From Antedon mediterranea (lineage: Eukaryota; Echinodermata; Crinoidea; Comatulida; Antedonidae): a stretch of DNA of 64,000 nt. Each line of letters begins with the position of its first letter. The stretch's first letter is position 1. The stretch lies in NCBI RefSeq assembly GCF_964355755.1, contig NC_092679.1, positions 23,188,432 to 23,252,431 of the forward strand. The letters are read 5' to 3'. The position numbers and the translations under genes are program-made. The notes below the pieces were generated by a model. That model was not told where the DNA came from, searched no databases, and saw only the letters and a list, made by a program, of their open reading frames with translations. Shown one piece after another: positions 1-64,000 of this stretch.

Positions 1-864
1 TACGCTAATACGTATGCAGGTATCTGTAGGGTAGGAAGGGGGGGGGGGGAGGGGCTACTATGTACCTCCTTGATGTATTTTTGGACATGAACACATCATG
101 GGGTGCATGATAACTTTCTACTAGACCACAAACATTATACATTGTTCTATACACTATTTTGAGATGGTAGGGGTAGTTGGCTACTCCGACGTGCTAGTTC
201 ACACACAGCCACTGTGGTGGACAGATGAGAGAGCATCTTACTGACATGATATGTAGTTGAAAAGTCAAACATCTGCGTCCACAGTACCATATGTAATGAT
301 CCATTGAATTCAATTGGCACTATACAAGAACTCGTAAATTACATTTATTTGTTTTCGAATCAATTCAAACAGATTATAACCTCCACTAATAAGTTGACTG
401 GGTAGCTCCTTTCTAAAAGCAAGTTTCCTATTATGATATTTTTAGAAATCTGCTCAAATTGACAAAAAAATCAACAATCCCTTTCACACATCAGTGCATC
501 TCATACATATATCACAATGAATTCTATGTGAACGCTCTTCCTGCTAAACATGATATTCAATATTGTATATATATAGTATATATAGTAGGGTAAATTGTAT
601 TATAGGTACGCTGGAGGTCAAGGTTATAATACATATTCATGATTTAAAATTAAATTTAAATTAAACTTATAAATAATCATGTATTATATTTTATATATAT
701 AGTAAATTCCCATTTATCCGCAGAAACTTTTATTATATACTATTATTTTAAACGTATGTGAATGTATAAATCTTAATAAACTTTATATTTTTTAATTTTT
801 CAACACCTATATTGTTTAGAACATTTCAACACAATGTATAAATACAATTATCAACATCCATCTG

Positions 865-1050
865 ATGTATGGGATGACTACTAAAAATGGAGAATGTATA
901 ATTTGCCTTGGAAATAAAAATATTATATGGCTTTGCTTTAATTGCAAAGTACTTATACATAGAGACTGCCTGTTACAATGGTGGAATTACAAAAATAAAT
1001 ATTTATATTTATGTCCACTGTGCAAAATCAACATGGTAGAAACTCTATAA
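865..1050 (+). CDS. 61-aa Cys/His finger ORF (RING-variant or PHD-like), uncertain gene
   Basis: Single-exon ORF starting MYGMTTKNGECIICLGNK. Eight potential zinc ligands are regularly spaced: C11, C14, C24, C27, H32, C35, C50, C53, with HRDCLLQWW after the histidine and LYLCPLC at the end. The C4HC3 order and C-x4-H-x2-C spacing are nearer to PHD or RING-variant fingers than to a plain RING. Small stand-alone fingers of this type occur in large DNA viruses as well as in cellular E3 ligases, so a captured or endogenous viral origin is possible but not shown. AT-rich DNA surrounds it and a 44-bp tandem array begins 25 bp after the stop. It lies in the last visible intron of WDR27, on the opposite strand. 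Confidence 0.5.
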   Translation: MYGMTTKNGECIICLGNKNIIWLCFNCKVLIHRDCLLQWWNYKNKYLYLCPLCKINMVETL

Positions 1051-1075
1051 TTAAATTAAATATATAAATCTATAA

Positions 1076-1315
1076 AAATTTCAATTAACATCAATTAAAT
1101 TAAATATTAAATTATAAAAATGTATTCAATAACATCAATTAAATTAAATATTAAATTATTAAAATGTATTCAATAACATCAATTCAATTAAATATTAAAT
1201 TATTAAAATGTATTCAATAACATCAATTAAATTAAATATTAAATTATTAAAATGTATTCAATAACATCAATTAAATTAAATATTAAATTATAAAAATTTA
1301 TTCAATAACATAAAA
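1076..1315. repeat. 44-bp AT-rich tandem repeat, about 5 copies
   Basis: Unit AACATCAATTAAATTAAATA + TTAAATTATTAAAATG..., directly after the Cys/His ORF at 865-1050 and ending in an A-run. Confidence 0.92.
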
Positions 1316-4300
1316 AAAAAAAAAAAATGGGTGGGCCATCCCTTTTTGAAAGGTTGTGCAGTTTTTTAAACTAAACTTGTTAACTTTGTTAATATTGTGC
1401 ACAAAATGAAACATAATACATTTGCTATATTTTAATCAAAACCTTTTTTGTGCTTTTAAATGTGTGAAATGGATTGAAAAAATGCCATGCCACAGAATCC
1501 AGTAAAATTTTAAATAATAATAATAAATTTGAAGTATTTCAAATTTTTTTAAAGAAATACAAGGTTTACTCATGGTTATTGAAGAAATTTCTAGGAATTC
1601 ATTCAATCTGATTAATTTTTTATTAAAAGCTATCCGAGTATATTGTATATATCATGTCCATACAGTAACACTGCTGTAAAACCAGAAACTTTCATGCATT
1701 AAATTTTCATGTTTTTGGGGGACAATTTTGGTTTTGGTTTTTATATTAACTATCTGTAAATACAATTCTTTACGTTAAAATATTCATGAATACAAGTCAA
1801 AACGTTGCACACATTATGAATGCTTTACAGATAATACATCTTTATTAATAGTGAAAATACTCAATTAATTTCACAGCGTTGCGTCTGTAGATGTGGTGCC
1901 ATTGACGATGTCTAAATATTACTGGACTGTCTTGCTTAACTTGCACTTTAACAAACTTACAGACTAAATAATATAATCTAAAATATTTAATATAAAGCCA
2001 AGGTTAGAAAGATAAAGATCAGAAAGAGACAGATTAGTACGGCTTCACTGTGGGGTATTTGTAAAAGATTCATATAAAGAATTTATTTCAATTAGATAAT
2101 TTGAATGAAGGTTGTGGAAAGTTCCGGTTGTTGTCAACTTTCCACATATTTACGAAAGACTTAATATCTTGTCTGATAGTTTCCAATTTGTTAAATAACA
2201 AATTACGCTACTTCATCATCAACAAAGTACAAAAGTTAGTTTATATAAAACAGTTTGGCATTAAATGTCAGTTTTAAAAAAGGGTAGTGAATGAACATCA
2301 TTCGGAATTTTAGTTGCTTTAAGATTTTATTATTTAGAAGGATTTTTTCTCCAGACATACAGAAAATTCATGTCAATGAAAACCACATCATCAAATTTAC
2401 AATTGTTGTAAAGTTTTTGGAAAGTTTTGATCACAAGAGGGCTCACTTCAATTTTAATTGTCTCATGGTGATAAACATCATCAAACAAATAGAGAAAACA
2501 AAATACAGTTGATATGCTTTCAAGTTCTGATGTCCCTGAACAATTTTTAAAAAGTAGGTGTACGAAGTATACTAAAAAGGAATTTATTTAACCTCGGAAC
2601 CCATAACCAAGTGGATATACTGAATAAATGCAAACCATTATGCCTATTTGAGAAACGGAGTAAAAACCAATTGCGTTATTCTTGGTAGTAAAAAAAATGT
2701 AATATGACATAACTACCTCTCCTTTATTCCAACATTCAGTGCAATATATTGATTTTGTTTTTTAATTTGATTTAATGTCTTGTGTTAAATACAAAAAAAG
2801 AAAAAAAAGAAAACTATTACTAGGCCAAAATCAAGGTAGAATAGACTATACGCTATTATTTTCTTTTAATGCTCAATTACCAAGCTTAATCATTCAACCT
2901 TCTAGCAGTTTGCGTGTCAGAACGCAGCCTGTCCCACAAGATGGCTTAGGAAGTGTGTCCCTCGGCTACACCTATGTCCCACCATGAGCTGCGCCTGCTT
3001 ATTTCTAAGGCGGAAACCTATTTAATACCCTTTCAGAACCACGGCCAATTACTGCAATCCTGAAGTGGAATTCAACTACAACGGTACAGTTTAGACTCTT
3101 CCTGTTGTGTGATTAACACACTATTAAAACACGTTCTATTGGGAAATAAATCTTGTTTGTTTCTCTTTGAGGTAAATACAGTAATGGTTGCTAAACGCTT
3201 TCATCTGAAACAAATTAATGTAATCAGCTTTTATATTTCCTTCAACAGAGAATGGAAATTGCATCGGTCTACCAGGAAAAAGGTGCTTAGAGGCAGATGT
3301 ACTAATCTCATAAGCGTTGCTTTGAATAATTGAATTCAAATTCTACACATTTCTTGTAACAACAGATACAGTAAACAGATTAATTTTTTATTTTAAAAAT
3401 GTACCATAGAATTTAATATTTTTTAATATTAATTGTCCTTTAAAAATGATTTATAAAACTACTTTGAAAAGGCCATTTTGCAGTTTTAATAAAGTCATTG
3501 ACATTCAAAAAAAATAATAGTTTTCCTTTATAAAGACAAAATAAATGTTTAATTTAACTAAAAACCCATTGTCTAACAGACAATTATTTTTGCCCTAAAT
3601 TACATGTTTTTTTTAAAATGAAAACAATCATTTGATGGCAATTTTTTTTTCAGAGGGACAATATATCTTTGTTGTTGTTTATTTTGTTTGGTCGAATAAC
3701 TATAATGAAAAAAAAAAAATCAAATAAAAAGGTAGTTGGCTGGCTACCTTATGACTTGGCAAATGTAAAAATTAGGCAAGGATTCATCCTCACACCTTCC
3801 TGTCCAAAGGACATGTGCATGGCTTTGATGCCATATTACTTCCTGTCACACACGTATCTATCATCAATACAAAGCTTTTGACAATTTTGGTTTTGGTCTC
3901 CGTCAAAATACATAATCTTTACGCCAATACAATTTCCTGCCACCTACTGTCTATCCTAATTATCAATATGTTTAAAAGGTTGATAGAATTTGCATTAACT
4001 GATAATAACAATTGTGCTTTCGTATAAAGTGGTTTTTTTAAAGCAAAAAGTTGGAAATTACGTAAAACAGCATTGGTTTCACTCCTGCCTGTACAAGATT
4101 GTATCGCTTGCAAGATACTTCACACACATTGCCTTGACTTTGAAATAGTCTTTAAAGACTTTAGTCATTGGTACCGTGTACACACGATACTAGAAATGAA
4201 TAGAGGATCATCACACTACACTGTGGCTGCCATTGGTCCATAGATGACCTAATCAAATTCCTCAGATTCCAATCAAAATCAAACACATAAGTGCACGTTT

Positions 4301-4680
4301 ACATAATGCGCGACAAACTACTTTGTTTATCCTTTTTCGCAGCATATTCAACTTTCTAACTTCATCACTCTAGTCAGTTCATTAACCAGACGATAGTGAC
4401 AGTCCCAAAATTGGCCAGACGCTTTGATCTATTATTAGCATCACTTGAGAAGAAGTGCCCACACAAGTTCCCCTTCACAAAAAATACACTGTCACAGTTT
4501 ATTGGCAACGATGTTTTAAAAAAAGTACAATTAAAAATTGATAAATAATTTGAATTTGTAACTTTTCAAAGAAATCAAACATAGTATAGTTTAGCATAGG
4601 CCTTATTTTTATTTTACTTTATATCACATGGACAGATTACCGATAATAAATAATTTTCTGTCCCATCAGATAGGTGGTAA
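1316..4680. other. Non-coding stretch, no gene seen
   Basis: Falls within the unresolved 3' intron of WDR27. AT-rich with short homopolymers. ORFs at 2291, 2775 and 3109 are short, have no recognisable motif and are not flanked by convincing splice sites. I looked here for the final WD40 exon of WDR27 and did not find it. Confidence 0.5.
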
Positions 4681-4903
4681 CTCTCAACACAGGGGCTTTG
4701 TAAACCAGGTCACCGGGGTAACCCCCTAATCATCTTGAATGATGAACTGGGTTCTTTAAAGTGCATATGGGAAAATTGTGTATATTGGAAATATGATTCC
4801 ACCACCTACAAGCCAAGTCCACCTCAAACGCTTGTTGATATTGATTTAGGCTATTTAAGTACAGTAACCAGCGCGCCTGCCTTAACCTCTAAGCCATTTA
4901 AAT
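4681..4903 (-). mobile_element. SINE copy, same family as in TRIM, internally deleted
   Basis: Shares CACCGGGGTAACCCCCTA, TGGGTTCTTTAAAGTGCA and the head CCTTAACCTCTAAGCCA (plus-strand reading) with the TRIM insertion. Confidence 0.75.
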
Positions 4904-5483
4904 ATTTAAATATCTTCATTCATTCATCTTCTTTATATTTATATATATTGCACAATCAAAAAATGTTCCAATAACATTTTTCATCTAGTCACAGCTGATA
5001 GTTGATATAAACTGTCATGTTAAAAAGAATTAAGTCAAATGATTGAACATTGATTTAAAAAGTTCATAGACATGTAGAAAAAATATCAGACAGTCAAAGA
5101 GTTGAATAATCACACTATAAGGATGAGTGAAGACTTGTCTTTGGCAGGGTGGTATCATTGATACAATGTTGGACATATGTTATCAATTTTGAATCAGTTT
5201 ATATTGACAAATGAAATCCTATTGCAAATATTACAGACTATTTTTTCCTTTTTGGAGAAAACTGGTACATTTGGATGGTACTGTATTTGTGTGGTATAAT
5301 ATATTGAATGTTTTAATGCATGCCAATTAACAATTAGAAAATACATTTCGTTTTTGTGGTAAAACTTGTCAAATAAAAATTTAGTAGTTGTGTAAGTTGC
5401 TACATTAGAAAAACTAAAGAGCAATGCGCAAAGAGATGCAATATAGGAAGACAAAGAGGAGTAAACGAGTGAAAGTAGTAACT

Positions 5484-5640
5484 TCTCTGTCTACACTATC
5501 AAACTAGTTTGACAACAAAATTGTGATGTTCCTAAATAGGGTAGTGATATGCTCAAATATGGTAGTGACATGACATCATCATGTCCATATATGGACATAT
5601 AACATGTCATATAAATTTTGATAGTGTAGACAGAGCTTTA
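5484..5640. mobile_element. MITE copy, both terminal inverted repeats present
   Basis: Left end CTCTGTCTACACTATCAAA and right end TTTGATAGTGTAGACAGAG are perfect inverted repeats. The interior carries the family core ATGACATCATCATGTCCATA. No coding capacity, so a non-autonomous DNA element. Confidence 0.85.
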
Positions 5641-5981
5641 GAGATTAAAGTGTCAACAAACATAAATCTTCTTTTCATTGAAACTAAGTTATAGCATATT
5701 TTAATGGGGTTTTTTTTCAAATATGTTCACAATTCCTTATTAATATCAATATTCTTAAGACTTGTGACAGTACTTCATATTTGATAGCATAAGTCAGTAG
5801 TTTCTTGGTAAAATTCATAATTGTTTTGACACGTACGATAATAAATAGAATGTGATTAATGGTTTGGATATAATAGCTCCTTGGATTGAAAAAAAATGTT
5901 TACAAGTCAATGATCCTTCTCAATCTCAGTTCAATGTATACAATTATCTCAGTTTGTATTGTTAATCATATATACCTCTAC

Positions 5982-6115
5982 TAAAGCTCTGTCTACACTA
6001 TCAAACATTATGTGACAAAAAAATGCGATGTGCCCATATATTGTGGATGGTGTCATATCACTACCATATTTGTGCATATCACTTCCATATTTGGACACAG
6101 CACATCAATTTTGAA
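5982..6115. mobile_element. MITE copy, right end lost
   Basis: Intact left end TAAAGCTCTGTCTACACTAT. The core is recognisable (GGTGTCATATCACTACCATA), but the right terminal repeat is absent. Confidence 0.8.
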
Positions 6116-6469
6116 AAAAATCCCAAAAGGAAAACAAATCTATACAGATGTACCGAGTATCACTTGAGAAGGTAAGAATCAACTTTCACTTAAAACATGT
6201 ATGGCACCAAATGCAATTCCAACCCTACATCATGAGCAACAATTGCATTGGCAACACAGTTATCAAACACAATGGACTTCAGTATTTGGAAACAGCTTTG
6301 TTTCGATGATGCACAGAATTTGTTTTAATAGCTCCCTCTATGTTAGATATATTTTTTTTAAAGTGTTTTAACAACCATTTCAGTCTCCCAATATTCATTT
6401 GGGCAAGTTGGAACCGGGCTCAACCTTAAAAAACAGATGGTCAAAGTTCATTGGTTATGTCATACTTAC

Positions 6470-6572
6470 CGATTTATCTTCTGAACCAGTTGCAATGTAC
6501 TTTCCACATGGACTGAATGCAAGCCCACACGGATGAACACGATTCTGATGCCCTTCAAGTCTCTTAACACAC
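6470..6572 (-). CDS. WDR27: WDR27 exon 20, last visible exon
   Basis: Encodes CVKRLEGHQNRVHPCGLAFS followed by PCGKYIATGSEDKS, a GH-containing WD repeat. It ends at TCG|GTAAGT, a strong donor, so at least one more exon follows. I found no convincing WD40 exon on the minus strand between 1 and 6,469, so it should lie left of the window. Confidence 0.87.
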
Positions 6573-9500
6573 CTACAAAACAAACAACGTAAGGGTTATT
6601 GTTCGTAAAACATAAAACTCTTACCATGCATGGTACAAAACGACACTAAAATAACAATTGGTCTAGCCTCATGTTTTACAGTGAATAATTTGAATAAAAG
6701 AAATAATTTATGGTTTTATAATACTCGTGCAATAGAATAGAACAAAATAATTCCATTCAGTAAAAGAAGAAATGTTCTATTTTCACCTCATGATTTGTAC
6801 CATTGCACTCATAATACATTCATTATTTGTATAATATTATTATAAACACCTTTGGTAAAACTTTGAAGTGAAAACGCAGGAAATCAGAAAGGTTATCAGA
6901 AAAAAAGTAAAAAGAAAGTGCATTGAACCAAACGTTGGGCGAGAAAAAGTAAGTCAAAGGTGAGATTAAAACATGTTCTATCGTCTCTGTCACTGGTTAC
7001 AACTTACCACATCATCGTTAACATGGTATCTGTACACGAACAGTGTACCTGACAGGAAATATGATTATACTGAAAGTCGTAGGCGCTAAAATCCCATTGT
7101 CACACTTGACCGACAGTGGCTAGTATCAAAGTGGACAAAATACTTAGCTATAGTTAGTCGCGCGTGACATCGACCGCACTTCCATTAAGGTAGTTGGCAG
7201 CATTAAATTTATATTTGGTTTTGAAATAGGTACTACTGTAAAATATTATATATATGCAGAGAATTGACAGGACAACTGAATCATATACTGTACATTCCTA
7301 AATGCACAGAAGATATGTTTTACATAATATTCATCTCAATTGTTTTACATTCTCTTTTACAGTTGATTTTAACGTACCATTTACAAAATAATTTTTTAAA
7401 TACCATTATTTCCTCTAAAAATCCTGTATAAAATGTAAAATTCCAATGTAAATCATTAAATATGTAGTTTGTAATGATGACAAACCCAATTTAGACTGTC
7501 TGTCTGAGAGAAGAAATTCCTCAGTCCCGTCACCAACAGACACCCTGAGTGTATCGGGTTCAAAACAAAAACGTCCTAAAGTAAATTTAATTTAACTTCA
7601 GTTTCAACTTTCTGAGATCACGTTCATTTCCCATAGAAAGAGTTGTTCGAATTAAATTAAACAGATGTAGAAAATAATGCACAATTAATGATGATTTAAA
7701 AGTTAATTTTGAATTAAACCCATCTTAATTCATTAAGGTTGAGTGAAAGAAATAGAAAGCATACGCCACGATTGAAAAGGCCAACAACAGCAGTTTGAGG
7801 CACCACAGGGTCTAGAGAATTTAAGGTGGTATTACTCAAATGAAATAAAAAGCAAACATATATATACTGCCAAATATATATATATATATGCAGTAACTTT
7901 AATAAATACCTAGCAATAACATTAATAGCAGTAAAGGGTCAGAATAATTAAAGAAAAATCTATTGGAGATTTTAGTATTTTTTAAAACTATGAGGAGGCG
8001 CATTCAGGCTTAGTTAAAACCACAACGAAAATTAGCGATTGTTCCATTAAACAAACTGAGCAGTATATCAACTAAAGAAAGCTAGAAAGTACAATTCCTG
8101 CCATATTAGCAAAAGTTTGTATTAACAACTTGTCTACAAAGTCTCTCTATAGGTGATAACTGTGAAGTTTCAATTCAAGATGTTCCACACAACTTAAAGT
8201 CAGTCATAGTTATACTGTGCATCTTTTTCTGAGAATGTTCACAGAAGGACTTTTCAACTAAACAGTATACCTAAATATCCACTAAAAAACTGTTGGTGGG
8301 TCTAACTGGTAATAATGGAGAAACATGGTGACTGGTCAAACATCTGTTATCTCTGGTCCAAATCCCTTAAAAGGTTGTTTTTATGTTGAACTCAAAGTGA
8401 TAATGAGGCTACCCATCTATCTTTCCAAACTAATTGTAGCTTTTTGGAAAACATTATCACATCACCAAATAATATGCTAATTATAAACATGCCATAAAGG
8501 ATCGATTAGTATCGCAGGAAGTGATCGTAGTGACTCAATTGATTATGGGAAAAATTCCTTTTCCTTGGTTTTCTAAAGCTCTGTCTACACTATCAAAATA
8601 GTTTGAAAAAAAAGTGTGATGTGGCCAAATATGGTAGTGATATGCTATGGTATAGTGATATGACATCATCATATCCATATATGGAAGTAGACAGAGATTT
8701 AGATTTAAAATAGAGTTGAAAATGTGCATCTCATCCTATGCTGCATGTTGCCACGTAGCCCACGTGAATTTGTGGTAATTGCCAAATCTAATAATGTATC
8801 AACATCCAGAAATAGAAATGCAAATTGAAAATGTACATCCAACACATCATGTGACCTGTTAAAGTCCAAAACAATCAGATCAGCTCAAAGGTAAACCCTT
8901 TAAACTGGTGAGAAATGTTTAACTTTCATGAATGGCCATTCTCTCTCCCACCCATGAGATGTGTATCTAACAATATAAATCAGGTACTTAAAATGTCTAA
9001 AGATTAATTTTCAGGTAATCTTCTTGGCGATTACTTGAATATGGTTTATCATGGTGTCTAATATTAGAGTTGTCAACAATAGTTTTACTCTACATTTATT
9101 GAAGCCTATTTGGCAAATCAACAGTGTTAAATGGGGTCATTATGTGTCTCATATCAACACTTGTTATCCCTTGAATTATGTGATAAACATACGTCTTGCT
9201 AATTAAACATTTTCTTAATGATATGCTGATTAGTAAAATCCAATTGAGAATTCTACACTGTGAATTGTGCCATGAACTACTTTCCCCTCTATGGAATTAT
9301 GTGATCAAAATGTCTAAAAATATTAATTATTAATGTCATTTTTGTGCTTATAAGTTAAAATTAGTAAGTAGATAATGCAAAAATTAAAAATGATTTTGCT
9401 TAAAGTAACCTTTTTAAAGTTTTGTTGAGCTTTTAATGATCCAGAATAATAATATCATTTATGGGTAAATTCACTTTTATAACAGTGGCACTCTTAGACT

Positions 9501-12500
9501 TGTCCGAGGTCTGTAGATAAATAATCAAGAATTTGATCTTAAACCAAAAGTTCAATCTGGCATTGGACATGTTTACCATCTCCAAAAATGATTGAAAACA
9601 ATTTTAAAAAATCAATTTAATAAATAAATAAAGTAACTTGTACTTTATATTAGGTAAGATTTAAATAAGAGTTAATACAAGAATTAAAACCGTTGAAAGA
9701 TACACATCAGTCAGAAGTGTAACTGTCAATATCTAATCAGTTTTCACAAAATTATTGCAAAAACGCTGTACAATCAATTAAGCAGCCCAACCCCTTTGTC
9801 GTCACATTTAGGAAATAGCATGGAAGAAATACGCGTAAAGGAAGAAGAGTTAAGAGCTGTGTATTTAAATTTGGCAGCGAGAGGAAGTGGTTATAAATAG
9901 CGCAGGTCATCATCACGGGAGATGATTTCCCTTTCACAAGACTTGCGTGCTTGTGTGGTCGCTTAGATGACTGTGGACAATAACCAATCACAGGTTCAAT
10001 CCGTAAAGATTATAAACAGATTACTACGCTTAATCAATTACAGCTTGACTCTAATTGGAAAGAAAACTAAAGATTCAAATTTTCAAGGGTATAAACTAAA
10101 AGTATAATCAAATAATCAGTAGAATGATTAATCTGTGATTTGTGAAAGAGCATGGATGCCTGACCATCAGGGAGTAGGTAGAAATTGCATAAAACTAAAC
10201 TAATTGATACAATGTCCTACAAATATAATATCTTTGACCTTTATGCAACCTGAAAATGTGATTGCAAACATTATCTCAATACCCATAGATTGAAGCATTT
10301 AGGCCCTTTGAGAAAAATTGGTCTAAAACACATTTTTCTTCTTGTGGAATTGGAATATTTGAAGGTGGCCACATGTTTTTGGAAGTAAATTACTAAAGCA
10401 GTAGTAATGTTAGTAAGAAATGAATAATAAAACATAAAGAAACCAAACTTCAATTGAAGACACGTCACTGGGATTTCTTGTTGTTCTAGGCAACAAAAAA
10501 CAGTAGTGTAAATCAGACTAGCTATCAAAACAACACTATATTGGACTAGCCAACAAAACATTAGTGTATACTGGCTAGCAAAGCAACACAAATGATGGCA
10601 TATAGTTTTAAAAAAACTGAGAAAATAAAAGGCTATGCCATGGTTTTCATGAGCTTTTTTATAATATGATTCTTAATTGATAGACATTACCCAGACAAGT
10701 AGTTTGTAATTATTAATGATAGCATTTAATTGAACTTGTCTATGTTGGAAAGAAGACCTGATAGAAACATGTAACAAAGTGTGAAAAGAGCCTAAGGCAG
10801 TTGTCTGCGACTGTATCAACAGTTCTTTTTAATTTCCTTCTAAACTGTTTTTTTCACAACAATTAAATTAGTTACATTATAATACATTGCTATTATCAAT
10901 TTGACAGGCATAGGAGAAATTTCAAACCATACAGATAATGATATACTGAAGATTAATCAATTTATAAACGGTGAAGATGAGAAAATCTGTGAAAATGATA
11001 AAAAGTTGCCGGTAGAGATGTTATATGAAAAATGCTTATCATATGTAATTGAAAAGCATAATTTTTAAAATAGAAATTGTTTCTTGCTTTTCTGTGACAT
11101 ATTGTTATCACTTACAAACTCAGACAACTTCTTTTTTATTAGAAAAGAAAACATTATTAATGTTCATGACGCAAAACGACTCCACAGGAAATGTTTTGAT
11201 AATGACACCATTACGATAACCCAGATGATTTCAACCTAACAGAACAGAATACATCAATCAAAGCTGTCACTCAGCTACTAAGTCTGTTTTCAGCGCAGCT
11301 TCCCCCCTCCTGGATGTGGTATTGAAAGAATTAAAAGTACCTGTCTGTGCGCAAGTCCCAGATTTTGATGGCGTCAGTGATGGCTGATGTCGCAAAGAGG
11401 TCGTAAGCTGATGACGGATGAGTTACATATGCCGAACCCTGAAAAAGGAAAATATAAAACAAACCATTACTTTAACAGCATTGTATATTCAAATGAATTA
11501 TTTGTTGTTATAACAAGGCATGGATAAACCACCAATATTTACATGTATATTACAAAATGTATCGATTTCTAATAGTTTCTAATCAATTGTGTAGATTTTT
11601 ATTCCTGGTCATTGTTTCTTGACTGTTATTTGACAGATTTATAACAATAATTAATAATAATTGTCTTTTGTATAAAAAACCACAAGGCTCAAACTAGGTA
11701 CGAAAAAGTTACATCTTTTCATATGCCATGCGAAATAGATGCGTTTTCAACAACTGATTGAAGATGTCAATAGAATTGGCATTATTGATTGATCAGTCAG
11801 TAAATGTATGTCTACGTGTTCTTGGTTGGAATAGTTAGAGATCTTGAATGACCAAGATTATCCATCTTTTAAATTTGTTTATCAAAAATTTGGCATCTTT
11901 AATACTAATATTTTACTAGTACATTAAGAGCACTATTCTTTTTAATGCCAAGCCATGTATAAATTAAGCTTTTTATTATAAATTAATTTAATACGTTGTC
12001 ATTAGGAGTGTCTATCACGGAAGAGGCTGTTTGCCAAAGTATTTATAATTTCAGTTATCATCATAATAAGTACTTAAATTTGATATAATGTATAGAAGTG
12101 CTTTCTTAATTCTAAAATCAGGTGATGTTATTTATTTTGTTCAGAAAAAAAAATATACATTGTACATTGACTTGACCAATGGGTGACTTGTAAGTTTTAG
12201 CCAATCATTGGTATAGCAACTTAATATAAAAAAGGGAGAAATATAGCTGTGGTATATTTTTCTATTATTCATTGGTAATTGTATTATGTTTTGTGTGGTG
12301 CAATGGTTAGAGCAATCAAGAAGTTCTGGGTTCAAGCTCTGGTCTGTGGCTATGGTTTGCAGCGCCTCTGCCTTAACCGCTCAGCCACTCTACTCAACTA
12401 AGCTTCAATTTTGAGTTTACATTTTATGAAACAATTACTTATAAACCATGTCATGAAAGCTTAAAGACAAACGAAAAACTTAAGTTATATTAATACCATT

Positions 12501-15500
12501 GACTTTAGGTGTGGATAAAAACGAGTTCAAAGATGAAGTATTAAAAGACTTCTTGAATGCAAGAGGTTGATAACCTAAATATTAGTAACTACTTTTCAAT
12601 ACTTTAAGACTTAAGTCTGTTATCACATGGACACAATTTGATAAGCTAATAAAGACTTTTGGCTTAAGTTCTATAATTTAGAGGTAACGTGTTAAGGAAA
12701 TAAGTAATTAGGAACAAGGAGCATTAAGAAAGTAATTAATGTACATGCATCGTTAGCATATTATTATTAAAATCCTTTTTTTTTATTAAAAATAAATCTA
12801 AAAATACATGACAACAAACAAATGGCGTTTAAAAGTTTGCTGCAAAGAAGAGAAGAGAAATTTTGAAAATGAAATTAGTACTGTATAACAGCGCCACCAC
12901 AATGATACTTTACTTGATTTTGTTTGATAACATGTATTGTGCGCTCATGCACGTCATTGGTAACTCGTATGCTCTTGCCGACGTTCATGTCAAACACTTC
13001 CAGAGACTTGTCTGAACCTGCACATAAAACAATATCTTTACAAATAGTTAAGGTTAATTTCAACTATTGTTGTATTTTCCTTTTTTTAATATCATACCTC
13101 AATTTTGTTCATGTTCATGTGCAACACACACAAATGTACCACAATATAATACAAATGAAAGCAACTCAGAAACTGAGTGAATAAAGTACCAGGAATAGTA
13201 CATTAAGAACACATAAACTATAGTTCAAAGTCTATTTCCAGATGATACATTTCAAGATATCTATGACAAGATGTAACTTTAGTTAAATCTGTTCCTAATC
13301 TTTTGCACTTTTCTTAATATACAAACACACAGTTGATTGTAATTATGCAAAGCAAAGTTGAATAAAAAACATGAAAATCACTCATGACTTGATAAAGATT
13401 GAGGAGAAAATAAATATTCTACTATTGGATCAACCAAAATAAAACTTTAAGAAACTACCACAACAACATCATGAAGTGAAATTGATCATGATCAACACTA
13501 CCACAGGTTCACACAAAACATCAAAAGTAAGTTGATCATGATCAACACTAGCACATGTTCACACAAAACATCAAAAGTAAGTTGATCATGATCAACACTA
13601 CCACAGGTTCCATAGTAAAAGTTCATCATGATCCTCTGTACTACCCAAATTCACAATAACAAATCGGATCTAATTGGTTTGTTTGTAATACAGCGCAATT
13701 GTCTAGATAATTTCCTATCTACAAACACTGCTCTTCATCAAAAATGTATCAATCACAAACAGTTTAAAATAAATATAATAAATCAATTATCTAAATGGTT
13801 GTCTTGACGTTAATGACCCAAAATATCATGATTTGAAAATATAAAGGCATATACTTTTGAAACTGTTTTTTGTAAAGTGCAAAATGATAGTGGTGTGCCA
13901 ATTTGTGAACAGGTGGGTAAAGGTACTTTTATATAATGACCACGATTAAGTGATGAGATTAAGTGATGAGATTAAGTGATGAGATGCCATATTTTGTTTG
14001 GTTCTATTATCTGTTTCATGTCTGCAAAAAGTAAAAACGGGTTGTAACAAGGTTGTAAACTGGTTGTAACAAGGTTGTAAACTGGTTGTAACAAGGTTGC
14101 TTAGTGTAAAATCACAGGAAAAAAACACAAATGAAAGGCCTGATTTTTGTTCTGAGATGTTCTTAGTTGTCAATGTTGCTGTTACTGCGTATGTGTATAA
14201 ATTGCCTTTGTATTCAACTGGATAAACAGAACAGAACAGAACAGAAAATAATCCAACAGCACCTCAACTATACTTGATCCAGAGATCTTGAGAGGTTCGC
14301 AAATGAATGTACTGTAACAATTTGGATAGTACTACTTGTTAAAAGTTATAACAATTTATGTCAGTGTGAAGAAGTTTAGCCATTAAATGCTTTTGAAAAT
14401 CGCAATCGCATACATCTCCCTAGTTGTAACCAAGCTCCACATGAGAACAACTTGTAAGACCAAGAATAATCAAATTGCTTTACACTATGTTTATGACCAT
14501 GTTTTTATTGAAACTACTATTTACTTGCTGAACTATGACATTTACATGCTGAACTACAACATTAAATGATGACAAAACTACTGGGTGTGACACGACCTAC
14601 AATCCTTAGATTAACTGTTCTTGAGTGAAAGTCAAAATGTGGATACTTGAAAAACTGTCTGAATCACAATGTGTTATTAATTATACCATAAATTAAGACG
14701 TAATTTATTTACAAAAAAATGAAAGCATATTTTTAAAAATATTGATTCATTTTATCCCTTTGGAGTTGCGGATCTAGTGAACTACTAAAAAAATTCAGTT
14801 GGGATCTGGTGACATTTTAAATATCAACAAAATCTTGTGTGACAATTTCTATAGCCAGTCAGGCTACTGTCTTTGCGTCCAAATTAACCACTACACTGTC
14901 CCTACAACATCTAATTTAAGGTCACAAACTACAAATATTATGTAAAAATAAATATTATACAGGCCTTTTAATTTGTCTTTAAAAAAACTGTTTAAAATGT
15001 GAAAAATAAGTTTATTCTAATAATGTATGTAAATGCCAGCATGCATTGTTCATGAATTGAAGTTTTTGTAATGCACCTAGTTTTGGTCAGAAAAAGTCCA
15101 TTAAGGGAAAAGTAATGAAAAAAATGAATGAACTGAAATTTTGAAAAAATCTCACTGAAATCTACTATCAATTTGAATTCAATTCAATTCCACTGAAATC
15201 TACAATCAATTCCACTGAAATCTACAATCAATCCCACTGAGATATGAAATCAATCTCACTGAAATCTACAATCAATCTCACTGAAATCTACAATCAATCC
15301 CACTGAGATATGAAATCAATCCCATTGAGATATGAAATCAATCCCACTGAGATATGAAATCAATCCCACTGAGATATGAAATCAATCCCACTGAGATATG
15401 AAATCAATCCCACTGAAATCTACAATTAATCCCACTGAAATCTACAATCAATCCCACTGAGATATGAAATCAATCCTACTGAAATCTAGAATCTCACCCA

Positions 15501-18500
15501 TTAATCCTGATGGGAATTCTGGTGGCATAACCGTCATTTTTTTTTTTTTGGCGGAAGCAGAACATTTGAAAAAGTGCATAAACTGAAATAAGGTATGCTG
15601 ATAAAAATGACATGTATGCGTTGTACAATTTATTACGATATAAACCACATTTATTTATTTACTAAATGATGCAATATAACCTAGATAGTCTTAAACTTGA
15701 TCAATTGGTAATGATCGTTAATTGTGAACCGTGGTGAAATTATACACAAATTCAAGCTGTGGATAATTTTGATATCTTCCTTTATTTCATTAGGAAGTAA
15801 CACCAATTTGGCAGCATTGTGTGGTTGTTGAAAATATTTATTTATTTTCAGTTGGCGCAATTGGGTAGCTCAACTGTCAATATTGAGAAATCAAATTCAA
15901 TGAGAATTAAATGAATCCTTGAAATCATTTTACTAAACTTCCGTCAAATATTAAAATCATACAAACTTATGGTTTATTGTATTGATTGATTGATTGATTG
16001 TAATTGTAATACAATTTATATCTATGTTGCTTATAAAATTGCTTCACAATATATTCATATTTATTTGGCATAGTGGTTAGAGCATGAACTGTGTCATACC
16101 ACCCACACACAAACATACACAATATTGTTTGCAGTACCCTGCCCTAACATGGAAATAACAATATATACTTTGGGCAAGTTTATATTCAATTCAAAGATAT
16201 TTGGTCAAACATGTGGCTTAAAATTTCAAATTTAAATCATAATGTTTTTCCAATTAAAATCATAATGTTTTTCTTGCAATTGATAAATTAATAAAAGAGA
16301 ACATTAATTCTAAATGAAATCCTAAATTTAGATTTATTATTATTCACATAACATAATGTAAATCATAATACAGCAGAACATGCTGAGCAGTAGTATTATT
16401 AGTAGTTTCCTGACATTGACAACTGCTAAATATTGTACTAAACTACCAACACCCCTCGGGACTAGCTAACCCTATCATCAAATAACCAACTCACTCACAA
16501 ACGAAAGTGTTCGCAAAGTGCTGCCACTGATGACATATGTCAATGTGTGTCACCTGGTAGGATGTGCCCCCTTATGCTAGGTCTACTTGTACACCCGAGA
16601 TAAACTGAAAGGCACAGGGAGGAATAAGACCCTGGGGCCGGTGACGGTAGTATTACACAGTAATGTAGGAGGGAACAGATTTTTAGAGTGTTGTGGAAAT
16701 TGGAGAAGACATTTTAAAATTAGTGCATTTTATAAGAGCATTGTGATAAAAATAGAACATTTATTAATCAGTCTAATTAATATATAGTAAAAATATTAAA
16801 TGTCACAAGTTTAATTTATTATAAAAATGCAAACATGGACATATAAAAAAAATATTATTTTTCAACTAATTGAATGTGTGTGTTGAAACCTTTAAAATAT
16901 CATTTTTAAAACTGATACATTAAATAGAAACTGCAATTATTCAAATTAATTTGAAGAATAACACAACATTTATATTAATTACTAAACTACATCTTTCATT
17001 TTAATACAAATTATATTAATGATTTATCTAAATTATGATCCAGTAATAGAACATTATTAATTTCATTTTTTTGCGACTGAACTGAATCACAATTAAATTA
17101 CTATGATTAAATGCTATTCTACACATAAGAGAAAATGAAGCTGCTTGTAATTTGTTGCTTATCAAATAGATTAGCAGACGACATTGGCAAATGACATTCT
17201 AAAGCAGACAACATAAGCAGACGACATTTGGATAGAAGAAAATGTTGGAATATTGATGATTATGAGGATATAAATGTAAAAGTAGAAGACTTGATTTAAA
17301 ATGACATTTAATTGTAACCGATAGTAAACTTATGTTTCAAGTGACAAGGTTGAAGCAGACCAGATTTCACAAAGATCAGTGGACTAGAAGTTACGCATAC
17401 AACCATGCTCATCATCCCCTAAGGGTCTCTTCGCGTCAGATAACTTCTACCAAACAGGGCTCATTTGTCTGTCCACCACAGTGGCTTAGATAAGATGAAC
17501 CAGTACCAGTGGCGTAATATAGGACGTTAAGTCTCTAGATTTGGCACTCCTAGGGGTCCTTCAACACTGGGTAGTAGCATTGGGCTGCTCATACTCTAGG
17601 TCCTTTAAGCTCTGGGGTTCCTGGGTTTAGCCAGTGAGCGAAGATAGCTGTTACGCCACTGAACACTTGGGTAATACACTTCTCTTCCGAAAGATGCACT
17701 GGGTTCTTTATAGTGCACACGAGCCAGATATGCATGCTGGACCTCCAGTTGTAAGGATCTTTATCTGAAAAGACTTTATTGTTATACCACCAGAACTACA
17801 TATGAACGAGGAGAGACTTGAACCTCTACCACATTTGGGTATGGTTTGAAGTACTCTTGCCATAACCTCTCGCCCACTCAACATTTTAACGACAGATGTT
17901 ACTGTCACTATTATAATAAACTAAAACTTCATACTAAAGCAACCTGTTGAATATGTTGCTATAGAGTACTTAAAGAAATACAGCAAAACTTCCTATATGA
18001 CAACATTTAATTAGATGTAATGCATCAAAAATATATCTCTACCAAGTCATGGACCTTTTAATAGGCATTTCAATTGAATAACGGAAAGATTTAAATTTAA
18101 TTTAATGTAGAGGCATAAAATGTAAATGAACTTTTATTTTATGGGTTGCACGTAGCAACAACCAGGAAAGAACTTAACATTTTCTACTTCAAAAATAGAA
18201 GAGCACTTCTTTTGCGGAACTTTAAATGTTAATAAAAGGAAATACTGTATGAACTTATAATAAAAAAAATTTTTTAAATAACCACCATCAAAAAAGGTTT
18301 TTCCGCTCATGTTATGTAACTAGATGCGACGCAAGGATGTACGTGATGCAATTCATTTTACTAACTTGTGAATAGTTGTATTGCGTGTACGTTTAAGAGC
18401 ATTATTCCTCCATGGTATAGAATAATCTTAAAAAATATGTCTCCATTCTATAAATGGAGTAAACAAACAACAAACTAACTCCATCTCATTTCTATACATA

Positions 18501-21500
18501 TATTGCTACAAAGCACACCCTTGAAAAATGCCTCACGGATGACTATTTCCTTTATATAATCTCAAATTAAAATTACTGCATAGATGAATTAAAATTTTAT
18601 TTAAAAGCATTTTACGGAAATATAATCAGGATTCAACTTAACTGTTGTCAACTCTTCAGGCCAACTTTGAAAATGTGATTGATACTTGTCACAATGTGTT
18701 AACAACAAACAGTTTAACCTTATATGGATACGGTATGGTACACAACAGTACCTTAAAACTGGGGTCGCTAAATTATCGTGCATGTGATATAAGAACAGAT
18801 TTAAATATGCAACTAATGTATTGCAGGTCGTTCACCTTTTGAGCTCTCATTTCTTGGCCATAGACGCTAGGAATTGGTATTTATATACAATATGATTGAC
18901 AAAAGCATGCGTTTAACAACCAATATACATAATTTATCATTATTTGGTCAATTTAAAAGTGGGCTTACATGAAACTCAACTGGTCAACATGAGAGGGTTC
19001 CTGAATATCAGTTAACCCACTAAGCTAAGCTGGAACATGAGAGGGTTCCTGAATATCAGTTAACCCACTAAGCTAAGCTGGAACATGAGAGGGTTCCTGA
19101 ATATCAGTTAACCCACTAAGCTAAGCTGGAACATGAGAGGGTTCCTGAATATCAGTTAACCCACTAAGCTAAGCTGGAACATGAGAGGGTTCCTGAATAT
19201 CAGTTAACCCACTAAGCTAAGCTGGAAATGAGGTGCAACAAATGAATGTACATCTTATGTTGATAATCCAAAACATTATGCAATAGTTTCTCTTTCACAA
19301 ACTAAAAAATTGTTCTAGTCTAAAAAACACAAGTTAATAGATAATATTACCAAATCATCATCAATTTAAGAGTGTCTGATAACGCAACAATTTGTTGAAT
19401 ACCTAGAGACACTTTTTTATAGTTGTAAACACCTTTCGTGTGAAAATTGAGACCTAAAGGTTAAAAATCATTCCCTAGCGCTTTCAAATACTCTTTTTGG
19501 TCGTTTTTAACATTTGATGTCACGTTTGATAGATGTTAATGTGTTTGATTGCCTACTACATGTGAATAGCAAGAGTTTATATTACATTAAGTAAATTAGA
19601 GCAGAGATCTATTCCACTGGGAGTCTGTAGTGTGTAGGGGGTTAATCTATTAATTAAATTAAAATATTATGTTTAATCCGAAGATACAAAAAAAACACTG
19701 CAGTTTATTGACATCTGCTCTATGTTGTACCATGCATAGTGATAATAACAATATTTGTTAAGCGCACATATTCGCTCACAGCGCTTGTGGAAAACAAAAG
19801 GAAAACTAATCTGAACCTACAAAACTTCCAAATGTAGACAAAAATCCACATAACAGCATTCAGTTTACCAGCAATTTAAGGTACACAGACTGGCTAGCAC
19901 ATAACTTGTCACTCGTGCAGTTATGCAAGAATCTAACTAGACAAAAACACATAAATTACATATTGCTATAAGCAGAAAAAAGCAGATGTCTTTAGTAATA
20001 ATAAACAAACAAATATAATTTTAATACAAAAACCTACATTAAATTTATATATTTATTTTAGCATTGACTGAAAGACAGAATAATCATTTTTTTATTGTTG
20101 CAAATACAAATGAACATAGATTGTCAGACGTTCAGCTTACACTAAGCATTGGCGACAACATACAGGCACTAATAAAATAAAGACGCAATGTCAGAAACAT
20201 ACAGGTGCACAACTATTAAAAAACATAAAAAGATTGGCCGAGTGTTAAACACATATATTTGGAATACTTGAACATGTCCACCTACACCACATAGAACAGG
20301 CCATAATTATCTAAGTGTAATGTCCTGCAACTTTCACTTGAATATAATTGCTGTTTTTGGCGCAATTATATAATTACTTGAATATCTCTTTCCTTGACCT
20401 TTTAAATTAACTATTCTATCTTTACGTATTCCTTTGACATCTGAAGTTAACCATAATAAACATAAAACTAAGTGATTTCATTTTCTAAACTTGTGTGAAA
20501 CTTTGAAGTGTTGAAACTTGAGAGAGACGCACGTGTCAGGAAAAATAAACCTTAATTAGATATGAATTAGTTATCAATAAAATATCAATTACACGTTGGT
20601 AATTATTAAACTGCAGGTCTTCCTTTAATGAAAGATTACTTTTCAACTTATTGGGATTTATTCGTCGGTTACTAACTTTCATTTGGTTAGGGTACAGCTT
20701 TTGCCATTAACAGGCACATTGTAGAGAAGGAAGCCTAGTGTACAATATCATCCTTAATAAAATTACAAAATTGGAAAAGAGAAACATGTTTCAATCTTTT
20801 TTACTATGCTAAAGATGCCATACACACTACCTACTCGGACCAGCACTAGCCCTAATTGGCTGGGACAGTACTTATACTTCAATAAAAGTTTAAACCTATG
20901 AATTCAATCTTCTAAAAAGTTCATTTATTTATTGCATGTTCATTTTGTAAGAGTGTGAAAATCTAAAAGGCTAATTTCTTCATCAAGGATATTGGATTTA
21001 TAAAATTTAAATCCATATGTAAAAAATATTTGTTTTTAGAAATACAAAACAATAAACTGTACAAATTTACAGTAAAGAAACTCTGTAGTTTTACATTTGA
21101 AAATTCCAAGAACACAAGGGAACATACACTACATTAAAACGTACTCATTTCAAAGAATTCTCATTTAGAATTCTGCGGGTATACTTAGCAAGTCACATTG
21201 TGCAAGAGAAAATGAGCACAACACCTCATTAACATAATGACATTAAATTTGTTTGTTTCTAAATTTGTTCAGTTGCAGCTGAAATGCTGAACCCAAAATC
21301 AATCAACATTTTAAATCAGTAATACAGTTTTCCAGTAAGAGAAAAGACCACATAAATTGTTTAAATATCCAATATGTGGTTTTTCGAATTGCGGGACAAC
21401 TTATCCTAAGCTTCATTATTCAGATTCCCTCCAGTACAACATAATGGCAATGAGGCAAATATGACCCTAAATTTGGGGCAGACAAAAATATTTTTAATGG

Positions 21501-24500
21501 CAAAATTCCAATATATTAAAGAAACTGAAAAAATTTAATAAAAGTTTGTTTTTAAGTATTATTTGTTATTAACAATATTAAACACCCCTGTCGATAGCCT
21601 GCCAAAGACTGAGCAAAAAATCATTGAATTTCTATGGCAACGAGTCTGCCTAATTTATTACATAATTGAACATTTTTCCTGTATTTTTTGTTTACAAAGG
21701 TAATCATGAACAACAATATGTAAATGAGTTTAAAAGTGAAACATATTTTGACGATGATAAAAGCAATATGATCCATATTCAAATATTATTGAACTGCTAT
21801 AAACTGTACTGTATTGTCTGTATAAAGTTAAATAATGAAATATTGAATTTTGTGATTAACTGTACTGTAGTGGGGTTAGCCTAACTTTGCTCAAGCCCGT
21901 AGTCGAGGGGTTTGTGGGGATGAACCTTTCCTGAAGTGCCCTTTTCAACTTAGGCATAAACTAAAAAAAAATTAAAGCTATTGTCAGCATCATTGGAGAA
22001 GACAATGCAAGATTTAAATGACAACAAAAAATATGATCACCTTATTTCCCAGAAATGTGCTCAAATAAAATCAATACTATGCTTTTGTATATGGTACTCT
22101 AACATACACTACATAGTACATTATACTTTATGCAATGATGATTTTGTTACACAGAAACAAAAATTCCCTTTTTTGATCCACTCACTAAAATGAACTGGAA
22201 TGCCACATTATACAATATTGTAGTGTGTGTCTATTTTTATAAGACCCTATCTGAACTGCTTTCTAAACCCTAAAGTTAAAATATCAAGAGGCTTCAATAA
22301 GTTCAAAACAATTATCCACAGTATTACAGGCTTTAAAACGTCTATTTCTACAGTAGACTCACTGTCTCCAACATGTGCAATATAAAAGCTATCTGACTTC
22401 TACTGATAAAGCGTTAAATGTCGCCAGTATACAGGTACAAGGAGCGTTGGTCAAACGCCAAAATCTCTTCCGACTTATTCATTAAAATAAAAGCCTTTTG
22501 AGAAATAACGTTGAGGATGTCGACGAATCGATATAAGTAAAGAAAAACACTTTACACTTTGATTGTGAACAATAATAAATCAACTTATACAAAACAGAAG
22601 CTGGCTATCTGTCTGTTATACAGCAAGTTCACTGTTCAAGTCAAGTATAACAAAAAATTAGCTGTTATACATAGATTAAATATAAATTATAACATATAAT
22701 AACTTTATTAAACATATCCAGAACGTCTTAAATGTTAAAATTAAAGTCTCACAACAACGTTTTATTGAACAAAGTGCATAGTGCCGAATAAACTGTTTAT
22801 AACAAAAATATAATATTTATATAAACTGCATTTCAGCTTAATTTGTGCTCCCAAATAACTGTTTAAATCAGTGGTTGGTTGTTGACAAAAAAAGTTTAAA
22901 ATACCCAAAATGCAATGCGCTCAGACAGTCAAACATTTACGATCACTTCACAAGTGTGCCACAGATTCTACTATATCGGTCTTTTGAATTGAGATGATAT
23001 GTTGCAATATTTGTAATGTTAATTGTTTATGTATTCAAAATAATGTTTGGTCTATCTAAAGCTAAAACAAACTTACTATTTGGAATTTTTATAATACCAA
23101 TATATTTTAAGCAAAATGTAATCTAGGCAATAAAAAGACCTAAAGTATACTCAAATGAGTTGTACACTATTCTAGAGGGCAAACTAGAAAAAAATTAATA
23201 AACTAAAAAATAAAACAATTGTTGAACCTTTAAAATAAGATTTTCTGAATATTTGAGTGCAATATATGATATCAAACGTCACTTTTAACAGCAGTACGTT
23301 TTCATAATGATGATGTCACAATAAAACACCTGTTCATAATATTGTGATTGTAGAGAGATTATGATATAACGTGTGTGTGTGTGTGGTTATGCTGCCTACG
23401 AATACAGTTCCTAGAAATAAATTATGTAGCACTTAGTGTATTTGAAGACAAGCATTTTCGCGACTTCATTCCTGTTTTCCGATAAATAGTAAAATTGTGT
23501 TTGATTGACAGGTAAATTCTTGATTAGAGTTTCAGAAACTTTTGAAGTTCAAAAAGTTTCTAATACTACATTCAACTTGGTGTTAAAAGCTTTGGTTCTG
23601 ATATCTCCTATTTAATCACAATCATTGGAGTATGATTTCTCTTTTAATAGAATGTTGGTAAGGAGTGACATTGCATAGCCATGGACCAGCTCAGAAATGG
23701 CATATCAGACCCTCAAAATAATGAAGAGAAAATTGACTCAAAATATGTCAGTGGCAATAGAAATAGTGCTTTGAGCACGTCCTATGATGTGATTTAGAAA
23801 TCTTTATGATTATTATTAAATAGTGAAAGAACACGTTTTGTTGACTCCCTTCAGACCCTCTGGATTTGGGTGACATCATTCTCAAGGCTCTTGAAGAATA
23901 AATCAGTGCCACAGTTCCATATAAGGACAGGCTAAAAGAGGCAGACGACTTTCAAGAGCTACGTGTTATTAAAAAAGGCTATAGAAAGAAGCAGACGTCA
24001 TATAACTACCATATTTGAGTATATCACTACCATTTTAGGCACATTACATTTTGTTGTCAAATTTGATAGTGTAGACAGCTCTGTAGTGTATTATACATGT
24101 GTTGTGAATAGGGATTCTTGCTTAATTGATAAAAAACCAAACATTTAATACGAAAATGATAAAACCATAGCAAAGGATACAGGAGTAGAAGGAATTGATG
24201 GCACTTAGAGCTGTTATCTGCTTTCCTTGGGTAAGGTTGTATGAATTCACCAACTTGTAATGTGACTGACTCTGATACCTAAAAAAAAACAAACAAATTA
24301 AAATTGAATTCAAGATCCAATAATTGAATAAAGCTCTGCCTACACTATCAAATAAAGTGTGATGTGCCCAAATATGGTAGTGATATGACATCATCATGTC
24401 CATATATGGGCACATCACATTTTTTTGTCACATAAAGTTTGATAGTGTAGACATTTTGTAGGCAAATATAGGTACTGTATCTAAATGTTTCCAGTATCAT

Positions 24501-27500
24501 AGGCAGATTCTATGATACAGTATCACATATTATGTAGAAATACAACAATGAGAATCAAATAAACTTTTAGGATATTGTTATGGTATTTAAAATAAGCAAG
24601 CATAGTATTTTTATCAAAATATTAAAAAAATAAATAAAATCAAAATATTGATATTTGTTTCATAACAGAGAGTTCATAGCACTGTTGATAAAATATAATT
24701 TTTATTTCCTGATATAAAAGATTAAATTATATTTCCTGAAAAATTGTCCAGAGTATAGAAATTAATAAACAGACAGATATTAAATTGAAGATATCCGCAT
24801 AATAATAAAATCTTTTAAGATTAAAATTTGCATGTATAACATATATGTGTATTTTATTTCACTTTATACAGGTGTAATTTGTATTTCTTAGAACATTTTG
24901 TTTTAAATTATTCTCAATTTGTAAATAAGTGATCAAAAGTATAGAGAGAATCAATATTAGTCTGTCACATAACTAAAACATATTTATTTATACCTAAAAT
25001 ACTTTTATTTGTTTATTTAAAATTTATATGATCCACACTCAGCATAGAAAGCTTAAATTGAAATAGGACTTCTGAAAGGTAATGTTTCAAAGTGAAATAA
25101 TTATTGTATTAGAAAGATCTAAAGATTTTAATATATTTTTGTTGAATCATACCACAATAATATGTCATAATGTTTACCACCACTTAAAATACCAGACAGA
25201 TTTTTATCAAATAATTTTTTTTTTTTTTTTTTGAGGGGCCTAACTAAATATTTAGAGATGACATCAAGATTGCACTACATGAGGTAGTACAAATAGGCCC
25301 ACAAAGAAATTTACAATTTATGACATTTTCTTTTTATGGTTAATAAAATAAATCGCATTATATACATAAAATGCAGATAAACCATTTATTTCTATGGAAA
25401 TAATCATTCCGAGTAAAGTCTAAATCAATTTTATCAGTACACTGTACACAAAAATAACGAATCAGAGGTGGTATATATGGCGTGACTGGCACTACCTAAC
25501 CGACATCAAAAGTCACTTGACTGTTTCCAATTGTTCTCATTGTGTCAACCTCTACGTACAAAAGTATTTACGTTTGGATTACCAGTAAAATATTCTGCAA
25601 GAAAACTAAAAGAAGTAAGTTTAGACTGAAATATTAAGCAAAGTATCAAGTATGTGAGTTGAATGTGCGCCTCATCTAGAAAATATTTTCTTAGAGAAGG
25701 AGGTGGGTGGGGTATGAGGCTGGTTAGGACACCATACCAAGAAAATAACAATAATTGTTGTTGTTTTTGCTTTTTTGGCTTCTTTTTCTCGAAGGAGCCC
25801 ATTGGATTTTAGGACTTTTATGGGTTATCCATTTAATTTATTAAGTTTTCACCTTTGTCTCCTTTATACATTCATTGTATTTTATCTGTAATTGATACTG
25901 AAATAAATCAAATTAAATCAATACTGACCAGCAAGGTAAATTATTTTGTAATTTTACAGATCAATTCAAAATGGCTACTAGTAGGTTAACTACATTTCTA
26001 GAAGATATTGATGAGAAGGTTCTAGAGTGCCAAATATGCTATAATCGACTCAACGAACCCAGAACCTTAACATGTCTTCACAGCTTCTGTCTGAGTTGTC
26101 TTGACAACTGGTTGAAGAAAACTAACAACAAACTAACCTGTCCAACATGCTCCCAATGTTATCAGATTCCAGAGGGTGGTCTAAAGAAACTACCCCCTAC
26201 ACCTTCCTCAATAACTTATTAGAAACAATTGGACAATTGACAACTACAGATAAGACCAAATGTATTTGTGGAAAAAAAGGTCAATCTAAAACCTACTGTC
26301 AGGATTGCAGAGAGTATTTGTGCCACAGTTGTAGTGATCCTCATAAGAACATACCATCGTGCAAAAATCACAAGTTGCATTCAGTGGATGATATTCAATC
26401 TATGAGTGTAAGTGAGATCAATGACATGCACCCGCCTCTGTGTTCCGTCCACAATGAACCTCTAACTGTGTATTGCACCATTTGCAATGTTGCCATTTGC
26501 ATACACTGTTCAATCATGGATCACAAGGAATGGAAGGGAAAGGAAAAACATGTGACAATCAGCATAACAGATGCGTTTAAAACATTTAAACAAACATCAA
26601 CGGAATTAGAAAAAGAGGCAAAACAATGTACAGATAAATTAAATGATGATCTTGAAGTAATGAATGACCATGTCAAGACACTGGGTGAAAAAAGAGAAAA
26701 GAGTTTAAGAGGAATTGAAAATTATGTTGATGAATTGGTAACAAGAGTAAAAGACAGTGGAGATAAATTAAAACGTGAAGCAGAGGCAATGTACAAAATC
26801 AAGAGGAAATTAACTGATGCCGACATAGAGGATGTGACGATGACAGTATCACATATAAATACAAACATCAAGTTGCTACAACACTTAAGAAAAGGTAATG
26901 AAGCAACGGCCATATCGGGGAATGACGTCATTAAAGCACTGGATGATAGGATCAAGGCAGTGCCTAAAAAACAATCTGATGGTAATGCACAGATTCACTT
27001 TGTTAAACAACAAATTGCTTCATTGGACAAGGACATTGGAAAGGTTACAGAATTAAGGCCAGCAGCAGACTATTTAGAACTAATAGAAGCTGAGAGCATC
27101 ACGACAGCTCAAACAATTGATGTCAAAATAATTAAAACTGACAAATGTAAAATAAAAGCAAGTAACATAAAAGCTACATTAACACAAACAACAGGAGAAA
27201 CTATCATTACTCAAGTAAAAGATGGAAATGGTGAATATACTGTTAAAGGACTATGCAGTGCAAGTGAAGGAATTTGCAAGGTCGATGTTAGAGTTGATGG
27301 AGAACACATTAACAAGTCACCAATGACTATCAAAGTGGAGAAAGAAGGACTATTAAAAACTATAAACATAGATAATCTTACTGAAGTTCATGGTGTAGTT
27401 AAATATGATGATGATTGTTTGTTTGTTTGTTTTATCTTTATACTGGGTAACCTCTTCAGTCAAAGACTGATCTCCCAGAGGGCCCAGTTGGTGATCAGTG

Positions 27501-30500
27501 GCTGTGATGTACTAATACACCGGGGTAACCCCCTACTCATCTCGAAAGATGTACTAGGTTCTTTAAAGTGCACACGAGCAAGTTGTGTACACTGGACCTA
27601 CGGTTTATAGTCCTTATCCGAGAAGACTCGTTCTACCACCAGAACCATGGAGTGAGTGAGCCTCGAACCCCTGCCGATGTTATGGCTACGTGATTACGGT
27701 TCCACTGTCTTAACCGCTCAGCCACTCACTCACTCATTGCTTGCTTGTTTCATGTCTAGACAATGTTATTCGCAAATACAAGCAATCAGGTGAAAACATC
27801 AGTGAGATTACACTATCAGAAGGTGTGCAAGTAAACAGAATGTACACAATGAACAATGGCAATATAGCGTTCAGTGATTGGGGTAATAAATGCATCACAG
27901 TATGCACTATTAATGGTGAGGTGGTTAAATCATTTGGTAAGGGAGTGTTACGTCCACCTTGGGGTATCCATGTGGATGAAGCATCACGTGTCATGTATGT
28001 AGCTAATGATGAGAATGTAGCCATGCTTAACATTGAAAGTGGTAGTCTCATTAAAAAAATAGCCCTATGGAATTGTACCGGTTTGAAACACACCAATATC
28101 ATGGATGTCACCCTTACAAGACAAGGACAAATTCTTGTACTGCATTCTACTAAAAGCTGCTTAAAACTATTTGATACAAAGAGAAAGTATATTAAAGACC
28201 TTGTCAATGAGGGTGATGAAGATGGTAAGGTGACGTACCCAAAAGGAGTAGCAGTTGATAAAAATGATAATATCATAATATCAAGTTACCACAAACTACA
28301 GCTATTTAGTAATAGCGGAAAGTTTATTAAAAGGATCGATAAAGAAGAAGATGGAATCAACCAACCTCATGTTTTATCTATCTTATCACACCATCCACGT
28401 AGACTTGCAGTGGCAAATAATGGTGATAAAACTGTAAAAATATTTAATTATTAAATAAGCTAGTGCTCAAGATATAAGACAATATAATGCTATTAGTTTT
28501 CATCGATGTTTATAGAAATTGTAAAATATTATAATAATTTACATAAGGTTAAAACAACTATTTCTTCCATTGTACAGCATTTTTTATTTTAATTATTTAC
28601 TGGAGTAGAAATTATTAATTCCATACTACTTTATTTATTTATATTTTGATATCAATCTTAAAAATATTTCTCGAAAAGAAATGATTTGTAGAGAGGCTCC
28701 AACTTGAGGGCATAGTTCACGGACTATACTATTTGTGAACAGGGGTGTTCAATGAAAAAAAGTTATATCTCGCTCTTTGAGTATAGGCATAAAATAAACT
28801 ATCAAATACATACTATTTTAATTCTATATAACTTATAAATCTTGTAAAAAATGATTGCTATTATATGTTTACTGCTTTACTGGCTTAAGATTACAAATGT
28901 TTTGTTTTTAACATATATGGTCATACATTTTAATAAATCTACTGTTTACTGTGATATTTAAAGTTCACTTATTTAATTCATTGTTACGCTCATAATCAAC
29001 CATATTTGTGGTGCTGCACTACTGTAGTACAGTTTTAAAAGTGTATAAAAAATTATGTGCATGCGCACACATATCATTTTTTTCCCAAACTATCATGACA
29101 TGATTTGTAAACCATTTGTTTGGTCAGTTTTGAAATCGTTAAAATCTGCAATCGAGTTCAACTTCAACGATTGCACATTTTAAAGATTTTTAGCGTTTAT
29201 TTTTACCCCTTTTCCTGTAAAATAATTGAATCCGGTCAATTTAACGCAACTCAACGTCGACTGGAAAACAGGCTTAACATTTGCAGCAAGATCATCAAAC
29301 AATTCACTTTGTGTATTAATTATTAAGATTCTTTCTAAAGCAATGCTATCACATCCTGCTAACATGTACAATATCATTTCAACAAGGTTGTCATATTAGA
29401 CAGAGAATCCAAATGCTTTGAAATGGGTGTGAAAAGACAGTGTACGTTAAATGTGAAGAACCTTCACTGAACAGAGGGGAGGGCTACTGTAAGTCACAAC
29501 TTATCTTGAATCTTCAATTCAGCAATCCCAATCCCAAGATGTTTTGGTAATAGCTCCTTAACATGGGTCACCAATTGCCTCGATTCCATAATTCGGCCAG
29601 ATGATATGACCTGTTCCTATTATTAAGTCCAGTTGACTAAAGTTATTCTTCCAAACTTGATACTACTGGATGAGTAACAATTACCCATAGTACAAAATCA
29701 TTGACTTAGCAATCTTCTAAAGATGTTTTGGGTCACCGCCTATAGTTTGTTGAATGTCATGTTAAAACATGCACATTTATGTTTCAACAATAATACATAA
29801 TGGTTGAATTTGCATATATTAGCATATATTTGTATATATTAGATACAGAACACAACATGTGCTGTATAACAAATTGACAACATTGTTCTTCAAATTATTT
29901 CTAATGTTATCTATAAAGTTGAATACAAACTGTAACATTAACCACAATATGATAAGTGCCAAGAAAGCAGGTGATAATTCAATGCCCACCTGTATTTAAT
30001 TATGCAAAATTATGTTTTTAAAGAACAACATGGAAAGTTTTATATTCTTATAAATAGATTTTTCATTTTGTCTCAAAGAAATAGAAATTCTACAAAAACA
30101 AATCTAAACATGCAGATTCATGTTTCAATAATAATACATGACTGTTTAATTGTTTGCATAATGATTTAATTTGCATAATCTATAACATGCAAATATTATG
30201 TTTTAATTAACAATCCGGAACACATGCAAATTGATAACAGTTCTTTAAATTACACCTAATGTTATCAATAAAGTAGACTATAAACTGTAACATTTTAATT
30301 AACAATGTGAAGAAAGTGCCAAGAAAGCAGGTGATAATTTACAGATCCACCTGTATTTAATTATGCAAATTAAGTTTTGAAGGCACAACATGGAAAGTTT
30401 TAAAGAAAACGGTCAAAATGAGTGAAGAAAAATAAAGTTTAAAAAGGATAACCAAAATATTCTTGAGTACACCTATTGAAGGCCTATACTTACTTAAAAA

Positions 30501-33500
30501 GTAATGTACAAATATTATAAATTCAAAATATATATATAAAAAAAAAGGGGGAAATAGAGAAATGAAAGCAGAATGCATAAGGCCTTGGGACTAGTATCTG
30601 TAGCAAACAATTATTTATTCAATATTATATTCTTTTTTATAGTAGTTAGTTAGTTATAATACAGTATCAGTAGTTTACAGGTATCGCAATCATAAACTTA
30701 AACATGCAAAAGTGAAAAAAATTGAGAAACAATCATGATATCTGACTTGTAATAAAGCAAAATAATCCAAATAATATACTGTAGTATTTCTTTTTTTAAC
30801 TTTTATGAAATATATGAGATGTATAGTACATACAAATATATCACATTTTTTTTTACTATTAATATTTTTAATTCAGTATACATTAAAAATTCACACTTTT
30901 GCCAAAGAAATTGTTAAAATATGGGTTGTTAAAGAAAAGTGTTATATAATTTACTAAAAAGAAACAAAACAAATGTATTTTAAAGTTTACCTTTAAGCTC
31001 TTAATAAACTGTTCCTGTTGTAATATTTCTGTTTACAAAAAAAAATTATGGACAATTTCTATTGAATGACATTGCAGATGTTGTTACTTTCGGACACAGA
31101 CTGTATAGGCCAATGTCAAAGAAAGGAGGTACGTCAACGACTCACTTAAAATGATTGTCGCTGTGGCCAGCCGCCTATGATTAGAGCGTTGTGACGTTTA
31201 TTTTCGACTTAAGAAAGAAAAAAATCAGCGTCATAATAAAAACAGGTCCAGAAATACAAAACACAAAAAATCCAAAAAAAAGTTATGACTTAATACCCAT
31301 GAGGTGTTTTAGGTGAATCACCAACAATTGTCAAGTATACTGCATTCATTAAAGTGCTGCACAAACTGACAGACAGACCGTCATCTCAGGGAAGCATTCG
31401 TTATAATATTAGAGAGAAAATTGGTAAAGTTAAAATGTTGGTACCAAAATAACCGGAATTGCAACAAAAAGGTTACGGTAAACTTGAACTACTCCCTGGG
31501 AGTGGGTTGTGACATAATTATTGGGTATCTAAATGACAGGAATTATACTGGGAAGGTTACAGTACATTTTAACTGCCCACAGGGAATGGGTTGTGAGGTA
31601 ATTATTATTAAAATTATAAGAAAGCTTTAAACTACATTTTAAAACCCGACCTAAATAGCATGTCCTTTTTTTTGGTCCAAATATTACCATAAACTCTTTG
31701 TTAAATCAATTACATAAATGCATTAATTTTCTCTTCCAGATGTACATGGCCCTTACAACATTCATTAGGGAAAACTAGATATCAATCTAGTGTGGACAGG
31801 CAAGTGATGCCAAACCGGATATTGGAAGTCATTATCTACAGGATTGTACAACATACCGGACATAATGTTAATGTTGTATGTGACTATCACGGCAAAATTT
31901 AAAAAAATATTTAATTGACCAAACACTACACAGTTAAACCTCAATTAAGCAACCACTCTAAGGTTCTGTAAAGTGTCTAGTATTAACAGGAGGTGCACCA
32001 AATGAGGTTCATACTAAGCAATTGGGTCAATAATGTTTCAAAATAAACTAAAATGGTCAAAGCTACTTTAATAAGCAAATGGGTCACTTTGCAAACTTGA
32101 TTCAGGCAACTAGCGTTATCTAAATATCTGGACAAATTGTTACTAAAGATCCAACGCCTGATAATGCAATATGTATGTGAACAATGTTAGTACTGAGCAT
32201 GGGCAAGTATTTGCACAAAGTACAACAAAAAAAGTCATCTACAGTAACAACATACTAATGGTGTCTTATCAAAACCAACAGACATGAATTCCTCAATCAT
32301 AAATCACCAGTTATTACTTGTCATCATTCAAGCAATATAGTCCAATTGATTGTGGGAAGTACTTCAACATTTGAAGCCAAAAATTCACTTTAAAAGTTAT
32401 TAACTTGATTTTAGCATTGATAATCAGTAATTCATATTTTAACATACTTATATCAGACATTTAAAATTGAAGATATGCCAATACAAGGCATTAAAGTCTT
32501 GCTTTATTTTCCAATTAATTGCTGTACTAATGAATGTGTCTAGTTGTATACATGTATCAGCAGTTTTTACCAAGGTTAATGTTAGAATCTGGATAACCTA
32601 TATTTATAACATACATAGGTAAATTCAACTCATAATAAAAATTAATTATTTGCAGGTGTTGATTTAGGCGGGGCTAAACAGACGTCAATTTAAATATAAC
32701 AGCCATGTCTTTTAAAAATAAAATAATGACTATTTTTAGTTTTCTGCAACCTGATGAATCGTTTTTATCATATAAAATATTTAGCCCTCCCATTCCCTAA
32801 TCTATAATGCTGGATCTGTTCCTGATTTATACAATAAAAGAAGCTAAGTTAAATAAATGCAATAGACATACAAATCTACTAAACACAAGACTTAATAATA
32901 TGCAACAAGTCTTGTAAAAGGGCTTTAGTGGAATGCAATGTACCTGCATAGTCTTGTAAAAGGGCTTTAGTGGAATGCAATGTACCTGTATAGTCTTGTA
33001 AAAGGGCTTTAGTGGAATGCAATGTACCTGTATAGTCTTGTAAAAGGGGTTTTAGTGGAATTGTGTGCCACATATGTGCATTCACTTTTTCAAAATAGAT
33101 TAGAGTAAGAAACATTTGAAAAAAATAGAATGATTGAACTTGGTTTAACTGACTCTGATATCAATTTTAAAAGCAAAATTAATTATTTTAAAAAAAACCG
33201 AATATACTGTACTGTGATACCAAGACAAGTAAAGCAGTATCCTGTTATTACCATTTATGAATTTAAAGTTATGAATTTGGCAAGTTTTATTAATTAAAAA
33301 AATGGAATACCCCACAATGAACTTCTGAACTAATTTTAATAAATGTTTTAAAAAATGGAATCAACCCATTCAAGTGACACATTATTGCATATACAAACAT
33401 ATCAAAATGAGTCATAATTATAAATCTATAATCTGAGGTTATCGTACCCTGTTTTCGACGTTGATAAACGAGAAATACCGCTGGACGTACATCAAGCAGC

Positions 33501-36500
33501 TTTTCCGATAATTGGAAGAAACTGGTAAAGACTTAGTGGAAATCGTCCAAAGACGAGGCCATGCGTTTAAGGTAGAATTGCAATATGTTGTTAGTTTACG
33601 GCAGACACTTCGTGATATTGTCAATTATTGATGGTTTATGGAAGTACATTCAAACATGGTAACAATTTAAAGCAATTATGCAAAAGGATGATATACTAGT
33701 TAACTAATACAAATATAATTTGTTCTCATGATTTTTTAGAGCAGCCATAAAAAAGCTTCTTCTATTCCATTTTGTTAACATGTTTCTGGTTAAAATAGCC
33801 ATTAGACATGCCATTAGAAAATTTTTTTTTTTATCAATATCATACCTTAGTGAAAGAAAAACTTGGGAGTGAAAACCATTCATTTATTTACTTTTCTTTA
33901 AACATAATATTCAAGTCACTGATCCAAAACTTCTCATCAAAGTGCCTTATCAACAAATTGAAACGACATCTCATGATTATTATGAAAATTATGAAGAGAA
34001 ATAAATGTCACATTTGATCTGACTTTGACTTGATATCATTTTTCATTTAAACAGAGCCAAATTGAATTTTATCCCAACAATACACACCTCAGTTACAATA
34101 TTAAATTAGGGACTACAGTATGAATAGAAAAAATAGGACGATATGCAAACATGAATCATGCTTACGAGAACATTAGGGAGCAAAAGTGACCTATGAAAAC
34201 TGAGAAATACAAATTAGACAAATGAAATGATTCATGTTAATGTGTTTAATTCTTTATTTCAGTATTAACAAAAGTACAGAAACCTTCAGAAACAACTACT
34301 TTAGGGACTATTTTTCTTACACTCGCATCTGAAATCAATAAGGATAAACTCACATAAGACATGACTAGAAATGCAAACTTGCACAAACTGACAATTAAAA
34401 CATGTAAAATGTCAACACATCAAAGGTTAGCTGTCAGAATTTAATAGTACGTCTACCTTTACAAACAACTACTTTAGGGACTATATTTCTTACACTGTTT
34501 GGATCAATAACAGGATAGGAACAACAAAGTTCACCATGGGAGCAAACATACAAAAAACCTGGCAAAACAGAAAAATAAAAACATTTAGCACATAAAATCA
34601 AGCAATCATACACGTTCAAAAGGACGTCCGCCTTCACAACTATCGCTGGGGAACTACCTTTTCTTGTATTATGACAACAGGATAAAACCGACCGCAGAAT
34701 TCACCTTGGGATGAAGCACCGCAAATTCATTAAAGCACACAATTGAGAATATAAACAAAATATGCAATAAACATTAACAACAGATTACTCATAAACTACT
34801 CAACTAAAGGGACTACTTTTCTTACACTCGGGAACAAATAGCAGAATATTGAAAATAGACCATTCACAACCTTATAGATTACCATGGAGGAAGGCTAATC
34901 ATTTAATAAAACCAAGAATCAAAAGAAAACGAAATTGCAGAAAATATACGTCTGTTAATCCACACCAGTACTGCTAACGGTTCAAATGGGAGAACAATTA
35001 TAAATTGAAAAATAAAACCAAAAAACGAAAGTACATTAAAATGAATGAATGTATTTCCTTGGTTCCCTCCAGTGCTCCCTGAAAAAATTCAATTAGGAAA
35101 GTCAGCATGGTAACCGGCTTTAAAAAGCACAGAACATAATTATTTAATAACAAATATTGTGGATAATAATTAATATTTTAAATCGAAGTATAATGTATGT
35201 TGATATCTATAATTGAGCAGTGTTTTAATAAAAGTGTTTTGAATTACAATGAATTAACTTTGTATTTTAATTTACAAAACGTTGTGTAATTTCTATGTTA
35301 TGACTAATATTAAAAAAACATTTTGTTTATAAGAAAGGTAGATTATTATTAACATAAAGACTAGAAATTTAAACATGTGTAACACTTGTGTAAAAACCTA
35401 TACCTCACTATTTACACTCTAGCTTTTAAATTATCTCCATGCAGTTAAAGACTTAAGACCCTGAAAAAATAACTTTTAAAAAAATGTTTTTGTTGAATAG
35501 CAATTTTAAGGCGATTTCATTGGCTTCAGAAGTGTTTATTAAATTTAACCTATCTTCAAAAACAATAATTATTTAAAAAAACTGATTTACTTAAATCGTA
35601 CTTATTATTTATTGTAACTAAAATATTCTATTTTTATTAAAGAATAGAATATCTTAAGAATAATAATTACAATTCAAGTAATTTTTTTTTAGTTTTGATT
35701 ACTTTTCACACTTTAAGTTTTTTTTTTTTTTTATTCACAGAAAAATTTAAATGGTGCTTTAATAAAAAGACATAAAAAGGAAATTAGGTTGAGTGCGTAC
35801 AAGACGACGTAGAACACAGGAAGTTAGCTCTCTGTATACTGGTCACAGTGGTGACATACTAGCTTAGGCTACTAACCTGGGACTTATTAAACCCAGCTTA
35901 GAAAATTACCTGATGTAAAATACAATTTAATTGGCTTTGTAATGAGCAAAGGAACAATGTAAAAACATGTGGTAAATAAAATTAGGTCAACAAAAATCGG
36001 TCTTGCAAAAAATAAAAGTCACAGACCTGCGTGCAGTGACGGACTTAAATTATTTAAACAGAAGATCTGCTCAAGTGTTTAAACAACAAACAATTGCTGA
36101 TCAAATTTGGCTTAAGTTTGGCCTAAGGTAGGTTTTGGGTTTACACTTAGCTTAGAACCTTAAACCTTGCAGAGTGGCTTCATCATCAACTGAAGATGTA
36201 AAACTAAAATTACAAAATTAGGTTACTTAGTACAGATAGTGAAAATTCTATCATAAATTTGGCAAGGACTTTTTACTTGTGCATATACTGTATGTCCTAT
36301 CACATTTTCCAGAAATTGTCAATGTTACGTTTCAATGGCAATTGATATGCATGAAAATGAAGCATTGACGTTTGATTTGAGTTTTCGGCGCTGGACCGGG
36401 ACCGTGCCGGAACATTTTAAGGGGAAACTTTCTTATGAAATAAATAAGGATGATAATTATAATCCCTTAAAGCTTAATGGGAAACTGAGAAAATTTGGAT

Positions 36501-39500
36501 TAAGTTCTCAAAACCCATGGCAGCCAGTAGTGCATACTACATATTATGGTCCACAACTATTCAGACGACACCCCTAAATATCAAGACTATAAGAGTACCT
36601 TAGGTTCTACAATATTATTTACAATATCTATAGCGCTTGCATTGTCAACTTCTGTCAATGGTCTATAAACAAAATCACGTTAAAAGAACTGTTGATTCAT
36701 CTGTAGTAAAAGGGAAAACCATGGAGTAAAGAAACACACATACCTGTAAAAAAAAAACCAACAGTACTAGAGAGGGCGACCTGTATAAATAGAGCAACCT
36801 AAAGTTTATTCTTTGCTTATGTCTTGCTTTCTATACTTACAAAGAGGGCAGCAAATATGTTTTTGAAGTTTACATTCAGACAGTAGTTTATCTAAATTAA
36901 CCAATAAGATTAGAGAACTGAAGTATACCAGCAGCAATAGTCTGTAGAAAATGTGTGCGTAGCTATGTCATTTTTAAAGTTTTCTGAAAAAGTTTGACAA
37001 TTGCAGTGTTACTTACATTGGAAATGGATGAACTTATTGGCCAACCAGATAATCCAGTTTGGCAATTGCAGTGTTACTTACATTGGAAATGGATGAACCT
37101 GTTGGCCAACCAGATATTCCAGTTTGACAATTGCAGTGTTACTTACATTGGAAATGGATAAACCTGTTGGCCAACCAGATATTCCAGTTTGACAATTGCA
37201 GTGTTACTTACATTGGAAATGGATGAACCTGTTGGCCAACCAGATATTCCAGTTTGGCAATTGCAGTGTTACTTACATTGGAAATGGATGAACCTGTTGG
37301 CCAACCAGATATTCCAGTTTGACAATTGCAGTGTTACTTACATTGGAAATGGATGAACCTGTTGGCCAACCAGATATTCCAGTTTGACAATTGCAGTGTT
37401 ACTTACATTGGAAATGGATAAACCTGTTGGCCAACCAGATATTCCAGTTTGACAATTGCAGTGTTACTTACATTGGAAATGGATAAACATGTTGGCCAAC
37501 CAGATATTCCAGTTTGACAATTGCAGTGTTACTTACATTGGAAATGGATAAACCTGTTGGCCAACCAGATATTCCAGTTTGACAATTGCAGTGTTACTTA
37601 CATTGGAAATGGATAAACCTGTTGGCCAACCAGATATTCCAGTTTCAATAAACACAATTTATTGCTCACTACTATACATTGCTATAATACAGAACACTTA
37701 TCACGTTACTATTAATGAACCTTAATTATAGTAATTACCTTTTGATGTCATCTACACTGGTATCGATGAGATACTTGTATAAATAAAACGCCTTATCACA
37801 TGATATGATGATAAACTTATCCATGTAGTAAAACTGAGAATGCTTGATGGCACTGCTAAAGACAGACTTGGCCTAAGAATGTAATAAACAAAAAAGTTTT
37901 CAAAGAATTACTCAAAGCATCATGGTCGCCCAAGTAGAAACGTTGGGATCTTTTGAACCAAAATAAAGTCTCTCATACATACATTCAACCACAGAAAATA
38001 ATTGTAGATCTCGCAACACCATGAGCACTGCCTATTCAGCTAAATCGGAACACAATAAACATTTGAAAATAACTGAATAGGGAGACAAATTTAATTTCTG
38101 ATTGTACCAACCTTGTCAACTTTCTGTTTTTCATTGATATTTTGAAATGTTAAAATTGGTTCAGAAGATGATTTTGTCCACAATTTAACTGTTTTATCAT
38201 TTGATCCTGTTAGCAGATATTGGTTGCCATGACTCCAAGATACACAATTTACAGAACTGTCATGACCTACAAATCAAGTAAAGTTTTGAAAACATATCCT
38301 GTATGAAAATTAGATGAGAGGCAACAAAATGTGGATACATTTTACTACTAAAAAGATGTATACAGCTCGTTGAGTTTGTGCACTTTTTGTGTTCATAATC
38401 AGTGTACCATGTCCCGCATACCTGGTTCAGCCTATTATATTGTGCCAGTTCTGTGGTACATTTCATTTCGAAACCTGAGCTGCACTGACGAAGTCTAATA
38501 AGATTGAAACAGTACTGTCTGCTGATTGGATATATATATGTATATATTTACCTGTGAATGATATACATTTACTGCTCAAAGGCATTTTAAACGCCATGCT
38601 AGACTTGTTCGCTAAAGCACATGCTAAATGCTGGCCATCCCCTAAAAATAAAAAGATCATAATATAAGGACAGTTGTAAGAAATCTATACTCTTTTAAGT
38701 TCACAATCATTAATACAAAGTATCAATTGTATGTCTATGCATACATTATAGTGTCTGTGTCACTATTGTTGTAGCATTATGGCTCCTGCTTTGTTTACTG
38801 CTATAGCTGTATAGCAGCTGCTGCACTGTAGCTGCAACGATGTAGTGTAACTGCTGAATTGTTTGTATCAGTGTTGTTACTGCACTGTGGCTGCAGCAAT
38901 GTATTGTGGCTGCTGCTGCTTCGTTTGTAGCTCTGGTGCTACTGCACTGTGGCTGCAGTAATGTATTGTAGCTGCTGCTTTCTTTGTAGCATTGTTGCTA
39001 CTGTACTGTACCTTTTCTTTGTTTTTAAATTCTCACCTGAAAATGCTATTTGATGAATAGGAGTAGGCTGTTCAGCAACACTTTGTTTTACTTTCAATGT
39101 TGTTGGTGGAGGAGCATTGACAGGATATGCTTTTTGTAGAGCCCTTAAGTTAGAACAATGCAGATTAAATTATAATATGATGTTAATAACTTTATATTTA
39201 TTTTACGTTATACACATTTAACGGCAAGAAATTCCTCAATTTCAGAATGGGTATACTATCAAAAACCAGACAAAAAGACAAATTAAAGAAGAAACAACTG
39301 GTAGAAGGAACTATTTTATATCTCTATCAACCACCAACAATTAGTTAGAAAGAGAATATAAGAAGAAATTAATATGTAAAACAAACTTACTTTGCACCAC
39401 TTCCAACCTTTGCTGTTGGCTTTCCTTTTATTTTGTTGGTTTTTGGTGAAAACATATCCTGCCTAGATTTTTGTGAGTAGCCAGATGACTTTATCTTTGA

Positions 39501-42500
39501 ATGGAATGTGAGTGATTGATTGTCTGGAATCAATGACTTCTTTTGAGCACTACTCTTCTTTGGTTTTGTTTCTGCCTTTGATTTTGGAATAAGTTCCGAT
39601 CTTAACGGTGAACTGTCCAACAATGGTGTACTTCAAAAAAGAAGGTTAATCATGGATATTACTGTATTTGTATCGGAAAATGAAGTTGTAGTTTTATGGT
39701 TAAGATGCCTGCCTGCCTACCAATCCAAGGGTCATTAGTTCAAATCTATTCCGATGCCTTATGACAAACTACTAGTTTATGTAGAAAATCTTGTGAATGG
39801 AAATATTGTTTTTTTTTTTTTCATTTCGGTGGAAATTTGGCAGTGAATTTGGCATACTATACCTATAGCAAATATACAAGGAAAGGGAACAACAAATTAT
39901 TACATAAATAGATAAGACTTAAATAATATCAATATCGTATTTACTTTAAAGGGCTTTTTTAAAAGGAAAAAAACATTTTGCATTGGACAAGCATGAAAAT
40001 TTTTAGTCGCGTGGACGCGACTCTATAGTTCACTATGTCGGTCTGTCGGTCTGTCTGTCGGTCCGGTATCACTATGTATTTTAGAACGCGACTTATGGCT
40101 GTTGGCCTTGTTTTGTTTAATTCCAAATTTACTTCTGCTACCATGTATGTAGTTCACACTTTTGTTTTTACTATACTACCTTGATAACACTGTTATATCT
40201 GCCACCTGCACTGAATCAGCTTCTGAGGTGATTGCAAGATTCTCTAGACCAGTTACTTCTTTGGCGATTGCTAGGTCATGAGACGAGGTCGTTGAAGCAA
40301 AGATGGTATCAATTGAAAGCACATGCGCTTCACTTTGGAATATGCTGCCTACCAAACACCAAATCTGGAGAAAATAAATAATAGCAATATTTTTATATTA
40401 TTTTCGGCAGAAAAGGTGCCAGAGAGAGGGCACAAGAGCAACAAGACACTAATGCGTATATCATCGGTTGTCACACAAAGCTTCAATATGTGTAGATCAT
40501 GTGTCTTAGGCATGGTCATAAATGAACTTTTAGTTCCAGCTTAACTTTGACCTTAAATACATAAAAAAATAAATTGCACTGGTCCACAATTCTACACCAA
40601 CCTTTTCTTGATCATGTGACCCAGAGAAGCTGTAGGTTCCCACCAATGATATACTCTTCATTGGAGTATCTAGATTTTGTTCTGATGAAAGTGAGTCTGT
40701 GATAAAGAAAGAAAATTTGAAATTTAAATTAAAATTTAAATATATGACGTGTAATAAACTGATTTCAAAATTTGTCAGATTTTTTAACTTTTTGCCATTT
40801 TAAGGACAGAATACTTCACACTAGAATAAACATAGTATGTATATCAAGTTACCTTGAAGGTCAATGACCCTTGTGACCTCATAACTGTAGGCATTGATAA
40901 TAAGAATCGAAGCAGTTGTTCCAACAATCAATACAGGTGGCACTTCTAATAGATCTCTATGAAAAGAATAGATTGAATACATTAAAAAAATGATTGTTAG
41001 GATCCTTAATAATTAATTAATCAAGCGGTTGTGATTAAGTCTTTGGTATAGAACTCTCAAGATGATAGATATTCCATTTATAGTACTTATAAATGCATGT
41101 AATTGTAATGGTTAAAAACAACATTGATTGCGGAGGAGTCATGTGCCATCCACAAACCAATACTTGTTCTTTTGAAGAGATATAAATGTGGGGGGAAAAA
41201 TGAATTGCACAACTTTCTTCTCCCCCAAGGGTTTTTTTTTTTGTCATACACCTGCCACTAAATAGTGATCATTCGTCTGGGGGCCAAGATGGATCTGTAC
41301 ACCCGAGGTACACCCTACTCTTTCAAAAAATGCACTGGATTCTCTAAAGAGCACAAGTTTATGTGTACACTGGACCTCTAGTGCATATCTGAGCAGTGAA
41401 CCTAAGCCGTTTGTATGGCTATGGATTTCAGTACCCTTGCTTGGACACTCAACTCTGCCAGAAAGAGGGAACACCATAAAAGAGCCAATGAATATATGCA
41501 AATGATAATGTTACTCAACTGTACAACAGAACTGTTGTGTGTGAGAAATGATGGAAGATTAGCAGCACTTCTAGGCCGGGACTTTGTAGGCCTAACCCGA
41601 TAGAAAAGACCCAGTATAGTGTTTCCTGCCTCACTCTGGTCATCTTCATCATAGGTGTCGTCTGCAGTGGGCTGTTGTGTTTTCCAAGATGGCTTACTGG
41701 ATATTGTTGATGGTTCTACTGGAGAGTAAACAAAAGTTGCATTGTGCTACTGTATGTTATTATTTCTTATACAAGCAATAACAAACATTATTTCACACAG
41801 GAGTAGATTCTGGTCATTTGATTGGAGGATTGTGGGTCATATGATATTCAATAAACTACTCCAATGTTGTCATATATGAGTGCACTTTGTTATATGCATT
41901 GCAAGTTGAATGTTGCTATATGCTTGCTTATATGCACTATATAAGAATGAACTATTATTATTTACCAAGTTCTTGGTCTGTATGAAGCCTTGACACTTGT
42001 GCCTTCTGTAAGTGTTTAGCTACATCTATATGATGTAACAAACGAAACCCACTAGAATCATTCATGTCATATATACGCACCTAATAAAAAACAAAAACAT
42101 ACCAATGAAATAGTAGAAAGAAAATATAAGATTATTATAGCTGTCAAAAGCAAGACAGTGTGACTCTAGCACTACCCCCATGGATCCATACCTGCGCAAT
42201 GAGTATGTGGGAGAGTAGCATATTAAAGCAAGCCTAATATTTTTTTCCTACAATGTGAGAAAAGTTAAATTCTGAAACAAAATAGGTAGTGTGTGTAGCT
42301 TTCATCATTGTTTTGACATTTTCTACTGTGAAACAAATTACTTTATAAAAGAAGTACCTGGCCATCAGTTGAGCCTATTGCTACTTGTTCATTCTCATAA
42401 TTCCAAGCTAGACACAGAAATGGAGAACCTACAAACAAAAAAGAAGTGTTTTAAAGAAATCAGTGAAGACACAGAAATGGAGAACCTACAAACAAAAAGA

Positions 42501-44457
42501 AGAGTTTTAAAGAAATCAGTGAAGACACAGAAATGGAGAACCTACAAACAAAAAGAAGTGTTTTAAAGAAATCAGTCAACTATACAAACGGCTTAAACCT
42601 TTTGCAATGCACTTTGTATTTAAGCTCAGTCTGTTAGAACTGGGATTTTCAAATCGTTTTTCGATCCCTTTTCATAAATGGCCAATCAAGCATCTTTAAA
42701 TATATTGAGGTTGAAGAGTGGTCAGTTGGTAACAGTAATTCAAAATAAATAAGAGAAATTCTTTGAACCATATACTCTGCAAGAAGGAAAATGGAATAAG
42801 TTTAAGAGAGAAATATTTTTACTTTTACCTGATATTATTGTTGACTGGTATACAAGTACACTATTATTGATATCCCAAACCTAAAAAATATATATATTTT
42901 TAACTGCTTAACTGCCCATATATGAACATGATGATGTCATATTACTACCATATTTGGGCATATCACTACCATATTTGAGCACATCACACTTTTTTATCCA
43001 ACTAGTTTAATACTTGTAGAAAGAGCTTTACCTGAAATTATTACCCAAATGATACAACCTACATTTACACAACCTTTGACCTTTTGTAGCAGAAATATGA
43101 AAAGGCATACAGTAAAATTGTTATTAATTTGGAAAATTATCAAGGCAGAAATTCGACCCTAGCAAATCTACAACCATAATTGGAAAAAACGATAATCATT
43201 ACCTTAAATGTCCTGTCCTCCGATACAGACAATACCATCGCCTCATGATGTGGTGAAAACTCTGCACTGGTCACTCTAGCAGTGTGCCCTTCCAATGTTG
43301 TGTGCAGATGCTCAGACTGTGTATGAAATATAATATATATATAATGCCGATAAAATTACTGAGAGTGAATTCATATTGCGACCAAGTGGAAAGCTTTAAG
43401 ACTACAATACATTTATTTATTGCAAAGATTTCAACAAACCTGAGATGACAAAATGAGAACCTCTTTATCAATACAGACTGCCACCAATAAATCATCTGGA
43501 CTCAAATTAAGATGTTCAACACAGCCTGGTGTAGAAAAGATCACAACACCTCGAATTTGACTACCTGAAAAAAACCCACCAAAAATAAATACTCACCACT
43601 ACTATGGCTACTATACTTTTTTAAAAGAAGCCCATCTCGAAAAATATGCGAACTTGGGAGGTAATGTCTAAAAAATCCTATTATTGAATAGCAATTACAT
43701 TTACAGCATTTATTTCAAAAAGAAGCTCCCCTCTTTAGTTTGCAAAAGTATCTTGAAAAGAAGCCAAGCCAAGACTACTAAAAAAGAAGCCAAGTCAAGA
43801 CTACTAAAAAAGAAGCCAAGCCAAGACTACTAAAAAAGAAGCCCCTTCTTTTCAAGGTTTTAAGGTATACTACCTTGTTCATATGAAGCTCTGGCTTTAT
43901 GGACGTTCCACACTATGATGTAATCTGGTGCGGCAGTACATAGCAGAGGAGGTTGAGGCTGTGAGCCAAAGCAAACACAGCTGATTGGCTTGCTGTGCCC
44001 AACTAACTCCAAAGGCTAGTAGAAGAAAATACAAAATGTAAACACAATATTATTCCATTGAAAATGCTCCTTAATTTAAGAGTTATGTTCTGGAAAAGAA
44101 AAATTTTATTAAAAGTAAACTTTTAGGCTTATGTAAATTTCCAGGAAAACTCAGCTAGAGTTTGTGAGATAGTTGTGATCTTATCTCTAAATTCCTTTCC
44201 TATGACCATTACAGACCATACCACATAATTCTACTGGTTTTGAAGTGAAAAAACACCATTTTAGGGCTACACAACACAAATTACTTTCATCCAGCGTTTC
44301 CCTTCCTGATGTTTAACAATATTACCTTTGAAGAAATGCTCTGCAGGCTCCATACTGCCACCGATGTCCTGCCCATTGGCAGGGCTACATATGTTCCATT
44401 ACATGCTAACTGTACAGCATCACTTGATGTTTTCATACTCCATTTGTGAACAGCCAT
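6470..44457 (-). CDS. WDR27: WD repeat-containing protein 27, 20 exons, 3' end off the window
   Basis: Multi-exon WD40 protein on the minus strand. Exons in coding order: 44326-44457, 43874-44015, 43440-43564, 43203-43316, 42829-42880, 42358-42428, 41966-42080, 41635-41718, 40853-40954, 40602-40696, 40180-40364, 39391-39630, 39037-39143, 38552-38641, 38112-38266, 37739-37872, 24166-24278, 12914-13017, 11341-11438, 6470-6572. Splice phases are consistent throughout and give 787 open codons. WD-type segments are visible (VGHSKPISCVCF, LEGHTARVTSAEFS, GHDSSVNCVSWS, LTGSNDKTVKLW, AIKIWDLRT, LEGHQNRVHPCGLAFSPCG). WDR27 is identified from the order of its features, especially the segments DDIKRYQSQSHYKLV and ITALSAINSFYS and the C-terminal HPCGLAFSPCG block. 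Vertebrate WDR27 is about 830 aa, so about one more WD repeat is missing to the left. The exon 8/9 junction could be read differently (acceptor 40,956 with another donor). Precise molecular function is not established for the family; a scaffold role is the usual inference for a beta-propeller. Confidence 0.87.
8574..8703. mobile_element. MITE copy, internally deleted
   Basis: Left end TAAAGCTCTGTCTACACTAT and right end GTAGACAGAGATTTA, with core TGACATCATCATATCCATAT. Confidence 0.82.
11341..11438 (-). CDS. WDR27: WDR27 exon 19
   Basis: Encodes GSAYVTHPSSAYDLFATS followed by AITDAIKIWDLRTD, with the classic WD motif IKIWDLRT. The acceptor is in phase 0. The donor AG|GTACTT leaves two bases that form an Arg codon with exon 20. 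Confidence 0.87.
12290..12398 (-). mobile_element. SINE head fragment
   Basis: Plus-strand CTGCCTTAACCGCTCAGCCA is the complement of the SINE box A region. The preceding GGTTAGAGCA...GGGTTCAAGCTC could belong to a second tRNA-like element in the opposite orientation. Confidence 0.6.
12914..13017 (-). CDS. WDR27: WDR27 exon 18
   Basis: Encodes GSDKSLEVFDMNVGKSIR followed by VTNDVHERTIHVIKQNQ: a WD-repeat blade edge (LEVFDMNVGK) and the start of the next repeat. The acceptor is TTTTATGTGCAG and the donor is CAA|GTAAAG, both in phase with exons 17 and 19. Confidence 0.86.
13446..13625. repeat. Repeat of ~66 bp with the palindrome TTGATCATGATCAA
   Basis: About 2.7 copies of AAGTTGATCATGATCAACAC + TACCACAGGTTCACAC..., in WDR27 intron 17. 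Confidence 0.88.
13945..14100. repeat. Two short tandem arrays
   Basis: ATTAAGTGATGAG three times, then GGTTGTAACAAGGTTGTAAA-type 22-bp units about three times. Confidence 0.88.
15150..15490. repeat. 22-bp satellite-like array with two unit types
   Basis: About 15 units alternating between CCCACTGAGATATGAAATCA and CACTGAAATCTACAATCAA types. Confidence 0.92.
17508..17663. mobile_element. Second MITE-like element, CAGTGGCGTAA termini
   Basis: CAGTGGCGTAATATAGG at the left and GTTACGCCACTG at the right form inverted ends about 155 bp apart. CAGTGGCGTA is a recurrent terminal motif of non-autonomous hAT-type elements. No target duplication is clear. Confidence 0.6.
17660..17884 (-). mobile_element. 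SINE copy, same family
   Basis: Contains GCACTGGGTTCTTTATAGTG, GCTGGACCTCCAG, CTTGAACCTCTACC (box B complement) and a degenerate head CCATAACCTCTCGCCCA. Confidence 0.72.
18984..19226. repeat. 48-bp tandem repeat, 5 nearly identical copies
   Basis: Unit AACATGAGAGGGTTCCTGAA + TATCAGTTAACCCACTAAGC + TAAGCTGG. Copies are almost perfect, so expansion is recent. Confidence 0.95.
23999..24078. mobile_element. MITE right-half fragment beside WDR27 exon 17
   Basis: TATCACTACCATTTTAGGCA...TTTGATAGTGTAGACAG: the right half of the family. Confidence 0.75.
24166..24278 (-). CDS. WDR27: WDR27 exon 17, isolated between two large introns
   Basis: Encodes the stretch from YQSQSHYKLV to NSFYSCILCYG. The acceptor follows a T-rich tract. 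The first base completes an AGG arginine codon with the AG that ends exon 16, giving DDIKRYQSQ. The donor is G|GTTTTA, which is weak, but it is the choice that keeps phase with exon 18 and the family pattern (Gly-Ser-x-x before VFD). MITE copies lie about 90 bp downstream (23999-24078) and about 50 bp upstream (24328-24454). Confidence 0.82.
24328..24454. mobile_element. MITE copy upstream of WDR27 exon 17
   Basis: AAAGCTCTGCCTACACTATC at the left and AAAGTTTGATAGTGTAGACA at the right, with core GACATCATCATGTCCATATA. Confidence 0.85.
25955..25970 (+). promoter_or_regulatory. Candidate 5'-UTR splice acceptor of the TRIM gene
   Basis: TTTTACAG stands 11 bp before the start ATG, typical of intronless TRIM coding regions that have one intron in the 5' leader. 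The sequence is seen; its use is inferred. Confidence 0.4.
25971..28454 (+). pseudogene. TRIM2/3-like TRIM-NHL E3 ligase gene, disrupted by a frameshift and a SINE
   Basis: Nested in the 13.5 kb WDR27 intron on the opposite strand, without introns in the normal coding region. Starts MATSRLTTFLEDIDEKVLEC; RING Cys/His are C20, C23, C35, H37, C40, C43, C57, C60. The frame then shifts at the five-C run 26193-26197: LPP is followed by TPSSITY and a stop, while the -1 frame continues TFLNNLLETI. That frame carries B-box 1 (CICGKKGQSKTYCQDC), B-box 2 (CSVHNEPLTVYCTICNVAIC), a coiled coil and a filamin-like Ig domain. A SINE interrupts it after DDDCLFV; the NHL part resumes at about 27,750 (SCLDNVIRKYKQSG) and ends at 28454. 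Family members are ubiquitin ligases, strongly expanded in invertebrate deuterostomes. The single-base loss could also be an assembly error. Confidence 0.85.
27429..27735 (-). mobile_element. tRNA-derived SINE inserted in the TRIM coding region
   Basis: About 307 bp flanked by a 15-bp target duplication (ATTG-TTG-TTGTTT pattern at 27414-27428 and 27736-27750, two mismatches). The head is at the right on the minus strand: box A-like TGGCTGAGCGG and box B-like GGTTCGAGGC, as in tRNA-Leu/Ser-derived SINEs. The tail is at the left. Internal block CACCGGGGTAACCCCCTACT recurs in other copies in the window. Confidence 0.88.
28932..28937 (+). promoter_or_regulatory. Candidate polyadenylation signal of the TRIM gene
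   Basis: AATAAA, 478 bp after the NHL-domain stop; another AATAAA lies at 28793-28798. Either could serve the ancestral transcript. Confidence 0.35.
29760..30410. repeat. Diverged direct duplication of ~350 bp
   Basis: TGCCAAGAAAGCAGGTGATA followed by CCACCTGTATTTAATTATGC occurs at about 29957 and 30318, with similar flanking sequence on both sides. Confidence 0.8.
31421..31630 (+). other. ORF made of two copies of a ~100-bp direct repeat
   Basis: A 69-codon ORF in which NRNCNKKVTVNLNYSLGVGC and DRNYTGKVTVHFNCPQGMGC are aligned copies. The DNA repeat (AGTGGGTTGTGACATAATTA and AATGGGTTGTGAGGTAATTA) explains it. Substitutions between the copies leave the frame open and the Gly-Cys-hydrophobic pattern kept. 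No family recognised; probably a duplicated non-coding block. Confidence 0.3.
32907..33058. repeat. 42-bp tandem repeat, about 3.6 copies
   Basis: Unit AGTCTTGTAAAAGGGCTTTA + GTGGAATGCAATGTACCTGT + AT. Confidence 0.94.
34285..34860. repeat. Degenerate ~160-180-bp direct repeats, about 4 copies
   Basis: AACTACTTTAGGGACTAT + TTTTCTTACACTCG recurs at about 34305 and 34470, and in weaker form at about 34640 and 34800. Confidence 0.7.
36313..36577 (+). CDS. Possible terminal coding exon of an unrecognised protein, nested in WDR27 intron 16
   Basis: An 80-codon ORF from the ATG at 36335 ends at 36577. An acceptor-like TCACATTTTCCAG just precedes 36313 and the frame stays open back to it. The peptide has balanced composition (DLSFRRWTGTVPEHFKGK, NPWQPVVHTTYYGPQLFRRH) unlike the low-complexity chance ORFs around it. 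The short Pro/Tyr-rich end is reminiscent of ciliary microtubule inner proteins, but I do not recognise the family. I could not find the upstream exon. Confidence 0.4.
36991..37645. repeat. 65-bp minisatellite, about 10 copies, in WDR27 intron 16
   Basis: Unit CAGTTTGACAATTGCAGTGT and so on, ending GTTGGCCAACCAGATATTC, with few substitutions between copies. On the minus strand each unit contains CCAATGTAAGTAACAC, a good match to a 5' splice site. It begins about 95 bp downstream of the exon 16 donor. Confidence 0.95.
37739..44457 (-). CDS. WDR27: WDR27 exons 1-16 (N-terminal propeller, linker, start of second propeller)
   Basis: Compact block of 16 exons with introns of about 0.1-1 kb. The start ATG at 44457-44455 begins MAVHKWSMKTSSDAVQLACN and is followed by donor GTAATA. 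Exons 2-7 carry the first WD repeats. Exons 8-13 encode a low-complexity, Ser/Lys-rich linker (for example KSKAETKPKKSSAQKKS in exon 12) that separates two groups of WD repeats. Exons 14-16 re-enter WD repeats. The ATG is not preceded by an in-frame coding exon that I can see. A 56-57 bp tandem repeat at 42411-42576 overlaps the acceptor of exon 6. Confidence 0.87.
38750..39010. repeat. Degenerate GCTGCTGCACTGTAGCTGCA repeat in a WDR27 intron
   Basis: About four diverged units of roughly 60 bp rich in GCTGCTG and CTGCACTGTGGCTGCAG, between exons 13 and 14. Confidence 0.75.
39690..39760 (+). mobile_element. tRNA-like SINE head in a WDR27 intron
   Basis: TAGTTTTATGGTTAAGATGC and TTAGTTCAAATC resemble A and B boxes at normal spacing, with no intact acceptor stem. 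Confidence 0.45.
39975..40130. repeat. Palindrome-headed repeat with a GGTCTGTC run
   Basis: AGTCGCGTGGACGCGACT is an imperfect palindrome, followed by repeats of GTCGGTCTGTC and then AGAACGCGACTTATGG. It looks like a dispersed element remnant in a WDR27 intron. No coding role seen. Confidence 0.45.
41244..41457 (-). mobile_element. SINE copy in a WDR27 intron
   Basis: Contains GTACACCCGAGGTACACCCT, GCACTGGATTCTCTAAAGAG and GTACACTGGACCTCTAG, in the same order as the TRIM insertion. The head is degraded. Confidence 0.68.
42411..42576. repeat. 56/57-bp tandem triplication overlapping the WDR27 exon 6 acceptor
   Basis: Unit GACACAGAAATGGAGAACCT + ACAAACAAAAAGAAGTG... occurs three times. The first copy on the plus strand contains the 5' edge of exon 6 and its acceptor; copies 2 and 3 lie in the upstream intron. 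Confidence 0.93.
42909..43032. mobile_element. MITE copy between WDR27 exons 4 and 5
   Basis: Core ATATATGAACATGATGATGT and a degenerate right end AGAAAGAGCTTTA. The left terminal repeat is missing. Confidence 0.72.
43745..43860. repeat. 26-bp tandem repeat in WDR27 intron 2
   Basis: Unit GAAGCCAAGCCAAGACTACT + AAAAAA, about four copies. Confidence 0.9.
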
Positions 44458-45707
44458 GTTTAGTTTATATCTAACAGAAAATAATTCAATTTGTTGTCTA
44501 GAACTAATATTATAGCTATTGTAATATGTCGCATGAAGTTGAGTTAAATGTGTTCTGTGTAAATACTTATTTGGACCTTTTAATCACATTGAGTGTATGG
44601 TACGGGTATGGGTAACCACAACTTGTTACAAGGGGTTCCACGTTGTCGACATAAGCCGCAGCGCTCGCACTCCGGTTCTGTTAGTGTTAGTTAAATTTTA
44701 TTTTGGTCGAGATAAAATTAGAAGAGTAAAAATAATAGTATTAATACATTATTATCACAAAAGTATCATATCAGAGTCAGTATCACCTTTTTAAGTTTTA
44801 AATTTATTAGGCCTACATAAAAAAAAAAATTCTTACATCAAATACCTTAACTCTATCATATGGCCTAGGCTAGTAGTATTACTAGGAAGTAAGGGATGCG
44901 GCCTCTCTTTTATACGCTAGGCTACTAACTAGGCCTACTATTACTACTACAGTAGTAGTACTAGAGTAACTAGCCTAGCCGAGAAGGGCGCCGAGCGAGT
45001 GCCGCCGCTGTCTGAATGGGCAGCCTATTTAGGATATAGCCAGCAGCAGGCCTAGCCTACTACTAGTAGGCCTAGGCCTAGTAGTTATACGTTAGGTAGG
45101 TTTCCTACTAAATAAAATTCGTTTATATTCTTAAATTGCACAGATAATGCTAGTCCTAGAATATAATACAAACGTTTGTCTGATAACACAGTAAAACCAA
45201 CCCTTTTTAAGCCATAACAACACACAACAAACCACCTGTTTTCAATTTTGTGTTTTAAAAGAAAACGCCCTCACTTAAAACTAATTACAAAAAACTTAGT
45301 AGCCAATCAAATTGTCGTATTTATTTTTGTATAGCACACCAAAAAACTGACTTTTGTTTAATTCATTTAAAAAACATATTAAAACATTGGTATTGCACAA
45401 AGTTATAGTTGCTGTGTTCACGCAAAATACTTATAATACTAATTCATTACACTTTTCATCCAATTCCGCCAACCAAAATCTCACAGCAACGCGCTGCATC
45501 CACAGATCCTCCTCGCATCTAGGCCTATATTTCATTTCTTCTTTCGTTATTCTTACCTGTGTTCGATTTCCTTTCTATATTATTTAATAAAAAAATGTAA
45601 TTGCTATGTACTTTGTTGACTCCAAACTAACTCTTATGGAATAACGTTCACTTCGATTTTCTCACTAATCCCACCCTCAACAAATTCTAATCAATGTTTA
45701 GAAGTAA

Positions 45708-46201
45708 CTTACATAGGCCTACCATACAGGTCGTCATTGTGAGGTATTCTACTCACCTCCCTCATCGGAGCCAATTTTCTTTTGCATACTTAAATATATT
45801 TATTCTATTCTTAATTTCATAATTACCCTTCTAGAAATACAAGGGTTGAGAAAAATTGAGTTAGAACTAAATAGTTGTTCCTCTGCACGGAAATCTTTAG
45901 TAAAAGGCGAAAGATTTATGCGTGATGCAGAGAAACTAGAGTAACAACAATTACGTCACTTACAGTATATGTATGTCATTCCATATCGCAATAGATGGGT
46001 GTTGGTTATTCGTTTAATATAAATAATAAATATAACAAACTGAAACTGTAAAAGATTTTAAAAGCGTTATAAGATAAACTAACTGTAGCATTACAAAAAT
46101 GGTTAAACTTACTATTCATTTATACAAATGAAAATTGACTCCGATGAGGGAGGTGAGTAGAATACCTTACAATGACGACCTGTATGGTAGGCCTATGTAA
46201 G
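45708..46201. repeat. 79-bp inverted repeat enclosing U5 copy 1
   Basis: Left arm 45708-45786 (begins CTTACATAGGCCTACC) is the reverse complement of right arm 46123-46201 with only a few mismatches, mostly at the inner end. The left arm is in the position of the 3' flank of U5 copy 1. No clear target-site duplication is seen outside the arms. Confidence 0.85.
45822..45944 (-). ncRNA. RNU5: U5 spliceosomal snRNA, copy 1 (variant)
   Basis: On the minus strand this 123-nt segment matches U5 in order: 5' ACTCTAGTTTCTCTGCATCA, the loop I region CGCCTTTTACTAAAGATTTC that contacts exon ends during splicing, GAGGAACAACT, the Sm site AATTTTTCTC, and a 3' hairpin. The lower stem pairs CTCTGCA with TGCAGAG perfectly in this copy, whereas the other copies have a G-U pair. 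The 3' hairpin has a G-G mismatch and the segment before the Sm site differs from the other copies, so it may be a diverged variant or a decaying gene. It lies inside an inverted repeat (45708-45786 and 46123-46201). Confidence 0.88.
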
Positions 46202-46823
46202 AAGAATAATTTTGGTTAAATATTTAAAGTTGAAAACTGTTGAAACAATGCTGCTTATTTGCATACTAAAATTAATTTTTCCAGGTGACAATTTTGTTGC
46301 CATTTCGTAAAATTTAAGACAGAATTTTTTTTAAATTGACAAAAGAATTAAGACTGAATATTTCATAGCCCACATGTATTTTTCTCTCTCTTATTTTTTA
46401 GTATCGATCGCACAGTTTTCTTGAAGTTCTCAAAACTATTTTACGTGTTCGCGTTGCGTGCTTAGATCAAGGGCGTCGCGTAATTACCGCGTGTTGCGTA
46501 AATTCGTTGCTCGTACCAACGAGTTGCCACAGTACCATGCCAACAATAACATTCTATTTTACATTGTGTATTTTGCTTTTGCTGCTAGACAAGTACCTTT
46601 TACAAAATCTCAGGTACTATTTTATAATTATACGAAATTATTTGCAATTATGGGATTGTCTTAAACGAAAAGTAAGGTGCAACCTGACTTTAACGATAAT
46701 CAATCCCACTTATCATCAAAGAAATTACAAGTAAGTAGAAAGGTAAACAGAATTCTTATGATTTTTTGGCGGAGACAAAACAAAGTTGACGTCATGTCAT
46801 TTATTCTACTCTTACTTTCATAA

Positions 46824-46946
46824 ATTACCCTTGTAGAAATACAAGGGTTGAGAAAAATTGAGTTAAAACTCAATAGTTGTTCCTCTACACGGAAATCTTT
46901 AGTAAAAGGCGAAAGATTTATACGTGATGCAGAGAAACTAGAGTAA
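46824..46946 (-). ncRNA. RNU5: U5 spliceosomal snRNA, copy 2
   Basis: 123-nt U5 copy with conserved loop GCCTTTTACT, hairpin TTGAGTTTTAACTCAA, Sm site AATTTTTCTC and a perfectly paired 3' hairpin (CCCTTGTA with TACAAGGG). Just downstream of the RNA 3' end is GAAAGTAAGAGTAGA, which resembles the metazoan snRNA 3' box (AAARNNAGA). The upstream flank (46947-47005) is the same type as that of copy 3. Of the four, this copy and copy 4 look most intact. Confidence 0.92.
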
Positions 46947-47010
46947 AGATCGAGAAACATGTGACAATGGGAATATGTATAATTAAAATTACCTATCGAA
47001 ATAAATTTCA
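46947..47010 (-). promoter_or_regulatory. Candidate snRNA promoter of U5 copy 2; same type at 47699-47755 for copy 3
   Basis: Copies 2 and 3 share ACATGTGACAATGGGAATAT and CCTATCGAAATAAAT directly upstream of the RNA 5' end, unlike the flank of copies 1 and 4. Because the pair arose by tandem duplication, identity here shows less constraint than in the other pair. Confidence 0.42.
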
Positions 47011-47575
47011 AATTGTCTCTGTATATATGTTGAAACAATGCTGCTTATTTGCATATTCGAATTATTTTCCAAGGTGAAAATTAATTGTGTTGCCAGTGTG
47101 TAAAATGTAAGAGTTTTAATACTTGACAAAAGAATTAAGACTGAATATTGCATAGCACACATGTATTTTTCTCTTTCTTTATATTATTTAGTTACTGATC
47201 GCAAAGCTTTCTTGAAATTCTCAACTATTTTACGTTTTCGTGTTGGGTAGTGCGTCCCGTGATTTCCGCGTGTTGCGTACATTCGTTGCTCGTACCAACG
47301 ATTTGCCACAGTTACCATGCCAACAATAACATTCTATAATTATTCTGTGTATTGCTTTTGCTGCTAGACAAGTACTTTTTACAAAAAGTTAAATCGAATT
47401 CTTAAGATTTTCTTGGGGAGATCAAAAAAAGTTACAATTTACTTTGAGTCGTTGATTTACAGCATATTAATGTTAGACCTCTACAATGATTCCAACACGA
47501 TTTTTCCTGAGCTGTATGCAATTAAATCTTGTACATTTAATAAACAATATATTCATTCTATTATTAATTTCATAA

Positions 47576-47698
47576 ATTACCCTTGTATAAATACAGGGGT
47601 TAAGAAAAATTGAGGTAAAACTCAATAGTTGTTCCTCTACACGGAAATCTTTAGTAAAAGGCGAAAGATTTATGCGTGATGCAGAAAAACCAGAGTAA
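47576..47698 (-). ncRNA. RNU5: U5 spliceosomal snRNA, copy 3
   Basis: 123-nt U5 copy, intact loop I and Sm site; 5' end ACTCTGGTTTTTCTGCATCA. The 3' hairpin has one C-A mismatch. It lies in a tandem duplication with copy 2 (offset 752 bp) and shares its upstream sequence (ACATGTGACAATGGGAATAT on the plus strand, then CCTATCGAAATAAAT). Confidence 0.91.
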
Positions 47699-48589
47699 AG
47701 ATAAACATGTGACAATGGGAATATGTATAAAATTACCTATCGAAATAAATAGGTTTCAAATAGAAAAATTGGTGAACCTGTATTGAGGGTTTTAACACTA
47801 CAGCTCTAAAGTATCTTAATATAGGTTAAACACATTATTATAAAAATAGTAACGTAAATATTAACCAAACATTGAGAAAAAAGTACAAAAACCATGACCT
47901 CATTTGCATATTTGAAATAGTTATTGAAAATCGCGTTCGTTGTTACGTAACAGAGCGTTCAATGGAATACAGTACAATATTGTGTTGAAAACAATTGTTT
48001 AAAGACTTTAATTATTGATAATTTGCTATGCCTATGATTTTAATTTAAAATACATCATAATGGGTACTGTGTAGCTTCATAATAACCAAATCAAGTTTAT
48101 TCTACAAATCACCATTAAATATAAATGTAGGCCTATATCTCGTAGGCTGTCTTGACAATAATTAAATAATCATGTTTTATGCTTAAATTAAAAGTGTTCC
48201 AGTCGTTTGTTTTTAGTGAAAATGTTGCATAATAATAGAACAAAAGTTAATTAACGAAGGTGCGAAGTTTCATTGAAATAAAACAATTAGAATACCCTTT
48301 TGCTAAGGCGTAGACTTTAACGCCCTGTATTTTTTGGTATTTGTAATTTCCTGTTACTTAACTTTAAAATCATTTTTCTTTAAACACTGATTGTAACAGC
48401 CAAAACTTTAGACTGAGATATCTCTGGAAGTAGACATTGTATTAAGATATTTTTTCAGCATTTTAAATCTTGCATTATGTAGTTTTAGTATTTGTGAAAA
48501 TCTCAATTTTGAAAACTTCCGAATTATGTCTGATTTTTATTGCATGTTTCATAATATTAAAAAGTAACAGGCCTACATTGCAGGTCCTA

Positions 48590-48690
48590 TCACTTGGTAT
48601 TCTAGTCAAATCAATTCGGCCTTTCCTGAGCTGTATGCAATCTTTTGATATTTATTCTATTTTTAAATTCATAAATTACCCTTGTAATCA
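48590..48690 (-). pseudogene. Truncated U5 3'-flank remnant
   Basis: The sequence GGTATTCTAGTCAAATCA to TTCATAAATTACCCTTGTAA matches the 3' flank of the U5 genes and the first few bases of the U5 3' hairpin, then stops matching. It reads as a duplicated flank that has lost the RNA body. The same flank is intact at 48790-48903 before copy 4. Confidence 0.6.
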
Positions 48691-48903
48691 GTCCCACCTA
48701 AAAGAAATAAATTGCAAGAAGGAAAGTAGAAAGTTACACCGAATTCTTAGGATTTGCTGGCGGAGATCAAAGTTGATGTCATGCCTACAACACAGGTCCT
48801 CATCACGTGGTATTCTAGTCAAATCACCTTTCCCTGGACTCCATGCGAGTAAATCTTTTGTATACTTATTAAAAATATATTTATTCTAATCTTTATTTTA
48901 TAA

Positions 48904-49026
48904 ATTACCCTTATACAAATACAAGGGTTGAGAAAAATTGAGTTAAAACTCAATAGTTGTTCCTCTACACGGAAATCTTTAGTAAAAGGCGAAAGATTTA
49001 TGCGTGATGCAGAGAAACCAGAGTAA
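48904..49026 (-). ncRNA. RNU5: U5 spliceosomal snRNA, copy 4
   Basis: 123-nt U5 copy with 5' ACTCTGGTTTCTCTGCATCA (closest of the four to the vertebrate 5' end), loop GCCTTTTACT, Sm site AATTTTTCTC and a fully pairable 3' hairpin (one G-U). It is transcribed away from ARV1, whose start codon is 360 bp to the right. The upstream flank (49028-49110) shares ACGTCACTTA and TTATTCGTTTAATATAAAT with copy 1. Confidence 0.93.
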
Positions 49027-49027
49027 C

Positions 49028-49115
49028 GAGACATACGTCACTTAGAGTTTATGTATGGAATTCCACATCGCAATATATAGGTTTTGATTATTCGTTTAAT
49101 ATAAATACAGATATA
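49028..49115 (-). promoter_or_regulatory. Candidate snRNA promoter (PSE region) of U5 copy 4; same type at 45946-46035 for copy 1
   Basis: About 60-90 bp upstream of copies 1 and 4 the blocks GCAATA...GGT and TTATTCGTTTAATATAAAT are conserved at equal spacing, where a proximal sequence element is expected. Position and conservation are seen; factor binding is inferred. Confidence 0.5.
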
Positions 49116-49385
49116 AACCAACTAAAACTGTAGAAGATTGTAAATTATCTTTAGGTTAAACCTAATTTAGCATTAGAAAAAGTTTTAACTAATTGTTGTA
49201 TTCAGAATAATGTTAATTGTAGTTAGTTAAATAGTCTAAAGTTAAAAATTGAACAATGTTTAAATGATTTGCATATTATTCAAATTAGTTTTAGTATGTT
49301 GTGTGTGGTGTTTGTTTATTATCGCACGCATCAGTGATTTAGTCGCCATGTGTGACCGAAATCACTGATGCGTATTATTTTAGAG

Positions 49386-52300
49386 ATGGAGAAAACTTTA
49401 CAACAAAAAAGACGTATTAGTAGAGAAAATAATTCATTTGTGTGTATTAATTGTGGTCAAACCAACAATGAACTGTACAGAGAAATCTTGAAAGATGTAA
49501 TCAAGCTTAGTCATTGTGTAAGCAAGATACTTATGTTCGTTATTAAAAGCTAGGCCACAAAGCGAAGGCATGATTGATTATACAGGCAGCAGGGAGGGAG
49601 GCCGCCAGAGTAGTAGTAAATCACTACATAACTACTGGCTGTAGGCCTAGCATAATGTAGACCTGAAATAAGCCAGACCTAGCTTAGCATTTCGTTTATA
49701 TTTAATCTTGATGTGTTTTTAGCAGTTTGTCTTTCTCAGACCTATAATATATAGATTAGAATAGTAGCTATATCACTCTAGCTATATAGGTGTTTTACTG
49801 TTCTGTAACTGTATGTATGTTTGTTGGCCTCTATCAACCCAGCTTAAATTTCGTCAAAGCTTAATTATAATAAATAAATGTATTCTATTTGCAGGAATCT
49901 TGTTCTAAAGTTGTTGATAAATATGTAGAGTTTGATCCTGTTATCATCCTGCTTGATGCATTGTTATTTAGAGAGGAGGCATATTGCCACATCATATACA
50001 ATGCTAGAGTAAAGGTAGGGCAGAGTTTGGGTTGGTACAATCATTCATCTTTTCTATTATTACGATATTATTTGTTTTCACTAATAATAATATCCTGGAT
50101 TTATAAAGCGCCTAATGTTACAAGCAATGTGATTGTGGATTCTGTCATCCAGGAGAAAACTTGGAAAACCAAGAGCACAATGCTTTTAGGCCAGGTGACA
50201 ATACAGGAGTCTCCAACCGATATGGCAATGTTGACATATGATTGGAAGGAGGCACTTAAATGTTTATTACAAACTAATTATTTTCAATTTTCTAGTTCCA
50301 ATGGAAACTGTGTGTGGTGTACCTACTATGTGATGCTTATATGAAGTGGGCGCATTTGCAAAATGACGAAACAAACGGTTCAAAACGGTTTCTACAGTTT
50401 GCATTACGCTGGGATTTCTATGCAATGTTTCTGATTGCAGCTCTTGGTAAAATTTACTTACTTATTTTATAATAAGTTTGACATTTAATGGTTTATTGTT
50501 TTTCTGATACATGTTAATTTTTTATTTGACTTTGATATAAGCAATATGTATAAAGGGTTAGTTTCAAACTGTTACAACATAAAAACAGGAAAGGGAAGGG
50601 AGTGGGGGTCAACAAGGAATGGGGTCAACAAGGAATGGGGTCAACAAGGAATGGGGTCATCCATAGAAAACATTAAACTCCTTTTCTTTCTATTTTCAAA
50701 AGTGGGGACAAGATCTGGCGCCCTCTAAATTTGAATACGAACAGCCCTCTACAGCACACAGACCTTCACCTTCCGTAAAGTTTGCAATTGGACAGGAAAG
50801 TCAACTAATGACTAAACAATGGTGATGTCATGACCTAACCCATTTATGCGTGACCTTGTTGACATTATGTTTTGACCTTAATCAACATCTGATGTTTGTC
50901 AACAAATTTTATTTATGCTAGAAATCTCATTGGTGCAATGTCGCAACAGTCACTTATGAATCAGAATTATTATAATATACAAAAGTCATGTTTTTCTGTT
51001 TAATGCCTTTCATACTATTTTAATAGCTTTAACCTTTCTGATACAGAAATTAATATGGTTAACATGCAAATAAATACAATGTCTTCTTTTAAAATGTTAA
51101 AAAGCCCCCATACAGCTGTTCAACACTCAAACAAACACCTCCTTCAACCTCCTGAATTCCATGTCATAACACCACAATTGGCAAATCAACATTTCTCACC
51201 AAACTTGTTAATGGCTTGATGTAGCCTAGTTCACTTAAAATATAGAAACTTGATTTCCTTTGACAGTTTAAGTGGATCAATTCATAGAATTAGATCAACC
51301 AATCAGCATAGTTAGTAAAAGTTCTTGCAAACAATCTTATTGGCTCAGCTTCTCATTAGCATAAATAGTTCATGATCTATGTGTTCTGTTTCTCATTATC
51401 ATGCTAAACATACTATGATGATAGATCATGATAGTTAAGTCACGATATTATATATGAACGCGTCTATGACAGTCTTTTTGGTATGGTATGCGTGAAAGTT
51501 CAAAACACTGCCTTCAGGTCTAATGAGGTAATGACTCTTTTCCTGATTCTTTTCCCCCACTAGTTATCTTTTTCTTCGTAAACAGATCAAAGTTTTAAAA
51601 ATGTGATGCACCCTCACATTGTATAAACCCCATGGTCTACTACTCCAAGGATAACATGTTCCCCCGGGGTCAGTTGTCCTCAATATATTTCCTTTTCGAT
51701 TACTATTGAAGGTACATGGTCACTTTTGCAAAAAAAACTTTGTCTAAACTTTCATTGATTGACATAGCATGTACAATGATCATTATTGGATAAAACTATT
51801 TGATTGATCTACACAATAAAAATTCATTCAATATAAAGTTATATAAAACAATTACTTTTTTTTATAGAGTTGATGGTGTTTTTAATTTGTGTAATGTTAT
51901 CCGTTAGCTTTTTGTTTTGGAGAAGAAATGAACAAATGGAAAAGAAAGAGTAAGTGAAAATTATTTTAAAATAAATTCGGTTTAGCCTTTCAACTGAGTT
52001 GTGGATTATTTGTACCAAATAAAAAATACATTTTATGATGTGACTGACATACTGTACAGGGTTGAACCCAGTTTTTCTAGCAGTATTTGTTTGAACCTCT
52101 CTGCAAGTTTTGACAAGAATATCTAACTCAAAACATATGATCTACAGTCAGTTTTATAAATTATAAATTGTTACAAGAGAACAAATTCAAAACATATGAC
52201 CTGTTTCCAGGGTTATTATAAAATGCATTCTCTAAATTCTGAATTAATACAAGAAAATTAACTCAAAACACATGATCTATTTCCAGTTTTTCCACAGTAT

Positions 52301-52991
52301 TTTTAAATTATAAATTATTATTACAAGAAAATTAACTCAAAACACATGATCTATTTTCAGTTATATCTGCCTTCACAAAGCATTACTTCTGTCTTGTTAT
52401 GGTAAACTTCTCGTCATCCCGGCTGTCATCTGGGGTCAAGTAGATAGCCTTGGCTGTCTTTGGTTGACTAGACTGTTCATGTTATTGTCTTGTACCCAGT
52501 CAGTTCAAAGTAAGTGATGAAATGCTTCCGTAGACTTGATTGCTGGTGACAGACTGAATTGTTTTTCGAATACAATAAAACTTTCTAGCAAAATGTTATC
52601 TAGAAAAGACCATCCACTCTCAAGGCCTCATGACTGAAGACAGTATATAAAATAATAAACAAATCATAAAATTGATATTGTTTTTTTACGGAATCACAGA
52701 GAAAAAATTTGGACACAAAATCCATTGTCAATCAAAGAAATTTGGACGATGGAAAACACAAAGAGCAATGAGCAACGATGACGAACACTTTGTTCTCGAT
52801 ATTGAGTCAAAGATACAGTTTGAATATTTCAATATCTGAATATCATAAATGTTTTTTTTTATCTCATTTCAGTTATTTTAAATAGCAGCGTTCTGTTGGC
52901 GATTACAATTGTTCTGATTGCGTTTGGTTTTGAGACTCTCGTTGCGACAACAAGCCCGCTACTGCTACCATACCTCATTGGGGTTGGATGA
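49386..52991 (+). CDS. ARV1: ARV1 homolog, endoplasmic reticulum sterol-homeostasis protein, complete in six exons
   Basis: Exons 49386-49517, 49895-50014, 50296-50446, 51868-51949, 52361-52509 and 52873-52991 (stop TGA) join in phase to give 250 aa, close to vertebrate ARV1 (about 270). The N-terminal ARV1 homology domain has a zinc ribbon, C-x2-C (residues 20 and 23) and C-x2-C (44 and 47, across the first junction), then VDKYVEFDPVIILLDALLF, the family signature. Exons 3-6 encode hydrophobic segments (for example FYAMFLIAAL, ELMVFLICVMLSVSFLFW, and a C-terminal span ending PYLIGVG) consistent with a multi-pass ER membrane protein. ARV1 is known to affect intracellular sterol distribution and GPI-anchor synthesis. 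An in-frame ATG 18 nt upstream (49368) is an alternative start. The gene is divergent from WDR27, with the U5 snRNA cluster between them. Confidence 0.93.
50578..50660. repeat. 16-bp tandem repeat in ARV1 intron 3
   Basis: GGGGTCAACAAGGAAT repeated about 3-4 times. Confidence 0.85.
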
Positions 52992-53369
52992 AGGATGACA
53001 GGATTATTCAATTTCAGTACAAGAAAAATATCTTACAATTCGACCAAATTGAATCGATGAATTTGAACACAAGAAAATGGATTTTCATACTATCATAGAC
53101 AGATTAGTGTAACTACAGTCTCAAATGTGATGTTGTATCATTGAATGGTCTACGATACTGCCCAGTTGTCCTAGTAACAGTAGGATAACCAGACAACTTT
53201 CAAAGCACAGGACAGTGGTTACAAATATTAAACTGTACATCTTTTCCATTTGTTCAGTATTAAGGCCTCCTAGTATTTGCATCATTGATGCCTGTACAGA
53301 TTAGTTTATATACATACCATGTGTAAATTATGCATATCTATTATGCACATTAATTTTCTATGCTTTGGT

Positions 53370-53375
53370 AATAAA
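53370..53375 (+). promoter_or_regulatory. Candidate polyadenylation signal of ARV1
   Basis: AATAAA lies 379 bp after the ARV1 stop codon, just before the 61-bp tandem array. It is the first canonical hexamer I saw downstream of the stop on that strand. Confidence 0.45.
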
Positions 53376-53502
53376 ATGTTGAGTTTATACTTCTTTTGTA
53401 TGTCAAAACAGCAAAACAATTTTAGCAATATATGAGGGTAAACATTCAAGAAAACAGACCAAAAAAACCACCACAAAAGCTTTGCTCTTAAACTGACAAA
53501 AC

Positions 53503-54048
53503 AAAAGACTAGGAAGACAAGAGAGTTTTTTTTGGCAGCTCCAACATTGTGGAATTGGCTCAACAAAAGACTAGGAAGACAAGAGAGTTTCTTTGGCAGC
53601 TCCAACATTGTGGAATTGGCTCAACAAAAGACTAGGAAGACAAGAGAGTTTTTTTGGCAGCTCCAACATTGTGGAATTGGCTCAACAAAAGACTAGGAAG
53701 ACAAGAGAGTTTTTTTGGCAGCTCCAACATTGTGGAATTGGCTCAACATAAGACTAGGAAGACAAGAGAGTTTCTTTGGCAGCTCCAACATTGTGGAATT
53801 GGCTCAACAAAAGACTAGGAAGACAAGAGAGTTTTTTTGGCAGCTCCAACATTGTGGAATTGGCTCAACAAAAGACTAGGAAGACAAGAGAGTTTTTTTG
53901 GCAGCTCCAACATTGTGGAATTGGCTCAACATAAGACTAGGAAGACAAGAGAGTTTCTTTGGCAGCTCCAACATTGTGGAATTGGCTCAACAAAAGACTA
54001 GGAAGACAAGAGAGTTTCTTTGGCAGCTCCAACATTGTGGAATTGGCT
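53503..54048. repeat. 61/62-bp minisatellite, about 9 copies, downstream of ARV1
   Basis: Unit GACTAGGAAGACAAGAGAGT + TTCTTTGGCAGCTCCAACAT + TGTGGAATTGGCTCAACAAAA, nearly identical copies. Open frames across it are repeat artefacts. Confidence 0.95.
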
Positions 54049-54190
54049 TATCACCCTCAATCCAACAGTGCACTACAAAATATTTGTCATTTATCTTTTT
54101 AATTTCTCTTTTACTTTAATTTAAGAACCTGCTTTTATGCATATAAGAATAATTATTTTATTATTGTTTATGAAATATTGATGGTCATAC

Positions 54191-54312
54191 CCCACACTAT
54201 TAAACTTTATGTGATGTGCCCATATATGGACATGATGATGTCATATCACTATCATGTTTGGGCACATCACACTTTTTGGTCACATAAACTTTGATAGTGT
54301 AGACAGAGCTTA
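54191..54312. mobile_element. MITE copy downstream of ARV1
   Basis: Degenerate left end CCACACTATTAAACTTTATG, core ATATATGGACATGATGATGT, and intact right end TTTGATAGTGTAGACAGAGC. Confidence 0.82.
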
Positions 54313-54964
54313 AGTCACAAATCCATACTAGTTATTAAAACAAAACATCAGATTAATCATCTTTTGAATGACAGAACAGAACAGAACTAATAACCTGGTT
54401 TTACTCACCAATAAATAATTAAATATTTCTAAAATATTTTTTTTACGGGAAGTCCATTTTTAAAAAACATGATTCACAAAATGTCCTTGTCTGATAAGAG
54501 TACATTCAGAATGACTACAATATTGCTCATTGTTAGTCATTGCATGTGAGAATATAACCAAACCTGTATTGTCAATGTTCCAACAAAATGACAATTTCTA
54601 GATGTGTTTGTTAGTACAAGTTTGTGGTGTTCACCGTCTAATAGATAACTCCCTATTGGCAATTCAATCTACCCAACGGATATGGAAATTATGAATTGTT
54701 TCTATCATATGTATCAACAGGCAATTCATATATCTTTTTTTTAAAGAATGATTTAAAATCGTAGCATGTAAACCAGATATTTGCTATTGAAATAGTTATT
54801 GATTTTTAACTAGAAAAGCAACTTTTTTTAAATATTTTAAACACATCCAACAGCAAGTAACTCGCGAATTACAGGATAGATAAACTATTTTATAATTGAT
54901 CATGCTTATAAAGTAAGTCTCATTTTAGGCTTATGGAGAAGATTTGCAAAAGATGTGAGTTACA

Positions 54965-55055
54965 ACTATGTCACTACTGTAGGTGAGGATTGAACCCTGG
55001 ACGTTGGGATTGCAAGGCAAGCTTGTTAACTACAGTACCATGCTACAGCTCCAAA
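54965..55055 (-). mobile_element. tRNA-like SINE head
   Basis: Minus strand reads TAGCATGGTACTGTAGTTAA and later CAGGGTTCAATCC at A-box/B-box spacing. A retroposed tRNA-like element rather than a working tRNA gene. Confidence 0.5.
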
Positions 55056-56039
55056 ACTTGTTGTACAGTGCTGTAGCATTGCTCTTGTGTGGAGTTTCTT
55101 TGAAAAAAAGCAGTGTGTGTAAGTTATCATGCAGTTAAACATTGAGGCAAGTTTGAAATAATGTACATCCACCTTGCCCCCAGGACAAGGTGGAGTAAAT
55201 GACAAGTCTTAGGAGGCTAATATTGCAAATTAAAAGCTGTAATAAACTTATCAGCTTTGAAACAACAGAATGACATGTGATATTCTGACATTACTTAAGT
55301 TCCAAATTGGAAAACTTCAAAGAATAAAACAAAAGAAGCAGATATTTTCCAAAACTGAGTGATTAAAAATACCATCCAGCCAAAGGAAAGAATAAATAAA
55401 CCAATACAATTATTACTGTACTATTCACACAAAAGTTCAATATTTTTGGATCTTATTCAGAAGATTTTGATGTTGATGATGATATTGTGCAAAAATTAAT
55501 TGGCATTGAGGCATAAAGTTACAGAATTCAGAACAGAAATGGTAACTTCCATCACTCGATCTTTTTCAAATACTCATATTCATAAAGACAGATTGTTGCC
55601 AAGTTTGTCAACTTTGTTCCCCTTCTTCTAGATCTGTATATGTTGGCATGTTTCCCCATTTTTACGTCCATGGGTAATTATGACTCATGCCACTGCCATT
55701 TCTGCAATGATTCACTATTTTTAGGGAAGATCAAAAAGCTACATGGCGTGGAAAGACATCAAGATAAACAGGAAATTGTTTAAACAAGACGAAAAAAAAC
55801 TGCTGTGAGGTGAAGACTTCTCGCAGAATTTTCCATTTTTCCAATCTTTTCCAATTTGATGTTTCAACATTTTGTGTGATGTCATTTCTCTATCTTCTTT
55901 CTTTATAATCTTTTGTTTTTCTGGTTTATCTACCTGCTCTGCTAATCTCCATTCTATATCTTTGATTTCCTCTTAAAAGGTCTTTGATTCTGGGAAATAA
56001 GCTGTGACTTGCAACCTACTGCACTGAATTGCGCACATG

Positions 56040-56312
56040 TGTGGACGACACACAACTTTCTTCTCTTTGTGTCATACAGCTGCCACCAAACGACGCTTAT
56101 TCGTCTGTCCACAACAACATGGGCTGAGATGGACCAGTACACCTGGGGAATCCCCTACTCTTTTGAAAGATGCATTGGATTCTACACATGAGCCAGATGT
56201 AACTGGACCTCCACCAGACATTTGGTTGAGGAGAGCCTTGCAACTGTGCTTATTTTATGGCTATGGTTTGTGGCACCCCTGCCTTAACCACTCGGCCACT
56301 TTACTTGACTAT
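56040..56312 (-). mobile_element. SINE copy, near full length
   Basis: Contains CAGTACACCTGGGGAATCCC, GATGCATTGGATTC, ACTGGACCTCCACCAG, and the head complement GCCTTAACCACTCGGCCA. Confidence 0.75.
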
Positions 56313-59230
56313 TGCGAGATGCAAAATTCTTCTCTGCATGGCTCATTAATTAGTTTTGTGCACTTCTGCTAAAAAAAATTGATCATTGCATGTCACTGAG
56401 CATCAAAACAACCGTCAAGACGTTGACCTACAGGAAGTAAACTGCAAATAGACAGAATATGTCATTACGGAAATAACATTGTCAGCGCCAAAAGGAAGTT
56501 AGGGAGGTGGATATGGTTGATTTATTTTCGTTTTTAAATGCATGAATGAAATCTGTACCGGCAAGTGAGGGTACTAAATTTAGGCAATTATCAGAGTGTA
56601 AATAATCTCTGGGATTTATAAACTATAGATATTTATATTCAAGTAGTAAAGATGATTGTGTTTTAATTATAATTGAGTAATTATATCTTATTATATTAGT
56701 ATTCTGTTAATTAATATCATTCCCTCGGGGATGTCAAATCTTATATTTAACCTCTAAACAGTCAATATCTGTATAATATTAGTATTCTGGCGATACTTGT
56801 TATATATTTGTAGTTATTTATTTGTATGAGTTTTCACATTTGTATGTGTTTTCACATTTGCAGTTAATATTTTTAATTGGTGTGTGATTTAAAATAACAT
56901 CTAGTCATAACATTTGTGGATATGTTTTTACAATATGCTTTTAATTTTGATGTTTTTCATATTAATGGGAGTTTTCATATTTGGGCTTTTAACAATCTTT
57001 ATCAACAAACAACATTACAACTGATTCAATACAGAATTTTAATATTCAAATGTTTATATTTCATAAAATATATTGTATGAAAGACAATTATTTGCTGATA
57101 CATTCACTTTGTCATTTTTTAGAGGGAAAACTAAAAAATATATTTAAACTTTCCAAACACTATTGGTCATTAGATACCTGTTTCCATATAAAAGAAAAGA
57201 ACGGACTTAAAACCATGTTTATAAAGAACAGTATTTTTTGCCAGTATATTTCTTGAAAAAAATTCAATCTTAAAAAATGGGGAAACCCCCATTTGATTCT
57301 GTTCTAGATTGCCAGAAACATTTTTCAACAGTTTCCGTAGAGAAATTTGTAACTGCAACATAATCATAGATTTTAAATCGCCACAGAAGGTTAAATGAAT
57401 GGCATGAACATTTTGCTACTCCACTGTGGATAATAATAAAATCACCACCATACTAAGAAAATTGTTTTTTTTAAGGAACAATTTAAGTAACTAGTTTGGA
57501 AGAAAAATGCTAAAGTCAAGTTTAAACACATTGTGTTTCCAAAAGAAAATAATGAAAGATTAAGAACGTCTCAATTTGTGGTTGTTTTGCTACAATCACT
57601 GTCTTCTGGAGTAAAAACAAAGACAACATACTGAGTAAAAAACTGTCTTTACTGTTTTTACCATGCAAACGTCAAACAACAAGACAAGAATAACGTTCTT
57701 TGAAGTTTTTCTATAGAAACAGGCCTTTAAACACATGTGTGGATTATTTATCAGTATTAGATATCTGGGTCAACCGTTTCCACAAACAGTAAAGGCACCA
57801 ACAGGTTACAGATCTACAGTTTAACCATTTGTGGAAAATTTGCATAAACATCATCTATATCTTAAAAGAAAAAACCAAACCCTCACCATAACACAAATAT
57901 TTACTTTAAGTTAAAATAAAAACTTATTTAGGTTCCTGCCCAGAAGACATAAAAATACTTTTATAATATATTATTTATATAATTATATTATTTATAATAT
58001 TATAATTATTGTATTTATCATATCATTATCATTTGTATTTTGTTCAACAAATTCTTGTTTATTAAACTTTCTGCTTAATTATTGTTATATAAATTCATCT
58101 TGTTATTTGCATAAAATAATATTTACATTGTGATATATAACACCAAGTTGTGAGATTGTGTAGCTGTGTCCACACATACTAGAGTAAGCTAGAATAGAGT
58201 TAGGTTTAAGCTGATCCAGATCATATTAGAGTTAATAAATACAACCGACATAAGTGCTTGTGTTAAGATACCTGATATGTTTTATAGGTACAGTACATAC
58301 AACTTTCAGATTGCAACATTGATACACTTTTTACCGGTGTATTTTTTATGTTTGAATATAAACTATAAAGTATGGGGAAAAAGATTGTTTAGGGTCACCG
58401 TGACACACCTAGCAAAATGGTTATTACTGTATACAATTATTGTAGTATGTCTTAAGTTTAATTTAATTAGTTTAATAAATGAAGATGTCCTTACACAACA
58501 TAAAAGAAAGAATCTGATACAGTATACTCTTCATGAAAAGTGGTGCTATGAAAATGTTTAGTTTTTATTATGTGTGTATTCTATAATTAAAATTTGTCCC
58601 GCTATATCTTTGAAAGAATTGCAATATCTATGATAAGTAATTTTATGATATGATACTCATATCTACTAAACTAACCCAAACCAACATAATATTGCTTTAA
58701 AATGAATTTGTTTGCTGTCAAGGGTAAATAGTTAAGGAGAAAAAGAGAACAGAGCGTTTGATTAGCGATGACTGATGACCTAAGAACATGCTAGGTCATG
58801 TTTAGTCATTGTGCACGTTCATTCTTTGACATAGTTTTGGACAGACAGCGACTGATGACACATCAATGCATAGGTCATAGGTCGCTAGTTGTCACACATC
58901 AAAAGCTCCCTATTGTTACAGTAACACAAACAAAAGACTTTCATTTGGATACCTCTGCAGTCAGAAAGAGAAAGATTTTTAATTTTATTGAGGAATTTGT
59001 GTTTGGCAGCAAACAAACTATTTTAAAGCATATCTCCTATTACCATTAATTTTACCTCCAACAAATACAGATGAAACCCTATTAAGGGGGCACATTTGGG
59101 AGCAACAGTGTCCTCATACTAGTGGCATAGCCTTGTTCCTATATTTCGATTCACTATTTCATGGGAAAGTGTCTCTTTAGAGGTGTCTCCTGAATAGGGT
59201 GTCGTCCCAAAGGAGGGTTCTACTGCATAT

Positions 59231-60174
59231 CTACAGTGCTGTGTCATAACATACTGCATTCTTGCCGTCGGTTGCAGGGGTGTTCTTGATATTACTGAAA
59301 ATCTTGGCATACTTTTCCATAAATTCAGCTGTCGGTGTCTTCCCAACACGATTCTGTGATGTGTCCTGCTTCTTCCATCCTGCAGCTGCCCCAATAATCC
59401 TACGATTACGCCTCACTAGACTAGGCACCGGACTAGGCACCGGACTAACAGACCTGGTCACGTTTGGTGAAAACGGTTTCGGACTCAACGTCGGAGATGA
59501 TGGGTATGTTAGTTCATTCCCAGAAAACGTACCATCAGTGGCTGTTGAGTCGGATCCGGAACTTTCACGTTCATTATCTGCACTAGAGCCGTCGTCATCT
59601 GATGATGAACTGCAGTAATTGCTGGTGACCAAAGTTGGGATTTTACGAGGGGCAGGACTGACCTTCTTTCCTCTTGGAGGTGGACTAAGTTTAAGACGGG
59701 GTCTTGCTTGTGGGGGTGAAGAGCGTGGCGCTGGGGTTGGTCGCTTTGCTGGTTTTTCTAAAATGTCGTCCAACTTTTTTTCGTGGCTCCCTGAATTGTC
59801 AGTTGCAGTCATTACCCGCCACTTATCAATTGATGCGTACAAATCTTTCATGTCCTGTTCAAATGTGTTCTTTTCATTGCCGGTCAAATCAGTCGTATTA
59901 CTTGTTTTGACATCCTCAATTTGAGGTTCTTCTTTCACATTCACCACTTTGGCTGTCTGCAGTTTAGGTTCAGACTTTGCTGGTGTTGCATGCCTAAAGA
60001 ACATGCTACTGTTGAAGACAGGAGGTTTGCCTAGCCCGTCTTCCTCATCCCATACGTAGTCACCGAAACCCATCGTTCCTGGGGGCAGAGTGTTAGCTTG
60101 TTTGTTGCCGACATTGTCAATACGTTCAGTAGATGAACTCAAGCTAAAAGTGTTACATCTGCCCAGAGTAAACG
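59231..60174 (-). CDS. C-terminal exon of an unrecognised Ser/Pro-rich protein
   Basis: Acceptor TTTTGTTTCAG at 60175-60185 leads into 314 open codons ending CYDTAL and a stop at 59231. There is no start codon at the beginning, so earlier exons exist (the first in-frame Met is in TMGFGDYVWDEEDG). In order: a mixed N-terminal part with the acidic/aromatic block GFGDYVWDEEDGLG; an acidic stretch before EQDMKDLYASIDKW; a basic proline-rich segment with PxxP motifs (RPTPAPRSSPPQARPR, SPPPRGKK, SPAPRK), likely SH3 or cytoskeletal ligands; an acidic Ser run (SSSSDDDGSS); SP-rich repeats (SPSPVPS-like); and a helical end, TAEFMEKYAKIFSNI. Mostly disordered. Family not recognised. The splice phase (2 leading bases) does not match the exon at 62879-63114 directly. 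Confidence 0.72.
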
Positions 60175-60794
60175 CTGAAACAAAATAAAATAATGACGAA
60201 TAAATATTTATTGAAGCAAATTAGTGTAGCGTTCCAGTGGATTTATTACTTCTAAAAATGGGATTTAGCAATAATGGTAAATGAAACGTATAATAGTGAC
60301 ATTTTGCCTTGCTTGTACTTCTAATTGTACTTTTTTTAAACTTTTGATTAGATCATGACGAAAAATGACATCACACTTAAATAATGTGTAATGCTTTTAC
60401 TGTTAAACATTAGTGTATGACGGAAGTAATCGAGTGTGTAAGGGCCTGTTCTGCTGCGAAAAAATAACCAATCAATAACCATGTGAATATTATTATTACC
60501 CGCAATTTCTTAGCAGCAGAAACAGCACAAATTAAAACGCTGTTTAACCAGTGTTTAACTTTTAGCTGCAACCCAAAATAATGGCTATTTGATTAAATGC
60601 CATTGACATGAGCTCTTACTACAATAGCATCTTGAATGTTTTACCATATAACCACATTGCATTTCTGGTTTTTCGTCAAATCACCAATGATTTAAACAAT
60701 TTTCTAAGAGCTCAAATTTAACAGATATAAAATATTTTAAAAAAATAAATGATTTTGAAGCAGAACAAGCCCTATGTCTGCACAAGATTCAAAA

Positions 60795-60890
60795 TCTTCT
60801 TTTTCCTGTTATTAATGGGAAAAACCCATGAGCTATTAAATGTCATATCTTCTTTCCTGTCATTAATGGGAAAAACCCATGAGGTCAAGG
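60795..60890. repeat. Duplicated TTAATGGGAAAAACCCATGA block
   Basis: Two copies about 58 bp apart; each contains the palindromic core TGGGAAAAACCCA. Confidence 0.75.
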
Positions 60891-60964
60891 TTGATAAAAT
60901 ACTCAATGCAAAAAGGAAACATTTTTTTGTTTCAAAATACAAACCATGTAAGAATCCATGATAT

Positions 60965-61103
60965 AACAAAAATAAGACTCTATTCACACTGCTGCACCAG
61001 GTGCAATATATCATAAATAAGGCTTTATTCACACTGCTGTACCAGGTGCAAAATATCATAAATAAGGCTCTATTCACACTGCTGCACCAGGTGCAAAATA
61101 TCA
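60965..61103. repeat. 45-bp tandem repeat, 3 copies
   Basis: Unit ATAAATAAGGCTCTATTCAC + ACTGCTGCACCAGGTGCAAA + ATATC. Confidence 0.93.
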
Positions 61104-62324
61104 ATCATATTTATTTTCTTTTTCATGAACTTTATAACAAACCAATAGGAAATACTAAATCTATCTAAAGATTAGATTTATGAATCTGGAGCCGGAGATT
61201 TATAAATGTATCAAAAATTAAATAAATTTGACAGAATTGTTATGTTTTGAGTGTATCCTTGACCGAATGACAATAATCTAGATTTATTAATAGGGAAAAA
61301 CTGTACAATAATGTGAATTTGAATAGTATGTTGGTGTGCTTGTCTTCCAATGCCATGATATTTGGTTCAAATCTTAAATTTATGAACACAAAAATCTATT
61401 GTACCTACTTAATAAGAAAGCTACAGTATTCGAATATGCAAAAATCCCAAAATTGTTTACTATATAGGTCTGTTTTGGATCTAGAACGACAAATATTTGT
61501 GGCTAAAAGACAATTTACACAGACGAGCGGTAACGGTAAGCGGTAAGACGGAAAAGTTTGGCTTATTTATGTGCCTAATACACAGCTGTATTTCTCTATC
61601 TATATATTTTTATTACAGTGTACCAGAAAATAAAACAAACAACACATGCAATTGACAAATGCAAAAACAGGAAAAGAGATTGAGATACAAACAGAATGCA
61701 GACATGCAAACAGCTGTAGTAAATAATTGCAATTAACTATTTAACAAGTTATATGATACTGATAACATATTACTATAAATGATGATGATGATGTTGGTGA
61801 TGATATGTTGATATAAACATGTTCTTTATAGTTAAATTGATTTGGGGTTGGAGAAATCGATTGATCCTCTGAACTTACCTTAGTATTTTACTTCTACATT
61901 TTTTATCTCGTTTTTTTTATGTGAAAGTTATTAATAATAATACTTATTGTTATTAATAATGTTATGTAAATATAAATGTAGTAACAGAATTATAAAAGTT
62001 AGTTCTCCCATCTTTCTTACAGTACTTACAAGACATAATAGCTGTCAGTAGTATTATGATCAGTAAGAACTATATACAAAGTACAAACAAGGCAATCTAA
62101 CAACAGGACACTGCACTAGCTTTGCCAAGATAGGAACTTGTAACAGTCCTTTGATCTTATGTCTGGCTGCAACAAATACAAACAGTACTGTACTATGTAC
62201 ATATTCTCGACGGTGTGTGGAACTGATCGTGTTGCAGCAACAGATAAACCCTTTGATCACCAGAGCTCAGCATCTGTTGTTAGATTAGTTTCGATGTTAG
62301 TTACTTATTCACCAGAAAATGTAA

Positions 62325-62378
62325 AATGGGCCCTCTGGGAGACCAGTCTTTGACTGAAGAGGTTACCCAGTATAAATA
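62325..62378 (+). mobile_element. SINE tail fragment, opposite orientation
   Basis: GGGCCCTCTGGGAGACCAGT then GACTGAAGAGGTTACCCAGT is the reverse complement of the left end of the TRIM SINE; only the 3' part is present. Confidence 0.72.
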
Positions 62379-62439
62379 TATATTTCAATCAATTCAATCA
62401 ATCAGAGTTATCTTATATCTGCCATTGTATCAATTAGAA

Positions 62440-62515
62440 TGGAGTTGTAGCTTGGTGGCTTAGATACACGGCTACCGATCCCATGGTCCTGGGTTCAAAG
62501 TCCATCATGTTTCAG
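62440..62515 (+). mobile_element. Second tRNA-derived SINE type
   Basis: TAGCTTGGTGGCTTAGATAC (box A-like) and GGTCCTGGGTTCAAAGTCC (box B-like) at tRNA spacing, followed by a T-rich stretch. Not foldable as an intact tRNA. Similar tRNA-like blocks are at 39690-39760 (plus) and 54965-55055 (minus). Confidence 0.55.
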
Positions 62516-62540
62516 GATTTTTTCTTGTAAACAAACTTGT

Positions 62541-62710
62541 CTAAAGCTCTGTCTACACTTTCAATCTTTATGTGATAAAAAACTGTGATGTGCTCATATA
62601 TGGACATGATGATGTCATATCACTACCATATTCATTGCATATCACTACCATATTTGGCCACATCACACTTTTTTTTGTCAAACAAGTTCAATAGTGCAGA
62701 CAGAGCTTAA
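62541..62710. mobile_element. MITE copy
   Basis: Left end CTAAAGCTCTGTCTACACTT, core ATATATGGACATGATGATGT, right end GTGCAGACAGAGCTTA. Confidence 0.82.
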
Positions 62711-62878
62711 GAATATTTATGTAGCGCATCTTGAGAATGTTTGTCTGTGAACAAGATTGCCACCTCTAATATGGATATTGAATGGTTATCCGTTATAGTG
62801 CAGTGTGCATGTGCAGTGAATTTTAGTGATTCTGAAATGCGTGTCATGTATAATACCCTTCGCAGCTTTCATTACCTC

Positions 62879-63114
62879 CTAAACGGTGCTATCATCCAGG
62901 GTTTTGGAATTATTTGTCTGGACAGAGTCTAAGGTGAGTGTGTTATTATCGTTCAACTTGACATCGTTTTCTTCTTCTTTGGCGCCATTAACCAGAGTGT
63001 CTTGGAGTGGTGTGAAATTAAAGTTCTCTTTTTTCCATTTTTCAAAATTTGGCTGTTTTTGCAGATCATGTTCTGTTGCCATGGTTTTCCGGTAATTTAT
63101 CTTCTTCACCGGTG
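62879..63114 (-). CDS. Short terminal exon of an unrecognised protein
   Basis: Frame open from a candidate acceptor (CTGCTAAAG) at 63115 to a stop at 62879. The peptide begins APVKKINYRKTMATEHDLQK, continues NFEKWKKENFNFTPLQ and ends SKTLDDSTV. Hydrophilic and probably a C-terminal tail. A GTAATG donor-like site 3 bp after the stop would be in the 3' UTR. It may be the end of a gene extending to the right of the window, or an alternative exon of the gene whose exon is at 59231-60174. I cannot connect them in phase. Confidence 0.45.
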
Positions 63115-63449
63115 CTTTAGCAGATACAAACATGCAGAAGATATTGTTAATATCAGAACAATAATGGAAATTATTTGAAGGGAAAAAAAATTGCTGCAAT
63201 CTAGCTTAGCATTGAATTGTCACTTTATTATAAATTTGTTTCATTTCAAATATAGTAATGGTATACTTCTTATTATAAAAGAGAGACAAAAAAACAAACT
63301 AAATTGCAGACATTTTTTTATAATATAACATTCAAGTTCTTGGGAAGCATGTTAGCATAGTACATAGCATAATCTACTACTGCTGTAGACAAATTACTGA
63401 TTATTCTAACACTATATATTATTTTTCTCCTGAGCACATACATAATGAC

Positions 63450-63715
63450 ATAGTTACTGCAGTATATTTTAAAGATACTGCAGCATAAATATTCTGCAGT
63501 AATTCTCAAATTACTGCAGAATAAAGGTTCTGAAATAAATTTGTATTTTCTAAAGGATAAAATATGTTACTGCAGCATAACCCATTCTGCAGTAAATTTG
63601 TCTGCAGACGAAATGTTTTGAATATGTCTTAATAGACTGCAGTATAAATTTAACAGTAAATATTCAAGTTACTGAAGCATAAAATGTTCTGCAGATACTG
63701 CAGTAAATTTGTTTA
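63450..63715. repeat. Irregular cluster of TTACTGCAG / TTCTGCAGTAA motifs
   Basis: Roughly a dozen CTGCAG palindromes or one-base variants, each followed by TAA or CATAA at irregular 20-35 bp spacing. Confidence 0.7.
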
Positions 63716-64000
63716 AGGAACTGGAAGTTGTAAAGCGGTTAATACAAGATTCCCTTTTAATGGTTGTCAATACAAGCAAGCTATCATCCAACATAAAACT
63801 ACCAAATGCAATAGAATCAATAGATTAATTGGAAGGTAAAAGATGAGCAAGCAAAGAGAACATGCTGACAACATTCAACAGTTTAACATGCCAAGTTTTT
63901 AACCATCTTTTTTAATGTAACACTATTTTTATATTTTTAACTGTTTCACTTAGAAATTTCACTTGTTATTACTACTACTGTATTCTTTCTTATATTTTTA

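Follow-up and report, generated by a model that had tools for sequence, protein, structure and literature searches.

The window, a 64,000-nucleotide stretch of DNA (C10:23188432-23252431 in a 354-Mb genome of 18 sequences), carries four full-length genes for the U5 snRNA, a core RNA of the spliceosome, all on the minus strand. These are very probably ordinary U5 genes of the Pol II type, which form a satellite of the C2-type tandem arrays and evolve by birth and death; the third and fourth copies are the likely producers of RNA. The copies are numbered c1–c4 by coordinate; being on the minus strand, they would be transcribed toward lower coordinates, and c4 is the copy adjoining the ARV1 gene. 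In a search of the whole window with the Rfam U5 model (RF00020, gathering score 40 bits), the four matches scored 91.7–99.7 bits, with E-values of 1e-14 to 1.6e-16, and all spanned the full model (positions 1–117). These scores rule out chance matches as the source of the four genes and bear out the initial annotation, which had read four U5 snRNAs on one strand and had proposed this covariance check. The genes are of a known kind, in an ordinary multi-copy arrangement, and the cluster leaves the knowledge of U5 itself unchanged.

No further RNA family reached the gathering level in the window. A permissive Rfam search near the cluster returned only weak, sub-threshold tRNA-like and bacterial sRNA matches; the bacterial sRNA match is surely due to chance. 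The located features are given in Table 1. A truncated fifth copy and the promoter elements, as well as larger U5 arrays elsewhere in the genome, were absent from the initial annotation.

Table 1. Features of the U5 cluster and its surroundings, in coordinates of the window
Feature	Position	Strand	Basis
Block paralogous to C2 U5 arrays	45651..49292 (left bound rounded to 50-nt bin)	-	blastn
Inverted-repeat arm 1, c1 downstream flank	45708..45796	.	I1, 89 nt, 92% complementary
3′-box-like element of c1 (GAATAGAATAAAT)	45796..45823	-	repeat family D3; alignment
U5 snRNA copy 1 (c1), A-type promoter	45824..45944	-	RF00020, 91.7 bits
PSE of c1, start -60	45981..46004	-	PWM 15.8; exact core
Inverted-repeat arm 2, upstream of c1 PSE, displaces distal element	46113..46201	.	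I1
Octamer ATGCAAAT, -320 of c1, rearranged context	46257..46264	-	exact match
3′-box-like element of c2	46797..46826	-	repeat family D3; alignment
U5 snRNA copy 2 (c2), B-type promoter, damaged	46827..46946	-	RF00020, 98.4 bits
Remaining 3′ half of c2 PSE	46988..47002	-	PWM -0.4, near background; core present
Octamer ATGCAAAT, -108 of c2	47047..47054	-	exact match
3′-box-like element of c3	47549..47577	-	repeat family D3; alignment
U5 snRNA copy 3 (c3), B-type promoter	47578..47698	-	RF00020, 95.4 bits
PSE of c3, start -60	47735..47758	-	PWM 27.0
Octamer ATGCAAAT, -211 of c3	47902..47909	-	exact match
Truncated fifth U5 relic: last U5 bases and 3′ box	48648..48686	-	repeat family D3, 92% to c3
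3′-box-like element of c4	48877..48905	-	repeat family D3; alignment
U5 snRNA copy 4 (c4), A-type promoter	48906..49026	-	RF00020, 99.7 bits; head to head with ARV1
PSE of c4, start -60	49063..49086	-	PWM 22.1
Octamer ATGCAAAT, -248 of c4	49267..49274	-	exact match
First exons of ARV1, divergent from c4	49386..50472	+	PF04161 on three reading frames

RNA bodies of the four copies

Loop I (CGCCUUUUACUAAAG) is present in all four window copies and in 76 of the 79 near full-length copies of the genome. The Sm site is AAUUUUUC in each window copy, and an AAUUUUU-type site is found in 78 of the same 79; loop I and the Sm site of the window copies are identical to those of the array copies. After the Sm site, each of the four can form a 3′ hairpin of nine pairs with at most one mismatch. 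The hairpin is perfect in c2 and contains a G-U wobble in c4, a C·A mismatch in c3 and a G·G in c1. This base-pair and motif check agrees with the first reading of the locus, according to which loop I, the Sm site and the 3′ hairpin are kept in all four copies. On folding, all four sequences beat each of 200 shuffles (z from -3.5 to -6.5).

The copies had also been described as differing in a lower-stem pair, in the segment preceding the Sm site and in the 3′ hairpin, and a pair-by-pair comparison upheld these differences. The stem pair in question, 17–60, is G-C in c1 and three other genome copies, G-U in c2–c4 and A-U in three further genome copies, and so shows covariation. Differences in the segment preceding the Sm site are seen in c1 and c3. 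Two stem positions are unpaired in c1 (C6-U76 in the lowest stem and the hairpin G·G), one pair is broken in c3 (the hairpin C·A) and none in c2 or c4. The window copies are not outliers in this respect, since 30 of the copies across the genome have every pair intact, 25 have one broken and 16 have two. The individual copies can be told apart by the UUUAGUUCUAAC segment and the UAGAAGGG hairpin arm in c1, T25 together with the UACAAGGG arm in c2, T13, the ACCUCAA segment and the CCCCUG hairpin arm in c3, and the GUAUAAGGG arm in c4.

In alignment, the four bodies are 92–97% identical to each other. Pairwise comparisons gave 5–8% divergence in the body and 19–48% in the flanks (Fisher p from 0.004 for c3 to 1e-15). 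So low a divergence of the bodies is consistent with purifying selection on the RNA. Gene conversion confined to the RNA would be a less economical explanation, and conversion with array copies could account for part of the similarity. Because all four bodies are constrained, none looks like a freely decaying pseudogene, and the reading of the copies as simple pseudogenes was rejected.

Directly before the Sm site, 65 of the 79 U5 genes of the genome carry the palindrome GAGUUUNAACUC, which can form a hairpin competing with the lowest stem. Single-strand folds of c2 and c4 favour this hairpin, and the fold of c3 a shorter form of it; the exact palindrome is missing from c1 and c3.

Promoters and 3′ ends

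Proximal sequence elements (PSEs) were scored with a position-weight model trained on the other U5 genes and the U1 and U2 genes of the genome, the window being left out; the background scores had a median of -1.2, a 95th percentile of 5.4 and a 99th percentile of 8.6. A full PSE at -60 was found in c1, c3 and c4, the scores of which are not independent of descent, because the training set consists largely of related U5 promoters. It was not recognised in c2, where, as compared with c3, the 5′ half of the element lacks four bases (CCTA) and the remainder lies 8 nt farther from the RNA start. The PSE core is present at four sites in the window, one for each U5 gene, against 0.25 occurrences expected by chance. 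In the U1 and U2 genes of the same genome, a TGACAC-like start is situated at -60 to -62. Another PSE-like match (28063-28086) falls within a coding exon and was regarded as a chance hit.

In Pol II snRNA genes, an octamer distal element is expected near -220 to -250. The exact ATGCAAAT octamer of c3 and c4 is in the usual place, while that of c1 is displaced outwards and that of c2 inwards (Table 1); no other exact copy occurs between about 41.5 and 51.0 kb. Among the matches listed, other U5 genes with an exact octamer have it at about -197 to -253. The homology between c1 and c4 ends about 160 nt upstream of c1 and is followed by an inverted 89-nt copy of the c1 downstream flank, so the c1 octamer comes from a different stretch. 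A TATA box near -25 would switch an snRNA gene to Pol III; as read by eye only, the upstream sequences have an AT-rich CATACATA stretch near -30 and no canonical TATAAA there. Downstream of each copy lies a conserved 3′-box-like sequence, GAATARAATRAAT, which is AT-rich and fits the vertebrate consensus loosely.

With this layout, expression would follow the standard route: SNAPc would bind the PSE at -60 and an Oct1-like factor the octamer, Pol II would make a short U5 precursor, and the 3′ box would direct cleavage by Integrator. The resulting RNA would enter the U5 snRNP, where loop I would hold the exon ends.

The promoters sort the four copies better than the RNA bodies do. The body of c2 is flawless and its PSE is broken, and c1 has a good PSE but a distal region that was rearranged, and two of its positions are unpaired. 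The sequences suggest that c3 and c4, which have every part in its usual place, are the likely producers, and that c1 and c2, with U5-like RNA behind rearranged or damaged promoters, are probably expressed weakly. The proposal of the initial annotation that the cluster mixes working and decaying copies is plausible; the sorting depends mainly on the promoters, which it had not described.

Origin of the cluster and competing readings

A whole-genome pattern search for stem-loop I, with at most two mismatches, gave 84 sites, 79 of them near full length. It was used for counting because a genome search with Rfam gave 47 U5 copies and missed c1. Most of them belong to large tandem arrays on C2 (25.86 and 25.99–26.05 Mb) and on C3 (25.44–25.464 Mb, with a repeat length that is often near 525 bp); a few further sites are found on C2 (19.09 Mb), C9, C10 and C11. 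The window cluster is not the main U5 locus of the genome and, as one small locus among many, is less special than initially implied.

When the 44.5–50.0 kb region was compared by blastn with the U5 loci of C2, C3, C9, C10 and C11, the long matches to the C2 arrays, covering the spacers, had roughly 74–83% identity. The part of the block from about 48.2 to 48.55 kb is not shared with the other U5 loci, and the neighbouring gene regions within the region compared gave no matches to them. A tree built from U5 and its near flanks places c1 and c4 together (97/96) within the A-type genes of C2, and c2 and c3 close to the B-type genes of C2; the four window copies do not make up a single clade. The cluster therefore carries both C2 promoter types, arranged A-B-B-A, and the divergence among its copies exceeds that among most of the C2 copies. 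Judged by sequence, the block is an old, diverged paralogue of the C2 arrays. The small satellite cluster and the present A/B-type tandem arrays of C2 would go back to a common ancestor; lying outside the homogenised arrays, the cluster would evolve by birth and death.

Alternatively, all four copies could be silent relics of C2-type arrays, their similarity being due only to gene conversion or shared descent. Altered promoters in c1 and c2, the truncated fifth copy and the big arrays, which could supply all U5, point that way. Such a reading is nevertheless unlikely, since the spacers have diverged from C2 by about 20–25% and the bodies and most PSEs by much less, and since in c3 and c4 the spacing of PSE, octamer and 3′ box is still canonical. 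A cluster that supplies a specialised U5 isoform on a developmental schedule of its own, from promoters distinct from those of the arrays, is likewise improbable. The copy-specific bases are largely in the 3′ region, as in the developmentally biased U5 isoforms of fly and mouse (PMC4291461), and the octamer spacing of c1 and c2 differs from that of the arrays, yet loop I and the Sm site are the same as in array copies and both promoter types occur in the arrays too. That the window copies might make a stage- or tissue-specific isoform, with snRNP assembly or splicing changed by its altered 3′ region, seems still harder to credit. The 89-nt inverted arms, 92% complementary, which bracket c1 could suggest a small inverted-repeat element that carries the gene and moves it; this is very improbable, as the arm resembles the downstream flank also in c4 (by eye) and a local inverted duplication suffices.

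In common with animal U5 genes (RF00020), the window copies match the model over its full length and have the invariant loop I, the Sm site and the 3′ hairpin, and c1, c3 and c4 have a PSE at about -60; the exact octamers would correspond to the distal element, and the 3′-box-like sequences to the 3′ box. In human snRNA genes, the octamer ATTTGCAT is part of the DSE, and a PSE and a 3′ box are also present (PMC5493778); the window locus is laid out in the same way, with a lineage-specific PSE that departs from the vertebrate consensus. Variation among the U5 genes of fly and mouse is concentrated in the 3′ part, with a developmental bias in the expression of some (PMC4291461). The window shares with these paralogues several non-identical copies, variation in the 3′ part and a kept 3′ hairpin; the present genome has about 79 near full-length copies, against seven in fly (PMC4291461). 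Human variant U1 genes (PMC5493778) are likewise divergent snRNA copies that keep a recognisable DSE, PSE and 3′ box, and by analogy such copies may be real genes, although those of the window are U5 rather than U1.

Homogenised arrays, small diverged satellites and truncated relics form a natural series of U5 genes within one genome, in which the escape of snRNA genes from concerted evolution can be studied and the importance of individual promoter parts tested.

Decayed U5-like copies, with parts of the RNA missing or unrelated, were seen at C10:13191799, C10:13223636, C10:23614757 and C2:25861127. Among other spliceosomal RNAs, U1 forms a long tandem array on C5 (15.66–15.75 Mb, genes often 1.86 kb apart) and U2 another on C3 (13.66–13.71 Mb, often about 0.78 kb apart), the counts for both being lower bounds. 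Three further U2 genes (on C1, on C3 at 31.3 Mb and on C8) have different upstream sequences. U4 and U6 yielded fewer genes than U1 and U2.

Neighbouring genes

The cluster had been placed between WDR27 and ARV1. The right-hand neighbour is indeed ARV1 on the plus strand (PF04161, best exon E 1.7e-15); inspection by eye puts its start codon at about 49386. The left-hand gene is a minus-strand gene with WD40 repeats, for which the name WDR27 is plausible. The RNA start of c4 and the ARV1 ATG lie head to head, about 360 nt apart (49026–49386), so these two genes may share a promoter region. Elsewhere in the window, at 25917-28454, are exons of a TRIM-like gene with RING-like, B-box and filamin-repeat sequences.
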